Assembly: GCF_900086985.1 (NCBI RefSeq)
Contig: NZ_LT593974.1
Coordinates: 3,782,001 to 3,846,000, forward strand
Direction of reading: 5' to 3'
From: Halomonas sp. HL-93
Lineage (GTDB): Bacteria; Pseudomonadota; Gammaproteobacteria; Pseudomonadales; Halomonadaceae
Length of the DNA stretch: 64,000 nt
This document shows positions 1 through 64,000 of the stretch, piece by piece. A program made the position numbers and the translations under genes. The notes beneath the pieces are model-generated. The model searched no databases. It had not been told where the DNA came from and saw only the letters and a program-made list of their open reading frames with translations. Each line of letters opens with the position of its first letter. Positions within the stretch are counted from its first letter, which is position 1.

Positions 1-840
1 GATAAGATCACCAATATAGTAAATATTCTCGGCTTTTAGGCAGTTCGCGCTGCGAACGGTCAACTCAAGATCGTCTACGGGGCGCAATAGGATAGGATCA
101 ACATGATCCTCTTCCTCTTCGACTACCTGCTCTTTATCTGCTTCCAGGTCGACGAAGGCGGCCAGCTGCTCTTGCAGGATGGTCGCACTGCGGCGGATAG
201 CCTCTTCCGGATCCAGGGTACCGTCGGTTTCCAAGTCGATAATCAGCTTATCGAGGTCGGTGCGCTGCTCAACACGAGCAGCCTCAACCGCATAGGAAAC
301 ACGGCGGACAGGGCTGAAGGTGGCATCCAGCTGCAAGCGACCAATAGCACGGGTCTCTTCATCAGAGCCACGGGCATCAGCCGGTTCGTAACCACGACCC
401 AGCGCTACCTTAAGCTGAATCTTCAGCTCGGCACCTTCATTGACGTGTGCAATGACGTGATCCGGGTTGACGATTTCGACGCTATGATCAAGCGCAATGT
501 CGCCAGCGGTGACGACGGCTGGGCCCTGCTTGTTCAGCGAGAGCACCGCCTCATCGCGGCTGTGCATCTTGATCGCAACATCTTTCAAGTTCAGGAGGAT
601 TTCAATGACATCTTCCTGCACCCCTTCGAGGGCACTATATTCGTGCTCGACACCCGCAATTTCGGCCTCTACCACGGCACAGCCGGGCATTGACGAAAGC
701 AGAATGCGGCGCAGTGCATTCCCCAGGGTGTGACCAAAACCACGCTCGAACGGTTCGAGGACGATTTTGGCGTGATGTGCGCTGATTTCTTCGACCTTGA
801 TGTCACGAGGACGGAGAAACTCTGTCACTGAACGCTGCAT
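1..840 (-). CDS. rpoA: DNA-directed RNA polymerase subunit alpha (3' part cut off by window edge)
   Basis: The frame opens at the ATG at 840 and stays open for 280 codons to the window edge, so the gene is partial at its 3' end. The N-terminus ([19 protein letters not shown]) is typical of gammaproteobacterial alpha subunits. The visible part covers the whole N-terminal dimerisation and beta/beta'-assembly domain, the linker, and the beginning of the C-terminal domain that contacts UP-elements and activators. It is the last gene visible in the alpha operon, 97 nt after rpsD; rplQ would be expected beyond the edge. Identification is certain from sequence and context. Confidence 0.97.
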
Positions 841-937
841 ATGAACACCTTTCAGGCTGCCAAACGGATACTTGGTACTCGGGATAACCTGGTGCTGGCA
901 GTAGACCTGCACCAGATCAACAAGAAGCAGACTTTGC

Positions 938-1558
938 TTACTTGGAGTACAGCTCGACGATCAGGTTTTCGTTGATGTCGGCAGTCAGGTCACCGCGTTC
1001 AGGCAGAGCCTTGAAAGTGCCTTCCATCTTCTTGGCGTCGGTTTCGATCCACGCCACATCACCACGGTTGGCCGCAATGGACAACGCGTTTTGGATGCGA
1101 GCCTGGTTCTTCGCCTTTTCGCGAATGGAAACAACGTCACCCGGCTTCACTTGGTAGGAAGCCACGTTAACGGTGCGACCGTTCACGGCAATCGCCTTGT
1201 GGCTGACCAGCTGACGCGCTTCAGAGCGAGTCGAGCCGAAGCCGATGCGGTAGACGACATTATCCAGTCGGGATTCGAGCAACTGCAACAATACTTCACC
1301 GGTCGCGCCTTTCAGGCGAGCGGCTTCTTTGTAGTAGTTGCGGAACTGCTTTTCGAGTACGCCATACATACGACGTACTTTTTGCTTCTCGCGAAGCTGC
1401 AAGCCGTAGTCTGAAAGACGCTGACGGCGCTGGCCGTGTACACCCGGGATTTGCTCGGATTTACACTTTTTCTCGAAGGGAGTCACGCCACTCTTCAAAA
1501 AGAGATCGGTGCCTTCACGACGAGACAATTTGCACTTCGGTCCAATATAACGGGCCAT
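938..1558 (-). CDS. rpsD: 30S ribosomal protein S4
   Basis: This 206-residue protein has the usual S4 length. It begins [20 protein letters not shown] and carries the S4 RNA-binding domain in its second half (around [29 protein letters not shown]). S4 nucleates 30S assembly on 16S rRNA and in enterobacteria is the translational repressor of the alpha operon. An AAGGAG ribosome binding site sits 8 nt before the ATG. It lies between rpsK (12 nt upstream) and rpoA, as in E. coli. Confidence 0.99.
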
Positions 1559-1570
1559 GAATCTGTCTCC

Positions 1571-1957
1571 TTAAACGCGGCGTTTCTTCGGCGGACGGCA
1601 GCCATTATGGGGGATGGGCGTCGCGTCGATAATGCTTTGCACGCGGAAGCCGGCGGCATTCAGTGCGCGCACGGCGGATTCACGACCGGGACCGGGGCCT
1701 TTGACCAGCACGTCGACGTTTTTCACACCATACTCGGCTGCAGCAGTTGCTGCACGTTCGCTTGCCACTTGAGCAGCGAACGGGGTGCTCTTGCGAGAAC
1801 CACGAAAACCCGAACCACCGGCAGTCGCCCATGACAGAGCGTTGCCCTGGCGGTCTGTGATCGTCACGATCGTGTTGTTAAAAGAGGCATGGATATGCGC
1901 AACCGCATCCACTACCTGCTTTTTAACCTTTTTACGGTTACTACGCGGGTTAGCCAT
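1571..1957 (-). CDS. rpsK: 30S ribosomal protein S11
   Basis: This is a 128-residue protein with the S11 signature of the platform protein ([19 protein letters not shown], then [14 protein letters not shown]) and the conserved C-terminal [14 protein letters not shown]11 sits on the 30S platform next to the mRNA exit region. It is the second gene of the alpha operon, 39 nt after rpsM and 12 nt before rpsD. Length and termini match the family, so the start is secure. Confidence 0.99.
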
Positions 1958-1996
1958 GTTGATGTCTATTCCTGTCTTTACGCCAGAACGTGCGTG

Positions 1997-2353
1997 TTAT
2001 TTGCGGATCGGCTTACGCGGGCCCTTACGGGTACGCGCGTTAGTCTTAGTCCGCTGACCACGCAGCGGAAGACTACGACGATGACGCAGACCACGGTAGC
2101 AGCCTAAGTCCATGAGACGCTTAATGTTCAGCGTAACATCACGACGAAGGTCGCCTTCTACGGTGTACTTACCAACTTCAGAACGCAGGGTGTCTACTTC
2201 TTCAGAAGACAGGTCCTGGATCTTGGCAGTCAGCGCAATACCGGCAGCAGCACAGATGTGCTCTGCACGAGTACGGCCAATCCCGAAGATATAGGTCAGC
2301 GAGATCGCCGCATGCTTGTTGTCCGGGATATTGACGCCTGCAATACGGGCCAT
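1997..2353 (-). CDS. rpsM: 30S ribosomal protein S13
   Basis: This 118-residue protein starts [21 protein letters not shown] and has the helix-hairpin-helix region plus the basic C-terminal tail ([18 protein letters not shown]) that reaches the P-site tRNA. S13 is in the 30S head and forms intersubunit bridges. A GGAG ribosome binding site lies before the ATG. It opens the alpha operon. The 122-nt gap before it contains a long hairpin (2411-2447), in the position where S4 represses this operon in E. coli. Confidence 0.99.
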
Positions 2354-2410
2354 CAGCTTACTCCGAAATTTGAGCGGCTTGCTCGTTAATCATCTTTAAA
2401 AGGCGCAACA

Positions 2411-2447
2411 GCATACCCCTTTAGCTGCCAAAAGGCAAGGGGTATGC
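2411..2447 (-). promoter_or_regulatory. Long hairpin in the rpmJ-rpsM gap (candidate S4 translational control or processing site)
   Basis: An 11-bp perfect inverted repeat (GCATACCCCTT at 2411-2421 and AAGGGGTATGC at 2437-2447) encloses a second small GCC/GGC stem with a TTTT loop. It lies in the leader of the alpha operon, 58 nt before the rpsM start. No uridine run follows on the minus strand, so it is not a plain terminator. In E. coli the S4 repressor recognises a structured leader here; whether this hairpin plays that role is inference. Confidence 0.55.
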
Positions 2448-2475
2448 CGGCACCCGCTTAATACAGTCCAGGAAA

Positions 2476-2589
2476 TTAACCCTGACGCTGCTTATGCCGT
2501 GGTTCGCTGCAAATGACGCGAACTGCGCCATTGCGACGAATGATCTTACAGTTACGGCACATTTTCTTTACGGAAGCTCGAACTTTCAT
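2476..2589 (-). CDS. rpmJ: 50S ribosomal protein L36 (zinc-binding form)
   Basis: This is a short gene of 37 codons plus stop, read directly from the sequence. The protein begins [20 protein letters not shown] and ends KQRQG. Cysteines at 11, 14 and 27 and histidine at 32 form the zinc ribbon, so this is the zinc-containing paralogue form of L36. It closes the spc operon, 29 nt after secY, exactly as in other gammaproteobacteria. Confidence 0.97.
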
Positions 2590-2618
2590 CGTTCTCTCCA
2601 ATACGGACGGCACGCGCC

Positions 2619-3950
2619 TTAGCGCATAATGCCGCCACTACCGTAGCCTTTCAGGTTGGACTTCTTCATCACTGAGTCATATTGATGCGACATGAGGTGC
2701 GACTGCACCTGGGCCATGAAGTCCATGATGACCACAACCACAATCAGTAACGAGGTACCGCCAAAGAAGAACGGCACGTTCCACGCTACGATCAAAAACT
2801 GGGGCATCAGGGAAACCGCAGTGATGTACAAGGCACCAAACAACGTTAAACGCGTCATGACCTTGTCAATGTAGCGAGCGGTCTGCTCACCAGGACGAAT
2901 ACCCGGTAGAAACGCACCTGACTTTTTCAGATTGTCAGCTACATCCTTGGGGTTAAAGACCAGCGCTGTGTAAAAGAAGCAGAAGAATACCACTGCCGCC
3001 CCAAAAAGCAAGATGTAAAGCGGCTGGCCGGGGCCTAATGCTTGCGAGGCACGCTGCAACCACTCCATACCATCGCCTGCACCTACCCACTGGCCGATCG
3101 AGGCCGGGAAGAGCAGGATACTGGAAGCGAAGATGGCGGGAATAACGCCCGCCATATTCACTTTCAGCGGCAGGTAGCTGCTTTGCCCTGCATACATCTT
3201 GTTGCCGACTTGGCGTCGCGGATAATTCACTTTCAGGCGGCGTTGACCGCGCTCGATGAACACCACAAACGCTACAGTGGCAATACCCAGTGCCGCTAAC
3301 GCTAACAGAGGCAGTACGTTCCAGGCCCCTTCGTTGCGGGCCAATTCAAACGCCTGGCCCACGGCACTGGGAAGCCCAGCCACAATACCGGCAAAGATCA
3401 GCAACGAAATACCGTTGCCGATGCCTTTCTCGGTAATCTGCTCACCCAGCCACATCATGAATACCGCGCCTGATACGAACGTAATCACGGCGGTAAAATA
3501 GAAGCTGAAGTCAGCCGTGTACGCGATACCTTGGCTAGCCAAACCGACGGACATACCGACAGCCTGAACAAAGGCCAGTATCACCGTGCCGTAGCGGGTG
3601 TACTGACTAATCTTGCGGCGGCCGGCCTCACCCTCTTTCTTGAGCTGTTCAAGATGAGGAGAGACCGCAGTCATCAGCTGCATGATAATCGACGCCGAAA
3701 TATAGGGCATAATACCCAGGGCGAGGACACTCATGCGCTCCAGGGCGCCACCCGAGAACATGTTAAACATGCCCAGGATGGTGCCCTGTTGCTCCCTAAA
3801 CAAGGCAGCAAGCTGGTCAGGATTGATACCGGGAACGGGAATATGGGCACCGATACGGTACACCACGATGGCGAGGAGCACGAAGCGCAAACGCGCCCAC
3901 AGTTCACTCAGACCGCTGCCCATCGCCGGCATGTTTCCTGACTTGGCCAT
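2619..3950 (-). CDS. secY: Preprotein translocase subunit SecY
   Basis: SecY is the 10-helix channel subunit of the SecYEG translocon in the inner membrane. The 443-residue length equals the E. coli protein. Visible hallmarks are the N-terminal [17 protein letters not shown], the plug region ([23 protein letters not shown]), and the cytosolic loops with [14 protein letters not shown] that contact SecA and the ribosome. Its ATG directly abuts the rplO stop codon with no spacer, indicating translational coupling in the spc operon. Its partner secE is also in this window (29594-29977). Confidence 0.99.
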
Positions 3951-4385
3951 TTAGTCCTCTACCTTGCCGCCAGCGGCTTCGATCGCTTCACGGGCACCTT
4001 TGGTGACCTTGATTCCGCGAACGGTAACCGCTTTTTTCAGTTCGCCAGAAAGGATGATTTTCGCGTGTAGCGTCGCATCCTTCAGCACGTTAGCTTGCTT
4101 CAGCGTGTCGAGGGTTACCTCGTCACCAGCTACTTGAGCCAGCTCAGCTAAGCGCACTTCTTCTGACACCAGCGACTTGGCCGAGGTAAAACCAAATTTC
4201 GGCAGACGGCGCTGCAATGGCATCTGACCGCCTTCGAAACCTGGCTTAACGCTACCGCCGCTACGTGCTTTCTGGCCTTTGTGGCCACGGCCAGCGGTCT
4301 TACCCAGACCGGAACCGATACCACGACCAACGCGCTTTGCAGCGTGTTTAGAGCCCGGCGCCGGGCTCAAGGTATTGAGTTTCAT
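3951..4385 (-). CDS. rplO: 50S ribosomal protein L15
   Basis: This 144-residue protein begins [22 protein letters not shown] and has the glycine/basic-rich L15 N-terminal extension ([19 protein letters not shown]) followed by the globular domain. L15 is a late-assembling 50S protein that binds 23S rRNA. It lies 3 nt after rpmD and directly adjoins secY. Confidence 0.99.
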
Positions 4386-4388
4386 GGA

Positions 4389-4571
4389 TTACTCTCCCTC
4401 AACGCGCACAAGGTAGTTCACCTTGTGGATCATGCCGCGTACGGCAGGGGTGTCTTCCAGCTCAACCGAATGACCGATGCGACGCAGGCCCAAACCACTG
4501 ATAGTAGCCTTGTGCTTGGGCAGAACGCCGATGGTGCTGCGGATCTGGGTAACCTTGATCGTTGCTGCCAT
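4389..4571 (-). CDS. rpmD: 50S ribosomal protein L30
   Basis: The gene encodes a 60-residue protein ([20 protein letters not shown]...), the normal size for bacterial L30, with the conserved [22 protein letters not shown] core. It sits between rpsE and rplO with spacers of 6 and 3 nt, the standard spc operon order. Confidence 0.98.
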
Positions 4572-4577
4572 GGTGTC

Positions 4578-5078
4578 TTACCCCGTGATCGCTTCGACAG
4601 ACAGACCGCGCTTGGCGGCCACGTCTTCCGGTGCCTGCATGGAAGAGAGACCTTTAACAGTCGCCCGAACCACGTTAACCGGGTTGGTGGAACCGTAACA
4701 CTTGGCCAGTACGTCGTGGACGCCAGCGAGCTCTAGTACAGAGCGCATAGCACCACCGGCGATAATGCCGGTACCTTCAGACGCCGGCTGCATGTATACC
4801 TTGGAAGCACCGTGACGGGCTTTAACCGGGTATTGCAGCGTGTGGCCTGAAAGGTTGACCTTGACCATGTTGCGACGAGCTTGATCCATCGCTTTCTGAA
4901 TCGCGATCGGCACTTCACGCGCCTTACCACGACCGAAACCGACACGACCTTTACCATCACCAACGACGGTCAACGCGGTGAAGCCGAAAATACGACCACC
5001 TTTGACCACCTTGGCGACGCGATTGACCTGCACAAGCTTTTCCTGCAGATCACCGCTTTGCTGTTCGTTCTTCGCCAT
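4578..5078 (-). CDS. rpsE: 30S ribosomal protein S5
   Basis: This 166-residue protein has the S5 double-stranded RNA-binding-like domain ([24 protein letters not shown]) and the C-terminal ribosomal S5 fold ([22 protein letters not shown]). S5 takes part in decoding accuracy and mRNA helicase activity of the 30S subunit. The gene is 12 nt after rplR and 6 nt before rpmD. Confidence 0.99.
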
Positions 5079-5090
5079 CGTAAAAACCCT

Positions 5091-5441
5091 TTAGAATTCC
5101 AGGCCGCCTTCACGTGCGGCGTCGGCTAAAGCCTTGACGCGACCGTGATACTTAAAGCCAGCACGGTCGAAGGCCACCTGGGTGATGCCTGCTTCTTTAG
5201 CGCGTTTGGCAATCAGCTCGCCGACTTTCGTGGCGGCTTCTGAGTTACCAGTCGCACCCTCGCGCAGTGCTTTGTCCAGCGTAGAAGCACTGGCTAACAC
5301 TTTGCCACCATCCGGCGAGATAATCTGCGCATAGATGTGACGCGGGGTACGGTTGACGCACAGGCGATACACGCCCAGCTCGCGGATCTTGGCGCGAGCG
5401 CGGCGGGCACGACGGAGACGAGATTCTTTCTTCGCGTTCAT
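5091..5441 (-). CDS. rplR: 50S ribosomal protein L18
   Basis: This is a 116-residue protein ([20 protein letters not shown]...) with the basic N-terminus and the 5S rRNA-binding core ending in [27 protein letters not shown]18 binds 5S rRNA together with L5 and L25. It is in the usual spc position between rplF and rpsE, 9 nt after rplF. Confidence 0.99.
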
Positions 5442-5450
5442 AACCCTGCC

Positions 5451-5981
5451 TTACTTCTTCTTGGCTTCTTTGCGACGCACCTGCTCGTCGGCGTACCGGA
5501 CACCCTTGCCTTTATACGGCTCGGGAGGACGGAAGGCGCGGATTTCCGCGGCGCACTGGCCGAGCTGCTGTTTGTCCGCGCTTTTCAGCACGATCACGGT
5601 GTTTTTCGGCGTTTCCGCTGAGACACCTTTCGGCAGTTCGTAGTCGACCGGGTGCGAGAAGCCCAGTGAAAGATTGAGCGTCTGGCCCTTTGCTTGGGCA
5701 CGATAACCGACGCCAACAATTTCGAGAGTCTTTGTGAAACCCTCGGATACGCCCGTCACCAGGTTCTGAACCAAGGCGCGGGTTGTACCGGCCATTGCCC
5801 AGCTCTTGGCAGATTCACTCGGGGCGAAGGTCAGCTGGCCATCTTCTTGAGCCACTACCACATCGTGGTGAATGGTCATTGATAGCGTGCCCTGGCCGCC
5901 TTTGGCGGTCAGCTGGTCAGCGTCAATTTTGATCTCAACGCCGGCAGGCACTTTAACCGGATATTTCGCTATGCGGGACAT
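5451..5981 (-). CDS. rplF: 50S ribosomal protein L6
   Basis: This 176-residue protein has two tandem L6 folds: an N-terminal repeat starting [17 protein letters not shown] and a C-terminal repeat with [24 protein letters not shown]. The C-terminal signature ([25 protein letters not shown]) contacts the sarcin-ricin loop region. It is 9 nt after rpsH and 9 nt before rplR. Confidence 0.99.
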
Positions 5982-5990
5982 TCCAGCCTC

Positions 5991-6383
5991 CTAGAATACG
6001 GTGCAGATGACTTCGCCACCAACACCCGCCTGGCGAGCGGCACGATCGGTCATCACCCCATTAGAGGTGGTAACGATCGCGATACCCATGCCATCGGCGA
6101 CCTTAGGCAGGTTGTCCTTGCCCATGTAACGGCGCAGAGACGGCTTGGAAACCCGCTGGATATGGTCGATAACCGGCTTACCCTCAAAGTACTTGAGCGT
6201 TACGGTTAGTTCGGGCTTGGTGCTTTCAGCCACCGCGAAATCGGTGATGTAGCCCTCTTCTTTCAGCACGCGGGCCACTTCCACTTTCAACTTGGAAGAC
6301 GGCATGGTAACCGTCTCCTTGGTGGCCATCTGCGCATTGCGGATACGGGTAAACATATCCGCCAGAGTGTCTTGCATGCTCAT
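5991..6383 (-). CDS. rpsH: 30S ribosomal protein S8
   Basis: The gene encodes a 130-residue protein beginning [20 protein letters not shown], with the C-terminal S8 motif [28 protein letters not shown] that binds helix 21 of 16S rRNA. In E. coli S8 also represses the spc operon by binding near rplE. It is 32 nt after rpsN and 9 nt before rplF. Confidence 0.99.
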
Positions 6384-6415
6384 TTAATGTGCGCTCCTGA
6401 TGATTCTACGTGGCG

Positions 6416-6721
6416 TTACCAGCTGGACTTTTTGAGACCAGGAACGTCGCCACGCATGGCGGCTTCACGCAGCTTGTTACGGCCGAGGCCGAACTTGTTG
6501 TAAAAACCGTGCGGACGTCCGGTAATGCGGCAGCGGTTACGCTGACGTACCGGGCTTGAGTCACGCGGCAGTTGCTGCAGCTTCAGCGTCGCCTCGAAGC
6601 GATCTTCCTCAGAAGCGTTCACATCGATGATAATTGCCTTGAGTTCAGCGCGCTTGGCCGCGTATTTCTCGACCAGCTTGGTACGCTTAAGCTCACGCTC
6701 TACCATGCTCTTCTTTGCCAT
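6416..6721 (-). CDS. rpsN: 30S ribosomal protein S14 (long, zinc-free form)
   Basis: This is a 101-residue S14. It has the full-length form without the CxxC pairs of the short zinc-binding type; only one cysteine is visible ([20 protein letters not shown]). The C-terminus GLKKSSW is canonical. S14 is located in the 30S head. It lies 10 nt after rplE and before rpsH in the spc operon. Confidence 0.99.
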
Positions 6722-6731
6722 GATCCAACCC

Positions 6732-7271
6732 TTATTTCTTAAACGGGAAGTTCAGCGCGGTTAGAAGCGCGCGACCTTCCTCGTCGGTGTTGGCGGTAGT
6801 AGTGATGGTGACATCCAACCCCCGGATACGATCGATTTTATCATACTCGATCTCCGGGAAGATGATTTGCTCACGCACACCCATGGAGTAGTTGCCACGA
6901 CCGTCGAAGGACTTCGGGTTAAGACCACGGAAGTCACGCACGCGAGGAATCGCGATGTAAACCAAACGGTCCAAGAAGTCCCACATACGCTCAGCGCGCA
7001 GGGTCACCTTGATACCAATTGGCCAACCTTCACGTACCTTAAAGCCCGCGATGGACTTACGTGCCTTGGTCACCAACGGCTTTTGTCCGGACAACATCTC
7101 CAGATCACCGATGGCATTATCGATCAGCTTTTTATCGCTGACCGCGTCGCCGATGCCCATATTAAGCGTCACTTTCGTGATGCGCGGCACCTGCATTACG
7201 TTGGCATAGCTAAACTGCTCTTTGAGCTGAGCTACTACCTCGTTTTGATAACGTTCTTTCAAGTTCGCCAT
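6732..7271 (-). CDS. rplE: 50S ribosomal protein L5
   Basis: This is a 179-residue protein, the same length as in E. coli. Conserved stretches include [11 protein letters not shown] near the N-terminus, [19 protein letters not shown] in the middle, and [22 protein letters not shown] at the end. L5 binds 5S rRNA and contacts the P-site tRNA. The 18-nt gap to rplX upstream is where S8 binds to repress the operon in E. coli. Confidence 0.99.
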
Positions 7272-7289
7272 TTTGCTACCCGACTCGCG

Positions 7290-7604
7290 TTAGGCGTCGA
7301 TCTGCGTCTGCGTCGACTTGTAGATACGTACCTTGGTACCGTCTTCCTTCACTTGGAAGCCGACGCGATCCGCCTTACCGGTCTCCGAATTGAAGATGGC
7401 TACGTTGGACGCGTGAATCGGAGCCTCACGCTCGACGATACCGCCCTGATTTCCCGCCATGGGATTCGGCTTGGTGTGACGTTTAATCATGTTCACACCG
7501 GACACCAAGAAACGGTTTTCAAGTACCCGCTTAACAGTGCCACGCTTGCCTTTATCCTTTCCGGCGATGACGATGACTTCATCGTCACGTTTGATTTTTT
7601 GCAT
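7290..7604 (-). CDS. rplX: 50S ribosomal protein L24
   Basis: This 104-residue protein starts [20 protein letters not shown] and so contains the KOW motif at its N-terminus. L24 is an assembly-initiator protein of the 50S subunit near the exit tunnel. It is 14 nt after rplN and 18 nt before rplE. Confidence 0.99.
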
Positions 7605-7618
7605 ATCCGCCTCGCTCC

Positions 7619-7990
7619 TTACAGCACTTCAGGCGCTAAGGAAATGATCTTCATGAACTTTTCGTTACGAAGCTCACGAGTAACCGGCCCGAAAATACGC
7701 GTACCGATTGGCTGTTCGTTGGTGTTGTTCAACAAAACCGCCGCATTTCCATCGAAACGGATCAGCGAACCGTCGCTACGACGGACGCCACTACGGGTGC
7801 GAACCACCACCGCTTTTAGTACCTGGCCTTTTTTGACCTTGCCACGCGGAATGGCTTCTTTCACCGTAACCTTGATGACGTCACCAACGCGAGCGTAGCG
7901 ACGGTGTGAACCGCCTAACACCTTGATGCATTGCACCCGGCGCGCTCCGCTGTTGTCGGCGACATCCAGCATTGTCTGAGTCTGAATCAT
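7619..7990 (-). CDS. rplN: 50S ribosomal protein L14
   Basis: This is a 123-residue protein ([20 protein letters not shown]...), identical in length to E. coli L14, with the conserved core [22 protein letters not shown]14 forms an intersubunit bridge and is a docking site of the silencing factor RsfS. It begins the spc operon; the 50-nt gap from rpsQ is the place of the internal spc promoter in E. coli, but I see no convincing promoter there. Confidence 0.99.
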
Positions 7991-8040
7991 CGGTTTTCTC
8001 CAAACCTAATCTGACTGCACTGGTTAAACAGGCACATGGA

Positions 8041-8301
8041 TTAACCCTTGGCCTGCTCGACCACCTCGACCAGCGTCCAGGCTTTCTTTTTGGAAAGCGG
8101 ACGGCACTCCTGAATGGAAACCGTATCGCCTGCCTTAGCCTGGTTCGCCTCATCATGGGCGTGCAGCTTGGTGGAGCGCTTAACGTATTTTCCGTAGATC
8201 GGGTGACGCTCACGACGCTCGATCATTACGACGATGGATTTTTCCATCTTGTCGCTCACCACCTTGCCGGTGAGCGTACGTGCTTTTTTCTCTTCGGCCA
8301 T
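8041..8301 (-). CDS. rpsQ: 30S ribosomal protein S17
   Basis: The protein is 86 residues when started at the ATG at 8301 ([20 protein letters not shown]). A GTG three codons upstream would overlap rpmC by 8 nt; the ATG is preferred because a GGTGA ribosome binding site sits 5 nt before it and the length then matches the family. The S17 OB-fold motif [20 protein letters not shown] is present. S17 is a primary 16S rRNA-binding protein and the last gene of the S10 operon. Confidence 0.97.
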
Positions 8302-8302
8302 C

Positions 8303-8494
8303 TCAATCACCTGCCTTCTCGTTGAGCACAGTCTTCACACGGGCAATATCCCGACGGACCTGCTTGAGCAGATGAGTCTGGCTCAGTTGGCCAGTGGCCT
8401 TCTGCATGCGCAGGTTGAACTGCTCTCGGAGTAGCTCGAGGAGCTGCTCATGGAGCTCTCCTGCGGACTTTTCACGAATTTCCTGGGCTTTCAT
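8303..8494 (-). CDS. rpmC: 50S ribosomal protein L29
   Basis: This is a 63-residue two-helix protein ([20 protein letters not shown]...), ending [22 protein letters not shown], nearly identical in pattern to E. coli L29. The ATG at 8494 is chosen over the GTG one codon upstream. It shares one base with the rplP stop codon (TGATG), so translation is likely coupled. L29 sits at the polypeptide exit site and contacts trigger factor and SRP. Confidence 0.97.
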
Positions 8495-8907
8495 CACATC
8501 ACCGTCCGTTTCGCAAAGGTGGTGGATATGGGCATTTTCTGTGCCGCGAGCTCAAACGCTTCACGTGCAAGCTCTTCAGGCACACCCTCGATCTCGTACA
8601 GGACCCGACCCGGCTGGATCTGGGCTACCCAGTATTCGACGGAGCCTTTACCTTTACCCATACGAACTTCGAGCGGCTTCTTGGAGATCGGCTTGTCAGG
8701 GAAGACGCGGATCCAAATCTTACCGCCACGTTTAACGTGACGTGTGATCGCACGACGGCCGGCTTCGATCTGGCGCGCAGTAATGCGGCCGCGACCGGTA
8801 GCTTTCAGACCGTATTCCCCGAAGCTGATCTTGCTTCCGCGATGCGCCAAGCCACGGTTGCGGCCTTTCTGCATCTTGCGGAATTTCATACGCTTGGGCT
8901 GTAACAT
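8494..8907 (-). CDS. rplP: 50S ribosomal protein L16
   Basis: This 137-residue protein begins [20 protein letters not shown], the typical L16 start, and contains [21 protein letters not shown] and the [13 protein letters not shown] segment. L16 lies near the A-site tRNA elbow in the 50S subunit. It overlaps rpmC by one base and follows rpsC by 15 nt. Confidence 0.99.
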
Positions 8908-8922
8908 CGACTCGCTCTCCCC

Positions 8923-9627
8923 TTACCTGGAACCTTTTTTCTTGGGCGCGTTGCCGGCAGGCTGCTGTTGCTTAGCCTTGGCACGTACTTCCTCGATACC
9001 GCCGAGGATTTCACCCTTGAAGATCCACACTTTGACGCCGATAACGCCGTAGGTGGTGTGAGCTTCGTAAGTGGCGTAGTCGATGTCCGCACGCAACGTG
9101 TGCAGCGGAACGCGACCTTCGCGGTACCATTCGGTACGTGCGATTTCAGCACCACCCAGACGACCTGACAGCTGAATCTTGATGCCGCCAGCGCCAAGAC
9201 GCATTGCGTTTTGTACCGCACGCTTCATGGCGCGACGGAACATCACGCGACGCTCAAGTTGGCCCGCTACGTTAGCAGCGACGAGCTTGGCGTCTAGTTC
9301 CGGCTTGCGAACTTCTTCAATGTTCACGTGAACAGGAACACCCATCATTTCAGTGAGATCACGACGCAGACGGTCGACATCTTCACCTTTTTTGCCAATC
9401 ACGATACCCGGACGGGCAGTGTGAATGGTGATGCGGGCGTTGTTCGCCGGACGCTCGATGTGAATACGGCTAACGGAGGCGTTTTTAAGACGCTGTTCCA
9501 GGAAGCTACGCACTTCGAGATCGTTATTGAGCTTATCGGCATAGGCGCCGCGCTCGGCATACCAGACAGAAGCATGGTCTTTGACGATGCCCAGTCGAAT
9601 GCCTGTTGGATTGACTTTCTGACCCAT
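8923..9627 (-). CDS. rpsC: 30S ribosomal protein S3
   Basis: This is a 234-residue protein with an N-terminal KH domain ([21 protein letters not shown]) and the S3 C-terminal domain ([34 protein letters not shown]). S3 lines the mRNA entry channel. The tail [15 protein letters not shown] is a normal species-variable end. It is 10 nt after rplV. Confidence 0.99.
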
Positions 9628-9637
9628 CGGTCGACTC

Positions 9638-9970
9638 CTACTTCTCGGCTACCTTGACGGTGATGTGGCAGGTGCGCTTCAAGATACGATCCGCCCGCCC
9701 CTTGGCGCGCGGCTTGATACGCTTGAGCGTCATGCCCTCATCGACGCAGATGGTCGAGACACGCAGCTCGTCAATATCCATGCCGTTATTTTCTTCCGCG
9801 TTTGCAATAGCGGACTGAAGCACTTTTTTGACCAATTGGGCAGCCTTCTTCGGTGAGAAGGTCAGCAGGTCGAGTGCTTCGGCGACAGGTTTACCGCGCA
9901 CCTGGTCAGCCACCAAACGGGCCTTCTGGGCGGATAAACGAGCGCCACGCAGCTTAGCTGTGACTTCCAT
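9638..9970 (-). CDS. rplV: 50S ribosomal protein L22
   Basis: This is a 110-residue protein, the same length as in E. coli. It starts [20 protein letters not shown] and has the extended hairpin loop ([20 protein letters not shown]) that reaches into the exit tunnel, where macrolide-resistance mutations occur. No deletion is visible in the loop. It is 18 nt after rpsS. Confidence 0.99.
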
Positions 9971-9988
9971 CTCTCAATCCTCTTTGGC

Positions 9989-10264
9989 TTACCGTTTGGC
10001 TTTCTTGTCCGCTACGTGCCCGCGATAAGTGCGAGTGGCAGCGAATTCGCCTAGCTTGTGACCAACCATTTCCTCGGAGACGTGCACCGGGACGTGTTGG
10101 CGACCGTTGTGGACTGCGATGGTCAAACCCACCATGTTTGGCAGGATCATTGAACGACGCGACCAAGTCTTGATCGGTTTGCGATCGTTCTTTTCCACTG
10201 CAGCCTCTACCTTCTTCAAAAGATGAAGGTCAATAAACGGACCTTTCTTTAGTGAACGTGGCAC
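9989..10264 (-). CDS. rpsS: 30S ribosomal protein S19
   Basis: This is a 91-residue protein ([20 protein letters not shown]...) with the S19 signature [19 protein letters not shown]19 forms a complex with S13 in the 30S head and contacts A-site tRNA. It is 33 nt after rplB and 18 nt before rplV in the S10 operon. Confidence 0.99.
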
Positions 10265-10297
10265 AGCCGTTACCCCTTAATGTCTTGGCAATTTCAA

Positions 10298-11128
10298 TCA
10301 GTTACGAGCCTTACGGCGACGTACGATCAGCTTGTCGGTGCGCTTGTTCTTACGCGTCTTGTAACCCTTGGTCGGCACACCCCATGGGGTAACCGGGTTA
10401 CGACCACCACTAGTACGGCCTTCACCGCCACCGTGCGGGTGATCGACAGGGTTCATCGCGACACCGCGAACCGTCGGACGCACACCTCTCCAGCGCTTCG
10501 CACCGGCCTTGCCAAGTTGACGTAGGCTGTGCTCGGAGTTGCTCACTTCACCCAAGGTCGCACGGCACTCGGCCAATACCTTACGCATTTCGCCAGAGCG
10601 AAGACGCAGGGTGGCATAGTTACCTTCACGAGCGACCAACTGAGCGCTAGTACCGGCACTGCGAGCAATCTGCGCGCCTTTACCCGGCTTCAGTTCAATA
10701 CCGTGAACGGTAGAACCGAGCGGGATGTTACGCAGCGGCAAGGCATTGCCTTTCTTGATGGGCGCGTTAACACCAGATTCCAGCACGTCACCCGCGCTGA
10801 CACCTTTCGGCGCAATGATGTAACGACGCTCGCCATCGGCGTATTTCAGCAGTGCAATGTGCGCACTGCGGTTCGGGTCGTGCTCCAGACGCTCAACGGT
10901 GGCAGGAACGCCATCCTTGGTGCGTTTGAAGTCGATCAACCGATAGTGGTGACGGTGACCACCGCCCACGTGGCGGGTGGTGATGCGACCGTAGTTATTA
11001 CGGCCACCGGACTTGGACTGTTTTTCCAAAAGCGGTGCATAAGCACGGCCTTTGTACAGTTCCTCGCCAACGATCTTGACGACGTGGCGACGACCGGCGG
11101 ATGTGGGTTTGGTCTTGACGATTGCCAT
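10298..11128 (-). CDS. rplB: 50S ribosomal protein L2
   Basis: This is a 276-residue protein close to the 273 residues of E. coli L2. The N-terminal OB-like domain and the C-terminal SH3-like domain are present. So is the conserved [18 protein letters not shown] loop with the histidine close to the peptidyl transferase centre. L2 is needed for subunit association. It is 17 nt after rplW. Confidence 0.99.
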
Positions 11129-11145
11129 TATCCGTACTCCTGCCC

Positions 11146-11442
11146 TTATTCGGCGCCAGAGAAGTCTTCGAGCGTTTCACCCGCGGCGAGGGTCACATAC
11201 GCTTTACGGTAACCCTTACGCAAGCCAACGCCGTTTGCAGTACGCTTGGTTTTACCCTTGACGTTCAGTACCTGAACGCTGCCGACCTTCTTGCCGAACA
11301 GTACTTCAACGGCCTTCTTGATCTCGGGTTTGGTAGCATCGGTTGCCACCTTGAAAACGTACTGGTTGCGCTCGGCAGCCATCGCGGCCTTCTCGGTCAC
11401 GTGCGGTCCAAGCAGAACCTTGAATACGCGTTCCTGGTTCAT
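11146..11442 (-). CDS. rplW: 50S ribosomal protein L23
   Basis: This is a 98-residue protein ([20 protein letters not shown]...) with the internal [20 protein letters not shown] motif. L23 is the exit-site docking point for trigger factor and SRP. Its start overlaps the rplD stop by 4 nt (ATGA), indicating translational coupling. Confidence 0.99.
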
Positions 11443-12044
11443 GCCAGCTTCTCCTCGAATTTACGCAGGGCGGAGACGGTGACCAGGACCTTATCAAAGG
11501 CAACCAGGCTCACCGGGTCAGCAGCCGCAACGTCCACCACATCAACATGGGGAAGGTTGCGCGCGGCTAAATAGAGCTTTTCATCAACTTCTTCAGTGAC
11601 GATCAACACTTTTTCAAGGTTGAGCTCTTTCAGCTTGGCAGCGACCTGCTTGGTTTTCGGCGCTTCGACGTTGAACTCTTCAACCGCGACCAGGCGCTCT
11701 TGACGTACCAGCTCTGACAAGATGGAACGCATGGCAGCGCGATACATCTTGCGGTTCACCTTCTGGGTGTAGTCTTGCGGACGCGCCGCGAAGGTGACGC
11801 CGCCGCTACGCCATAGCGGAGAGCGGATAGTACCAGCACGAGCACGGCCAGTACCTTTCTGACGCCATGGCTTTTTACCACCACCACGAACGTCGGAACG
11901 GTTCTTTTGAGCGCGGGTGCCCTGACGACCACCAGCCAAATAGGCAGTGACGACCTGGTGAACCAGCGCTTCGTTGAATTCTTTGCCAAAGGTGGCGTCG
12001 GCTACTTCAACGGTACCCGCGCCTGCAGCAAGATTCAGATTCAT
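11439..12044 (-). CDS. rplD: 50S ribosomal protein L4
   Basis: This is a 201-residue protein, identical in length to E. coli L4. The tunnel-reaching loop ([28 protein letters not shown] region) is present. In E. coli L4 also represses its own operon by binding the S10 leader; the leader here is short, so the same mechanism may not apply. It overlaps rplW by 4 nt and is 15 nt after rplC. Confidence 0.99.
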
Positions 12045-12059
12045 TGGTAATTATCCCCT

Positions 12060-12698
12060 TCAGCCAGCTTTCACGGCGCTGCGAACGATAACGTCACTAC
12101 CGGTTGCACCCGGTACGGCGCCTTTAATCAGCAGCAGGTTACGCTCGGCGTCGACACGGACGATCTCTAGGCTCTGCACGGTGCAACGGGCGTTACCCAT
12201 TTGACCGGCCATCTTTTTGCCTTTGAAAACGCGACCCGGGGTCTGACACATACCGATAGAACCCGGCGCACGATGCGACAGAGAGTTACCGTGAGTCATG
12301 TCTTGGGTACGGAAATTCCAGCGCTTAACAGCACCCTGGAAGCCTTTACCCTTAGAGGTACCGGTCACGTCGATCATCTGACCAGCTTCGAAGAGGGATA
12401 CGGTGAGTTCGCCGCCAACTTCAGGAGCCTCCTCGCCATCTTCAAGGCGAAACTCCATCAGTGAACGACCAGCCTCAACACCTGCTTTAGCAAATTGACC
12501 CGCCTGGGCTTTGCTGAGGTGCTTGGCCTTACGAGAGCCAGTTGTTACCTGAACCGCTGCGTAGCCGTCAGACTCGACAGACTTAACGCGTGTAACACGG
12601 TTAGGATCAACTTCAATAACGGTTACGGGCACGGATGCGCCGTCTTCGGTAAAGACACGAGTCATCCCGGCCTTTTTACCGACTAAACCGATAGTCAT
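12060..12698 (-). CDS. rplC: 50S ribosomal protein L3
   Basis: Started at the ATG at 12698 the product is 212 residues ([20 protein letters not shown]...). The ORF extends 11 codons further upstream, but an AGGAGA ribosome binding site lies 8 nt before 12698 and the start matches the family. The conserved L3 loop near the peptidyl transferase centre ([19 protein letters not shown]) and the glutamine methylated by PrmB ([30 protein letters not shown] region) are present. The gap from rpsJ is unusually long at 151 nt. Confidence 0.98.
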
Positions 12699-12849
12699 TC
12701 TCAGTTCTCCTATAGTGTACGGGGCTATCACCCGCTATGGCTGCCCTTTCCAGAGCATTCCACTAGCACGTTGTGTAGCGCCTCACGGCGCGGCGGCTGC
12801 TGCTCAATGATTTTCGTAATGAGCGCTGGGCCGCAAGTGTCTAGTGTAA
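12699..12849 (-). other. Long rpsJ-rplC intergenic gap with possible hairpins
   Basis: The 151 nt between rpsJ and rplC contain no ORF I can support. A GCGCC/GGCGC inverted repeat with a TCAC loop and an imperfect CTCATTAC/ATCATTGAG pairing are visible. E. coli has a much shorter spacer here. Function is unknown; RNA processing or an attenuator are possible. Confidence 0.4.
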
Positions 12850-13161
12850 TTAGTCGAGCTTGATTTGCACGTCTACGCCAGCGGCGAGGTCGAGCTTCAT
12901 CAGCGCATCAACGGTTTTCTCGGTCGGCTCAACGATGTCGAGCACACGCTTGTGCGTACGAATCTCATACTGGTCACGCGCATCTTTGTTGACGTGCGGC
13001 GAGATCAGAATGGTGTAGCGCTCGCGGTTGGTCGGCAGCGGAATCGGTCCACGAACCTGAGCACCAGTACGCTTAGCGGTTTCAACGATCTCCGCTGTGG
13101 ACTGATCGATCAGGCGATGGTCGAACGCTTTCAACCGAATGCGAATCTTTTGGTTCTGCAT
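12850..13161 (-). CDS. rpsJ: 30S ribosomal protein S10 / NusE
   Basis: This is a 103-residue protein starting [20 protein letters not shown], as in all gammaproteobacteria. S10 is part of the 30S head and, as NusE, pairs with NusB in antitermination and contacts NusG. It opens the S10 operon, 58 nt downstream of the predicted transcription start of a consensus promoter (13226-13254). Confidence 0.99.
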
Positions 13162-13225
13162 TTGCCCTAAACTCCAATGGATGTCGACGGCGCGAGCCGT
13201 CTACCCACGCATTCAAAGGATGCGC

Positions 13226-13254
13226 ATTATAGGCACGCCAAAAGCCCATGTCAA
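13226..13254 (-). promoter_or_regulatory. Consensus sigma70 promoter of the S10 operon
   Basis: On the minus strand a perfect TTGACA (13249-13254) and a perfect TATAAT (13226-13231) are separated by 17 nt. The predicted start near 13219 gives a leader of about 58 nt before rpsJ. The promoter lies directly downstream of the tuf terminator, so S10 is an independent transcription unit. Confidence 0.9.
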
Positions 13255-13275
13255 ACATTTGCTAAGGGTGCGCAG

Positions 13276-13302
13276 AAAAGGGGGCTCTAACGAGCCCCCT
13301 TT
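13276..13302 (-). terminator. Rho-independent terminator after tuf
   Basis: An 8-bp perfect GC-rich stem (GGGGGCTC / GAGCCCCC) with a TAAC loop, extended by three A-T pairs and followed on the minus strand by a TTTT run. It lies 19 nt after the tuf stop codon and closes the str operon. Confidence 0.88.
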
Positions 13303-13320
13303 CACATTCAGACAGACAAC

Positions 13321-14514
13321 TTACTGAATGATTTTGGCCACAACACCAGCGCCGACGGTACGACCGCCTTCACGAATCGCGAAGCGCAGGCCGTCGTCCA
13401 TGGCGATCGGAGCGATCAGGGTAACAACCATTTTCACGTTGTCGCCCGGCATGACCATCTCAACGCCTTCCGGCAGTTCACAGGTACCGGTGACGTCTGT
13501 GGTACGGAAGTAGAACTGCGGACGGTAGCCCTTGAAGAAAGGCGTGTGACGACCACCTTCTTCTTTGGACAGTACGTAAACTTCTGCTTCGAAGGTAGTG
13601 TGCGGGTTGATGGTGCCGGTCTTCGCCAGAACCTGTCCACGCTCTACGTCATCACGCTTGGTACCACGCAGCAGCGCACCCACGTTCTCACCTGCACGAC
13701 CTTCGTCGAGCAGCTTACGGAACATTTCAACGCCGGTAACGGTGGTTTTAGTGGTGTCGCGGATACCTACGATTTCCACTTCTTCGCCCGCTTTGACGAT
13801 ACCGCGCTCTACACGACCGGTCACAACCGTACCACGACCAGAGATAGAGAATACGTCTTCGATCGGCATCAGGAACGGCTGATCGATGGCACGCTCAGGC
13901 TCAGGGATGTACTCATCCAGCGCCTTGATCAGATTAGCGACGGCCGTTGTACCCATGCCGTTCTCATCTTCACCATTCAACGCCATCAGCGCAGAACCAG
14001 TAATGATCGGCGTGTCGTCACCCGGGAAGTCGTACTCGTCGAGAAGTTCGCGAACTTCCATTTCGACCAGCTCGAGCAGCTCTTCGTCATCGACCATGTC
14101 CGCTTTGTTCAGGAACACAACGATGAACGGAACGCCAACCTGGCGCGACAGCAGGATGTGCTCGCGGGTTTGCGGCATCGGACCGTCAGCGGCCGAACAT
14201 ACCAGGATCGCGCCGTCCATCTGCGCAGCACCGGTGATCATGTTCTTGACGTAGTCAGCGTGTCCTGGGCAGTCAACGTGCGCGTAGTGGCGCTGTTCTG
14301 ACTGATATTCCACGTGTGACGTAGCGATGGTGATACCGCGCTCGCGCTCTTCAGGAGCGTTATCGATGGTATCAAACTCACGCCAGTCGCCGCCGAAAAC
14401 CTCAGCAGACACGCGGGTCAGGGCCGCAGTCAGAGTCGTTTTACCGTGGTCGACGTGACCGATGGTGCCGACGTTGATATGCGGTTTGGAACGTTCAAAT
14501 TTTTCCTTAGCCAC
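13321..14514 (-). CDS. tuf: Elongation factor Tu
   Basis: EF-Tu delivers aminoacyl-tRNA to the ribosomal A site. The 397-residue protein has the GTPase motifs GHVDHGKT (P-loop), DCPGHADY (switch II region) and NKADMVDD, followed by the two beta-barrel domains. The start codon is GTG, as in E. coli tufA. It is 29 nt after fusA and is followed by a terminator. It is the only tuf gene in the window; the second copy that relatives carry between tRNA-Thr and tRNA-Trp is missing here. Confidence 0.99.
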
Positions 14515-14543
14515 TGCTATAACCTCTTTACGTTAGCTAACGG

Positions 14544-16667
14544 TTAACCGTTTTGGTTGATGACGGCTTCAACGACGCTGGAGGGCGCCTCCTCGTACTT
14601 CGCGAACTCCATAGAGTAGCTCGCACGGCCCTGGGTTTGTGAGCGCAGATCGGTTGCGTAACCGAACATCTCACCCAGTGGCACCGTTGCACGGATGACT
14701 TTACCAGAAGAGGAATCATCCATGCCCTGCACCAAGCCGCGACGACGGTTCAGGTCGCCCATGACGTCACCCATAAACTCTTCGGGGGTCACGACTTCGA
14801 CCTTCATCACCGGCTCCAGCAGCACGGCCTTGGCCTTCCTGGCACCTTCTTTCACTGCCATAGAAGAAGCAATCTTGAACGCAGTCTCATTGGAGTCCAC
14901 GTCATGGTAGGAACCATCAAACAGCGTCACTTTAACGTCAATCATCGGGTAACCCGCAATGACGCCGTTTTTCAGCTGCTCATAAGCCCCTTTCTCTACC
15001 GCCGGAATGTATTCCTTAGGAACCACACCACCGACAATTTCGGAGACAAACTTGAAGAAGATTTCATCATCTCCCTCGCCTTTCTCTTCATACGTCAGCG
15101 GCTCGATGCGCATTACAACGTGACCGTACTGACCACGACCACCGGACTGACGTACAAATTTGCCTTCCTGCTCGACGCTGCCACGAATGGTTTCGCGATA
15201 GGCCACCTGCGGCTTACCGATGTTAGCCTCAACCTTAAATTCGCGACGCATACGGTCGACAAGAATGTCGAGGTGAAGCTCACCCATACCCGAGATGATC
15301 GTCTGACCGGTCTCTTCGTCGGTCTTCACCTGGAAGGAAGGATCTTCCTGGGCCAACTTGCCCAGTGCGACACCCATCTTCTCTTGATCGGCTTTGGACT
15401 TCGGCTCAACAGCCACCGAGATCACCGGATCCGGGAATTCCATACGCTCGAGTACGATCTTGTGATTGATATCACACAGGGTATCGCCCGTGGTGACGTC
15501 TTTTAGACCGATACACGCAGCGATATCGCCGGCGCGCACTTCTTTGATTTCTTCACGCGAGTTGGAGTGCATCTGAACGATACGACCCACGCGCTCTTTC
15601 TTACTTTTGACCGAGTTATATACCCCGTCGCCCGAGTTCAACACGCCCGAATAGACACGGATGAACGTCAGGGTACCGACGAACGGGTCGGTAGCAATCT
15701 TGAACGCCAAGGCGGCAAACGGCTGATCATCGTCCGCTTCACGGGTATCGACGGTGCCGTCCTTGTCGTCAAGCTCACCTTCAATCGCCTTAACTTCGGT
15801 GGGTGACGGCATGTATTCGATAACGCAATCAAGTACCGCCTGAACACCTTTGTTCTTAAAGGCAGACCCGCAGGTGATGAGAACGATTTCATTAGCCAGG
15901 GTACGCGCACGCAGACCGGCTTTGATCTCTTCGATGGTCAGTTCCTCACCTTCGAGGTACTTCTCCATCAAGTCATCAGAACCTTCCGCTGCCGCTTCGA
16001 TCATCTGCTCGCGGTAGGTTTCTGCGGTTTCTTGAAGCTCTGCAGGAATATCAACCAATTCATAATTCATACCCAGGCTGGCTTCATCCCACAGGATGGC
16101 CTTCATCTGGATAAGGTCGATAACGCCCTTGAAGTCTTCTTCCGTACCCCAGTTAATCTGGATCGGTACTGCATTAGCACCCAGACGCTCTTTCAACTGG
16201 TCAACGACCATGAAGAAATCAGCGCCGGTACGGTCCATCTTGTTGACGAAGACCATACGCGGGACTTCGTACTTGTTGGCCTGGCGCCATACGGTTTCGG
16301 TCTGCGGCTGAACGCCGGAAGAGCCGCACAGCACAACCACCGCGGCATCGAGTACGCGCAGAGAACGCTCAACTTCGATAGTGAAGTCAACGTGCCCAGG
16401 TGTGTCGATGATATTAATGCGGTGCTCAGGAAACTGCTTACTCATGCCCTGCCAGAAACAGGTCGTTGCAGCCGAGGTGATAGTGATACCACGCTCCTGC
16501 TCCTGCTCCATCCAGTCCATAGTCGCTGCACCGTCATGCACTTCACCCACTTTATGGGAAAGGCCGGTGTAGAACAGTACCCGCTCGGTTGTCGTGGTTT
16601 TACCCGCGTCAACGTGAGCAACGATACCGATATTGCGATAGCGATTAAGTGGTGTCTTGCGAGCCAC
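14544..16667 (-). CDS. fusA: Elongation factor G
   Basis: EF-G catalyses translocation and, with RRF, ribosome recycling. This 707-residue protein has the G domain with [18 protein letters not shown] and [10 protein letters not shown], followed by domains II to V ending in the [12 protein letters not shown] segment. The start codon is GTG with a GGGAG site 8 nt upstream. It is separated from rpsG by 178 nt containing a strong palindromic hairpin, and lies 29 nt before tuf. Confidence 0.99.
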
Positions 16668-16727
16668 GGTGAAACTCCCGTTTGTTGGCGATGCTCGTGA
16701 TTCTAGCGATGCGTTTTCTGCTTATGC

Positions 16728-16757
16728 CGCCGCCGTCACCATGCATGGTAACGGCGG
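16728..16757 (-). promoter_or_regulatory. Palindromic hairpin in the rpsG-fusA gap
   Basis: A near-perfect inverted repeat is centred on ATGCAT: left arm CCGCCGTCACCAT, right arm ATGGTAACGGCGG, with a single C/A mismatch. It lies 61 nt upstream of the fusA start in a 178-nt gap. No T-run follows, so it is not a standard terminator. A role in S7 control, RNA processing or mRNA stability is possible. Confidence 0.5.
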
Positions 16758-16845
16758 TGCGTTGCGATCAAGCGACGTATGACGTTGACAAAGCGCAACC
16801 CAGCAAAACGCAAACCCAGAAACGCCGAATTTAAAAACGCTGATC

Positions 16846-17325
<480 letters not shown>

Positions 17326-17372
17326 TCAATTTAAGGATCCTTCAGGTAAACTCGGAACTCACGCTTGGCGTT

Positions 17373-17385
17373 GGCGCTCAGCGCC
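17373..17385 (-). promoter_or_regulatory. Small GC hairpin in the rpsL-rpsG gap (possible S7 operator region)
   Basis: GGCGCT / AGCGCC is a 6-bp perfect inverted repeat around a single base inside the 154-nt rpsL-rpsG spacer. In E. coli the S7 repressor binds this intercistronic region. Here only position and structure support the idea. Confidence 0.35.
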
Positions 17386-17470
17386 GCCCGACCTTACTCT
17401 TATCAGACCATCATATACATGATAAACATCTCGTACGGCGGCTGCTTACGCAGCACCGCATAGCGTCGAA

Positions 17471-17845
17471 TTAAGACTTCGGACGCTTGGTACCGTACTT
17501 AGAACGGCCCTGCTTACGATTCTGTACGCCAGAGGTGTCAAGGGCGCCACGCACGGTGTGATAACGCACACCGGGCAAATCCTTTACACGACCGCCGCGA
17601 ATCAGCACTACAGAGTGCTCTTGGAGGTTGTGACCTTCACCACCGATATAAGAAGACACCTCAAAACCGTTGGTCAGGCGCACACGGCATACCTTACGCA
17701 ACGCCGAGTTAGGCTTCTTAGGGGTGGTAGTGTAAACGCGCGTACATACGCCGCGCTTTTGCGGACAAGCCTGAAGCGCGGGCACGTCACTTTTAGTGAC
17801 GGGGCGCTTGCGCGGCTTGCGCACTAGCTGATTAATCGTTGCCAT
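17471..17845 (-). CDS. rpsL: 30S ribosomal protein S12
   Basis: From the ATG at 17845 the product has 124 residues ([20 protein letters not shown]...), the E. coli length; a longer in-frame extension upstream is rejected. The decoding-site motifs [11 protein letters not shown] and KDLPGVRYH are wild type at the lysines where streptomycin resistance arises. The aspartate modified by RimO is present. It is first in the str operon, about 70 nt from its own promoter. Confidence 0.98.
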
Positions 17846-17922
17846 GGTGTTTAGCTGACTCCAATGGTTGCCTGGCCTTTCAGCGGCTGCGGGCGCACCC
17901 ACCCCACTGTTAAAGGCTGCGC

Positions 17923-17952
17923 ATTCTAAAGGCTGACCCTAGCCGCCGTCAA
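17923..17952 (-). promoter_or_regulatory. Promoter of the str operon (rpsL-rpsG-fusA-tuf)
   Basis: On the minus strand TTGACG (17947-17952) and TAGAAT (17923-17928) are separated by 18 nt. The predicted start near 17916 gives a 70-nt leader before rpsL. It separates the str operon from rpoBC. Confidence 0.7.
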
Positions 17953-17980
17953 GTCTTGCCGGTCGTTTAACCAGCAAGAC
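17953..17980 (-). terminator. Hairpin after rpoC (weak or partial terminator)
   Basis: An 11-bp stem with one G-T pair (arms GTCTTGCCGGT and ACCAGCAAGAC) lies 29 nt past the rpoC stop, directly before the str promoter. Only two T residues follow, so termination is probably incomplete. Confidence 0.45.
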
Positions 17981-18008
17981 GAAGGCGGCATAAGGTCAGA
18001 TAGTAATG

Positions 18009-22223
<4,215 letters not shown>

Positions 22224-22233
22224 GGGACGGCTC

Positions 22234-25200
22234 CTAGCTCTCTAACTCGATATCGATGCCCAGCGAGCGGATTTCCTTCACGAGTACGTTAAAGGATTCC
22301 GGCATGCCTGCCTGCATGGTGTGGTCGCCATCCACGATGTTTTTGTACATCTTGGTGCGGCCTTCGACGTCGTCCGATTTGACGGTGAGCATCTCTTGCA
22401 GCGTGTAGGCCGCGCCATAAGCTTCCAGCGCCCACACTTCCATCTCACCAAAGCGCTGACCACCGAACTGCGCCTTACCGCCCAGCGGCTGCTGGGTGAC
22501 GAGCGAGTAAGAGCCGGTAGAGCGCGCGTGCATCTTGTCGTCGACCAAGTGGTTAAGCTTCAGCATGTACATGTAGCCAACGGTGACCGGACGGTCAAAA
22601 GCATCGCCGGTACGGCCGTCGTACAATGTCATCTGACCTGACTCGGGAATACCCGCGAGCTTCAGCAGGTGTTTGATTTCGTGCTCTTTGGCACCGTCAA
22701 ACACCGGCGTCGCCATGGGCACACCCGCTTTAAGGTTTTTCGCCAGTGCAATGACTTCTTCATCGCTTAGCGAATCAATGTCTTCCACGCGAGTGCCAGG
22801 CGTATTATACACCTGACCCAGGAAGTCACGGATTTCAGCCACTTGCTGTTCGCGGGCGTCGCGTAGCATGGCGTCGATCTTGACCCCTAAACCACGTGCG
22901 GCCATACCCAAGTGGGTTTCGAGGATTTGGCCTACGTTCATCCGCGATGGTACGCCCAGCGGGTTTAGCACCACGTCAACCGGCTCGCCCTTCTCGTCAA
23001 ACGGCATGTCTTCGATCGGCATGATCGCTGAGATAACACCTTTGTTACCGTGACGACCGGCCATCTTATCGCCCGGCTGAATGCGACGCTTAACGGCCAT
23101 ATAGACTTTGACGATTTTCAGCACGCCGGGGGCAAGGTCATCGCCCTGGGTCAGCTTGCGCTTCTTGTCTTCAAAGCGCTCGTCCATTTCTTTACGACGG
23201 TTTTCCAGCTGCTCGTCGGCCTGGGCCAGCAACTCGTTATACGACTCATCCTGCATGCGCAGCTTGAACCACTGCTGGCGAGGCAGCTCATCGAGGTAGG
23301 CCTCGTCAAGGGTATCGCCTTTCTTGAGGTTCGGGCCGCCGTTAACCACCTGACCATCAAGGGTACGCTTGAGGCGTTCGAACGTGGCGTCCTCGGCGAT
23401 ACGATAGGTTTCCTGCAGATCCTTACGTACTTCATCCAGCTGCATTTGCTCGATGGCCAGGGCGCGCGAGTCTTTCTCAACGCCGTCGCGAGTAAACACC
23501 TGTACGTCAATCACCGTGCCTTTCATACCCGTTGGGGCACGCAGCGAGGTATCTTTAACGTCCGACGCTTTCTCGCCGAAGATGGCACGTAGCAGCTTTT
23601 CTTCCGGCGTCAGCTGGGTTTCACCTTTCGGCGTGACCTTACCCACCAGAATATCGCCCGGCCCTACCTCGGCACCGATGTAGACAACGCCTGCTTCATC
23701 CAGCTTGCCTAGCGCCGATTCGCCGACATTGGGAATATCAGAGGTAATTTCTTCAGGCCCCAGCTTGGTGTCACGGGACACACTGGTCAGTTCCTGAATA
23801 TGGATCGTGGTAAAACGGTCTTCTTGTACCGCCCGCTCGGAGAGCAGGATGGAATCCTCGAAGTTGTAGCCGTTCCAGGGCATGAACGCGATGCGCATGT
23901 TCTGGCCAAGTGCCAGATCACCCATATCGACGGACGGGCCGTCGGCGAGGATATCACCACGGGCGACATTATCGCCTGGGCGTACGATCGGGCGCTGGTT
24001 CATGCAGGTGTTTTGGTTCGAGCGGGTGTACTTGGTCAGGTTGTAGATATCAACCCCGGCTTCACCGCCGATAATCTCATCTTCATTAACCCGGACCACT
24101 ACCCGACGCGCATCCACGGAGTCGATGACCCCGCCGCGACGCGCCACGGCACAAACGCCGGAGTCGCGTGCAACGAAACGCTCCATCCCGGTGCCCACTA
24201 GCGGCTTCTCGGCGCGCAGCGTGGGGACCGCCTGACGCTGCATGTTGGAACCCATCAAGGCCCGGTTGGCGTCATCGTGCTCAAGGAACGGAATCAGGGC
24301 CGCGGCCACTGACACGACCTGGCGCGGTGACACGTCCATCAGCGTGACTTGCTCAGGGCGCATAAAGGTGGTTTCACCCCGATGGCGGGCCTGAACCAGG
24401 TCATCGCTCAGCTTACCGGATTCGTCCACTGCGGCTGACGCCTGGGCGATAACGAAGTCGCCTTCTTCAATCGCCGACAGGTGAACGATGTCATCGGTCA
24501 ACTGACGATCTACCACCTTACGATACGGCGTCTCAAGGAAGCCGTAGCTGTTAGTGTGGCTGTAGGTTGCCAGCGAGTTGATCAGGCCGATGTTCGGGCC
24601 TTCTGGCGTTTCGATCGGGCATAGACGCCCGTAGTGCGTGGCGTGTACGTCACGTACTTCGAAGCCAGCGCGCTCGCGGGTAAGACCACCTGGGCCGAGT
24701 GCTGAAACACGGCGCTTGTGGGTTACCTCGGAAAGCGGGTTGTTCTGGTCCATAAACTGCGAGAGCTGGCTGGAGCCAAAGAACTCTTTCACCGCCGCCG
24801 CGACCGGCTTGGCGTTGATCAGATCCTGGGGCATCAAGCCTTCGCTTTCGGCCATGGAAAGACGTTCTTTCACGGCACGCTCAACGCGCACCAGGCCAAC
24901 GCGGAACTGGTTTTCGGCCATTTCGCCAACGCAGCGAATCCGGCGGTTACCCAAGTGATCGATATCATCAACGTCACCAAAGCCGTTGCGGATGTTGATC
25001 AGCTCGCGCAGCACGTCGAGGATGTCTTTGCGATCCAGTACACCAGAGCCAGTATCGCCCTCGCGACGTAAACGACGGTTGAACTTCATGCGGCCCACGC
25101 CCGACAGGTCGTAGCGGTCCTCAGTGAAGAACAGGTTGTGGAATAACGTCTCGGCCGCTTCTTTAGTGGGCGGCTCACCGGGGCGCATCATACGGTAAAT

Positions 25201-26310
25201 TTCCACCAGCGCTTCCAGCTGCGACCCGGTTGTGTCGAGCTTCAGCGTGTCGGAAATAAACGAACCGCAATCCAGGTCGTTGGTATACAGCGTCTCAATA
25301 CGTGTAATACCGCCATTCGCCATGGCCTCTAGAACGTCCGGGGTAATTTCGGTGTTGCACGGACAGATCAGCTCGCCGGTTTTAGTGTCGATCTGGTCTT
25401 TGGCCAAGGTTTTTCCGAATAGATACTCCATTGGCACGTCCAGGCGCTCAAGGCCCGCTTTTTCAAGCTGACGGATGTGCTTCTGGGTAATCCGACGTCC
25501 TTCTTCAACAATCGTCTCGCCTTTGCCATCCTTGATATTGAAGGTGGCGGTTTCGCCACGCAGCCGTGACGGCACAAGCTCCACGGAAAAGCCTGACTTT
25601 TCAACATGGAAAACGCTGGTTTCGAAGAACTCGTCGAGAATCTCTTCCGCGCTCATTCCCAGCGCACGCATGAGCACCGAGGCCGGCAGCTTACGCCGAC
25701 GGTCGATACGCACGAAGACATTGTCTTTAGGATCGAATTCGAAGTCTAACCAAGAACCACGGTAAGGGATAACCCGCGCTGAATAGAGCAGCTTACCGGA
25801 TGAGTGGCTTTTGCCTTTATCGTGATCGAAGAAAACACCGGGTGAACGGTGGAGCTGGGAAACAATAACCCGCTCGGTACCGTTGATCACAAAGGTACCG
25901 TTCTCCGTCATCAGGGGGATTTCCCCCATGTAGACTTCTTGCTCTTTAATATCTTTGATTGCTTTGTTCGAGGAATCGCGATCATAAATGATCAAGCGAA
26001 CCTTGACGCGCAGCGGGGCGGAATAGGTTACTCCGCGCAGCTGGCACTCCTTAACATCGAACGCCGGCGTGCCGAACCGGTAGCTGACATACTCAAGCGC
26101 CGCATTACCGGAGAAGCTCTCAATCGGGAACACGGACTTAAATGCCGCGTGCAAGCCGACCTCGTGCCGCTCGTCGGGCGAACGATCTTGCTGGAGAAAG
26201 TCGTAATAGGAATCAAGCTGGATGGCCAACAAATAAGGCACATCCATCACTTGTGGCAGTTTGCCGAAATCCTTGCGGATGCGTTTTTTCTCAGTATATG
26301 AGTAAGCCAT
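22234..26310 (-). CDS. rpoB: DNA-directed RNA polymerase subunit beta
   Basis: This is a 1358-residue protein (E. coli 1342) starting [20 protein letters not shown]. The rifampicin-resistance region reads [29 protein letters not shown] and is wild type at the aspartate, histidine and serine where resistance mutations usually fall, so the enzyme should be rifampicin sensitive. The C-terminal [19 protein letters not shown] segment is conserved. It follows rplL after a 252-nt gap with an attenuator-like hairpin. Confidence 0.99.
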
Positions 26311-26487
26311 CTGTATTCCCCAGCTTGTTCACCATGGGTGACCGATGCGTGGTCATCTGCCCTGCGGGCGTGTCAGACGCGAACAGCAAGCTCCAGGTCC
26401 GGTAGCTCGCCGTCGAAAATCTTGATCGATAACAGTCTTGCGATAACCGTACTACAACGATTCTGCTTCACCGTTCAGTTACAACAG

Positions 26488-26522
26488 AAAAAGGCCGGCA
26501 GCGGGATCTCCCGCCGCCAGCC
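26488..26522 (-). terminator. Attenuator-like terminator between rplL and rpoB
   Basis: On the minus strand a GC-rich stem (GGCTGGCGGCGGGA / CCCGCTGCCGGCC, loop GATC) is followed by TTTTT. It lies 41 nt after rplL and 178 nt before rpoB. E. coli has a partial attenuator in the same gap that sets the ratio of ribosomal protein to polymerase expression; the same role is inferred. Confidence 0.75.
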
Positions 26523-26562
26523 GTGGAAGCTTACGCAACGCGTAAAGCCGCCAGCACAAGAA

Positions 26563-26934
26563 TTACTTGAGCTCGACGCTTGCGCCCGCTTCTTCCAGCT
26601 TCGTCTTAGCTGTTTCAGCGTCTTCCTTGGACATGCCTTCCTTGATGGTCGCCGGTGCGCCGTCAACGGCACCCTTAGCTTCCTTAAGGCCAAGACCGGT
26701 GATTTCACGTACTGCTTTGATGACGTTAACTTTCTTGTCACCAGCAGCCGTCAACACCAGGTCAAATTCGGTCTGTTCTTCTTCAGCAGCGGCTTCGCCA
26801 CCACCTGGGCCAGCCACTACGGCCGCCGCAGCAGAAACGCCGAATTTCTCTTCCATTGCTTCGATCAGCTCGACAACTTCCATGACGGACATGTCGGCTA
26901 CAGCATTGATGATATCGTCTTTGGTCAGTGCCAT
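26563..26934 (-). CDS. rplL: 50S ribosomal protein L7/L12
   Basis: Started at 26934, which has AGGA 8 nt upstream, the product has 123 residues ([20 protein letters not shown]...). It has an N-terminal dimerisation domain, an Ala/Gly/Glu hinge, and a C-terminal domain ([24 protein letters not shown]) that recruits translation factors. The extra 22 codons of the longer ORF are rejected. It is 94 nt after rplJ. Confidence 0.98.
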
Positions 26935-27028
26935 TGTTTCATTCCTAACTTTGCGGGAGTCTCGGTTTACCGACGACTCGGGATTCATTGCTCGGTTCAA
27001 GCAGCGTCAGGCTGTACAAGAGAAGCAG

Positions 27029-27526
27029 TTAAGCCGCTTCTTTTTGGTCGCGCAGGGCGGCCAGGGTACGAACCAGCTTGCCAGCGGAAGCTTCTTTCAT
27101 TACCGACATCAACTTGGCAATTGCCTCGTCGTGAGTCGGCAGGGTTGCCAGACGATCGATGTCAGCAGCCGGAATCAGCTCACCTTCGTAGGCCAGCGCT
27201 TTGACTTCGAAGTCTTTATCATCTTTGGCAAACTCTTTGAACAAACGAGCGGCAGCGCCCGGATGATCCGTGGAGAAGGCCAACAGAGTCGGACCAACGA
27301 AGCTCTCGGTTAGGCATTCCCATTGGGTGCCTTCGAGGGCGCGACGTGCCAGCGTGTTGCGAACAACACGTACCTGGACGCCATTCTCACGTGCCTGCTT
27401 ACGCAGATCGGTCATTTTGCTGACCGCTACACCGCGAGAATCGGCAACTACGACGGAGAGTGCGCTCTTGGCCGCTTCACTGACCTCGGCAACAATCGCT
27501 TTCTTGCCTTCAAGTGCTAGTGGCAC
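27029..27526 (-). CDS. rplJ: 50S ribosomal protein L10 (GTG start)
   Basis: The product is 165 residues, the E. coli length, when read from a GTG at 27526 ([20 protein letters not shown]). An AAGGAG ribosome binding site lies 8 nt before the GTG, and no ATG nearby fits. L10 forms the stalk base and binds the L7/L12 dimers through its C-terminal helix. In E. coli the L10-L12 complex represses this operon through the leader RNA; here a perfect 8-bp hairpin lies 18 nt upstream of the start. Confidence 0.97.
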
Positions 27527-27805
27527 AGTGATCACTCCTTCGTTCCGGAACCCATTAAAGGTTCCGGTGGTTACCATCTCTTCCTGCCCATACGACTAGC
27601 AGAAAGCCTTAGAGGATGGTGCTCACCAGAAAAGAAAGCGTTGCTAACCAACTGGCGGCCACACCATCTGCGCAGGCGCTTTTGAGGGCAATTAAGCCGC
27701 ACTTTCAAAAAAGCGCGGCACCTGCGGTCTTTGACGGCGCCTCGGCATGACCGAGGGACCGCAAAGTTATTGCTCGGTTGTTGCTAAAACCTGACGATCA
27801 CCCGC
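27527..27805 (-). promoter_or_regulatory. rplJ leader region (L10 leader candidate)
   Basis: This 279-nt gap between rplA and rplJ has no supportable ORF but is rich in structure. A perfect CCGGAACC/GGTTCCGG hairpin (27545-27567) lies just before the rplJ ribosome binding site. A CCTCGG/CCGAGG hairpin is nested inside GCGGTC/GACCGC near 27730-27765. A third stem (GCCGC...GCGGC around an AAAGCG-rich loop) lies near 27705. Position and layout fit the L10 autoregulatory leader known from E. coli. Confidence 0.6.
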
Positions 27806-28498
27806 TTAAGCAAACGCGGAGTGGTCGATAGTCAAACCCGGGCCCATAGTAGTAGACAGGGTGACTTTCTTAAAGTAGATGCCTTTTGAAGTGCTCGGCT
27901 TGAGCCGCTTCAGGTCGGCGACCAGGGCTTCCAGGTTGCCGTTGATCGCTGCCGCGTCAAAATCCGCCTTACCCAATGTAGTATGGATGATGCCGTTCTT
28001 GTCGGTACGGAAGCGCACCTGGCCGGCTTTGGCGTTTTTCACAGCGGTCGCAACGTCAGGCGTCACGGTGCCCACTTTCGGGTTCGGCATCAGGCCGCGG
28101 GGACCCAGAATCTGACCCAGCTGACCAACGACACGCATGGCGTCCGGCGAGGCAATAACGACGTCAAAATCCATGACGCCTTTTTTGACCTGCTCGGCCA
28201 GATCGTCCATACCGACGATGTCGGCGCCAGCTTCTTTAGCGGCGTCGGCATTGGCACCCTGAGTAAAGACCGCAACGCGCACGTCTTTACCGGTACCGTT
28301 AGGCATAACGGTTGCGCCACGCACCACTTGGTCAGATTTACGCGGGTCAACGCCTAGGTTAATCGCGACATCCACCGACTCTTTGAATTTAACAGTCGAC
28401 AGCTCAGCGAGCAGAGCAACCGCTTCTTCAATTGAGTAGGCCTTATTGGTGTCGACTTTTTCGCGAATCAGCTTCGCACGCTTCGTCAGTTTCGCCAT
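27806..28498 (-). CDS. rplA: 50S ribosomal protein L1
   Basis: This is a 230-residue protein ([20 protein letters not shown]...) with the conserved second domain ([25 protein letters not shown]). L1 forms the mobile stalk that ejects E-site tRNA and in E. coli represses rplK-rplA. Its start is 2 nt after the rplK stop, so the two are translationally coupled. Confidence 0.99.
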
Positions 28499-28500
28499 GA

Positions 28501-28932
28501 TTAAAGACCCTCCACGTTGAGGCCCATACTACGGGCGCTGCCCGCGATGGTGCGAACCGCTGCGTCAATATCAGCCGCCGTCAGGTCAGGCTCTTTGGTC
28601 TTGGCGATTTCTTCGAGCTGTTCGCGCGTTACCGTGCCGACCTTCTTCTTGTTCGGCTCGCCTGAACCCGACTTGATGCCGGCTGCTTTCTTGAGCAGCA
28701 CCGCCGCGGGTGGCGTCTTGGTAACGAACGTGAAGCTACGGTCAGAGTAGACCGTAATCACAACAGGCGTCGGCAGGCCGGGCTCAATGTCTTGAGTCTC
28801 AGCGTTGAACGCCTTACAGAATTCCATGATGTTTACGCCGTGCTGACCCAGCGCAGGGCCGACGGGCGGACTTGGATTGGCTTTACCTGCAGCAACCTGC
28901 AGCTTGATGTAAGCCTGTACTTTCTTGGCCAT
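28501..28932 (-). CDS. rplK: 50S ribosomal protein L11
   Basis: From the ATG at 28932 (GGAG site upstream) the product has 143 residues, beginning [20 protein letters not shown]. The proline-rich switch region of the N-terminal domain ([20 protein letters not shown]) is intact. L11 forms the GTPase-associated centre and is required for RelA activation and thiostrepton binding. The 23-codon upstream extension of the ORF is rejected. Confidence 0.98.
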
Positions 28933-29051
28933 CGTTTTTACTCCAGTTGGGTGATAACGCCTTACGGCTCCCCGGTCACCGCCAGATGACAATACCGCCA
29001 CCTGGCACGAATCAACTCACAACGCTACATACTTAGGCGATGTAAGCCTGA

Positions 29052-29585
29052 CTATTCCTTCTCAACCTGCGCGAATTCAAGCTCGACAGGTGTTGCACGC
29101 CCGAAGATCAACACACTGACCTGCAGACGGCTTTTCTCGTAACTCACTTCTTCCACGACGCCGTTAAAATCAGCAAAGGGGCCATCTACAACGCGAACCG
29201 ACTGTCCCGGCTCAAACATGGTTTTAGGCCGCGGCTTATCGGTACCGTCTTTAACGCGCATCAAGATGGCATCAGCTTCGCGCGATGTAATGGGTGCGGG
29301 CTTTTCTTTAGTTCCGCCAATGAACCCCATCACGCGGGGGGTCTCATTTACCAAATGCCACGTATCGTCGGCCATCTCCATCTCGACCAATACATAGCCG
29401 GGATAGAACTTGCGCTCGCTCTTGCGGCGCTTGCCGTCACGCATTTCAACGACTTCTTCGGTCGGCACAAGAATCTCGCCAAAGCGATCTTCTACGCCAT
29501 ACATTTTGACGCGCTCGATCAAGGAACGCATCACATGCTTTTCGAAGCCGGAATAGGCGTGAACGACGTACCAACGTTTGGACAT
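29052..29585 (-). CDS. nusG: Transcription termination/antitermination factor NusG
   Basis: This is a 177-residue protein with the NGN domain ([20 protein letters not shown]...) and a C-terminal KOW domain ([20 protein letters not shown]). NusG binds the polymerase clamp and links it to Rho or to S10 on the ribosome. It is 8 nt after secE, and a GGAG site precedes the ATG. Confidence 0.99.
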
Positions 29586-29593
29586 GAAAACTC

Positions 29594-29977
29594 CTAACCA
29601 ATAACGCCGGACATCGCCCAGCCAAGAAGAGTGTCAATCAACCATAGCATCAACCCAACCACCAGCACGGCGACGAGGACAATGGCCGTGGTCTGAATGG
29701 TTTCGGGCCGAGTTGGCCATACAACGCGCTGAATCTCTTTCTTAGCGCTTCTTGCCAGCTCTACTAGATCGCGCCCCTTGGTGGTCATCAGCGCTAGCAA
29801 GGCAGCCGCCACGCATAGCACCACGACACCCAACACGCGGTAGATCAGGCCAATATCAGCAAAATAGGTATTACCTACAACGGCAACCACAAGCAACGCA
29901 ACGACCGCTGCCCACTTGAGCCCGTCATGGCGCGTCTGTTGCTCCTCAGCGCCATGTTTTACAGAACTCGGCTTCAT
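29594..29977 (-). CDS. secE: Preprotein translocase subunit SecE
   Basis: From the ATG at 29977 (AGGAG upstream) the protein has 127 residues, the E. coli length. Three membrane segments are visible: two near the N-terminus ([35 protein letters not shown]) and the essential third one. The third follows the conserved cytosolic helix [20 protein letters not shown]. The upstream part of the longer ORF runs through the tRNA-Trp gene and is rejected. SecE clamps SecY in the translocon. Confidence 0.98.
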
Positions 29978-30048
29978 AAAAACGAGACTCCTCAGGGTGC
30001 AGCGAGCGACAAAGGAATTCTTTAAAGACATACCAGCCTGGGGAAGAC

Positions 30049-30124
<76 letters not shown>

Positions 30125-30175
30125 GTATCAACATCTGCACAGACAAATCCATTAGCCTACGCAACAGCGGGCGTC

Positions 30176-30204
30176 ATGGTAGCTGACAAACAACCACCTG
30201 ACAA
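30176..30204 (-). promoter_or_regulatory. Possible promoter for tRNA-Trp-secE-nusG
   Basis: On the minus strand TTGTCA (30199-30204) and TACCAT (30176-30181) are 17 nt apart. The match is moderate, but a promoter is expected because a terminator after tRNA-Thr separates this unit from the upstream tRNAs. Confidence 0.4.
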
Positions 30205-30253
30205 CCCCTTTCCTCACTAACCAACAACCCACTACTGCGGCCGGCGGTAGCGA

Positions 30254-30282
30254 CAAAAAAAGCGAGCATCGCTCGCTTTTTA
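30254..30282 (-). terminator. Terminator after tRNA-Thr
   Basis: The perfect 7-bp stem AGCGAGC / GCTCGCT with a 3-nt loop is flanked by an A-run and a T-run, so it would work on the minus strand directly after tRNA-Thr (5 nt from its 3' end). In relatives the tuf gene follows tRNA-Thr here. Confidence 0.88.
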
Positions 30283-30287
30283 TAATA

Positions 30288-30362
30288 TGGAGCTCATGGA
30301 CGGATTTGAACCGTCGACCTCACCCTTACCAAGGGTGTGCTCTACCCCTGAGCTACATGAGC
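30288..30362 (-). tRNA. trnT: tRNA-Thr (GGT anticodon)
   Basis: This is a 75-nt cloverleaf with encoded CCA. The acceptor GCTCATG pairs with CATGAGC, and the anticodon stem CACCC/GGGTG holds the loop TTGGTAA with anticodon GGT. It is 12 nt after tRNA-Gly and directly followed by a terminator. Confidence 0.97.
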
Positions 30363-30374
30363 CAAACGCCTAAC

Positions 30375-30448
<74 letters not shown>

Positions 30449-30552
30449 CTAACTTGCTTCAGAATGATCATCCGCTGCGTGCTCATTCATTGTTACGCCC
30501 GCTTCCGGCTTTTCATTCTACGACACCGACATACGTCGCTGACGCTTGAAAC

Positions 30553-30636
<84 letters not shown>

Positions 30637-30650
30637 AACTGTGGCGGCAC

Positions 30651-30678
30651 ATTATGCCAAGCTCCAAAGCAGTGTCAA
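30651..30678 (-). promoter_or_regulatory. Strong promoter of the tRNA-Tyr-Gly-Thr transcript
   Basis: On the minus strand TTGACA (30673-30678) and CATAAT (30651-30656) are 16 nt apart. The predicted start is a few bases before the tRNA-Tyr 5' end at 30636, as expected for a stable-RNA promoter. Confidence 0.85.
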
Positions 30679-30783
30679 GCTCGTTTATAGCGCTTTGGCC
30701 TAACAATGTATTAGCTTCAACAACATAAACTGCTTAGTGCCTAATACGTGTTAACCACCTGCCCTGGAACGCGCTGAATTCTG

Positions 30784-31623
30784 TCAAAGCAGCATGGAAA
30801 ATGCAAGGCCTGCGCGGATTTTTTCCAATGACACCGGCTCAGGAACGCGAGGCGCCCCAGCCATTTTGCCAGCACGTTCAGCAAAGGTCAGCGGGAAGCG
30901 CGCTTCCAGCCCGCCGTAGACCATGTCTGGCCACACGGCATGGGGCACCTGAACGCCGCGCGAAATGACCCGCGCATCCCCCCCGGTCAGCAGCATCGGT
31001 AGCGCCACGCCCTCCTGGTCGCATACTTCGCTGTAGATACGGTTGATAGCACTCACGGCCGCCATGTAGATACCATGGTTGACGGCATCCACCGTGCGAC
31101 GCCCCGGTTCGAGCAGTTCTTCCGCCTCGCTTTCGGGGTCGATAGCGACGTTGCGCGTACCCAGCTTCAGGCTTTCTTTCATCAGCCTCAACCCCGGCAC
31201 GATAAAGCCCCCCAGATGCTGCCCGCCGGGCAATACGAAGTCGATGGTGATCGCACTGCCGCAGTCGACCGTACAGCAGCCGCCTGCCAACTGATACCCC
31301 GCCAGCGCCCCCAGCCAACGGTCAACGCCCAGGCGCCCCGGCTCTTCATAGCCGTTGACCACGCCAAGCGCCTCAGCGGTCGAGCGGGCCACATGCACGT
31401 GGCGGACGCGACGACGCAGCAGCCCCACGGTCTCATCGAGTACTGCCGCACGGGCCACGCTTGAGATGCGCACGGCCTCGACAACGTCAAGATCCGGAAT
31501 ATCAGCACCTGGACGCCACTCTTCGCGGGTCCACACAGCCCCCCGCGAGCGTATTTCGCTACTATCAGCGTCTTTTAGGCGCCACTTGGACAAGGTATTA
31601 CCAATGTCTAAATCAAGAATCAT
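30784..31623 (-). CDS. coaX: Type III pantothenate kinase
   Basis: CoaX phosphorylates pantothenate, the first step of coenzyme A synthesis, and is not feedback inhibited by CoA, unlike type I enzymes. The 279-residue protein shows the ASKHA-fold motifs: MILDLDIGNTLSKW at the N-terminus, DCGSAITIDF, the GGFIVPGLRLM segment and LLTGGDA near the end. Its ATG overlaps the birA stop by 4 nt (ATGA), so both are translated from one transcript. The birA-coaX pair next to the tRNA-Tyr block is the arrangement known from Pseudomonas. Confidence 0.95.
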   Translation of the reverse strand: MILDLDIGNTLSKWRLKDADSSEIRSRGAVWTREEWRPGADIPDLDVVEAVRISSVARAAVLDETVGLLRRRVRHVHVARSTAEALGVVNGYEEPGRLGVDRWLGALAGYQLAGGCCTVDCGSAITIDFVLPGGQHLGGFIVPGLRLMKESLKLGTRNVAIDPESEAEELLEPGRRTVDAVNHGIYMAAVSAINRIYSEVCDQEGVALPMLLTGGDARVISRGVQVPHAVWPDMVYGGLEARFPLTFAERAGKMAGAPRVPEPVSLEKIRAGLAFSMLL

Positions 31624-32606
31624 AAGCGCCTACGTACGCTGATTTCACCGCCAGACAAGCGCTTTGAGTGCCCCGCTTCCGTTACCCACAAACTGCCGCT
31701 ATCGTCGACCTCGCCAGCGACTGCTTCATGAACCTGGTTACCCTGAATCACCTGAATCGGCTGGTCAGTGTAGGCGTGTCGCTGGTTCCAGGCAGCACGC
31801 CAGGGTGCAAAACCTTGCTCCTCAAAGCCCGCCAGCATGGCAAGCAGCCCAGCCACCACGTCCGCCGCCAGTTGGTTACGCGAAAGTGACGGCAAGTCAT
31901 CAAACAACGCCGCTACCGGCTGTTCAATAGCCTGGCGCATCGACTCGGGCAACTGAAGATTCATGCCCATGCCGATAACCACTTCGCAAGGGCCTGCCGC
32001 ATCGCCAGTCACTTCTACTAATATGCCGGCCAGCTTACCCAACTCAGCGCTGTCACCCTGCGCCAACAAAATATCGTTGGGCCATTTAAGCCGGGGCGCC
32101 ACACCGTGCTGCTCCAGCACCTGGGCAACCACGACGCCGACGGCCAGACTCAAGCCCTCAAGAGCGGCGACCCCCGCCTCAAAACGCCAGCCAACTGACA
32201 GCATCAGGCTTTGCCCCCAGGGGGTGGTCCATACTCGCCCACGCCGCCCGCGTCCCGCCGTTTGCAACTCAACCAGGCACACCTCTGCGTGGCCCGCCCC
32301 TTGTTCAAACCGGTCACGCAGGTAGGCATTGCTCGATGGCAGTTGGTCCTCGACAAATAGGCGGGCCAGGTGATGACGCGCTGAGGCGGGCAGGCGCTCG
32401 ACTACCTTTGCGCCGACAAGAGGCTCCAGTGGCTGGGCAAGCCGATAGCCCCGCCCTTTCACCGCCACCAGTTCTACACCCAGTGCGTCTAATTTTTTTA
32501 GCTGTTTCCACACCGCAGCGCGTGAAACGCCCAAGGCATCACCCAGTTGTTCACCAGAATGAACCTCGCCGTCGCTTAGTAACCGCATCAGGTGGCCGAT
32601 GCTCAT
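31620..32606 (-). CDS. birA: Bifunctional biotin-[acetyl-CoA-carboxylase] ligase / biotin operon repressor
   Basis: BirA attaches biotin to the carboxyl carrier protein AccB and, in its long form, represses biotin synthesis genes. This 328-residue protein has an N-terminal winged helix (LMRLLSDGEVHSGEQLGDALGVSRAAVWKQ, residues 6-35), the catalytic biotin-binding loop TAGRGRRGRVW, and a C-terminal SH3-like domain. The HTH shows it is the bifunctional type. It is divergent from typA and overlaps coaX by 4 nt. Confidence 0.96.
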   Translation of the reverse strand: MSIGHLMRLLSDGEVHSGEQLGDALGVSRAAVWKQLKKLDALGVELVAVKGRGYRLAQPLEPLVGAKVVERLPASARHHLARLFVEDQLPSSNAYLRDRFEQGAGHAEVCLVELQTAGRGRRGRVWTTPWGQSLMLSVGWRFEAGVAALEGLSLAVGVVVAQVLEQHGVAPRLKWPNDILLAQGDSAELGKLAGILVEVTGDAAGPCEVVIGMGMNLQLPESMRQAIEQPVAALFDDLPSLSRNQLAADVVAGLLAMLAGFEEQGFAPWRAAWNQRHAYTDQPIQVIQGNQVHEAVAGEVDDSGSLWVTEAGHSKRLSGGEISVRRRL

Positions 32607-32768
32607 GTCCTTGCCCCATCTGGGAAAACGCCTATCTTAACGGATGCGCCATCAGCACGAAAACTACTGCCAAAGGTTAATGCCTTGACGCTTTGCACAA
32701 TACAATGCTGGTAGTCGACCGCACCCAGACCCTATAATGCCGCCCTATTTTTCTAGCAGGATCGCGTC

Positions 32769-34595
32769 GTGATCGAGAATCTTCGCAACATTGCCATTAT
32801 CGCCCACGTTGACCACGGTAAAACTACCTTGGTCGACAAATTGCTAAGCCAGTCCGGAACGCTCGACCGTAAAGCCGAAGGTCAAGAGCGGATTATGGAC
32901 TCTAATGACCAGGAGAAGGAACGTGGCATTACTATCCTGGCCAAAAATACGGCAATTAAATGGCAAGATGGCAACGGCACTGACTACCACATCAATATCG
33001 TGGACACGCCTGGGCACGCCGACTTCGGTGGTGAAGTTGAGCGCGTGATGTCGATGGTGGATTCAGTGTTGCTTCTCGTTGACGCCGTTGACGGCCCGAT
33101 GCCGCAAACCCGCTTTGTTACTCAAAAAGCCTTTGACCGCGGCCTGAAGCCTATTGTGGTGGTTAACAAAATTGACCGCCCGGGCGCACGGCCCGACTGG
33201 GTGATCGACCAGATTTTCGACCTGTTCGATAACCTGGGCGCTTCCGACGAGCAGCTCGACTTCCCGATTATCTACTGTTCGGCGCTCAACGGTATTGCAG
33301 GCCCCGACCCTGAAGAGCTGGCTGACGACATGACCCCCATGTTCCAGTCCATCGTCGATATCGTCGATGCGCCCAAGGTCGAGATCGACGGCACATTCCA
33401 GATGCAAATTTCAGCGCTGGATTACAATAGCTATGTAGGCGTTATCGGGCTAGGCCGTATTTCCCGCGGCAGCGTCAAGCCCAACCAGCAAATTACCGTC
33501 GTGACCAAAGAAGGTCAGTCACGCAAAGGCAAGATTGGCCAGGTCATGACCCACATGGGCCTTGAGCGGGTACAAACCGACGAAGCCACCGCTGGCGATA
33601 TCATCTGCATCACTGGCATCGAAAACCTGGCGATCTCCGATACCCTGTGCGACGTCAACAACGTCGAAGCGCTGCCGCCACTGACCGTTGACGAACCCAC
33701 CGTGTCCATGACCTTCCAGGTCAACGATTCGCCATTCGCCGGTAGAGACGGCAAGTTCGTCACCAGCCGTAATATCAAAGATCGCCTGGAACAAGAGCTG
33801 ATTCACAACGTCGCGCTGCGGGTTGAACAGGGCGAAACGCCGGAAAAATTCAAAGTCTCCGGGCGTGGCGAGCTACACCTTTCGGTACTCATCGAGACCA
33901 TGCGCCGCGAAGGTTTCGAGCTGGCCGTTGGTCGTCCTGAAGTGATCATCAAGGAAATCGACGGTGAGAAGCAGGAACCCTACGAAGAGGTCATCATCGA
34001 TTGTGAAGAGCAGCACCAGGGCGCCATCATGGAAGAGCTCGGCTATCGCAAGGGCGAATTGACCAACATGAACCCGGATGGCAAAGGCCGCGTTCGCTTG
34101 GATTTCATTATTCCTGCCCGCGGGCTGATCGGCTTCCGTGGTCAGTTCCTAACCCTGACTTCCGGTACCGGCATTCTGACCAGTCGCTTTGACCACTACG
34201 GCCCGCTGAAGCCCGATGCCTCCATCGAGCGGCGTAACGGCGTCATGGTGTCAATGGTTGATGGCAAGGCACTCGCCTACGCGCTTTACACTCTTCAGGA
34301 GCGCGGCAAGTTGATCATCGATCACGCCACTGAAGTCTACGAGGGCATGCTGATCGGCATTAACAACCGTGCCAACGACATGGTGGTTAACCCGACCAAG
34401 GGCAAAAAGCTGGATAACATGCGCTCAACGGGTAACGATGAAAACATCGTGCTGACGCCGCCGATCAACTTCACCCTGGAGCAGGCTATCGAGTTCCTGG
34501 ACTCTGATGAGCTGGTGGAAGTGACGCCAAGCCATATTCGTCTACGCAAGAAGCTGCTCAAGGAAAACGAGCGCAAACGCTCCAACAAGAATTAA
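32769..34595 (+). CDS. typA: Ribosome-associated translational GTPase TypA/BipA
   Basis: TypA/BipA is an EF-G-like GTPase used in 50S assembly and growth under stress and cold. The 608-residue protein has [18 protein letters not shown], the switch [21 protein letters not shown] and NKIDRPGA, then EF-G-like domains and the specific C-terminal domain ending in [18 protein letters not shown]. It starts at a GTG with an AGGA site upstream. A TATAAT (32733-32738) lies upstream but has no clear -35. A terminator follows. Confidence 0.97.
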
Positions 34596-34604
34596 GCATC
34601 CGAC

Positions 34605-34628
34605 GCCCGCTGAAATGCGGGCTTTTTT
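34605..34628 (+). terminator. Rho-independent terminator of typA
   Basis: The stem GCCCGC / GCGGGC with loop TGAAAT is followed by TTTTTT, starting 10 nt after the typA stop codon. Confidence 0.9.
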
Positions 34629-34719
34629 ATGGCTAGGCGCCAGCCCGCCACGTGATCCCCGTACGTTTGCCAAGCATCTCCCCCCAACGCAACCTTAACG
34701 GTCTCTCTCTGGAAAGCAG

Positions 34720-34753
34720 GCTAGGGGTAGCGCAAAGTAGCGCTATCCCTAGC
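34720..34753. promoter_or_regulatory. 14-bp hairpin in the leader of the liv-type ABC operon
   Basis: GCTAGGGGTAGCGC (34720-34733) and GCGCTATCCCTAGC (34740-34753) pair over 14 positions with one G-T pair and a 6-nt AAAGTA loop. It lies about 150 nt before the first transporter gene in a 272-nt stretch (34629-34900) with no ORF. It could be an operator or RNA structure; no T-run follows on either strand. Confidence 0.5.
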
Positions 34754-34861
34754 ACAGGGGGTTATTCTATTATCGGATTCACACAAGCGTTTGGATCGTG
34801 ATCGACTCTTCACGCCTGCCCGACGGAAGCGCTTTACCCATAGCGTCTCCGCGACTGACAA

Positions 34862-34885
34862 CTAGGCGGTTACCGCCTTGCCTAG
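34862..34885 (+). promoter_or_regulatory. Inverted repeat just before the livG ribosome binding site
   Basis: CTAGGC (34862-34867) and GCCTAG (34880-34885) enclose, and compete with, a GGCGG-TTA-CCGCC repeat (34865-34877). The structure ends 5 nt before the GAGGAAG ribosome binding site of the first ABC gene, so alternative folding could affect its translation. This is inference from position only. Confidence 0.4.
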
Positions 34886-34900
34886 CAGATGAGGAAGCCC

Positions 34901-35671
34901 ATGACCCCGCTTATTGAGGTTCAGCAGGTCAACAAAGCCTTTGGTGGCCTAAAAGTTATTGATAACTGCTCTATCCGCGTTGAGAAAGGCTCGATTACCG
35001 GTATGATCGGCCCTAACGGCGCGGGCAAGTCGACGCTATTCAACTTAATGGCGGGCGCATTACAGCCCGATAGCGGACGTATCTTACTAGAAGGCGAAGA
35101 CATTACCGCCCTCAGCGCCGACCAGCGTTTTCACAAAGGGCTGTTGCGGACTTTTCAGATAGCTCATGAATTCAGCCAAATGAGTGCTCTGGAAAATTTG
35201 ATGATGGTGCCGCCAAACCAAGCGGGTGAAAACCTGTTCACCACCTGGTTCAAACCAGGCTTGGTGCGACGCGAAGAAGCCGAGGTCCGCCGCCGGGCGC
35301 TGGAGGTGATCGACTTTGTAGGCCTCCACCACGTGCGCAACGAGCTAGCGGGCAATCTATCCGGTGGGCAGAAGAAACTGCTGGAACTGGGCCGCACGAT
35401 GATGACCAACGCCAAGGTCGTGCTGCTCGATGAAATTGCCGCCGGGGTCAACCGCACCTTGCTCGGCGACCTAATCGGTAACATTGAGCGCCTCAATCGC
35501 GAAATGGGCTACACCTTCCTGGTCATTGAGCATGACATGGACATGATCGCCCGCCTCTGCGACCCGGTCATCGTGCTTGCCCAGGGTCAGGTCATGGTAG
35601 AAGGCCATATCCAGGATATCCAAAACAACCCCGAGGTTATTGAAGCCTATTTCGGCGCCGGGGCAGCGTGA
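34901..35671 (+). CDS. livG: ABC transporter ATP-binding protein, LivG type
   Basis: This is an ATPase subunit of a branched-chain amino acid (HAAT family) importer, acting at the inner face of the inner membrane. The 256-residue product has Walker A GPNGAGKST, the signature LSGGQKKLLELGR, Walker B VVLLDEIAAGV and the switch histidine in VIEHDMD, with the LivG-type ending (VIEAYFG). The ATG at 34901 is chosen over one four codons upstream because GAGGAAG lies just before it. Substrate cannot be read from the sequence; HAAT systems also carry urea, amides or aromatic acids. Confidence 0.93.
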   Translation: MTPLIEVQQVNKAFGGLKVIDNCSIRVEKGSITGMIGPNGAGKSTLFNLMAGALQPDSGRILLEGEDITALSADQRFHKGLLRTFQIAHEFSQMSALENLMMVPPNQAGENLFTTWFKPGLVRREEAEVRRRALEVIDFVGLHHVRNELAGNLSGGQKKLLELGRTMMTNAKVVLLDEIAAGVNRTLLGDLIGNIERLNREMGYTFLVIEHDMDMIARLCDPVIVLAQGQVMVEGHIQDIQNNPEVIEAYFGAGAA

Positions 35672-35742
35672 CGGATGACGTTAGCATGCTTATATAAACG
35701 CCACGACCACCCAGGTGGCAACACAATAGAGATTTTTTCACC

Positions 35743-36447
35743 ATGCCTTTAATCGAAGCACGCGACGTCTATGGCGGCTATGGCAGCATGAACATCCTCA
35801 ACGGCGTAAACATGTCGCTGGAGGCCAACGAAGTCGGGGTGATTGTAGGTCCGAACGGGGCGGGCAAATCCACTCTGCTGAAAGCCATCTTCGGGCTCCT
35901 GCACGTTAATCAGGGCGACATTTTGCTCCACGGGGCTCCCATTCAAAACCTGGCGCCCAACCAGTTGGTCGAACGCGGCATGGGTTTTGTGCCCCAGGAA
36001 AAAAATGTTTTCCCCAGCCTCACCGTGCAGGAAAATCTGGAGATGGGAGCCTTTCTCAAGCCGCAGAATGTTAAGCGCATGCTGGGCCAAGTCTACGAGT
36101 TCTTTCCGCCCCTGCAGGAAAAGCGTCGGCAGCCGGCAGGCGAACTGTCCGGCGGCCAGCGGCAAATGGTCGCCATGGGCCGGGCACTTATGGCCGAGCC
36201 CAGCATACTACTGCTGGACGAACCCACCGCCGGACTTTCACCGCTCTACATGAATGAGATTTTTGACCGCGTTAAGCACATCAACGCGGCCGGGGTCGGC
36301 ATCCTGATGGTCGAACAAAACGCCAAGCAAGCACTTGCCATTGCCGATAAAGGTTTTGTATTGGCAGCGGGCCAGAACCGCTTTACCGACACCGGCGCGG
36401 CGCTACTTGCCGATCCAGACGTGGCTAAAAGCTTTTTGGGCGGCTAG
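35743..36447 (+). CDS. livF: ABC transporter ATP-binding protein, LivF type
   Basis: This is the second ATPase subunit of the same importer: 234 residues, the usual LivF size. It shows Walker A VGPNGAGKSTLLKAIFG, the signature ELSGGQRQMVAMGRAL, Walker B ILLLDEPTAGLSP and the switch histidine replaced by glutamine (LMVEQNA), as is normal in LivF. It is 71 nt after livG, and the permease start follows after 16 nt. Confidence 0.93.
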   Translation: MPLIEARDVYGGYGSMNILNGVNMSLEANEVGVIVGPNGAGKSTLLKAIFGLLHVNQGDILLHGAPIQNLAPNQLVERGMGFVPQEKNVFPSLTVQENLEMGAFLKPQNVKRMLGQVYEFFPPLQEKRRQPAGELSGGQRQMVAMGRALMAEPSILLLDEPTAGLSPLYMNEIFDRVKHINAAGVGILMVEQNAKQALAIADKGFVLAAGQNRFTDTGAALLADPDVAKSFLGG

Positions 36448-36463
36448 CCCAGGGGACAATAAC

Positions 36464-37465
36464 GTGAATGAACTGGTTTTCTTTATTAACAATGTGGTGA
36501 TTGCCGGCAGTGTGACCGGTGCCATCTATGCCATCGGGGCGATCGGCGTCACGCTGGTTTTCAGCATCATGCGCTTTGCCCACTTTGCCCACGCCGACAT
36601 GATGACCTTCGGTGCGTTTATGGTACTGATACTCACCACGGCCTTTCCAGGTGTCGGCATGAGCCTCGGCGTACCCACGGCGATACTCATGTTACCTATT
36701 GCCATGCTGCTGACTGCCTGCCTTGCGGTGGGTATTGATAAAGCGTTCTACAAGCCGTTGCGCGCCCATGGCGTTAAGCCCATCGTCATGGTCATCGCTT
36801 CGCTTGGGGTCACGCTGATACTCCAGGGGCTGATTCGCCTGTTTGCCGGCACGAGCGGTCAAGGCTTGTACGTTGACGATCGCAAGTCGATCTTTCGGCT
36901 GCTGCCGTTTGAAGAGGTAAGTGTGCCGATTGTGATTACCGAACCGCAGATTTACCTGTTCGTAATCACTCTGGTCGCCGTCATCGCCTTGCATCTATTT
37001 TTAAGCCGTTCGCGGCTTGGCAAAGCCATGCGGGCAATGTCAGATAACCCAGAGTTGGCCCAGGCCTCGGGCATCAACACCAATACGATTGTCGCTGTAA
37101 CCTGGGTGATTGCCGGCGGGCTTGCCGCCATTGCGGGCACTCTGCTGTCGCTGGATGTAACGTTCAAACCCGACCTCAGCTTCTTCCTGCTGCTGCCGAT
37201 TTTCGCGGCCGCCATTGTCGGGGGTGTAGGCCATCCATACGGTGCCGTTGCGGGCGGCTTCGTAGTGGGCTTTGCCGAAACGCTGGCAATCTTTAACTGG
37301 GCCGTCTTGCTGCGCCCCTTCCGCGACAGCTTGCCCACCTGGCTCAACTTACCGTCCAATTTAGCCTTCGTGGGGAGCGAATATAAAATCGTGGTGCCGT
37401 TCTTCATACTGGTCGCCATTCTAGTTTGGCGTCCTACCGGCATCTTCAAAGGCAAGGTGATCTGA
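36464..37465 (+). CDS. livH: ABC transporter permease, LivH type
   Basis: This is an inner-membrane permease of the HAAT importer. From a GTG at 36464, with an AGGGGA ribosome binding site before it, the product has 333 residues (MNELVFFINNVVIAGSVTGA). The longer ORF starting inside livF is rejected. Many hydrophobic segments are visible, plus the permease motif MRAMSDNPELAQASGIN that forms the coupling helix to the ATPases. Its stop overlaps the livM ATG by one base. Confidence 0.92.
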   Translation: MNELVFFINNVVIAGSVTGAIYAIGAIGVTLVFSIMRFAHFAHADMMTFGAFMVLILTTAFPGVGMSLGVPTAILMLPIAMLLTACLAVGIDKAFYKPLRAHGVKPIVMVIASLGVTLILQGLIRLFAGTSGQGLYVDDRKSIFRLLPFEEVSVPIVITEPQIYLFVITLVAVIALHLFLSRSRLGKAMRAMSDNPELAQASGINTNTIVAVTWVIAGGLAAIAGTLLSLDVTFKPDLSFFLLLPIFAAAIVGGVGHPYGAVAGGFVVGFAETLAIFNWAVLLRPFRDSLPTWLNLPSNLAFVGSEYKIVVPFFILVAILVWRPTGIFKGKVI

Positions 37466-38775
37466 TGGCTGATAACAACTACACCCCGCAGGATGCGACG
37501 CCCAAGACATCGCGCCTGCCGCTGCGCGAGCTTTGTCTGTTTGGCGTTCTACTGATCACTATTGTCGGCGTTTATGCCGTCATGGGCCCCGCCTATAGCA
37601 CGCGCATGCTGGTGGAGGCCGCATGTTACGCCGTCCTGGCGTTGGGGCTGACGATTCAGTGGGGATATGCGGGGCAGTTCAATGCCGGCGTGATGGGGTT
37701 TGTTGCCCTGGGCGGCGTCAGCGCCATGCTGTTTAGCGTTCCGGTCAATGACGCGTTTTGGGATAGCGAACTACCCGCTGAGCTAGGCAAAGTACTGCTC
37801 TATGCGTTAGGTGCGACCCTGCTGGTAGTGGCGGCGACCAAGTTAACTCGGCTAGGCGTTCCCAAGCGGGTTCGCACGGTATTCGTGGTGCTGCTCGCGG
37901 TTGTACTGTACTTGGTCGTCATCAGTCTGTTGCGCGACGTTACCGCCGATATTGAATCCCAGGCAGGCTTCATCGGCGGGCTGGGCTTACCGGCCTGGTC
38001 AGGCTGGATCATGGGCGGCGCGTTAGCCGGTGGCGTTGGCTACTTTATCGGTCATGTTTGCCTGGGCTTGCGCAGCGACTATCTCGCCATTGCTACGCTT
38101 GGCATCGCCGAGATCATTAAGGCGTTTCTGAAAAATTCAGACTGGCTAACCCGCGGGACCGCTACCGTCTCGCCACTCCCCTGGCCAACGCCGGGACCGG
38201 CGGATTTAGGCTTCACCCTGTCACGAGCGGTATACCTTTCGCTAACAGCGGTGATTATTGCCGCCATCTTCTTTCTGCTTCACCGCGCTTACCATGCCCC
38301 CTGGGGGCGTATGATCCGGGCCATCCGCGACAATGAAATATCATCGGCCGCCATGGGCAAAAGTATCAATAAGCGGCGTTTGGAGATTTTTGTCCTGGGC
38401 TGCATCTTGATGGGTGTCGGCGGCGGGATGATGGCCAGCTTCAACAGCCTGTTCGACCCTAACGGTTACCTACCACTCAACCATACGTTCCTGGTTTTGG
38501 TCATGGTGATTTTGGGGGGGCCGGGCAACAACCTTGGCACCATCTTCGGCGCCATCGCGGTGTATATTATCTGGATCATGTCGGAACCACTGGCGCTGTA
38601 TTTGATGGATCTGGCCGTGGCCTTCGGTGAGTTTGCCTTCGATTGGCAAGCCCCCGGCAATATCGACAGCCGCGCCCTTCAGGCACGGGTCCTGGTGATT
38701 GGTTTGCTGATCACGCTGGTATTACGTTTCGCTCCCAAAGGCTTACTGCCGGAACGTATTAAGCACCACGATTAA
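37465..38775 (+). CDS. livM: ABC transporter permease, LivM type
   Basis: This is the second permease subunit, 436 residues from the ATG at 37465 (TGATG overlap with livH; AAGGTGAT upstream). Membrane segments run through the protein, and the conserved LRSDYLAIATLGIAEII and MIRAIRDNEISSAAMG motifs of the LivM family are present. The region around residues 90-185 holds an additional hydrophobic stretch compared with short LivM proteins. The gene ends the plus-strand operon; a terminator for the convergent binding-protein gene follows. Confidence 0.92.
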   Translation: MADNNYTPQDATPKTSRLPLRELCLFGVLLITIVGVYAVMGPAYSTRMLVEAACYAVLALGLTIQWGYAGQFNAGVMGFVALGGVSAMLFSVPVNDAFWDSELPAELGKVLLYALGATLLVVAATKLTRLGVPKRVRTVFVVLLAVVLYLVVISLLRDVTADIESQAGFIGGLGLPAWSGWIMGGALAGGVGYFIGHVCLGLRSDYLAIATLGIAEIIKAFLKNSDWLTRGTATVSPLPWPTPGPADLGFTLSRAVYLSLTAVIIAAIFFLLHRAYHAPWGRMIRAIRDNEISSAAMGKSINKRRLEIFVLGCILMGVGGGMMASFNSLFDPNGYLPLNHTFLVLVMVILGGPGNNLGTIFGAIAVYIIWIMSEPLALYLMDLAVAFGEFAFDWQAPGNIDSRALQARVLVIGLLITLVLRFAPKGLLPERIKHHD

Positions 38776-38777
38776 GC

Positions 38778-38811
38778 AAAAAAAACCGCCCCTGCACATG
38801 GCAGGGGCGGT
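38778..38811 (-). terminator. Terminator of the solute-binding protein gene
   Basis: An 11-bp stem (ACCGCCCCTGC / GCAGGGGCGGT, short CATG loop) is followed on the minus strand by a run of eight T. It lies 21 nt past the stop codon at 38832 and between the convergent livM and binding-protein genes. No T-run is present for the plus strand. Confidence 0.88.
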
Positions 38812-38831
38812 CTAGGCGTCAAAGCAAGGCG

Positions 38832-40049
38832 TTACAACTCGTCTTCTTCCAGCTCACCTACCCGTTTAAACTCGCCATCCTCAACGGTCATTTCCACTAC
38901 GATGCCAGGCACGTCGCCGTTGTCGTCAAACTCGTGGCTACCTGACGCGCCTTCGTAGTTAATCTCTTCACCCTCTGCAATTAACTCAAGGGCCTTTTCC
39001 CACTCGCCGGGCAGAATAGTTTCGCCCGGCGCCATGGCGACGTCGCGTAAAGCCTCGGATAATCCTTCACGCTCGGCGCTACCATTTTGCTCAATAGCCA
39101 GCGCCAGCAGGAAAGCCGCGTCGTAGGCCTGAGCGGCAAATACCGCTTCGGGGTCAATGTCTTCGGCTTCGGCCGCTTCAATGAAAATATCTGTACCGGG
39201 TAAGTCCGGGCTGCCAGGGCGAGTGGCAATCATACCGTCCAGCACATCAGCACCCACGGCTTCGACAAGGCTGTTACCCACCATGCCGTCGGCCCCGACG
39301 TACTGGGTGAAGACACCGCTTTCCGCGGCTTGACGTAGCACGGTTTGACCGGAAGTATCGGCATACGCCAACACCACCAGGGTTTCTACCCCTGCCGAAG
39401 AGAGTGTACCCAGTTCAGAACGGTAGTCGGAACGGTTATCTTCGTGGGCAAGACTTTCCACCACGCTACCACCTTCTGATTCGAAGGTAGTGGCGAACGC
39501 CTCGGATAACCCTTGACCGTAATCGTTATTAACAAAGGTCACGGCGACTTCGTTAATGCCTTTCTCAATTAATAGCTTGGCCAGCATTTCACCCTGGAAG
39601 GCGTCGGAAGGCACGGTACGGAAAACCAGGTCGTCGTCATCAAGCTCGGTGACCGCAGGCGCGGTGGAGGCTGGCGATACCATGACGACATCGCCGGGGA
39701 TCGCCGCGTTGTTGGCCGCTGAAATGGTGGCACCGGTACATAGCGCGCCGACAATGGCGGTGACATCCTCAGAATTCACCATGCGGTCCGCCGCATTCGA
39801 AGCCGCTGATGCGTCAGAGCAAGTGGTGTCACCCGACGGCATTTCCAGCGTCTGGCCATCAAGAATGCCGCCCTGCTCATTAATCTGTTTTACCGCTAGC
39901 TGAGCGCCATCAAAAATGGGCGGTGTTAAGCTTTCGATTCCCCCCGTAAAGCCCCCTAAAAAGCCCACTTTGACCTCAGCCTGAGCCGCACCGGCCAATG
40001 CCAATGAAGAGACGGCCACTGCCGTGGCTATTATGCGCTTATTCATCAT
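38832..40049 (-). CDS. livK: Periplasmic solute-binding protein of the HAAT (branched-chain amino acid type) ABC importer
   Basis: This 405-residue protein starts with a Sec signal peptide (about 25 residues, cleaved after AGAAQA). A type I periplasmic binding fold follows: KVGFLGGFTGGIESLTPPIF, the AIVGALCTGATISAA segment and VTFVNNDYGQGLSEAFATTF. It is very acidic, ending VGELEEDEL, as expected of an exported halophile protein. It is convergent to livGFHM rather than part of the operon and probably has its own promoter. The ligand is not identifiable by eye. Confidence 0.9.
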   Translation of the reverse strand: MMNKRIIATAVAVSSLALAGAAQAEVKVGFLGGFTGGIESLTPPIFDGAQLAVKQINEQGGILDGQTLEMPSGDTTCSDASAASNAADRMVNSEDVTAIVGALCTGATISAANNAAIPGDVVMVSPASTAPAVTELDDDDLVFRTVPSDAFQGEMLAKLLIEKGINEVAVTFVNNDYGQGLSEAFATTFESEGGSVVESLAHEDNRSDYRSELGTLSSAGVETLVVLAYADTSGQTVLRQAAESGVFTQYVGADGMVGNSLVEAVGADVLDGMIATRPGSPDLPGTDIFIEAAEAEDIDPEAVFAAQAYDAAFLLALAIEQNGSAEREGLSEALRDVAMAPGETILPGEWEKALELIAEGEEINYEGASGSHEFDDNGDVPGIVVEMTVEDGEFKRVGELEEDEL

Positions 40050-40154
40050 GTTATTGATCGCTCCCTGTAGGATTTAGCGCCCCATCGATACACGCTGGGG
40101 TCTGCTCTTAATCTGGAACTGGAACGCTAAAAATACAAGCAACGTTTTCCAACG

Positions 40155-40391
40155 CTAGGCATCGCGGTCGTCCTCAACGCGCTCCGCCCAGCGCTTGCGA
40201 GCTAAGTTACGCCGATAAAGCCGCACCAATGCAATGCTCAGAGCCGTTACCAACATGGCCGCCAGCACGCCCCCCTGCCAGGGACGTGCTGCATCATTCA
40301 GCCATGTTTCCAAGGTGATGATGGCCACTAAACCCACCGCCTGCGAACCAATGGCGAGGGCGCGAAGTTTATCAAACGTCGTTTGAGGCAT
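40155..40391 (-). CDS. Small two-helix membrane protein, unknown function
   Basis: I do not recognise a family. From the ATG at 40391 (GGAGA site upstream) the product is 78 residues, MPQTTFDKLRALAIGSQAVG..., with two predicted membrane helices (around IGSQAVGLVAIITLETWL and GGVLAAMLVTALSIALVRLY). A charged C-terminal tail follows (RRNLARKRWAERVEDDRDA). It is divergent from the thioredoxin-like gene with a 65-nt shared upstream region. An alternative start nine codons upstream is possible. Confidence 0.6.
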   Translation of the reverse strand: MPQTTFDKLRALAIGSQAVGLVAIITLETWLNDAARPWQGGVLAAMLVTALSIALVRLYRRNLARKRWAERVEDDRDA

Positions 40392-40456
40392 AGATGTCTC
40401 CGTTATAACCGGCTCCATGGTATGGTGCGCCAGTGTACCTGCTCAACGGGAAAACC

Positions 40457-41260
40457 ATGAACGCCATTACCCTTGGTCCGCTGTTGATTTCACTGCCTCG
40501 TCTTTACGCGATTGCCTGCGCGCTGGCACTACTGGTCAGCACGCGCTATTTACTGGGCCTACCCAAACGGCGCCACCAGCGCTGGTTTTTGGGCCTGGTG
40601 GTGGTCTGGCTGATCGCCGCCCGCTTTGGCCACGTTGCGCTACATATCGAAAGCTTCAGCGTCGCGCCCCTGACGGCACTAAAACTCTGGCAGCCGGGCT
40701 ATCAAGGGCTTTGGGGCCTGGCCGCAGGCCTGGTATGGACGGCCTGGACGCTGCGCTCACGGCTTATTGCCATGGGCGGTGCGATGGCCCTGCTGGTCGG
40801 GGCCTCAAGTCTATGGCTGGTACTGGTAACGCTCTCCCCGCTGGGTAGCGACCTGAGCGTGCAAACCCTGCCCGACATTACCCTTGAAGATATCGACGGT
40901 AATTCGGTGCATATGCCATCACTGGCGGATGACCATGACCGCATTATCGTCAATCTGTGGGCGACTTGGTGCCCGCCTTGCCTGCGCGAAATGCCGCTGC
41001 TTGCCAACGCTGACCAACGCGAAGGTGTCGGCGTCGTGGTCGCCAACCAGGGCGAAGACCTGCTGCCCATTGTGCGCTATCTGGACGAACAAGAGCTGAG
41101 CTTTCGCTACGCGCTGCGCGACCCCAGCCAAATGCTGATGTCGATCGTCGAGGCCCCCGGTCTTCCCACTACCGTGCTGTTCGACGGCGACGGCAACGCC
41201 CTTGACGTCCACGTCGGCGAGCTCACCCAGGCGCAACTGGACCGCTGGTTGGAAGATTGA
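40457..41260 (+). CDS. Membrane-anchored TlpA/thioredoxin-like disulfide reductase
   Basis: This is a 267-residue protein in two parts. Residues 1-130 contain about four hydrophobic helices (LISLPRLYAIACALALLV, WFLGLVVVWLIAARFGHVAL and others), resembling the Lgt-like membrane domain found in some TlpA proteins. The C-terminal part is a periplasmic thioredoxin fold with the redox motif WCPPC at about residues 171-175, preceded by IVNLWATW, and a cis-proline region GLPTTVLFD. It probably reduces or isomerises disulfides of envelope proteins, for example in cytochrome c maturation; the target is unknown. Confidence 0.85.
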   Translation: MNAITLGPLLISLPRLYAIACALALLVSTRYLLGLPKRRHQRWFLGLVVVWLIAARFGHVALHIESFSVAPLTALKLWQPGYQGLWGLAAGLVWTAWTLRSRLIAMGGAMALLVGASSLWLVLVTLSPLGSDLSVQTLPDITLEDIDGNSVHMPSLADDHDRIIVNLWATWCPPCLREMPLLANADQREGVGVVVANQGEDLLPIVRYLDEQELSFRYALRDPSQMLMSIVEAPGLPTTVLFDGDGNALDVHVGELTQAQLDRWLED

Positions 41261-41314
41261 CGACGATACACCTTAATCCGCCAGCGCCTTTGCGTTAGAA
41301 TCGCCCGCCCTGTT

Positions 41315-41339
41315 GCTGCCGGTCGCCACGACCGGCAGC
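41315..41339 (+). promoter_or_regulatory. 11-bp perfect hairpin before rapA
   Basis: GCTGCCGGTCG and CGACCGGCAGC pair perfectly around a 3-nt CCA loop, 35 nt before the rapA start. No T-run follows directly. It may be a weak terminator of the thioredoxin-like gene or a structured rapA leader. Confidence 0.45.
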
Positions 41340-41373
41340 GTACGTCCTGTTTTGCAGACTTCCTTGAGGCATC

Positions 41374-44319
41374 ATGAGCGATTTTTCCCCCGGCCAACGC
41401 TGGATTAGCGACGGCGAAGCCGAGCTTGGGCTCGGTACCGTGCTTAACTGCGACGCCCGTAGCGTTACCATTTTGTTCAGTGCCAGCCAGGAAACCCGCA
41501 CCTATAACACTCGCCAAGCCCCGTTGACCCGCGTCATGTTCGGCTCTGGCGACCGCGTTGTGTCGGCCGACGGCTGGCAATTAATCGTCGATGACAGTCA
41601 CACATCCAACGGCCTGATTACTTACATTGGCAATGATAGCCAAGGCCTGCGGCGTGAACTACCGGAAGCTAAACTCGCCGACACCATGCAGTTCGATCAG
41701 GCACGCGACCGATTGCTCACCGGTCAAGTCGATCGCAATGACTGGTTCGACCTACGCTTTCGCACCCTGCATCATCACCAGCGTATTGAACAGCACAGTG
41801 CGCTGGGCTTTGCCGGGCCACGCATTGATCTCGTTCCTCACCAGTTGTATATCGCCGATGAAGTCGCCCGTCGCCATGCACCACGCGTGCTGCTTGCCGA
41901 CGAAGTAGGGCTAGGCAAAACCATCGAAGCCGGGCTGATACTGCACCGTCTGCTGCTGACGGGACGCGCAGAGCGGGCACTGATTCTGGTACCCGATAGC
42001 CTGACCCACCAGTGGCTGGTCGAACTACTGCGCCGCTTTTCGCTCAACGTAAGCTTGCTCGATGAGCAACAAAGCCAAGCCTATGGCAGCGAAAACCCAT
42101 TTGAAAATGCCCAGTTGGTGCTCGCCAGCCAAGGCTGGCTGTTTGCCAATAACCACCGCCAGGAACAGGCGCTTGCCAGCCACTTCGACCTTCTGATCGT
42201 CGATGAAGCCCACCATCTCGACTGGCACCGAGAAGGCAGCGGGCCAGGCTATCAGTGCGTTGAACAGTTGGCGGCCGATATTCCCGGCCTGCTGCTACTG
42301 ACGGCTACCCCCGAACAGATGGGTATCGAAAGCCACTTTGCCCGCCTGCGCCTGCTCGACCCAGAGCGCTACCACGACCTGGCGCGTTTCAAGGATGAAG
42401 AGCGCCACTACGGCGCGGTGGCCAGTGCCATTGAGGCGCTTGAAGAACTTCCCAAAGCGCCTGAAGCCCGTGTCCACGTTGAAGCCGTTGCCGATGACCG
42501 CGACAGCCAAGCGCTACTGGCCACGCTGTGTAACCTTGAGGCCAGCGCCGATCAGCAAGACGCCGCCCGCGCCCAGCTACGCGAGGCACTGCTCGACCGC
42601 CACGGTACCGGGCGGGTGATGTTCCGCAACAGCCGACGCCACGTAGGCGGCTTCCCCCAGCGCCGCCTGCACCTCACTTCACTCGATCTGCCGTCGGCCT
42701 ATCGCCGTGTGCTACGCCGCCTGGAGCGCGACGACGACTACCTTGACGAGCTGTTGATCGAAACCGGCATGGATCATCCAGACGTGCTGATTTACCCGGA
42801 CGCCGCGTACCGGGCACTCAGCGACGACCCGCTTAACAGTGAGCCCTGGTGGCATATCGACCCGCGGGTTAACTGGCTGCTCGAAAAGCTTAGCGACGAC
42901 AGCGACGCGGGCTTCGCCAACGACAAGGTGTTGGTGATTGCCCACCATCGCGACACCGCCGAAGGCTTGGCCGAGGGGCTACGCGAACTGGGCGGCTACC
43001 ATGCCCCGGTATTCCACGAGGGCTTATCGCTCATCGAACGTGATCGCGCAGCGGCCGCCTTCGCTGACGAAGAAGACGGCTGCCAGGTGCTGGTGTGCTC
43101 AGAAATTGGCTCCGAAGGGCGCAATTTTCAGTTCTGCCGCCACCTCGTCATGTTGGATATGCCCCAGCATCCCGACCAACTGGAACAGCGCATTGGCCGT
43201 CTTGACCGGATCGGCCAGCGCCACGCCATTGAAATGCACGTCCCGACGTTCGCTGGTAGCCCCGGCGAACGCCTTCTTCGCTGGTATCACGAAGGCATGG
43301 ATGCCTTCAGCGCGCCCCACGGTATTGGTAGCGACCTATTCGACGCCTTTGGCGATGCGCTGGCCGAGGCGCTGCTCGACGAAGACATGCTCGCTGAAAT
43401 CATCACCGAGACCCGCGAGCTGTTCATCGCCAAGCTTGCCGAGCGCGACGCGGGCCGTAATCGTCTTCTCGAGCTTAATGCCTGCCGCCCTGAGCGTGCC
43501 CAGCAGGTGATTGACGCGGTGCGCGAGCTGGACGACGACGCCGCGCTACCGCGCTACGTGGAGCGCGCGCTGGATGTTTTTGGTGTGGATAGTCAAGAGA
43601 TTGGCAATGGACTGCTTTACCTACAGCCCGGTCAGCATATGCTGGATGGCCTGCCGGGGCTGGTGAAAGGCGAGGAAGGGTTTTCGGCAACGTTCGACCG
43701 CCATCAGGCACTCGCCCGGGATGACGTTCAACGGCTTTCCTGGGAGCACCCGCTGCTGCGCGAAATGATGGGCCGCATTCTGGACGGCACCATGGGCAAC
43801 ACCGCGCTTGCGTTACTCGGCCACCCGGCAATATCCAGCGGGCGACTACTGACCGAGCTGATATTCCGCACCCATTGTCCAGCACCCAAATCGCTACACC
43901 TTAATCGCTTTTTGCCGCCAACGGCGGTGCGCGTCCTGCTGGATGAGTCAGGCGCCAACCTGACCGACAAAATTTCCTTCACGGGGCTGGGTAAAAACCT
44001 GCAAAAGGTCAATAAATCCCTGGCGCGGGATTTGATCAAGAGTCGCCACGACGCGCTTCGCGGGCTACTCACTCAAGGCGAAGGCGAAGCCGAACGCGAG
44101 CTACCGAGTATTATTGAAACCGCTGAGGCGCGAATGCGCGCGCAGCTTGACGCCGAACTTGCCCGCTTAGCCGCCCTGGCAGAACACAACCCATCGGTGC
44201 GCAACGAAGAGCTCGACGCCCTGAAAAAGGAACGCCAGGCACTCAGCGATGCGATTGAAAACACCCGATTGCGGCTTGATGCCGTCCGGGTGATTATCAC
44301 CGTTGACCCAAACGCTTAA
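41374..44319 (+). CDS. rapA: RNA polymerase-associated ATPase RapA (HepA)
   Basis: RapA is a SWI2/SNF2 ATPase that recycles stalled RNA polymerase after termination, especially in high salt. The 981-residue protein (E. coli 968) has the N-terminal Tudor-like domains (FSPGQRWISDGEAELGLGTV), Walker A ADEVGLGKTIEAG at about residue 175, the DEAH box VDEAHHL at about residue 275, and the helicase C domain (HRDTAEGLAEGL to QRIGRLDRIGQRH). The RapA-specific C-terminal region is also present. The ATG has a GAGG site. Its last 4 nt overlap the convergent epimerase gene. Confidence 0.96.
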   Translation: MSDFSPGQRWISDGEAELGLGTVLNCDARSVTILFSASQETRTYNTRQAPLTRVMFGSGDRVVSADGWQLIVDDSHTSNGLITYIGNDSQGLRRELPEAKLADTMQFDQARDRLLTGQVDRNDWFDLRFRTLHHHQRIEQHSALGFAGPRIDLVPHQLYIADEVARRHAPRVLLADEVGLGKTIEAGLILHRLLLTGRAERALILVPDSLTHQWLVELLRRFSLNVSLLDEQQSQAYGSENPFENAQLVLASQGWLFANNHRQEQALASHFDLLIVDEAHHLDWHREGSGPGYQCVEQLAADIPGLLLLTATPEQMGIESHFARLRLLDPERYHDLARFKDEERHYGAVASAIEALEELPKAPEARVHVEAVADDRDSQALLATLCNLEASADQQDAARAQLREALLDRHGTGRVMFRNSRRHVGGFPQRRLHLTSLDLPSAYRRVLRRLERDDDYLDELLIETGMDHPDVLIYPDAAYRALSDDPLNSEPWWHIDPRVNWLLEKLSDDSDAGFANDKVLVIAHHRDTAEGLAEGLRELGGYHAPVFHEGLSLIERDRAAAAFADEEDGCQVLVCSEIGSEGRNFQFCRHLVMLDMPQHPDQLEQRIGRLDRIGQRHAIEMHVPTFAGSPGERLLRWYHEGMDAFSAPHGIGSDLFDAFGDALAEALLDEDMLAEIITETRELFIAKLAERDAGRNRLLELNACRPERAQQVIDAVRELDDDAALPRYVERALDVFGVDSQEIGNGLLYLQPGQHMLDGLPGLVKGEEGFSATFDRHQALARDDVQRLSWEHPLLREMMGRILDGTMGNTALALLGHPAISSGRLLTELIFRTHCPAPKSLHLNRFLPPTAVRVLLDESGANLTDKISFTGLGKNLQKVNKSLARDLIKSRHDALRGLLTQGEGEAERELPSIIETAEARMRAQLDAELARLAALAEHNPSVRNEELDALKKERQALSDAIENTRLRLDAVRVIITVDPNA

Positions 44320-45236
44320 GCGCTTCGCTTAGCTGCAAGGATCGCGGCGAGCGCCTTATCGAGCGTCGGGTACTGAAAAGTAAACCCGGCCTCCATAAGG
44401 CGTTCAGGGCGCATATCCGCACCCGTCAGCAGCAGTTGAGACATCTCGCCCAAACCCGCTTTCAATACACAGGCAGGCACAGGCAATACCGCCGGGCGGT
44501 GCAGCTGCTTGGCCAGCGTTTGGGTGAACTCAGCATTCGTAACGGGATGCGGCGCACTGCCGTTAAAGGCTCCTGACAAAGGTGAGTCATTGAGCAAGAA
44601 GATAATCGCCGCCACCAAGTCGTCGCGATGGATCCAGGGCATAAACTGTTTGCCATCGCCAAAACGCCCACCCAAACCCAGTTTGAACGGTGGCAGCATC
44701 TTTTGCAGCGTGCCACCATCCGCCCCGAGCACCAGACCAGTGCGGATAATTGCCAGGCGCACGCCCAACGCCTCTATGGGCTTGGCCACCGCTTCCCACT
44801 GGGCACACAGTCGGTGAGCAAATTCGTCATGGGGCGGGGTGTCTTCATTCACCCGCTTGTCGCCTTGATCACCGTAGTAGCCCATCGCGGAACCACTAAC
44901 GAGGACCTTGGGCAGCGGCTGGCCGTTCTCACCTAGCTGCTCGCACAGCGACACCAATTGCTCGGTTATCTCGACCCGCGAGCGAATGAGCGCTGTTTTC
45001 TGATGCTCACTCCAGCGCTTGGCGGCAATGGACTCACCCGCTAAGTTAATCAATGCGCCGGGCGGAGAGTCGATAAACGCCTGAACACTATCACGAATAT
45101 CGCATTTGCCAGGTAGGCGATCACGCACTTTATGGGGAGTACGGGAAACCACCTGCACCTCATGCCCCTGCGCGATCAAGGCCGGGCAGAGTCGCTGGCC
45201 GACAAAACCGCTACCGCCGGTCACTAGTACACGCAT
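44316..45236 (-). CDS. TIGR01777 family NAD-dependent epimerase/dehydratase (YfcH-like)
   Basis: This is a 306-residue extended short-chain dehydrogenase with the nucleotide-binding GGSGFVGQRL near the N-terminus, the LINLAGESIAAKRWS motif and the SGSAMGYYGDQGD active-site region typical of the YfcH/SULA-like group. A DUF1731-like C-terminal segment follows (LKAGLGEMSQLLLTGADMRPERLMEAGFTFQYP). Its substrate is not known. A GGGAGGAACACC ribosome binding site precedes the ATG. It shares its upstream region with the divergent FAD oxidoreductase, where TGTACA-type repeats occur. Confidence 0.9.
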   Translation of the reverse strand: MRVLVTGGSGFVGQRLCPALIAQGHEVQVVSRTPHKVRDRLPGKCDIRDSVQAFIDSPPGALINLAGESIAAKRWSEHQKTALIRSRVEITEQLVSLCEQLGENGQPLPKVLVSGSAMGYYGDQGDKRVNEDTPPHDEFAHRLCAQWEAVAKPIEALGVRLAIIRTGLVLGADGGTLQKMLPPFKLGLGGRFGDGKQFMPWIHRDDLVAAIIFLLNDSPLSGAFNGSAPHPVTNAEFTQTLAKQLHRPAVLPVPACVLKAGLGEMSQLLLTGADMRPERLMEAGFTFQYPTLDKALAAILAAKRSA

Positions 45237-45301
45237 GGTGTTCCTCCCTCTGGTATCGGCGGGCTAGATACGCCCGAATAAGGTTTACAAATCTGATTAT
45301 T

Positions 45302-45359
45302 TATACAAAACTATTACAAAACGAGCTTCTTGTACATCAATATACGTCAGTCCTGTACG
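45302..45359. promoter_or_regulatory. Candidate LitR/CarH-type operator upstream of the FAD oxidoreductase
   Basis: Two adjacent 11-nt near-repeats (TATACAAAACT, ATTACAAAACG at 45302-45323) are followed by TTGTACA (45330-45336), TATACG (45341-45346) and CTGTACG (45353-45359). CarH-type MerR regulators bind tandem 11-bp repeats containing TnnACA, so this array is a plausible operator in the divergent region. The start codon of the downstream gene is only 20 nt away. Confidence 0.45.
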
Positions 45360-45378
45360 CCACATTGGGAAAACAGCC

Positions 45379-46440
45379 TTGAGACGCGATCATGACAGCA
45401 GCACCGTTGCCACGCCTTTTAACGTCGCTATTGTAGGCGCCGGCATCGCAGGGCTGGCCTGTGCCAATGCGCTGGCAGAGCAGGGCGTGGCGGTGACGCT
45501 GTTTGATAAAGCACGAGGCCCCGGCGGGCGGATGTCCACCAAGCGTCTTGAACAGGCCGATATAGATTTAGGCGCCCAGGCGTTCACCGCACGCGACCCG
45601 GCCTTCCAAAAAGCGCTGGCCTCCTGGATCGCTTTGGGACACGCCTCCCGCTGGCCGAACGTCAGCTATCAGGCTAGTCCAAACGGCTGGCAGCTGCATC
45701 ATGATTCCCAGCCTCGTTATACCGGTGCGCCCAAGATGAGCGCCCTTACTCGCCACCTAGCGAATACTTTTCAGACGCATCCTCGCAGCACGTTGCACTT
45801 TGCGATCCGCATTGAGCAGTTAAAACGTTTGCGCAACGGCTGGCAGCTCGTCGATACGCAGCGACGTTGGTCTGGGCCATATCAGCATGTTGTATTGACC
45901 ACCCCACCGCCGCAGACATTGCCGCTGGTGACCCCCTGGGATGGCGCGCTAACCGAAGCCTGCCACGCGCGTCCGCAACGCAGCTGCTGGGCAGCCTGGG
46001 CGATACTGGACGGGCCACTGCCGTTGCCGCCCGGTGGTGAGCACGGCTGGCAAATGGCCCACGTCGATCATCCTGCGCTGCGCCTGGTCTCACGCAACCA
46101 GACAAAACCGGGGCGCGAACATCAGCCCGAAAGTCTCAGTTTGATGGCGCATCTAGACTGGAGCGACAGCCACCTGGAAGATGACCCACAATCAATTGCC
46201 GACGCATTGTGGGCCGCCTTTAGATCACTTTTTCCTGCCGACACCACACTCCCCAAACGCATTGCCAGTGGTGCTCATCGTTGGCGATATGCCCAGCCAA
46301 GCACTGCCGATGACCAGCTATACCTATACAGCAACAGTGGCTTGGCGCTGTGCGGCGATAGCTTTACCCACAGCCGCGTGGAGTCGGCGTGGCGCTCAGG
46401 AACGTATCTAGCTCAAGCGCTAGTAGATCGGTCGGTCTGA
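45379..46440 (+). CDS. FAD-dependent oxidoreductase (renalase-like amine oxidase family)
   Basis: This is a 353-residue protein with the dinucleotide-binding GAGIAGLACANALAEQGVAV and the second glycine motif KARGPGGRMSTKR, a hallmark of renalase-like FAD enzymes often found near photolyase genes. The C-terminal LALCGDSFTHSRVESAWRSG closes the FAD site. The only usable start is TTG at 45379, preceded by GGGA. The enzyme reaction is unknown. A gap of 215 nt with TTGTAC motifs separates it from the MerR-type gene. Confidence 0.85.
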   Translation: MRRDHDSSTVATPFNVAIVGAGIAGLACANALAEQGVAVTLFDKARGPGGRMSTKRLEQADIDLGAQAFTARDPAFQKALASWIALGHASRWPNVSYQASPNGWQLHHDSQPRYTGAPKMSALTRHLANTFQTHPRSTLHFAIRIEQLKRLRNGWQLVDTQRRWSGPYQHVVLTTPPPQTLPLVTPWDGALTEACHARPQRSCWAAWAILDGPLPLPPGGEHGWQMAHVDHPALRLVSRNQTKPGREHQPESLSLMAHLDWSDSHLEDDPQSIADALWAAFRSLFPADTTLPKRIASGAHRWRYAQPSTADDQLYLYSNSGLALCGDSFTHSRVESAWRSGTYLAQALVDRSV

Positions 46441-46477
46441 GCGGGTCGCACATCAGCATGACGAATGCGCTGGATGC

Positions 46478-46510
46478 AAAGGTTGTACCTTTGGGCAACA
46501 AGTTGTACAA
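46478..46510. promoter_or_regulatory. Candidate operator upstream of the MerR/LitR-like gene
   Basis: AAAGGT-TGT-ACCTTT (46478-46492) is a perfect 6-bp-arm inverted repeat containing TTGTACC. Twenty nt downstream of that motif lies TTGTACAA (46503-46510), a perfect palindrome. The same TTGTAC element occurs upstream of the FAD oxidoreductase. Autoregulation by the downstream regulator is inferred. Confidence 0.45.
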
Positions 46511-46566
46511 AGGAACGTTAGTTATTCAAGATTGTTGATCAGTTAATTAGATATTAGGAAATTGCT

Positions 46567-46659
46567 ATGGATAGCAAACCATATCGCCCGCCGCAGCAAC
46601 CCACGATAGGCCCATGCGGCTTGGCTCCGCATACAACTAAGAGGCACTGGCGCCCATGA
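46567..46659 (+). CDS. Possible 30-residue leader peptide overlapping the regulator gene
   Basis: A 30-codon frame begins at ATG 46567 with an AGGA site about 9 nt upstream. It encodes MDSKPYRPPQQPTIGPCGLA and a further ten residues, and ends in a TGA that overlaps the ATG of the MerR-type gene (ATGA). The regulator itself has only a distant AAGAGG site, so translation through this small frame could feed its start. No family is recognised, and it may be chance. Confidence 0.3.
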   Translation: MDSKPYRPPQQPTIGPCGLAPHTTKRHWRP

Positions 46660-47576
46660 GCAATAAGGCGACCCACCCACCCGATACGCCCCTTTATCCG
46701 ATTCGGGAAGTTTCCCGCCTGACGGGTGTCAACTCAGTTACCTTGCGCGCTTGGGAGCGACGTTACGGGTTAATTCGCCCCCAACGCACGCCTAAAGGGC
46801 ACCGGCTATACGCACAGGATGACATCACACGCATTGAGCGTATTTTGCAGTGGCTCAACCGCGGCGTGCCGGTTAGCCAAGTGGCCGACCTGCTTGATCA
46901 GCCCGACACCGTGGATACCCCCGTTCCGGATGCCGGCGATTGGGTCAGCCAGCGCCAACAATTACAGGCGATAATCGAAGCGCTCGACTTGCCCAAGCTT
47001 GAAGCGTTCTATCACCAAAGCCTGGCGCTTTACCCATTGAGCACGGCCATTAACGAACTTTGGCAGCCGGTCGTGCTAACGCTGGAAGCTAAATGGGCGG
47101 CAGAGCCCGATGCCCTGGTCCGCCGTACCTTTGAAGCGTTTCTGCGCAGCCAAGTCGGCATCCGCCTGCATTATGCTAACCAAGCCACCCGCGGCCCGTT
47201 AATTCTGCTCAATGTCATGCCAGACGACCCAGGGCCGCTTTGGGTGTTGATGGCGGCGCTCATGGCCAGCGAGCAAGGCTACCGTGTGCAGCTTCTGGAT
47301 CATTCACTACCGCTTGAAGATCTTCCCCAGGCCGTTGCGCGGCTACACTCGTCAATGGTTTTACTATCCAGCGGCCAGCGGGAAGACGATCACTATATCC
47401 GCCAGGCACTGCCCGATGCCGCAGCAGCGCTGAACGTGCCCATTGGGGTGTGCGGCGAGGTCGCAAGGCTACGCGACGCCGACCTGCGCGGCACCCCGGT
47501 CCACATGCTGGGCGATGATTTGCCCCAAGCGATCGCCCGCTTGCGGCCGTTATTACGCGAATCAGGCGTGCTTTGA
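46656..47576 (+). CDS. MerR-family regulator of the LitR/CarH type lacking cobalamin ligands
   Basis: This is a 306-residue protein. Residues 14-80 form a MerR winged helix (IREVSRLTGVNSVTLRAWER). Residues 100-175 align with the four-helix cobalamin-binding-2 domain, and residues 178-300 with a Rossmann B12-binding domain. The CarH motif W-x9-E-H is here W147-x9-R157-T158, and the E-x-H-x-x-G motif is D191-P-G193-P-L-W196. Both cobalt-ligand histidines are therefore absent by my alignment. Such B12-free LitR homologues in Pseudomonas take their light signal from a separate LOV protein. It precedes the photolyase by 68 nt and likely controls the cluster. Confidence 0.85.
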   Translation: MSNKATHPPDTPLYPIREVSRLTGVNSVTLRAWERRYGLIRPQRTPKGHRLYAQDDITRIERILQWLNRGVPVSQVADLLDQPDTVDTPVPDAGDWVSQRQQLQAIIEALDLPKLEAFYHQSLALYPLSTAINELWQPVVLTLEAKWAAEPDALVRRTFEAFLRSQVGIRLHYANQATRGPLILLNVMPDDPGPLWVLMAALMASEQGYRVQLLDHSLPLEDLPQAVARLHSSMVLLSSGQREDDHYIRQALPDAAAALNVPIGVCGEVARLRDADLRGTPVHMLGDDLPQAIARLRPLLRESGVL

Positions 47577-47592
47577 TAAAACCACCCTGACA

Positions 47593-47610
47593 CCACCGCT
47601 GCGGCGGTGG
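47593..47610 (+). other. GC hairpin between the regulator and photolyase genes
   Basis: CCACCGC / GCGGTGG is a perfect 7-bp stem with a TGCG loop, 17 nt after the regulator stop codon and 35 nt before phr. No T-run follows, so transcription probably continues into phr with possible attenuation. Confidence 0.4.
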
Positions 47611-47644
47611 CCATCCGCTTGTTAATCGCCCCGCAGGAGTGCCC

Positions 47645-49057
47645 ATGTCACGACAGTTGGTTTGGCTGCGCAGCGACCTGCGTATCTACGATAACACCGC
47701 GCTGGCTGCCGCCGCGGCGAAAGGGCCGGTAGTCGCCGTATTTCTTCGCTCGGTTGCCCAATGGCAGGCACATGGCCACGGCATCAATAAGATCGACTTT
47801 TGGATGCGTAGCGTCACTGCCCTGAAAGAGGCGCTAGATGGCCTCAATATTCCGCTACTGCACCGCGATATCGATTCTTTTGACGACGCCCCCGCCGCCT
47901 TGCTGGACGTTGCCCGCGAGCATCAAATTGAGCAGTTGCACTTCAATCATGAGTATCCGCTTAATGAACAGCGGCGCGACGCAGCGGTACTTGACGCATG
48001 TAAGCAAGCAGGGATGGCCGCACACGGCTACCATGATGCAGTCGCCTTTGCGCCGGGAACGCTACTGACCGGCAAGGGCGATTATTACGGCGTGTTCACA
48101 CCGTTTGCCAAGGCTTGGCACAAGCAGATCACCCAAGAGCAATTGGCGATACGCGACACACCAGAGGCCCAATCGCCACTGGATATACTAAGCGACCCGC
48201 TGCCCGCACTGCCTGAGTTCGGCGAATCTGCCATTGACGGTCATCAATGGCCCGCGGGCGAGCAGGCTGCCAGTGACCGTCTGGAACGGTTTTTACGCTT
48301 CCGCGGACGCCACTACAACGATCAGCGGGATGTCCCCAAGGTGCGTGGCACCAGCGAGCTTTCACCCTACTTGGCGCTGGGGGTGATGTCCTACCGCCAA
48401 TGTATGCAAGCCGTTATGAGTGAGAATGGCGGGCACTTAGCCGATGGCGATAAGGGGTTAACTACCTGGGTGAGTGAACTTATCTGGCGGGAGTTTTATC
48501 AGCACGTTGCGGTAGGCTTTCCACAGGTTTGCCGCTACCAGCCGTTTCAATCATATACACAACAGCTCGTCTGGCGCGATGACGAAGAAGGCTTTCAAGC
48601 CTGGTGCGAAGGGCGCACCGGCTATCCACTGGTCGACGCTGCCATGCGCCAGTTGGTCACTACCGGCTGGATGCACAATCGCCTGCGTATGGTGACAGCG
48701 ATGTTTTTAAGCAAGCACTTGCTGATCGACTGGCGCCGCGGTGAAGCGTTTTTCCTGCGCCACCTGGTAGACGGCGAGTTTTGCGCCAACAACGGCGGCT
48801 GGCAATGGGCCGCCTCCACTGGCACCGACGCGGCGCCGTATTTTCGCATTTTCAACCCCACCACCCAATCCTCGCGTTTCGACCCGGACGGCGAGTTTAT
48901 TGCTCACTGGTTACCCGAACTTGCCATCTTGCCAGCCAAGGCTCGCCATGCACCCCCTCGCGATTTACTTACCCAACTGGACTATCCTGCCCCGATAGTT
49001 GATCACAAAGCGGCGCGTCAGCGGGCGCTGGATGCTTTTAAGGCGCTGTCGAACTGA
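47645..49057 (+). CDS. phrB: Deoxyribodipyrimidine photolyase (class I CPD type)
   Basis: Photolyase uses blue light and FADH to split cyclobutane pyrimidine dimers. The 470-residue protein (E. coli 472) has the N-terminal antenna domain (LVWLRSDLRIYDNTAL) and the C-terminal FAD domain with RGTSELSPYLALGVMS, ELIWREFYQH, and the signature WQWAASTGTDAAPYFRIFNP. The start at 47645 has an AGGAG site; a GTG two codons earlier is less likely. It lies between the light-type regulator and the lipid-modification genes. Confidence 0.95.
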   Translation: MSRQLVWLRSDLRIYDNTALAAAAAKGPVVAVFLRSVAQWQAHGHGINKIDFWMRSVTALKEALDGLNIPLLHRDIDSFDDAPAALLDVAREHQIEQLHFNHEYPLNEQRRDAAVLDACKQAGMAAHGYHDAVAFAPGTLLTGKGDYYGVFTPFAKAWHKQITQEQLAIRDTPEAQSPLDILSDPLPALPEFGESAIDGHQWPAGEQAASDRLERFLRFRGRHYNDQRDVPKVRGTSELSPYLALGVMSYRQCMQAVMSENGGHLADGDKGLTTWVSELIWREFYQHVAVGFPQVCRYQPFQSYTQQLVWRDDEEGFQAWCEGRTGYPLVDAAMRQLVTTGWMHNRLRMVTAMFLSKHLLIDWRRGEAFFLRHLVDGEFCANNGGWQWAASTGTDAAPYFRIFNPTTQSSRFDPDGEFIAHWLPELAILPAKARHAPPRDLLTQLDYPAPIVDHKAARQRALDAFKALSN

Positions 49058-49102
49058 CGCAGCGTTAACCACTTACCTGCCTAATCGTTCTCGGGAGTCG
49101 TC

Positions 49103-49534
49103 ATGTCACAGGACAAGGCACTAGAAAATTTTTGCGCCTTTTTTAATAAACTAGACAATACCTGTACAGAAAAGCTATACGAGGTATATACTGAGGACAT
49201 TGTTTTCAGTGACCCGCTGCATCGCATTGAGGGACAGCGTGCGCTTCAGCGCTATTTTGCGGCGATGTACGAAAACGTCGAGCACTGCCAATTTGTTTAT
49301 CACACGCGCCAGCGCCAAGGCAGCCAAGCGTTTGTTACCTGGACAATGACCTTTGCACATTCACGCTTGGCAGGCGGGCGTCCTATCGAGGTTGATGGCT
49401 GCAGTGCTTTAACGTTTGCCGACGATGGCCGTGTTTCACTGCATCGCGACTACTTCGATGCCGGCGCCATGCTGTATGAGCACCTGCCGCTGATGGGCCG
49501 CGTCATTCGTTGGTTAAAGCAGCGCCTAGATTAA
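49103..49534 (+). CDS. SnoaL-like / NTF2-fold protein
   Basis: This is a 143-residue protein of the NTF2-like superfamily (KLYEVYTEDIVFSDPLHRIE, ALTFADDGRVSLHRDYFDAG). Proteins of this type sit beside the SDR and flavin oxidase in photo-oxidative stress clusters of Pseudomonas and other proteobacteria. The catalytic role is unknown. It lies 45 nt after phr and 59 nt before the SDR gene. Confidence 0.85.
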   Translation: MSQDKALENFCAFFNKLDNTCTEKLYEVYTEDIVFSDPLHRIEGQRALQRYFAAMYENVEHCQFVYHTRQRQGSQAFVTWTMTFAHSRLAGGRPIEVDGCSALTFADDGRVSLHRDYFDAGAMLYEHLPLMGRVIRWLKQRLD

Positions 49535-49593
49535 CGATCCCCTTGCTTCGCACGCCTGATGTCGTGCCTGCAGGGCGCCACAGGAGAAGCACG

Positions 49594-50376
49594 ATGAGCA
49601 CATGGACGACGCCCCAGCGCATCTGGCTGACAGGGGCGACCTCTGGCATCGGAGAAGCACTGGCCAAAAAACTCATTGCCCAGGGCCACCAGGTGGTGCT
49701 TAGTGCTCGCAACCAGCAGGCACTGGACACCCTTTGCAACGGCCACCCTAATGCCTATCCACTGCCGCTTGATGTGAGCGACCGCCAGGCCGTACTGGCT
49801 GCGGGGGAGCAGATTGGTGAGCAGTTGGGCGCGCTTGACCTTGCCCTGTTTAACGCTGGCACTTGCGAATACCTGAATGCACAACAGTTTGATATGGACC
49901 TGATCGAGCGGGTGTTGACGCCCAACCTGTTCGGCACCCTGTATGGGGTGGAAGCCGCGCTACCTTTACTGCGATCGGCGCGCCGGGAAGGCAAACCCGC
50001 CCGGCTTGCCGCCACCTCAAGCGCTTCGGCCTACCTGCCACTGCCACGCGCCGAAGCCTATGGAGCCTCTAAAGCCGCCGTCAGCTACTTCCTGGAATCG
50101 CTGCGCCTTGACCTCGACCAGGAGGGCATTGATGTCAGCCTAATCCACCCTGGGTTCGTCAAAACCCCCTTAACTGAACGCAACGACTTTCCCATGCCCA
50201 TGCAGGTCAGCGCTGACGCCGCCGCCGACGCTATTATCGAAGGTTTGGTAAAGGGCCGGTTAGATATTCACTTTCCGCGACGATTTACCTACATCGTCAA
50301 GTTTTTGGGCATTTTACCGCCCGCCCTGCGCCGCCGAATTGGTCTGCGCATGACACGCAAGCAAGAGGCTTCTTGA
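49594..50376 (+). CDS. Short-chain dehydrogenase/reductase (classical SDR)
   Basis: This is a 260-residue SDR from the ATG at 49594 (AGGAGA upstream; the ORF extension into the previous gene is rejected). It has the cofactor motif TGATSGIGEALAKK, NAG in LFNAGTCEY, the catalytic serine in ATSSASAYLPL, and the catalytic pair in YGASKAA. It presumably reduces or oxidises a lipid-linked or small carbonyl with NAD(P)H. Its stop codon overlaps the next gene start by one base (TGATG). Confidence 0.9.
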   Translation: MSTWTTPQRIWLTGATSGIGEALAKKLIAQGHQVVLSARNQQALDTLCNGHPNAYPLPLDVSDRQAVLAAGEQIGEQLGALDLALFNAGTCEYLNAQQFDMDLIERVLTPNLFGTLYGVEAALPLLRSARREGKPARLAATSSASAYLPLPRAEAYGASKAAVSYFLESLRLDLDQEGIDVSLIHPGFVKTPLTERNDFPMPMQVSADAAADAIIEGLVKGRLDIHFPRRFTYIVKFLGILPPALRRRIGLRMTRKQEAS

Positions 50377-51725
50377 TGAGTAACGCGGCGTCTCAGCGCA
50401 TCGCCATTATCGGCAGCGGCATCAGCGGCATGGCGGCCGGGTGGTATCTCTCTGCCCAGCACGAGGTCACGCTGTTCGAAGCCAACGCACGGCTGGGCGG
50501 ACACACCGCGACCATGGATATCGAGGTTGCCGGTAACGCTTACGCCATCGACACCGGCTTTATCGTTTTCAACGATTGGACCTATCCACACTTTCAGAGC
50601 CTGCTGGAGTCGCTCGGCGTGCCCAGTCAAGCCACCGAAATGAGCTTTTCGGTGCATGAAACCAGCGTGGATTTCGAATACAACGGGCATACCTTGACCT
50701 CGCTGTTCGCCCAGCGGCGCAACGTGCTCAACCCTGCCTTTTACCGCCTGCTTGCCGATATCATGCGCTTCAACAAGCAAGCGACGCGTGACTTGGAGAA
50801 CGAGCGTCTGCCCAAGGACATGACCCTTGGAGACTACCTGGACCGTCACGGTTATGGTCAGACCTTCCAGCGACGCTACCTGCTGCCCATGGGAGCCGCC
50901 ATCTGGTCGGCAAGCATAGGTGACTTGCGCGCCTTTCCGCTGACCTTTTTTGTACGCTTTTTCCGCAATCATGGCCTGCTATCGGTTAACCATCGGCCGC
51001 AGTGGTACACCCTGGTGGGTGGCTCGCGCCGCTATATCCCAGCACTCACCGCGCCTTATGCCGATCGCATTCATCTCAATACGCCGGTTACCCGGATAGA
51101 GCGCCACGCCACAGGGGTTATGCTCACGACGCCTGAAGGCACCCAGCGTTTTGATCACGTAGTACTGGCCTGCCATGCCGACCAGGCGCTAGCTATGCTC
51201 GGCGACGCCACGCCGATGGAAACCGAGATCCTAGGCGCGATGCCTTATCAGGATAACGAGGTGGTATTACACACTGACACCTCGTTGCTGCCGCGTCGCC
51301 GACGCGCCTGGGCCAGTTGGAACTACCGCCTTGATGGCCGCGGTGCCAATGAGCGGGTGTCGGTGACCTACAACATGAATATTCTCCAGCGGCTGGAAAG
51401 CGACACCACGTTCTGTGTCACGCTAAACGACTCACAGAACATCGACCCGGCCAAGATCCTGGGTCGCTACACCTACGCCCACCCGCAGTTCACCCTGGCC
51501 GGGCAGGCCGCACAACAGCGCCACGCCGAGATTTCATCACCCACCCGACGCACGCACTTTTGCGGGGCTTACTGGCGCAACGGTTTTCATGAAGACGGGG
51601 TGTGGAGCGCGCTGCGCGTTGCCCGTTCACTGGGTTGCGATGAAGCACAAAGCCCCCCCAGCGCGCCCACGGCCCTTCCCACCACGGAACTGTTTGATGC
51701 CTATCAAGGGAGTGACGCGGGATGA
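50376..51725 (+). CDS. FAD-dependent amine oxidase-like protein of the DUF1365/Cfa cluster
   Basis: This 449-residue protein begins with an FAD-binding motif (IIGSGISGMAAGWYLSAQ) and the glycine motif EANARLGGHTATM. Conserved regions include IDTGFIVFNDWTYPHF and, near the end, THFCGAYWRNGFHEDGVWSA. Homologues sit with a Cfa-like methyltransferase and DUF1365 in many proteobacteria and take part in oxidative modification of membrane fatty acids. It overlaps both neighbours (1 nt upstream, 4 nt downstream), so the genes form one operon. Confidence 0.9.
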   Translation: MSNAASQRIAIIGSGISGMAAGWYLSAQHEVTLFEANARLGGHTATMDIEVAGNAYAIDTGFIVFNDWTYPHFQSLLESLGVPSQATEMSFSVHETSVDFEYNGHTLTSLFAQRRNVLNPAFYRLLADIMRFNKQATRDLENERLPKDMTLGDYLDRHGYGQTFQRRYLLPMGAAIWSASIGDLRAFPLTFFVRFFRNHGLLSVNHRPQWYTLVGGSRRYIPALTAPYADRIHLNTPVTRIERHATGVMLTTPEGTQRFDHVVLACHADQALAMLGDATPMETEILGAMPYQDNEVVLHTDTSLLPRRRRAWASWNYRLDGRGANERVSVTYNMNILQRLESDTTFCVTLNDSQNIDPAKILGRYTYAHPQFTLAGQAAQQRHAEISSPTRRTHFCGAYWRNGFHEDGVWSALRVARSLGCDEAQSPPSAPTALPTTELFDAYQGSDAG

Positions 51726-52486
51726 ACACAAGGCCCCATTCGCGTATCTATCGCGGCACGCTGCGCCACCGTCGTTTCACACCGCGCGCGCATGCGTTTA
51801 ATTACCAGTTGTGGATGGCCTGGTTGGATCTGGACGAACTGCCGGGGCTATTTGACCGTGTGCCAGGGTTTAGCGCGCGCGGCCCGGCCCTGGCTCGCTT
51901 TCGCCGCGAAGACTACCTCGGCCCCACTGATCGCCCGCTGGCCACCGCCGTACGCGAGGAGCTGACACGCCAATTGGGCAGCGCCCCCGAGGGTCGCATC
52001 TGCGTACTCACACAGTTGCGTACGCTGGGCGCCATGTTCAACCCACTGTCGATGTACTACGCCTACGACCGCGAAGGCCAGCTAGCGGCGGTACTCGGCG
52101 AAGTCACCAACATGCCCTGGCGAGAGCGCACCTGTTACGCCTGCCGTGTCGATGCGAAGCGCCATAGCCACCACGCAACTTTCGACAAAGCCATGCACGT
52201 CTCGCCGTTCAACCCCATGGACATGACCTATCGCTGGCGATTTAACACGCCGAGCGACCAGCTGTTACTGCACATGGAAAACTGGCAACACGGCCAACGC
52301 CATTTCGACGCCACTTTAACTCTGGAAGCAGCTCCCGCCACCCCCAAGGTGCTGTTAACGACGCTCATGCGCCAGCCATGGATAAGCCTGAAAACGGTTG
52401 CCGGCATTCATTTTGAGGCATTGCGGCTATGGCTGAAGCGCGTGCCCGTTTATAACCACCCCAAGCGCAAGGAGACCTCGAAATGA
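51722..52486 (+). CDS. DUF1365 family protein
   Basis: This is a 254-residue protein of the DUF1365 family: IYRGTLRHRRFTPRAHAFNY at the N-terminus, then LTQLRTLGAMFNPLSMYYAY and FDKAMHVSPFNPMDMTYRWR. The biochemical activity is not established, but the gene nearly always accompanies the flavin oxidase and Cfa-like genes. It overlaps both by 4 nt (ATGA at each side). Confidence 0.9.
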   Translation: MNTRPHSRIYRGTLRHRRFTPRAHAFNYQLWMAWLDLDELPGLFDRVPGFSARGPALARFRREDYLGPTDRPLATAVREELTRQLGSAPEGRICVLTQLRTLGAMFNPLSMYYAYDREGQLAAVLGEVTNMPWRERTCYACRVDAKRHSHHATFDKAMHVSPFNPMDMTYRWRFNTPSDQLLLHMENWQHGQRHFDATLTLEAAPATPKVLLTTLMRQPWISLKTVAGIHFEALRLWLKRVPVYNHPKRKETSK

Positions 52487-53751
52487 CGACCCTGCGTTCC
52501 ACGCCGCCTAATATTCAACCCGCACCCCAGGGCCGTCTTACTCGTTGGCTGAAAAAGCGCTTGATTGCTCAACTGGATGCATTTACCGGCGGCAACATCA
52601 CCTTGATCGAAGGCAACCAGTGCCATCACCTGGGTCAAGGCGGTGATCTGCATGTGACGGTGGTCATCCGCCATGCGCGGGCCTGGAAGCGACTGGCCTT
52701 TGGCGGCACCGTTGGCGCCGCCGAGTCGTACATGGACAACGACTGGGATGCCGATGATCTCGTCGCCCTGGTACGGCTATTTGCGGTTAATTTAGACCAG
52801 GTCAATGGCAATCTGGAGAATGGCAGTGCGCGCGCGACGCGCTGGTTGATGGGCTGGGCCTACCGCTTTCAGCGCAACAGCCTGACCGGCTCCAAACGCA
52901 ATATCGCCGCTCACTACGATATTGGCAACGACCTGTTTGCCACCTTTCTCGACCAGCACCACTGGATGTACTCCAGCGCCGTTTTCCCCTATCCGGACGC
53001 CAGCCTGGAAGAGGCCTCAACGTATAAACTCGACATCATGCTCGATAAACTCGACGTGCAATCCGAGCATCATTTGCTCGAAATTGGCACAGGCTGGGGC
53101 GGGCTTGCCATCCATGCGGCCAAAACCCGAGGCTGTCGGGTGACGACTACCACGATTTCCGAAGAACAATATGCCTACACCGCTAATCGTATTCAGGAAG
53201 AAGGACTGGAAGCGCAAATTACGCTGCTGAAGCAAGACTACCGCGAGCTAACCGGCCGTTTTGACCGGTTAATCTCCATTGAAATGATTGAAGCCGTTGG
53301 CCATCAATACCTCGATACCTACCTGCACAAAGTTGACAGCCTGCTGACCCATGACGGCCAGGCCATGCTCCAGGCAATCACCATTCGCGACCAGCGCTTT
53401 GAAGAAGCCAAACGCGATATGGATTTCATCAAACGCTATATTTTCCCTGGTGGTTTTTTACCTTCCCACCACGCCATTGCCAGCAGCTTGATGCGCAAGA
53501 CCTCGCTAAATATGGTGTCGCTGGATGAAATAGGCCAGCATTACGCCCGCACTCTGCGCGAATGGCGACACCGCTTCGAGGCCCACTTAGAGCATATTCA
53601 CACGCTGGGCTATGACGAGCGCTTTATTCGCATGTGGCGCTACTACCTCTGCTATTGCGAGGGTGGCTTCCTTGAGCGCTCAATCGGCACCTGCCACTTG
53701 CTGTTGGCCAAGCCAGCAGCCAAGCTGGTGCCCCTGACCGGAGCGCTGTAA
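52483..53751 (+). CDS. Cfa-like SAM-dependent fatty-acid methyltransferase (probably not a true cyclopropane synthase)
   Basis: This is a 422-residue protein of the cyclopropane-fatty-acyl-phospholipid synthase family. The SAM-binding site LLEIGTGWGGLAIHAA and the substrate region YIFPGGFLPSHHAIA are visible. By my alignment the residues that hold bicarbonate in E. coli Cfa are changed: Cys139 is Ser165 (MYSSAVF) and His266 is Gln297 (MLQAIT), while Glu239 is kept (Glu270). It may therefore methylate unsaturated lipids without ring closure, as proposed for enzymes in furan fatty acid pathways. It overlaps neighbours by 4 and 1 nt. Confidence 0.88.
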   Translation: MTTLRSTPPNIQPAPQGRLTRWLKKRLIAQLDAFTGGNITLIEGNQCHHLGQGGDLHVTVVIRHARAWKRLAFGGTVGAAESYMDNDWDADDLVALVRLFAVNLDQVNGNLENGSARATRWLMGWAYRFQRNSLTGSKRNIAAHYDIGNDLFATFLDQHHWMYSSAVFPYPDASLEEASTYKLDIMLDKLDVQSEHHLLEIGTGWGGLAIHAAKTRGCRVTTTTISEEQYAYTANRIQEEGLEAQITLLKQDYRELTGRFDRLISIEMIEAVGHQYLDTYLHKVDSLLTHDGQAMLQAITIRDQRFEEAKRDMDFIKRYIFPGGFLPSHHAIASSLMRKTSLNMVSLDEIGQHYARTLREWRHRFEAHLEHIHTLGYDERFIRMWRYYLCYCEGGFLERSIGTCHLLLAKPAAKLVPLTGAL

Positions 53752-54293
53752 TGCTCGCACGGCGGCGGGTAATAGCGGTGCTCGTCAATGCTTTGGGCTT
53801 TGAGGTGATCTGGACGCTGTGCGTACTAGGCGGTTCCTGGGTGGCGGCTATTGCCGGCAGCGCCTGGATCGCGTTGCATTTGAAGTACTTGGGTAAACCC
53901 GGAGAATGGCGTTTGGTAGCGGCCTTTGCCCTACTGGGACTGATAATCGACGGCGGCCTGAAACTGACGGGCGGACTGATGTTTGGTGATCGAACGCTGA
54001 TCGCCGGTCTGTTGCCGCTATGGCTGTGGATGCTGTGGCCGCTATTCGCCACTCTGGTGCATCATTCACTTGCGTGGCTATGGCGATGGCCCTGGCTGGC
54101 GGCGGCACTTGGTGCGCTGGGCGGGCCGCTTTCGTATTTTGCCGGTGCTGCTCTCACCGATGTCTCTTTAGCGCCTTGGCTGCTACCCGCTCAGGCGCTG
54201 ATATGGGCAACCCTTTGCCTCGCTGTGTGCCCCTATTATCGTCGCTGGCAACAACGCTATGCTGACGCCAGCGCGCCTAGGGCCCAGCTTTAG
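53751..54293 (+). CDS. DUF2878 family membrane protein
   Basis: This is a 180-residue, strongly hydrophobic protein with about five membrane helices (VLVNALGFEVIWTLCVLGGS, AFALLGLIIDGGLKLTGGLM, LPLWLWMLWPLFATLVHHSL and others). DUF2878 genes close similar clusters in Vibrio and Pseudomonas; no activity is known. It starts one base inside the previous stop (TAATG), and its last 17 nt overlap the convergent GGDEF/EAL gene. Confidence 0.82.
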   Translation: MLARRRVIAVLVNALGFEVIWTLCVLGGSWVAAIAGSAWIALHLKYLGKPGEWRLVAAFALLGLIIDGGLKLTGGLMFGDRTLIAGLLPLWLWMLWPLFATLVHHSLAWLWRWPWLAAALGALGGPLSYFAGAALTDVSLAPWLLPAQALIWATLCLAVCPYYRRWQQRYADASAPRAQL

Positions 54294-56133
54294 CCATGGC
54301 AGGCGCCTTTGACTGGGCCTTAGGCAGCAGACGCTGCTCGAGTTCGTGGGCGGGCACCGGGCGGGCAAAATAGAAGCCCTGTACCATATTGCAGCCGGCA
54401 TTGACCAAGAACTCGCACTGCTCCTTGGTTTCGACGCCCTCTGCCACAACCCCAAGTGACAGTCCTTTGGCCATTGATAGCACCGCCCTCACAATGGCGG
54501 CATCGGCTTGGTCGCCCGGCAGTTCACGAATGAAAGCACGATCAAGCTTTATCTTGTCCACCGGCAAGCGCTTTAAGTAGCCAAGCGACGAGTAACCTGT
54601 GCCAAAATCATCAATTGCGATAGCGTAACCTTGGGCGCGCAACGCTTTTAAGCGTGGCCCCATATCCCCTGCACGCTCATCTAATAAGACCGATTCGGTC
54701 AGTTCCAAGCCGATGTGCGCAGGCGTCAAGCGGTAGCGTTTCAGGCAGGTAGCCAGCAAGGTTTCAAGATCGCCCTGAAACAGCTGAAGCGCCGAGATAT
54801 TCACCCACATCGTTAACGTTGGCATTTCGCTATTGGCCCAATGCGCCTGCTGCGCACAGGCTTTTTCAATCACCCAACTGCCCAGCTCCGCCATCAAGCC
54901 ATGGCGCTCCGCCAGAGGAATGAACTCACCGGGGGATATCATGCCATCACGAGGATGCTGCCAGCGCAGCAAGGCTTCCATACCCAAGAGTTCACCGGTG
55001 CCGGGATGATGCTGGGTCTGGAAATACAGCTCAAGCTGGTCGCCCGAGACCAGTGCGGCGCGTAAATCGCTGACCAACGCCAGTTGGGGATTATCCTGTT
55101 TATCCAACGCGGGCCGAAAGCGCAGGCTGTGATTTCGCCCTAATCGTTTGGCGTTATACAGCGCCGACTCCAGGCGCTGAAACAGCACGCCCGAGTCGCG
55201 GCCATCCTCTGGTGCCCGGCAACTGCCGATCGTCAAGCCCAACCGCAGCGACTGCTCGTTTATCTCAAACGGGCTGCTCATGTGATCGCGCAGATTGACG
55301 ATCCATTTGTCGTGATCATCATAGGTGGTGGTGCGAATGACCATGAATTCATCGCCGCCCAAGCGGCCCACAACGCTGCCCGCCATGTGGCTGGTCAGCC
55401 GTTGAGCAAAGCGCGCCAGCAGGCGATCGCCCTGCTCAACGCCCATGCTGTCATTCACCGACTTAAGCCCGTCGATATCCACCAAGGCGATATCCAGGCT
55501 TTCCCCTGCGCGCAGTTGACGCAGGCGCGACTCCATCAGGTCGTGCAACCGGCGCCGGTTCGGCAAGCCGGTCAGCGGGTCTTCATAACCAATACGCCGC
55601 AGGTCACGTTCACGGGCTTTCTGTGCCGATATATCGGTAAATAAACTAATAAAGTGGGTTATTTTGCCACGCTTGTCGGTGACGGCGCGGACCTTAAGCC
55701 ATTCAGGATACTCATCGCCGTGCTTTCGCCGGTTCCACATCTCGCCTTCCCAGCGCCCGGTGCTTTTCAGGGTGCTCCAGTAGTGCTGGTAAAACGTTTT
55801 GTCGTGTCTCGGCGCGGCAAGCGTTTCGAGCTTACGTCCAACCATTTCATGACTTTCATAGCCGGTAATTTCGGTGAACGCAGGGTTCACAGCAATGACA
55901 CGGTTCTCCACGTCGCTGATGACTATTGCATCATTGGCGAGACCCATCGCATCCTGTGACAACCGAAGCCGGAGGCGTTGCTGACGAACCTGACGCCACG
56001 TATCCCACAGCCCGAACGTCACCATTGACGCCGCGACCATGCGCAAGGCGGCATCAGGAATCCAGATGCAAGCGGGCAGTGCGATCAACGCCGCCCAAAT
56101 CAATGGGCGATTAAGCGAAACGGATAGCCACAT
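54277..56133 (-). CDS. Membrane PAS-GGDEF-EAL cyclic di-GMP signalling protein
   Basis: This is a 618-residue protein. Two hydrophobic segments lie within residues 8-45, a PAS domain at about 60-170, GGDEF at about 183-340 (motif GRLGGDEF at 259-263, no RxxD inhibitory site before it), and EAL at about 360-610. The EAL domain has GMEALLRW, LELTES, DDFGTGYSSL, the lysine in VDKIKLDR, and GVVAEGVET, so phosphodiesterase activity is likely. The GGDEF part also looks intact. It ends 17 nt inside the convergent DUF2878 gene; the ribosome binding site is weak. Confidence 0.93.
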   Translation of the reverse strand: MWLSVSLNRPLIWAALIALPACIWIPDAALRMVAASMVTFGLWDTWRQVRQQRLRLRLSQDAMGLANDAIVISDVENRVIAVNPAFTEITGYESHEMVGRKLETLAAPRHDKTFYQHYWSTLKSTGRWEGEMWNRRKHGDEYPEWLKVRAVTDKRGKITHFISLFTDISAQKARERDLRRIGYEDPLTGLPNRRRLHDLMESRLRQLRAGESLDIALVDIDGLKSVNDSMGVEQGDRLLARFAQRLTSHMAGSVVGRLGGDEFMVIRTTTYDDHDKWIVNLRDHMSSPFEINEQSLRLGLTIGSCRAPEDGRDSGVLFQRLESALYNAKRLGRNHSLRFRPALDKQDNPQLALVSDLRAALVSGDQLELYFQTQHHPGTGELLGMEALLRWQHPRDGMISPGEFIPLAERHGLMAELGSWVIEKACAQQAHWANSEMPTLTMWVNISALQLFQGDLETLLATCLKRYRLTPAHIGLELTESVLLDERAGDMGPRLKALRAQGYAIAIDDFGTGYSSLGYLKRLPVDKIKLDRAFIRELPGDQADAAIVRAVLSMAKGLSLGVVAEGVETKEQCEFLVNAGCNMVQGFYFARPVPAHELEQRLLPKAQSKAPAMAKAGP

Positions 56134-56491
56134 GCGAGTTCACGATATCCTATAAAAACGAGCTAAAAGCTGCTCCCAACAAATTAGTAGATCCATCTCA
56201 TTATGCCGCTAGTACACAGTCTGATTAGACAATCTTACGCCAATACGCCGTTTAGTGTGCAAAACCAATCATTCGACCCTACACTATTCGCCTCATTATA
56301 CTGTCGGCTGCTAATAAAAAATCTGTAACGACAACCGATAATAGCGCGTTACGTGCATTCAGCGGTTTCGGGAAGTAGACTAGGCAAGGCTTTGCGGGCC
56401 GTGCCTCAGTGCTTCACTTCAGTACGGCGCGATGCCTCGGCTTTAGGTGCCGCACGCGGCCAACAACCATCTTGATAATCGGAACGACTCA
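56134..56491. other. Divergent intergenic region upstream of fabA
   Basis: These 358 nt separate the GGDEF/EAL gene from fabA. I see no ORF with a plausible start. AT-rich parts with possible -10 elements occur (for example GATAAT near 56336 and TAGACT near 56377), but no confident -35 partner and no clear FabR/DesT-type palindrome that I can assign. Confidence 0.4.
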
Positions 56492-57007
56492 GTGACCAAG
56501 CAACATTCCTTTGATCGCGAAGAACTGCTGGCCTGCTCGCGCGGCGAACTTTTTGGCCCGGGCAATGCCCAACTGCCAGCTCCCAACATGCTGATGCTTG
56601 ACCGCATCACACACATTCATGAAGCAGGCGGCGAGCACAACAAAGGCGAGTTGATTGCCGAACTGGATATCACGCCCGATCTGTGGTTTTTTGATTGCCA
56701 CTTTCCCGGCGACCCGGTAATGCCAGGCTGCCTGGGCCTTGATGCTATGTGGCAACTGGTCGGCTTCTACCTGGGTTGGCTGGGTCACCCTGGCCGAGGA
56801 CGAGCGCTTGGCTGTGGCGAAGTGAAATTCAGCGGTCAGATACTTCCAGACGCGCAAAAAGTAACTTATCGTATTAACATGAAACGTATTATTACTCGTC
56901 GGCTGATTCTGGGCATGGCCGACGGCACCGTCTCAGTAGACGGACGCGATATCTATCAGGCTAATGATTTGCGCGTTGGCCTATTTACCTCCACTGCGAA
57001 TTTTTAA
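56492..57007 (+). CDS. fabA: 3-hydroxydecanoyl-[ACP] dehydratase/isomerase
   Basis: FabA dehydrates 3-hydroxydecanoyl-ACP and isomerises it to the cis-3 product that starts unsaturated fatty acid synthesis. From the GTG at 56492 the product has 171 residues ([20 protein letters not shown]), exactly the Pseudomonas length. The catalytic histidine ([10 protein letters not shown]) and aspartate ([11 protein letters not shown]) are present. The ribosome binding site is weak. It is 12 nt before fabB. Confidence 0.96.
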
Positions 57008-57019
57008 CAGGAGGCTCCC

Positions 57020-58237
57020 ATGCGTCGAGTGGTAGTCACCGGCCTTGGCATTGTGTCTTGCTTGGGCAACGACCAACGACAGGTCTTGGAAGCACTTAAA
57101 AGTGGCCGCAGCGGCATTCGCTTCAAAGAGGAATACGCTGAACGCGGCTTTCGCAGCCAAGTAGCAGGCAGCGTCAATATTGATCTTGAATCGCTCATCG
57201 ACCGCAAGTTATTGCGCTTCATGGGTGACGCGGCTGCCTATGCTTATATTTCCATGGCCCAGGCCATTGAAGATGCAGGTCTGTCCGCGGACCAGGTATC
57301 CAACGAGCGAACCGGTCTGATCGCGGGCTCCGGCGGCGCGTCCAGTGCCAACCAGGTAGAAGCGGCCGATGTCATGCGCGAAAAAGGCTTGCGCCGGGTC
57401 GGCCCTTACCGCGTTACCCGCACCATGGGCAGCACCGTGTCGGCTTGCTTGGCGACGCCATTTAAAATCAAAGGCGTGAACTACTCCATTTCGTCAGCCT
57501 GCGCCACATCAGCTCACTGCATTGGCAGTGCGATGGAGCAGATTCAGCTTGGCAAACAAGACGTGGTGTTTGCCGGCGGCGGCGAAGAAGAACACTGGAC
57601 GCTTTCTTGCCTGTTTGACGCCATGGGTGCCTTATCAACTCACTACAACGATGCGCCTGACAAAGCGTCACGCCCCTATGACCAAGCCCGCGATGGCTTT
57701 GTCATCGCAGGTGGCGGCGGCATGTTGGTGATGGAAGAGCTTGAGCATGCCAAGGCACGCGGTGCCAAGATTTACGGCGAGCTGGTGGGCTACGGCGCCA
57801 CCTCCGACGGCCACGACATGGTCGCGCCTTCTGGCGAGGGGGCAACACGCTGTATGCGTCAAGCCATGGCCACCGTAGAGGGCGATATTGACTACATTAA
57901 TACCCATGGCACCTCGACACCGGTAGGCGACGTCGCCGAGCTCAAAGCAGTTCGCGAGGTATTCGGCAACTCAACACCGGCCATGAGTTCGACCAAATCA
58001 CTCACCGGCCACTCGCTGGGCGCCACGGGCGTGCAGGAGGCTGTTTACTCGCTACTCATGATGCAACACGGCTTTGTGGCTGCTTCAGCCAACGTAGAGC
58101 AACTTGATGAGCAGGCTGACGGCTTCGATATCGTCACCGAGCGCCGCGACGGCGTGACGATTGACCGCGTACTATCCAATAGCTTTGGCTTTGGTGGTAC
58201 CAATGCCTGCTTGGTGTTCCAGCGCTATGCCGAGTAA
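57020..58237 (+). CDS. fabB: 3-oxoacyl-[ACP] synthase I
   Basis: FabB elongates the cis-unsaturated acyl-ACP made by FabA. The 405-residue thiolase-fold enzyme has the Cys-His-His triad: [23 protein letters not shown] and [13 protein letters not shown]. An AGGAGG ribosome binding site precedes the ATG. The fabA-fabB operon shows the organism uses the anaerobic route to unsaturated fatty acids. A strong bidirectional terminator follows. Confidence 0.97.
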
Positions 58238-58268
58238 TAGATCGATCGAGTAACCACTCGATAGGCCC

Positions 58269-58310
58269 AAAAAAAACGCCGCCCTACTCATTCATAGGGT
58301 GGCGTTTTTT
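58269..58310. terminator. Bidirectional terminator between fabB and the acyltransferase gene
   Basis: AAAAAACGCCGCCCTA and TAGGGTGGCGTTTTTT pair over 16 positions with one G-T pair around an 8-nt loop, giving T-runs on both strands. It lies 31 nt after fabB and 28 nt after the convergent gene. Confidence 0.93.
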
Positions 58311-58338
58311 ATTGTGTTAACAACCCCGTAAGCCGTTA

Positions 58339-59061
58339 CTATGGCCTGGGCACATCCGAAATATCTACCAATTGAGCTTCTATCCAGGCCTCCACATCGG
58401 CCAGCACTTCGTCTGAGGTTCGTCCAGCGGTTTCGATCGGCTCGCCAATGCGTACACGCAACACCCCGGGGCGCTTGACCCAGTGGCGACCCGGCCAACG
58501 CTCTCCTGCATTATGGGCCACGGGCAATACCGGCACACCCGCCCGGCAGGCGACAACGCTACCGCTTTTGTTGTAGCGCTTGCGCTCGCCAGGCTCGACT
58601 CGGGTACCTTCAGGGAAAATCAGTACCGAAAGGCCTGTGTTCAGCCGCGCGACGCCCTGACTCAGCACTTGCTTAATGGCTCGCGCTGGCTTGGAGCGGT
58701 CCAGGCTGATCGGATGTAGTAAACGTAACCCCCAGCCAAAGATGGGTAGACGCAGTAATTCACGTTTCAACACGGTACATACCGGTGGCTTCATCACCTG
58801 CAAAAAAACCGTTTCCCATTCACTCTGGTGGTTCGCCTGAATCACACAGGGCCCAGCAGGCAAGTGGTGCTTTCCTTGGATGTCATAACGCACACCGCAG
58901 GCGACGCGGAACCAAAACATCAGAAAATAATTATATAAATTCAGCAGGCGATAGCGCCCTGCCAGGGGCAAAAAGGGCGCAATCGGCAAGAACAGCGCGC
59001 CAATCACTAATAAGGCGGCAAAATAACCTACGTAAAAAATCACACTACGAACCACTTGCAT
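58339..59061 (-). CDS. plsC: PlsC-like 1-acyl-sn-glycerol-3-phosphate acyltransferase
   Basis: This is a 240-residue acyltransferase with an N-terminal membrane segment (VIFYVGYFAALLVIGALFLP), the motif NHQSEWE (H-x4-E, a known variant of H-x4-D), and the substrate motif FPEGTR. It likely acylates lysophosphatidic acid in phospholipid synthesis. The ATG at 59061 overlaps the upstream gene stop by one base (TGATG). The longer in-frame extension upstream is antisense-like low-complexity translation and is rejected. Confidence 0.9.
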   Translation of the reverse strand: MQVVRSVIFYVGYFAALLVIGALFLPIAPFLPLAGRYRLLNLYNYFLMFWFRVACGVRYDIQGKHHLPAGPCVIQANHQSEWETVFLQVMKPPVCTVLKRELLRLPIFGWGLRLLHPISLDRSKPARAIKQVLSQGVARLNTGLSVLIFPEGTRVEPGERKRYNKSGSVVACRAGVPVLPVAHNAGERWPGRHWVKRPGVLRVRIGEPIETAGRTSDEVLADVEAWIEAQLVDISDVPRP

Positions 59062-59951
59062 CAAGACGACGCTCCTGTGTCGTCGACACCCTGATGGTCC
59101 CGGGTTAAACACCATGCATCGAGCATCCGCCCAACTTCCAAACGCCACGGCTTTTGATGCACACCAAAGACATCCAGTACCCGGCGGCAATTTAGCACCC
59201 GCCGTAGTTTGGCATCGTGGTGATGCTTTAGCGCTTGGACGTCGCCTAGCGTCACTTGCTCGCCACGCCCTTCCAGGTGGGTCGACAGCTGGGTTCTCAC
59301 CATGGAGGTAAACGTAAAGGCGCTGACAGGCTCGGTGCCGGCTAGGTGATAGGCGCCCCACGCGTCCGCACCGCAGGACTGCTGCTGCAGCATGCCGATC
59401 AGGGCAAGCGCTACGGCATCCGCCGAGGTGGGGCAAAAAATAACGTCTTCTGCCGCCCGCACGCTGTCGCCCATTACCAGGCTGTCCAGCAACTCATTTA
59501 GCCACGCATGACTGCCCTCAAGCGCAAACAACGGCCCCAGGCGAACAATTAAATGACGGTCGTAATCTGCTCGAATGCGATTGCCGGTTTGCACCAAACG
59601 ACGCAGACACTCATCCCTGGGTGCCGGCACGACATGCTCGTCAATGGGCACGTCGAAACCGTCTTCATACAGCTGATCAGATACGCACCAGACGAGCGCA
59701 ACGCCTTCTGCCAGGCAGGCTTCCAGGCACACCTCCACGGCATCGGCATGCGCTTTAACGTCGGCCGGAGCCATGTTTAAAGGATGGGCCAAGGGCGGAA
59801 CGATCACCGCATCCGGCGACACCGACCGCAGGCGCTCCGCGCTCACCTGCGTCGCTTGTTCAATTACCAGCTCAGTATCAGAGCGACGGCTTGCTTCACG
59901 CGCCAGCGCTAAACTTAAGCAGTGCCCCGCATCGAGTATCAAAAGCTTCAA
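59061..59951 (-). CDS. RmlD-like sugar-nucleotide-binding family protein, degenerate
   Basis: This is a 296-residue protein resembling dTDP-4-dehydrorhamnose reductases in overall pattern (start MKLLILDAGHCLSLALAREA, LVWCVSDQLYEDGFDVPIDE, IVRLGPLFALEGSHAWLNEL, YHLAGTEPVSAF). The glycine-rich cofactor motif (GxxGQLG in RmlD) is replaced by DAGHCLSLA, and the catalytic YxxxK is not visible, so normal reductase activity is doubtful. The start is TTG at 59951 with GGGAGA upstream. It is coupled to the plsC-like gene by a one-base overlap. Confidence 0.75.
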   Translation of the reverse strand: MKLLILDAGHCLSLALAREASRRSDTELVIEQATQVSAERLRSVSPDAVIVPPLAHPLNMAPADVKAHADAVEVCLEACLAEGVALVWCVSDQLYEDGFDVPIDEHVVPAPRDECLRRLVQTGNRIRADYDRHLIVRLGPLFALEGSHAWLNELLDSLVMGDSVRAAEDVIFCPTSADAVALALIGMLQQQSCGADAWGAYHLAGTEPVSAFTFTSMVRTQLSTHLEGRGEQVTLGDVQALKHHHDAKLRRVLNCRRVLDVFGVHQKPWRLEVGRMLDAWCLTRDHQGVDDTGASS

Positions 59952-59995
59952 GACGGCCGGTCTCCCTTACCTTCACTCGCGTCATTGACCGTCAC

Positions 59996-60577
59996 TTAAA
60001 ACGGAATCTCATCGTCGAAATCATCAAAATTACCAGGATCAGGCGCGCCATATTGATTGTTTTGTTGGCCTTGCGGCGGTGTTGGCTGGCTTTGCTGTGG
60101 CGCTCGCTGTGGCTGAGGCGCCCCCTGCCCGGCGTATTGATCTCCCTGGGGCGGTTGAGGTTGGCCACCCTGCTGAGGGGCACCTTGACTACCTTGCGCA
60201 TAATTATTTTGCGCCGCGCCGCCGCCTTGGAAATCACCGCCACGGGAATCCAGCATTTGCATGTCGTTAGCGACGATTTCCGTGCTATAGCGGTCCTGGC
60301 CGTTTTGGTCTTGCCATTTGCGCGTTTGCAGGCGGCCCTCAATGTAAACCTTGGAGCCTTTTTTCAGATATTGCTGGGCAATCTCGGCAGTTTTATTAAA
60401 CATCACCACCCGGTGCCACTCGGTACGCTCCTGGCGCTGACCGCTTTGACGGTCCGTCCAGGTATCGCTGGTTGCTAGGTTGAGATTAGCGACCGCAGTG
60501 CCGGAGGGGGTAAACCGTACCTCAGGATCCTGCCCGAGGTTGCCGATTAAAATGACCTTGTTAATGCCACGAGCCAT
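59996..60577 (-). CDS. ssb: Single-stranded DNA-binding protein
   Basis: This is a 193-residue SSB with the N-terminal OB fold ([26 protein letters not shown], residues 1-110), a Gln/Gly/Pro-rich flexible linker, and the partner-binding acidic tip DDFDDEIPF. An AAGGAG site precedes the ATG. Gene order ssb-MFS-uvrA is as in Pseudomonas. No LexA-type CTG-N10-CAG box is seen upstream. Confidence 0.97.
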
Positions 60578-60648
60578 AAGGCGCTCCTTTCAATTGATAT
60601 CGATAAACGTCGACAGCGTCCCAGCGACGCGCCACTATCTCACCCCGT

Positions 60649-62028
60649 TTACGATTTGGGGGGCGTTACCAGCTTAGCAAGCGCCGCTTGATCAAGCTGC
60701 TGTCGATTGACCTTCAAATACGCTAGACGCTCTTCGGGCACGACCATGACATCTTCAACGCCTGCCACATCCGCCAAGTGCTCAAGCAACACATGCATAG
60801 TATCGGCCTCAGTGTCGTGCAATGCCACCACTTCACTGGTGAGCGGCGGCGGAGAGGGCATATTCAACATCGCGCCCCACCATAATAGTGCCAGCAGTGC
60901 ACAGCCGAGAAATACCGCGTCCAGACCTCCGTAGTTGGCCAGCACACCGCCCAGGGTACCGCCTAAAAACGCCCCCAAGAATTGGCTGGTAGAGTAGACG
61001 CCCATGGCCGTGCCTTTTGCCCCGGCCGGTGCCAACTTGCTGAGCATCGACGGCAACGTTGCTTCTAACAGATTAAAGCCGGTAAAGAAAACAAACAGCC
61101 AGGGAAACAGCCAATAGCCTTGCGATACCGGCAGCCCCAAACCCGCCAGACTAACCGCAATCGCGCCAATCGCCAGCACACAAATACGCGTCATGCGCTG
61201 ACGCTTCTCGGCCACGATCATCAACGGCAGCATGGCCACAAATGAAAGCGCCATGATGACCAAGTAGGCTAAGCCATGATGCGCGGCGCTGATGCCCGTC
61301 TCAAGCAAGCGAAAAGGCACGGCCACAAAAATGGCCATCAGCACAAAGTGCAGGGCAAAAATCGATACATCGAGACGCCATAGATCCGGGCGCCCCAGAA
61401 CGCTTCTCAGCTGCTGGCGGTCCATGCCCACATCGCGGTGACGCACACGGCGCGGCGCGGGTGGCACCCAGCGCCACAGCACGACCAAACCCAGCAGCGT
61501 CAGCAACACCGTCAGCCAGAACACACCGGCTAGCCCAGCCCACGCCGCCAACCAAGGCCCGATCACCATGGCCAGGGCGAACGCCACGCCAATCGACAAC
61601 CCGATGGTGGCCATCGCCGCTGTACGCACCTGCTCGCGGGTCTGATCCGCCAGCAGCGCCATAATTGCGGCGGCCACCGCGCCACTACCCTGCAAGGCCC
61701 GGCCTGCAATCATTGCGCCGATGGAATCGGCGAGCGCCGCCACCACGCTGCCCAACGCAAACAACACCAGGCCGAAGGCGATGACACGCTTGCGACCAAT
61801 CCGGTCGGACCATAACCCAAAAGGAATTTGCAGGATCGCTTGGGTCAACCCGTAAACCCCGAGGGCCACGCCAATCAGCAGCGGCGTCGAGCCTGCCAGC
61901 GTGTCGGCATACAGCGCCAACACCGGCAGCACCATGAAAAGGCCGAGCATACGGGACGCATAGAGCCCCGCCAGGCCGCTGATGGCACGGCGCTCAGAGG
62001 CCAACAACAGTGCGGAAACCTTGCGCAT
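60649..62028 (-). CDS. MFS transporter, YajR-like with C-terminal domain
   Basis: This is a 459-residue, 12-helix major facilitator protein from the ATG at 62028 (AAGG upstream; an in-frame ATG at 62103 is less likely). Conserved pattern: FMVLPVLALYADTLAGSTPL, the loop motif WSDRIGRKRVIAFGLVLFA. After the last helix a soluble domain of about 65 residues (DTEADTMHVLLEHLADVAG ... LAYLKVNRQQLDQAALAKL) resembles the ferredoxin-like YAM domain of E. coli YajR. Substrate is unknown. The gene lies between ssb and the divergent uvrA. Confidence 0.85.
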   Translation of the reverse strand: MRKVSALLLASERRAISGLAGLYASRMLGLFMVLPVLALYADTLAGSTPLLIGVALGVYGLTQAILQIPFGLWSDRIGRKRVIAFGLVLFALGSVVAALADSIGAMIAGRALQGSGAVAAAIMALLADQTREQVRTAAMATIGLSIGVAFALAMVIGPWLAAWAGLAGVFWLTVLLTLLGLVVLWRWVPPAPRRVRHRDVGMDRQQLRSVLGRPDLWRLDVSIFALHFVLMAIFVAVPFRLLETGISAAHHGLAYLVIMALSFVAMLPLMIVAEKRQRMTRICVLAIGAIAVSLAGLGLPVSQGYWLFPWLFVFFTGFNLLEATLPSMLSKLAPAGAKGTAMGVYSTSQFLGAFLGGTLGGVLANYGGLDAVFLGCALLALLWWGAMLNMPSPPPLTSEVVALHDTEADTMHVLLEHLADVAGVEDVMVVPEERLAYLKVNRQQLDQAALAKLVTPPKS

Positions 62029-62161
62029 AAAGCCCTTGGGGTAGTCCTTAGGATAATCACCGTCGGTGGTAAATGCCCGCAGGGGGCTAAGATAGCCGTT
62101 CATTCTAGCGTGTTGGGAGATCAGGCGAAACGTCCACACACCCTAGACTCGCGAAACCGCT

Positions 62162-62191
62162 TTGCCGGGAGGGGGCCGAGAAACGTATAAT
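62162..62191 (+). promoter_or_regulatory. uvrA promoter
   Basis: TTGCCG (62162-62167) and a perfect TATAAT (62186-62191) are 18 nt apart, giving a start about 25 nt before the uvrA ATG. No LexA box overlaps it. Confidence 0.65.
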
Positions 62192-62221
62192 CACGCTTTT
62201 GCCGCGCGATTCGAGGTGTTG

Positions 62222-64000
62222 ATGGACAGCATTCTGGTCAGGGGTGCACGCACCCACAACCTCAAGCAGATCGATGTGGAACTGCCCCGCGATAAGCTGA
62301 TTGTGATTACCGGGCTTTCGGGGTCAGGTAAATCATCGTTGGCGTTTGACACCCTGTATGCCGAAGGACAGCGCCGCTATGTGGAGTCGCTCTCTACCTA
62401 TGCACGCCAGTTCCTGTCAATGATGGAGAAGCCCGATGTGGATCACATTGAGGGGCTGTCACCGGCGATTTCCATTGAGCAAAAATCCACCTCGCATAAC
62501 CCGCGCTCGACGGTCGGCACGATTACCGAAATTTACGATTACCTACGCCTGCTGTTTGCCCGTGCGGGCACGCCGCGCTGCCCCGAACACGGCGAAGACC
62601 TCGAAGCCCAAACCATCTCGCAGATGGTTGATCAGGTGATGAACCTGACCGAAGGCACCAAACTGATGCTGTTGGCCCCGGTGGTCAAAGGCCGCAAAGG
62701 CGAGCACCTACAGTTATTGGCGGAACTGCGTTCTCAAGGGTTCGTGCGCGCTTTGATCGACGGTCAGGTGCTTGAGCTGGACGATATCGCCCCGCTGGAC
62801 AAGCGCAAAAAGCACGACATTAGCGTGGTAGTTGACCGTTTCAAGGTCCGCGACGACCTCGCCCAGCGGCTGGCCGAGTCATTCGAAACGGCGCTCAACC
62901 TAACTGACGGCACCGCCATGATCCACTTCATGGACGGCGAACAGGAGGACTTGGCTTTTTCGTCACGCTTTGCCTGTCCGGTGTGCGGTTACTCGCTGGC
63001 TGAGCTTGAGCCTCGTATGTTCTCGTTCAATAACCCGGCGGGTGCCTGTCCCACCTGCGATGGTCTGGGCGTACAGCAGTACTTCGACCCTGCCAAGCTG
63101 ATCAGCCATCCGGAGCTATCGCTTGCCGAAGGCGTTATTAAAGGCTGGGACCGGCGCAATATTTACTATTTCACCCAGCTTCAGGCGCTTGCCAAACACT
63201 ATCGTTTTGAGCTGGAAACGCCCTGGAATGAGCTTGCCCGTCACGAGCAGGAGATTATTCTCAACGGCAGCGGCGACGAGACCATCCCATTTGTCTACGT
63301 CGGTGACCGCGGTCGTAAGGTGACCCGTGAGCATGCCTTTGAAGGCGTGCTGCCCAATATGCAACGCCGCTATCGGGAAACCGAATCCAACATGGTCCGC
63401 GACGACCTGGCCAAATACATTGCCGTGCAGTCCTGCGCCACCTGCAGTGGCTCGCGGTTGCGCAAAGAATCGCGCCACGTTTACGTCGACGACCGTAACA
63501 TTGCCGATATGGTGCAGTTGCCGATTGGCGACGCATGGCACTACTTTGCCGACCTTAGCCTACCAGGCCGCAAAGGCGAGATTGCCGATAAGATCGTCAA
63601 TGAAATCCACGCTCGCCTGGAGTTTCTGGTCAACGTCGGGCTGGACTACCTCAACCTGGAGCGCAGCGCCGACACCCTATCGGGCGGCGAGGCCCAGCGT
63701 ATCCGCCTGGCCAGCCAGATCGGCGCGGGTTTGGTCGGCGTGATGTACATCCTCGACGAACCGTCAATTGGCCTGCACCAGCGCGACAACGACCGCTTGC
63801 TGAAAACCCTTGAGCGGCTGCGCGACCTGGGCAATACCGTGATTGTGGTTGAACACGACGAAGAAGCCATCCGCGCGGCCGACCACGTGCTGGATATCGG
63901 CCCTGGTGCAGGCGTTCATGGCGGCGAGATTGTCGCCCAGGGCACGCCCCAGGACGTCATGGATAATCCCAACTCACTGACCGGCCAATACCTTTCCGGC
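62222..64000 (+). CDS. uvrA: Excinuclease ABC subunit A (3' part beyond window edge)
   Basis: UvrA is the damage-sensing ATPase dimer of nucleotide excision repair. The frame runs open from the ATG at 62222 to the window edge, 593 codons of about 940. Visible are the first Walker A ([20 protein letters not shown]), the first zinc finger region ([20 protein letters not shown] to [10 protein letters not shown]), the CATCSG segment, the ABC signature [16 protein letters not shown] and Walker [18 protein letters not shown] of the N-terminal ATPase. The second ATPase lies outside the window. Confidence 0.97.

Follow-up and report, generated by a model that had tools for sequence, protein, structure and literature searches.

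Gene content and organization of the cluster

The window, a stretch of 64,000 nucleotides from Halomonas sp. HL-93, carries nine genes of named families, all on the + strand, that together span 45379 to 54293. Each has a family match, in agreement with the sequence-only reading. The genes and two putative operator regions are as follows.

45302..45336, + strand: putative LitR operator region at the renalase promoter, TATACA-N5-ATTACA (45302-45318) and TGTACA (45331-45336)
45379..46440, + strand: renalase-like FAD oxidoreductase, start TTG; Pfam Amino_oxidase/NAD_binding_8; PDB 'Renalase' 4zcc (E 1.1e-51) and 3kkj (E 1e-50)
46483..46510, + strand: putative LitR operator/autoregulation site TTGTAC-N14-TTGTACAA, a conserved pair 5' of litR
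46656..47576, + strand: LitR, a LitR/CarH-family regulator of MerR type that lacks part of the B12 ligand set; PF13411 (9.9e-18); CarH 5c8d (E 5.7e-21)
47645..49057, + strand: PhrB, CPD photolyase, class I by the NCBIfam equivalog score (NF007955, 559 bits, cut-off 506); PDB 1dnp (DNA PHOTOLYASE, E 2.3e-128)
49103..49534, + strand: SnoaL-like protein; PF12680 (7.7e-19)
49594..50376, + strand: short-chain dehydrogenase (SDR); PF00106 (2.4e-38)
50376..51725, + strand: UfaD, predicted FAD-dependent acyl desaturase; PF01593 (1e-25) and position in the UfaD-UfaO-UfaM order
51722..52486, + strand: UfaO, DUF1365, predicted furan-ring-forming enzyme; PF07103 (4e-78), named from gene order
52483..53751, + strand: UfaM, predicted Cfa-like SAM-dependent cis-vaccenate methyltransferase; PF02353 (2.2e-80)
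53751..54293, + strand: DUF2878 small protein; PF11086 (8.1e-26)

The overlaps reported earlier among the last five genes were confirmed by reading the codons directly. The SDR stop (TGA, 50374-50376) shares 1 nt with the UfaD start (ATG, 50376), UfaO shares 4 nt with UfaD on one side and 4 nt with UfaM on the other, and the UfaM stop (TAA, 53749-53751) shares 1 nt with the DUF2878 start (ATG, 53751). Gaps of 68, 45, and 59 nt separate LitR from PhrB, PhrB from SnoaL, and SnoaL from SDR, respectively. The genes do run in one direction, as previously described, but they probably form two transcription units with two promoters rather than one, because the 215-nt gap between renalase and litR contains the conserved operator-like pair. 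Matches in a scan for sigma-70 promoters and terminators were not above the number in shuffled sequence.

Genomes and loci compared

Comparisons were made with 201 Halomonadaceae genomes and with named loci that are the best 80 of 590 confirmed, retrieved with LitR as the query; the sets partly overlap (G139 is L145, and G022 is L185). Tallies of LitR, LOV, ChrR, and DUF1365 over the 201 genomes were counted by hand from tables, using thresholds (LitR E<=1e-32, LOV E<=1e-45) that were fixed after inspecting the values. The 20 + 13 regions viewed closely were hand-picked for diversity or oddity.

The order LitR-PhrB-SnoaL-SDR-UfaD-UfaO-UfaM is kept in 30 of the best 80 of 590 loci (15 Halomonadaceae, 14 Pseudomonas, and 1 Terasakiispira), and PhrB lies immediately 3' of LitR in 61 of the same 80; the block is therefore not a chance collection of genes. 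The kinship to a light-induced Pseudomonas operon proposed earlier was borne out, since the order from LitR to DUF2878 is identical to that of the P. mendocina/P. putida pmlR1/pplR1 operon in the excerpts of PMC9758184. Judged by this gene order, the cluster is a Halomonadaceae (Vreelandella-like) representative of the pplR1/pmlR1-type operon. Also in common are TGTACA-type operator pairs, a short LOV gene in the genome, and a renalase-like gene upstream. In contrast to Pseudomonas, the HL-93 genome is without RudS, its renalase gene lies directly 5' of litR and has a separate putative operator, its LOV gene is unlinked to the cluster, the operator spacing is N14 instead of the published N12, and there is one close LitR (next match 7.5e-7) where those Pseudomonas have two or three. 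In the Pseudomonas operon, light raised pmlR1, phrB, and ufaM about 6- to 33-fold (PMC9758184, excerpts).

The LitR protein

The assignment to the LitR type held: the MerR helix-turn-helix is recognized by PF13411 and is almost invariant in an alignment of 12 family members. The photosensor role that goes with this type cannot be assumed. Aligned with CarH (5c8d), LitR has R, R, and G in place of E141, H142, and H177 and retains W131, so that three of four residues which we take to contact AdoB12 in CarH are lost and the ligand set of class I LitR/CarH proteins is incomplete; the likely sensor is the short LOV protein described below. B12-binding_2 (PF02607) is absent at 1e-3 in a Pfam profile search, unlike in P. 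mendocina PmlR, and the C-terminal part has a weak PF02310 match of 25.5 bits, under the Pfam cut-off. For these two reasons LitR is described here as a protein that would work like class II, its membership in that class being unproven. Open frames of ~800 aa resembling LitR-photolyase fusions were discarded, as LitR ends in a stop in 20 of 20 translated loci; the in-frame stops flagged in G023, G163, and G187 are natural LitR ends.

Putative operators

The pair TTGTAC-N14-TTGTAC was found 5' of litR in 30/30 loci (the window plus its 29 nearest loci in the genus) and in 9/9 named close relatives (among the best 80 of 590 LitR loci), with none in reversed controls; its single exact match genome-wide is the litR site. 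It occurs in 30 of the 32 genus loci examined, the outlying G138 and G160 carrying N10 and N9 pairs. Half-sites are thus conserved, with N14 spacing in 39 of 41 loci of the genus or of named close relatives (the named ones among the best 80 of 590). The published class II LitR operator is T(G/A)TACA-N12-TGTA(C/T)A. This N12 spacing was found 5' of litR in 16/24 and 11/21 loci of other family sets, and among the best 80 of 590 LitR loci it precedes RudS in 19 of 31, mostly Pseudomonas, and litR directly in only 2 of the remaining 50 (Pseudomonas and others); reversed controls gave no N12 pair. Genome scans allowing up to two mismatches returned 159 N12 sites (162 in the control) and 3 forward plus 4 reverse N14 sites (7 plus 6 in the control), and no further LitR regulon member could be named from them. 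The sole N14 site with one mismatch falls within a 629-aa helicase-like ORF.

The renalase reading frame has no in-frame ATG start; its in-frame start is TTG 45379, and the ATG used by five close relatives inspected (L045, L046, L047, L049, and L119) sits one base out of frame in the window. Similarity to 4zcc, a structure presumably of bacterial origin, is full-length (residues 5-339 of 342). Bacterial renalase acts on aberrant NAD(P)H isomers, and the HL-93 protein would remove such isomers. Upstream, TATACA-N5-ATTACA at 45302-45318 is an 11-bp repeat whose second half is degenerate, so that the window's renalase promoter does not match the full pattern T[GA]TAC[AGT]-N5-T[GA]TAC[AGT]. Of 47 Halomonadaceae loci, 35 have that pattern ahead of renalase (16/23, 2/6, 11/12, and 6/6), and in one more the upstream region is cut off. 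It was absent from 24 other named loci (23 Pseudomonas and 1 Larsenimonas, among the best 80 of 590) and from reversed controls. The Halomonadaceae light regulon would also take in renalase, that is, light-induced NAD(P)H isomer repair under a differently built operator. No paper pairing renalase with photolyase was found in the open-licence literature, which also offered nothing useful on bacterial renalase among the titles listed.

The short LOV protein and the proposed switch

The genome search for LOV-domain genes that had been recommended located a stand-alone short LOV gene ~1.03 Mb from the cluster (G000:C1:2793929-2794366), whose product is related to the LOV protein that relieves LitR-mediated repression in Pseudomonas. 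The 154-aa ORF has a LOV fold, the photoactive cysteine in a DCRFLQ motif, and no effector domain. Among its top PDB matches are stand-alone 'Sensory box protein' chains (7r5n, 1.8e-59; 3sw1, 1.9e-54); its Pfam matches are to PAS families, apart from one sub-threshold hit that looks like chance. The genome encodes two additional LOV-domain proteins and no BLUF protein.

Of the 193 family genomes with LitR, 173 have a LOV homologue, as against 1 of the 8 that have no LitR (p 2.7e-6), where genomes within a genus are not independent, the thresholds were chosen after the values were known, and homologues are counted whether standing alone or not. LOV E-values break off at 1e-51 and resume at 1e-32, and an earlier LitR cut-off of 1e-42 gave 173/188 and 1/13. 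The homologues in G104 and G003 may be longer proteins, as their open frames measure 623 and 654 aa. LOV shares a locus with LitR in 4 of the best 80 of 590 loci (L153, L171, L179, and L184). In terms of gene content, the short-LOV/LitR switch known from Pseudomonas is hereby extended to the majority of the 201 sampled Halomonadaceae genomes.

We consider it probable that the cluster belongs to the pplR1/pmlR1 kind and serves photoprotection under blue-light induction, with LitR repressing, the unlinked short LOV derepressing, photolyase and furan lipids as the output, and the short LOV as the likely sensor. In the dark, LitR would bind the paired TGTACA-type sites at its own and the renalase promoters and repress both units. 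In blue light, by analogy with P. mendocina, the short LOV would form its flavin-cysteine adduct, bind LitR, and lift repression, and the cell would then make more LitR, CPD photolyase, UfaM, UfaD, and UfaO.

Alternatively, LitR itself could sense light or reactive oxygen through a bound cofactor or a redox change, with LOV serving another purpose. The V. cholerae MerR protein VCA0056, which adjoins phr, has been proposed to be ROS-responsive (PMC5241685, excerpts); 20 of the 193 LitR genomes are without a LOV homologue, including five with both ChrR and LitR as well as G115 and G139, which keep the whole LitR-Ufa cluster; and the sub-cut-off C-terminal match is B12-binding-like. Against this stand the replaced CarH residues, the co-occurrence of LOV and LitR across the family, and P. 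mendocina, where LOV is the anti-repressor of a LitR by a biochemically shown interaction (PMC9758184, excerpts), and we regard direct sensing by LitR as unlikely.

The furan-fatty-acid module

The suspected link to furan fatty acids was upheld. Homologues of UfaD, UfaO, and UfaM adjoin as a three-gene module, UfaO being assigned by order, and this order is that of R. palustris RPA2571-2569 (PMC7380195). The same consecutive ufaD-ufaO-ufaM genes, with UfaM activity in E. coli, characterize the related Halomonas sp. YLGW01, set beside HL-93 by description only, from excerpts that do not deal with regulation. In the proposed photoprotection scheme, UfaM, UfaD, and UfaO would methylate, desaturate, and oxidise cis-vaccenoyl phospholipid chains to a furan fatty acid that would quench reactive oxygen, by chemistry shown in Rhodobacter and Rhodopseudomonas and, for the UfaM step, by a Halomonas enzyme in E. 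coli. For HL-93, both light induction and a furan lipid product are what we infer.

It is quite improbable that UfaM is instead a cyclopropane synthase and the cluster product a cyclopropane fatty acid. NCBIfam and Pfam do sort UfaM among Cfa/CMAS enzymes, under the NCBIfam cut-offs, and overexpressed Halomonas ufaM also yielded cyclic fatty acids (PMC12089945, excerpts). However, Cfa position C139 is S in 42/42 and H266 is Q in 41/42 UfaM proteins (the window and 41 named loci from the best 80 of 590 LitR loci), the UfaD-UfaO partners adjoin, and Halomonas ufaM in E. coli gave 11-methyloctadec-12-enoate, the expected intermediate (PMC12089945, excerpts).

ChrR and the possible wiring of the module in the family

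The absence of rpoE-chrR, first noted locally, extends to the whole genome, where no ChrR-like sequence reaches the family cut-off (best match 37.2 bits against 124.5). That match is a cupin-type ORF (L003), and no sigma factor was visible by inspection among the surrounding listed ORFs. In the LitR/LOV scheme sigmaE-ChrR would play no part in HL-93. Similar Ufa genes belong to the sigmaE-ChrR core regulon (PMC6852236, excerpts) and rpoE-chrR adjoins the lipid module in 6 of 201 family genomes, all of one other genus and without LOV, but given the absence of ChrR a response of the cluster to singlet oxygen through unlinked sigmaE-ChrR is highly improbable.

The idea that the MerR protein stands in the place of the sigma/anti-sigma pair applies to the module's neighbour, which is LitR in most family loci seen and ChrR in six. 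It is not a simple exchange, for two reasons. ChrR-adjoining and LitR-adjoining modules are distant lineages (in a tree of the 66 loci that contain UfaD as well as UfaM, from which ChrR-linked modules outside the family are absent because loci were retrieved via LitR). Every ChrR genome except G028, five of six in all, encodes a LitR-family protein (39-42% identity, E 6e-33 to 2e-41) that sits apart from the lipid module in a CbiX-RudS-LitR-PhrB group. Mutual exclusion of ChrR and LitR, as read at the LitR cut-off of 1e-42, was thereby ruled out. ChrR and a LOV homologue were never together in the 201 genomes. Furan-fatty-acid genes were found living without sigmaE-ChrR: DUF1365 occurs without ChrR in 123 of the 201, and 120 of these 123 have a LOV homologue.

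In Rhodobacter, furan fatty acids are needed for ChrR turnover and have been proposed as a messenger. Somewhat short of an even chance, we suggest that the family's module is wired either to light, with LitR as its neighbour and LOV in the genome, or to singlet-oxygen damage, with rpoE-chrR as its neighbour, and that the light regulon includes renalase. As the pathway would run without ChrR in ~120 sampled species, its wider role may be protective rather than signalling. LitR/LOV wiring would then anticipate damage and rpoE-chrR wiring respond to it, and organisms making furan lipids without ChrR would let protectant and messenger roles be told apart. Among the titles listed from the open-licence literature, none concerned this cluster in Halomonas or the ChrR/LOV division.

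The R. sphaeroides sigmaE-ChrR system (RSP1091-1087) shares UfaM, UfaD, and UfaO homologues with HL-93, which differs in having LitR and no ChrR and in carrying within the cluster the ufaM that lies elsewhere in R. sphaeroides. In the V. cholerae blue-light response (VCA0056-phr and ChrR), as far as excerpts describe it, the MerR gene adjoins the photolyase gene and a light-induced Cfa-like gene, VC1122, lies apart from it; V. cholerae has both regulators, a combination also seen in five of the six Halomonadaceae genomes with ChrR.

Cluster organization and relation to Pseudomonas

The window lies at 3,782,001-3,846,000 of the 4.14-Mb genome of Halomonas sp. HL-93, which is a single contig. 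Nine genes of matched families run in one direction and the last five overlap at their four junctions (1, 4, 4, and 1 nt), as the sequence-only reading had described.

45379-54293, + strand: nine genes, namely renalase-like FAD oxidoreductase, LitR, PhrB, SnoaL-like, SDR, UfaD, UfaO (DUF1365), UfaM (Cfa-like), and DUF2878
54277-56133, - strand: PAS-GGDEF-EAL phosphodiesterase (DibA-like), convergent with DUF2878 (17-nt overlap)

Because a 215-nt gap containing a conserved operator-like pair separates the renalase-like gene from litR, we read the former and litR onward as two putative transcription units. The FAD enzyme was aligned along its length with renalase structures (4zcc, E 1.1e-51). 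Bacterial renalases oxidize aberrant dihydro-NAD(P) isomers, and the role here would be light-induced cofactor repair. Within 45379-45400, TTG 45379 is the sole in-frame start in the window; the ATG that is in frame in five close relatives (loci L045, L046, L047, L049, and L119) is here displaced from the frame by a single base. Either a changed start or a recent defect might explain this.

The order LitR-PhrB-SnoaL-SDR-UfaD-UfaO-UfaM was found in 30 of 80 named LitR loci (the best 80 of 590), comprising 15 from Halomonadaceae, 14 from Pseudomonas, and 1 from Terasakiispira, in agreement with the earlier statement that similar gene sets occur in Pseudomonas. By gene order the window cluster is the Pseudomonas light cluster, and light induction in Halomonas sp. 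HL-93 is putative. The matching nine-gene unit of P. mendocina is reported to respond to light, with expression rising about 25- to 33-fold for phrB and ufaM and 6- to 10-fold for pmlR1 (PMC9758184). In Pseudomonas, RudS, a tRNA 4-thiouridine desulfidase (PMC11417400), is encoded directly upstream of litR with the renalase-like gene farther upstream, whereas the genome of Halomonas sp. HL-93 is without RudS (no DUF1722 match). Of 134 LitR loci scanned, 28 (L097 and 27 others), in other Halomonadaceae, have a CbiX-like chelatase gene of the short, sirohydrochlorin chelatase type no more than 1.5 kb from litR, the family assignment resting on a Pfam match in L097; the window has no such gene.

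Regulator and putative operators

The proposed MerR/LitR type of the regulator was supported by alignment with CarH over 250 residues (5c8d, E 5.7e-21); among the named matches listed, its closest relatives were from a Halomonas MAG (94%) and Vreelandella lutescens (89%), which places the organism probably in Vreelandella. Of the CarH residues that we take to be AdoB12 contacts (W131, E141, H142, and H177), W131 is kept and the others are replaced by R, R, and G. Pfam gave a B12-binding match below threshold only and no B12-binding_2 match. The protein looks like one working in the manner of class II LitRs and is a candidate member of that class.

The pair TTGTAC-N14-TTGTAC was present upstream of litR in 30/30 loci (the window and the 29 closest genus loci) and in 9/9 named close relatives among the best 80 of 590, and the window site (46483-46510) was the only exact match genome-wide. 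Outlying genus members G138 and G160 (L111, L112) carry N10 and N9 pairs. Among 24 other hand-picked family loci, a set that includes these two outliers, 16 have the published N12 pair before litR. Among the best 80 of 590, it was found there in 11/21 named Halomonadaceae and 2/50 remaining loci, as well as upstream of RudS in 19/31, mostly Pseudomonas. Across the family, N12 is the spacing in most pair-bearing loci outside the window's closest relatives. Reversed-sequence controls for operator pairs gave zero matches. Upstream of renalase, an 11-bp repeat was found in 35/47 Halomonadaceae loci but in none of the 24 other named loci (23 Pseudomonas, 1 Larsenimonas), where the N12 pair takes its place in six; the repeat fits the window promoter only with one degenerate half.

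Light sensor candidates

Both genome checks proposed earlier gave clear results: no ChrR scored over the family cut-off, and a stand-alone short LOV protein was found (154-aa ORF with DCRFLQ, C1:2793929-2794366, about 1.03 Mb from the cluster). No BLUF protein is encoded in the genome. The best structural relatives of the short LOV protein are sensory-box LOV proteins, including 3sw1, presumably P. putida PpSB1-LOV. A short LOV protein is described as the blue-light anti-repressor of a LitR in P. mendocina (PMC9758184). Two proteins of the same genome read as LOV-GGDEF-EAL (L033 and L035, with GRNCRFLQ) remain alternative candidate sensors and are possibly light-controlled cyclic-di-GMP enzymes.

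Gene content was counted in the same 201 Halomonadaceae genomes throughout, with one re-look at a subset of nine, using thresholds chosen after the values were seen (LOV homologue E<=1e-45, LitR E<=1e-32). A LOV homologue, counted by E value whether or not it stands alone, was present in 173/193 genomes with LitR and 1/8 without (p 2.7e-6, same-genus genomes not being independent). DUF1365 was present in 129/201 genomes. ChrR exceeded the cut-off in six, all of one genus; all six have DUF1365 and none a LOV homologue (E<=1e-45). A LOV homologue was found in 120 of the 123 other DUF1365 genomes, the exceptions being G086 (77% complete), G115, and G139. Complete LitR-Ufa clusters are present in the latter two (L209, L210). 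Four LOV-less genomes have no more of the cluster than LitR (L103, L104) or LitR-PhrB (L109, L113).

Lipid enzymes and lineages of the lipid module

In UfaM of the window and 41 named loci, the Cfa cysteine (C139, E. coli numbering) is serine in 42/42, and the Cfa histidine (H266) is glutamine in 41/42. Conversion of cis-vaccenoyl chains to furan fatty acid by UfaM, UfaD, and UfaO is described in Rhodobacter and Rhodopseudomonas (PMC7380195). The three genes are consecutive in Halomonas sp. YLGW01, as in the window, and E. coli carrying its UfaM formed the first intermediate (PMC12089945). The cluster type is already known; in Halomonas sp. HL-93 its induction by light and the furan lipid product are predictions. 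In Rhodobacter, ChrR turnover is reported to need furan fatty acids, a proposed messenger (PMC6852236). Because the predicted furan pathway genes of Halomonas sp. HL-93 are, by contrast, without ChrR, the protective role of the pathway could be tested there alone.

The module consists of two distant lineages, each with its own neighbor regulator and divided among genera of the family, since the UfaD+UfaM tree of 66 loci, with ChrR-linked modules drawn from within Halomonadaceae only, splits the six ChrR-linked loci from the other 60 (support 0.998). LitR is in the locus in 57 of these 60, and three have neither regulator; linkage to LitR was read in the examined loci only. In the ChrR genomes, rpoE-chrR is divergent beside UfaD-UfaO-UfaM in 6/6 loci (families confirmed by family search in L205). 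A simple division into either LitR or ChrR was ruled out, as a LitR-family protein is encoded in five of the six as well; its gene lies in a CbiX-RudS-LitR-PhrB group at some other place than the lipid module (L219-L223), and no LOV homologue was found in these five. The repair group and lipid module are separable, because they lie apart in these five genomes and in G002, G024, and G086, which have a renalase-LitR-PhrB group. The suggestion that the MerR protein stands in place of the sigma/anti-sigma pair holds for the regulator that adjoins the lipid module, LitR in most family loci seen and ChrR in six, but not as a swap, LitR being kept elsewhere in five of the six ChrR genomes. In the ChrR-type module of L205, UfaM is followed by a DUF6134 gene (L205:11803-12618).
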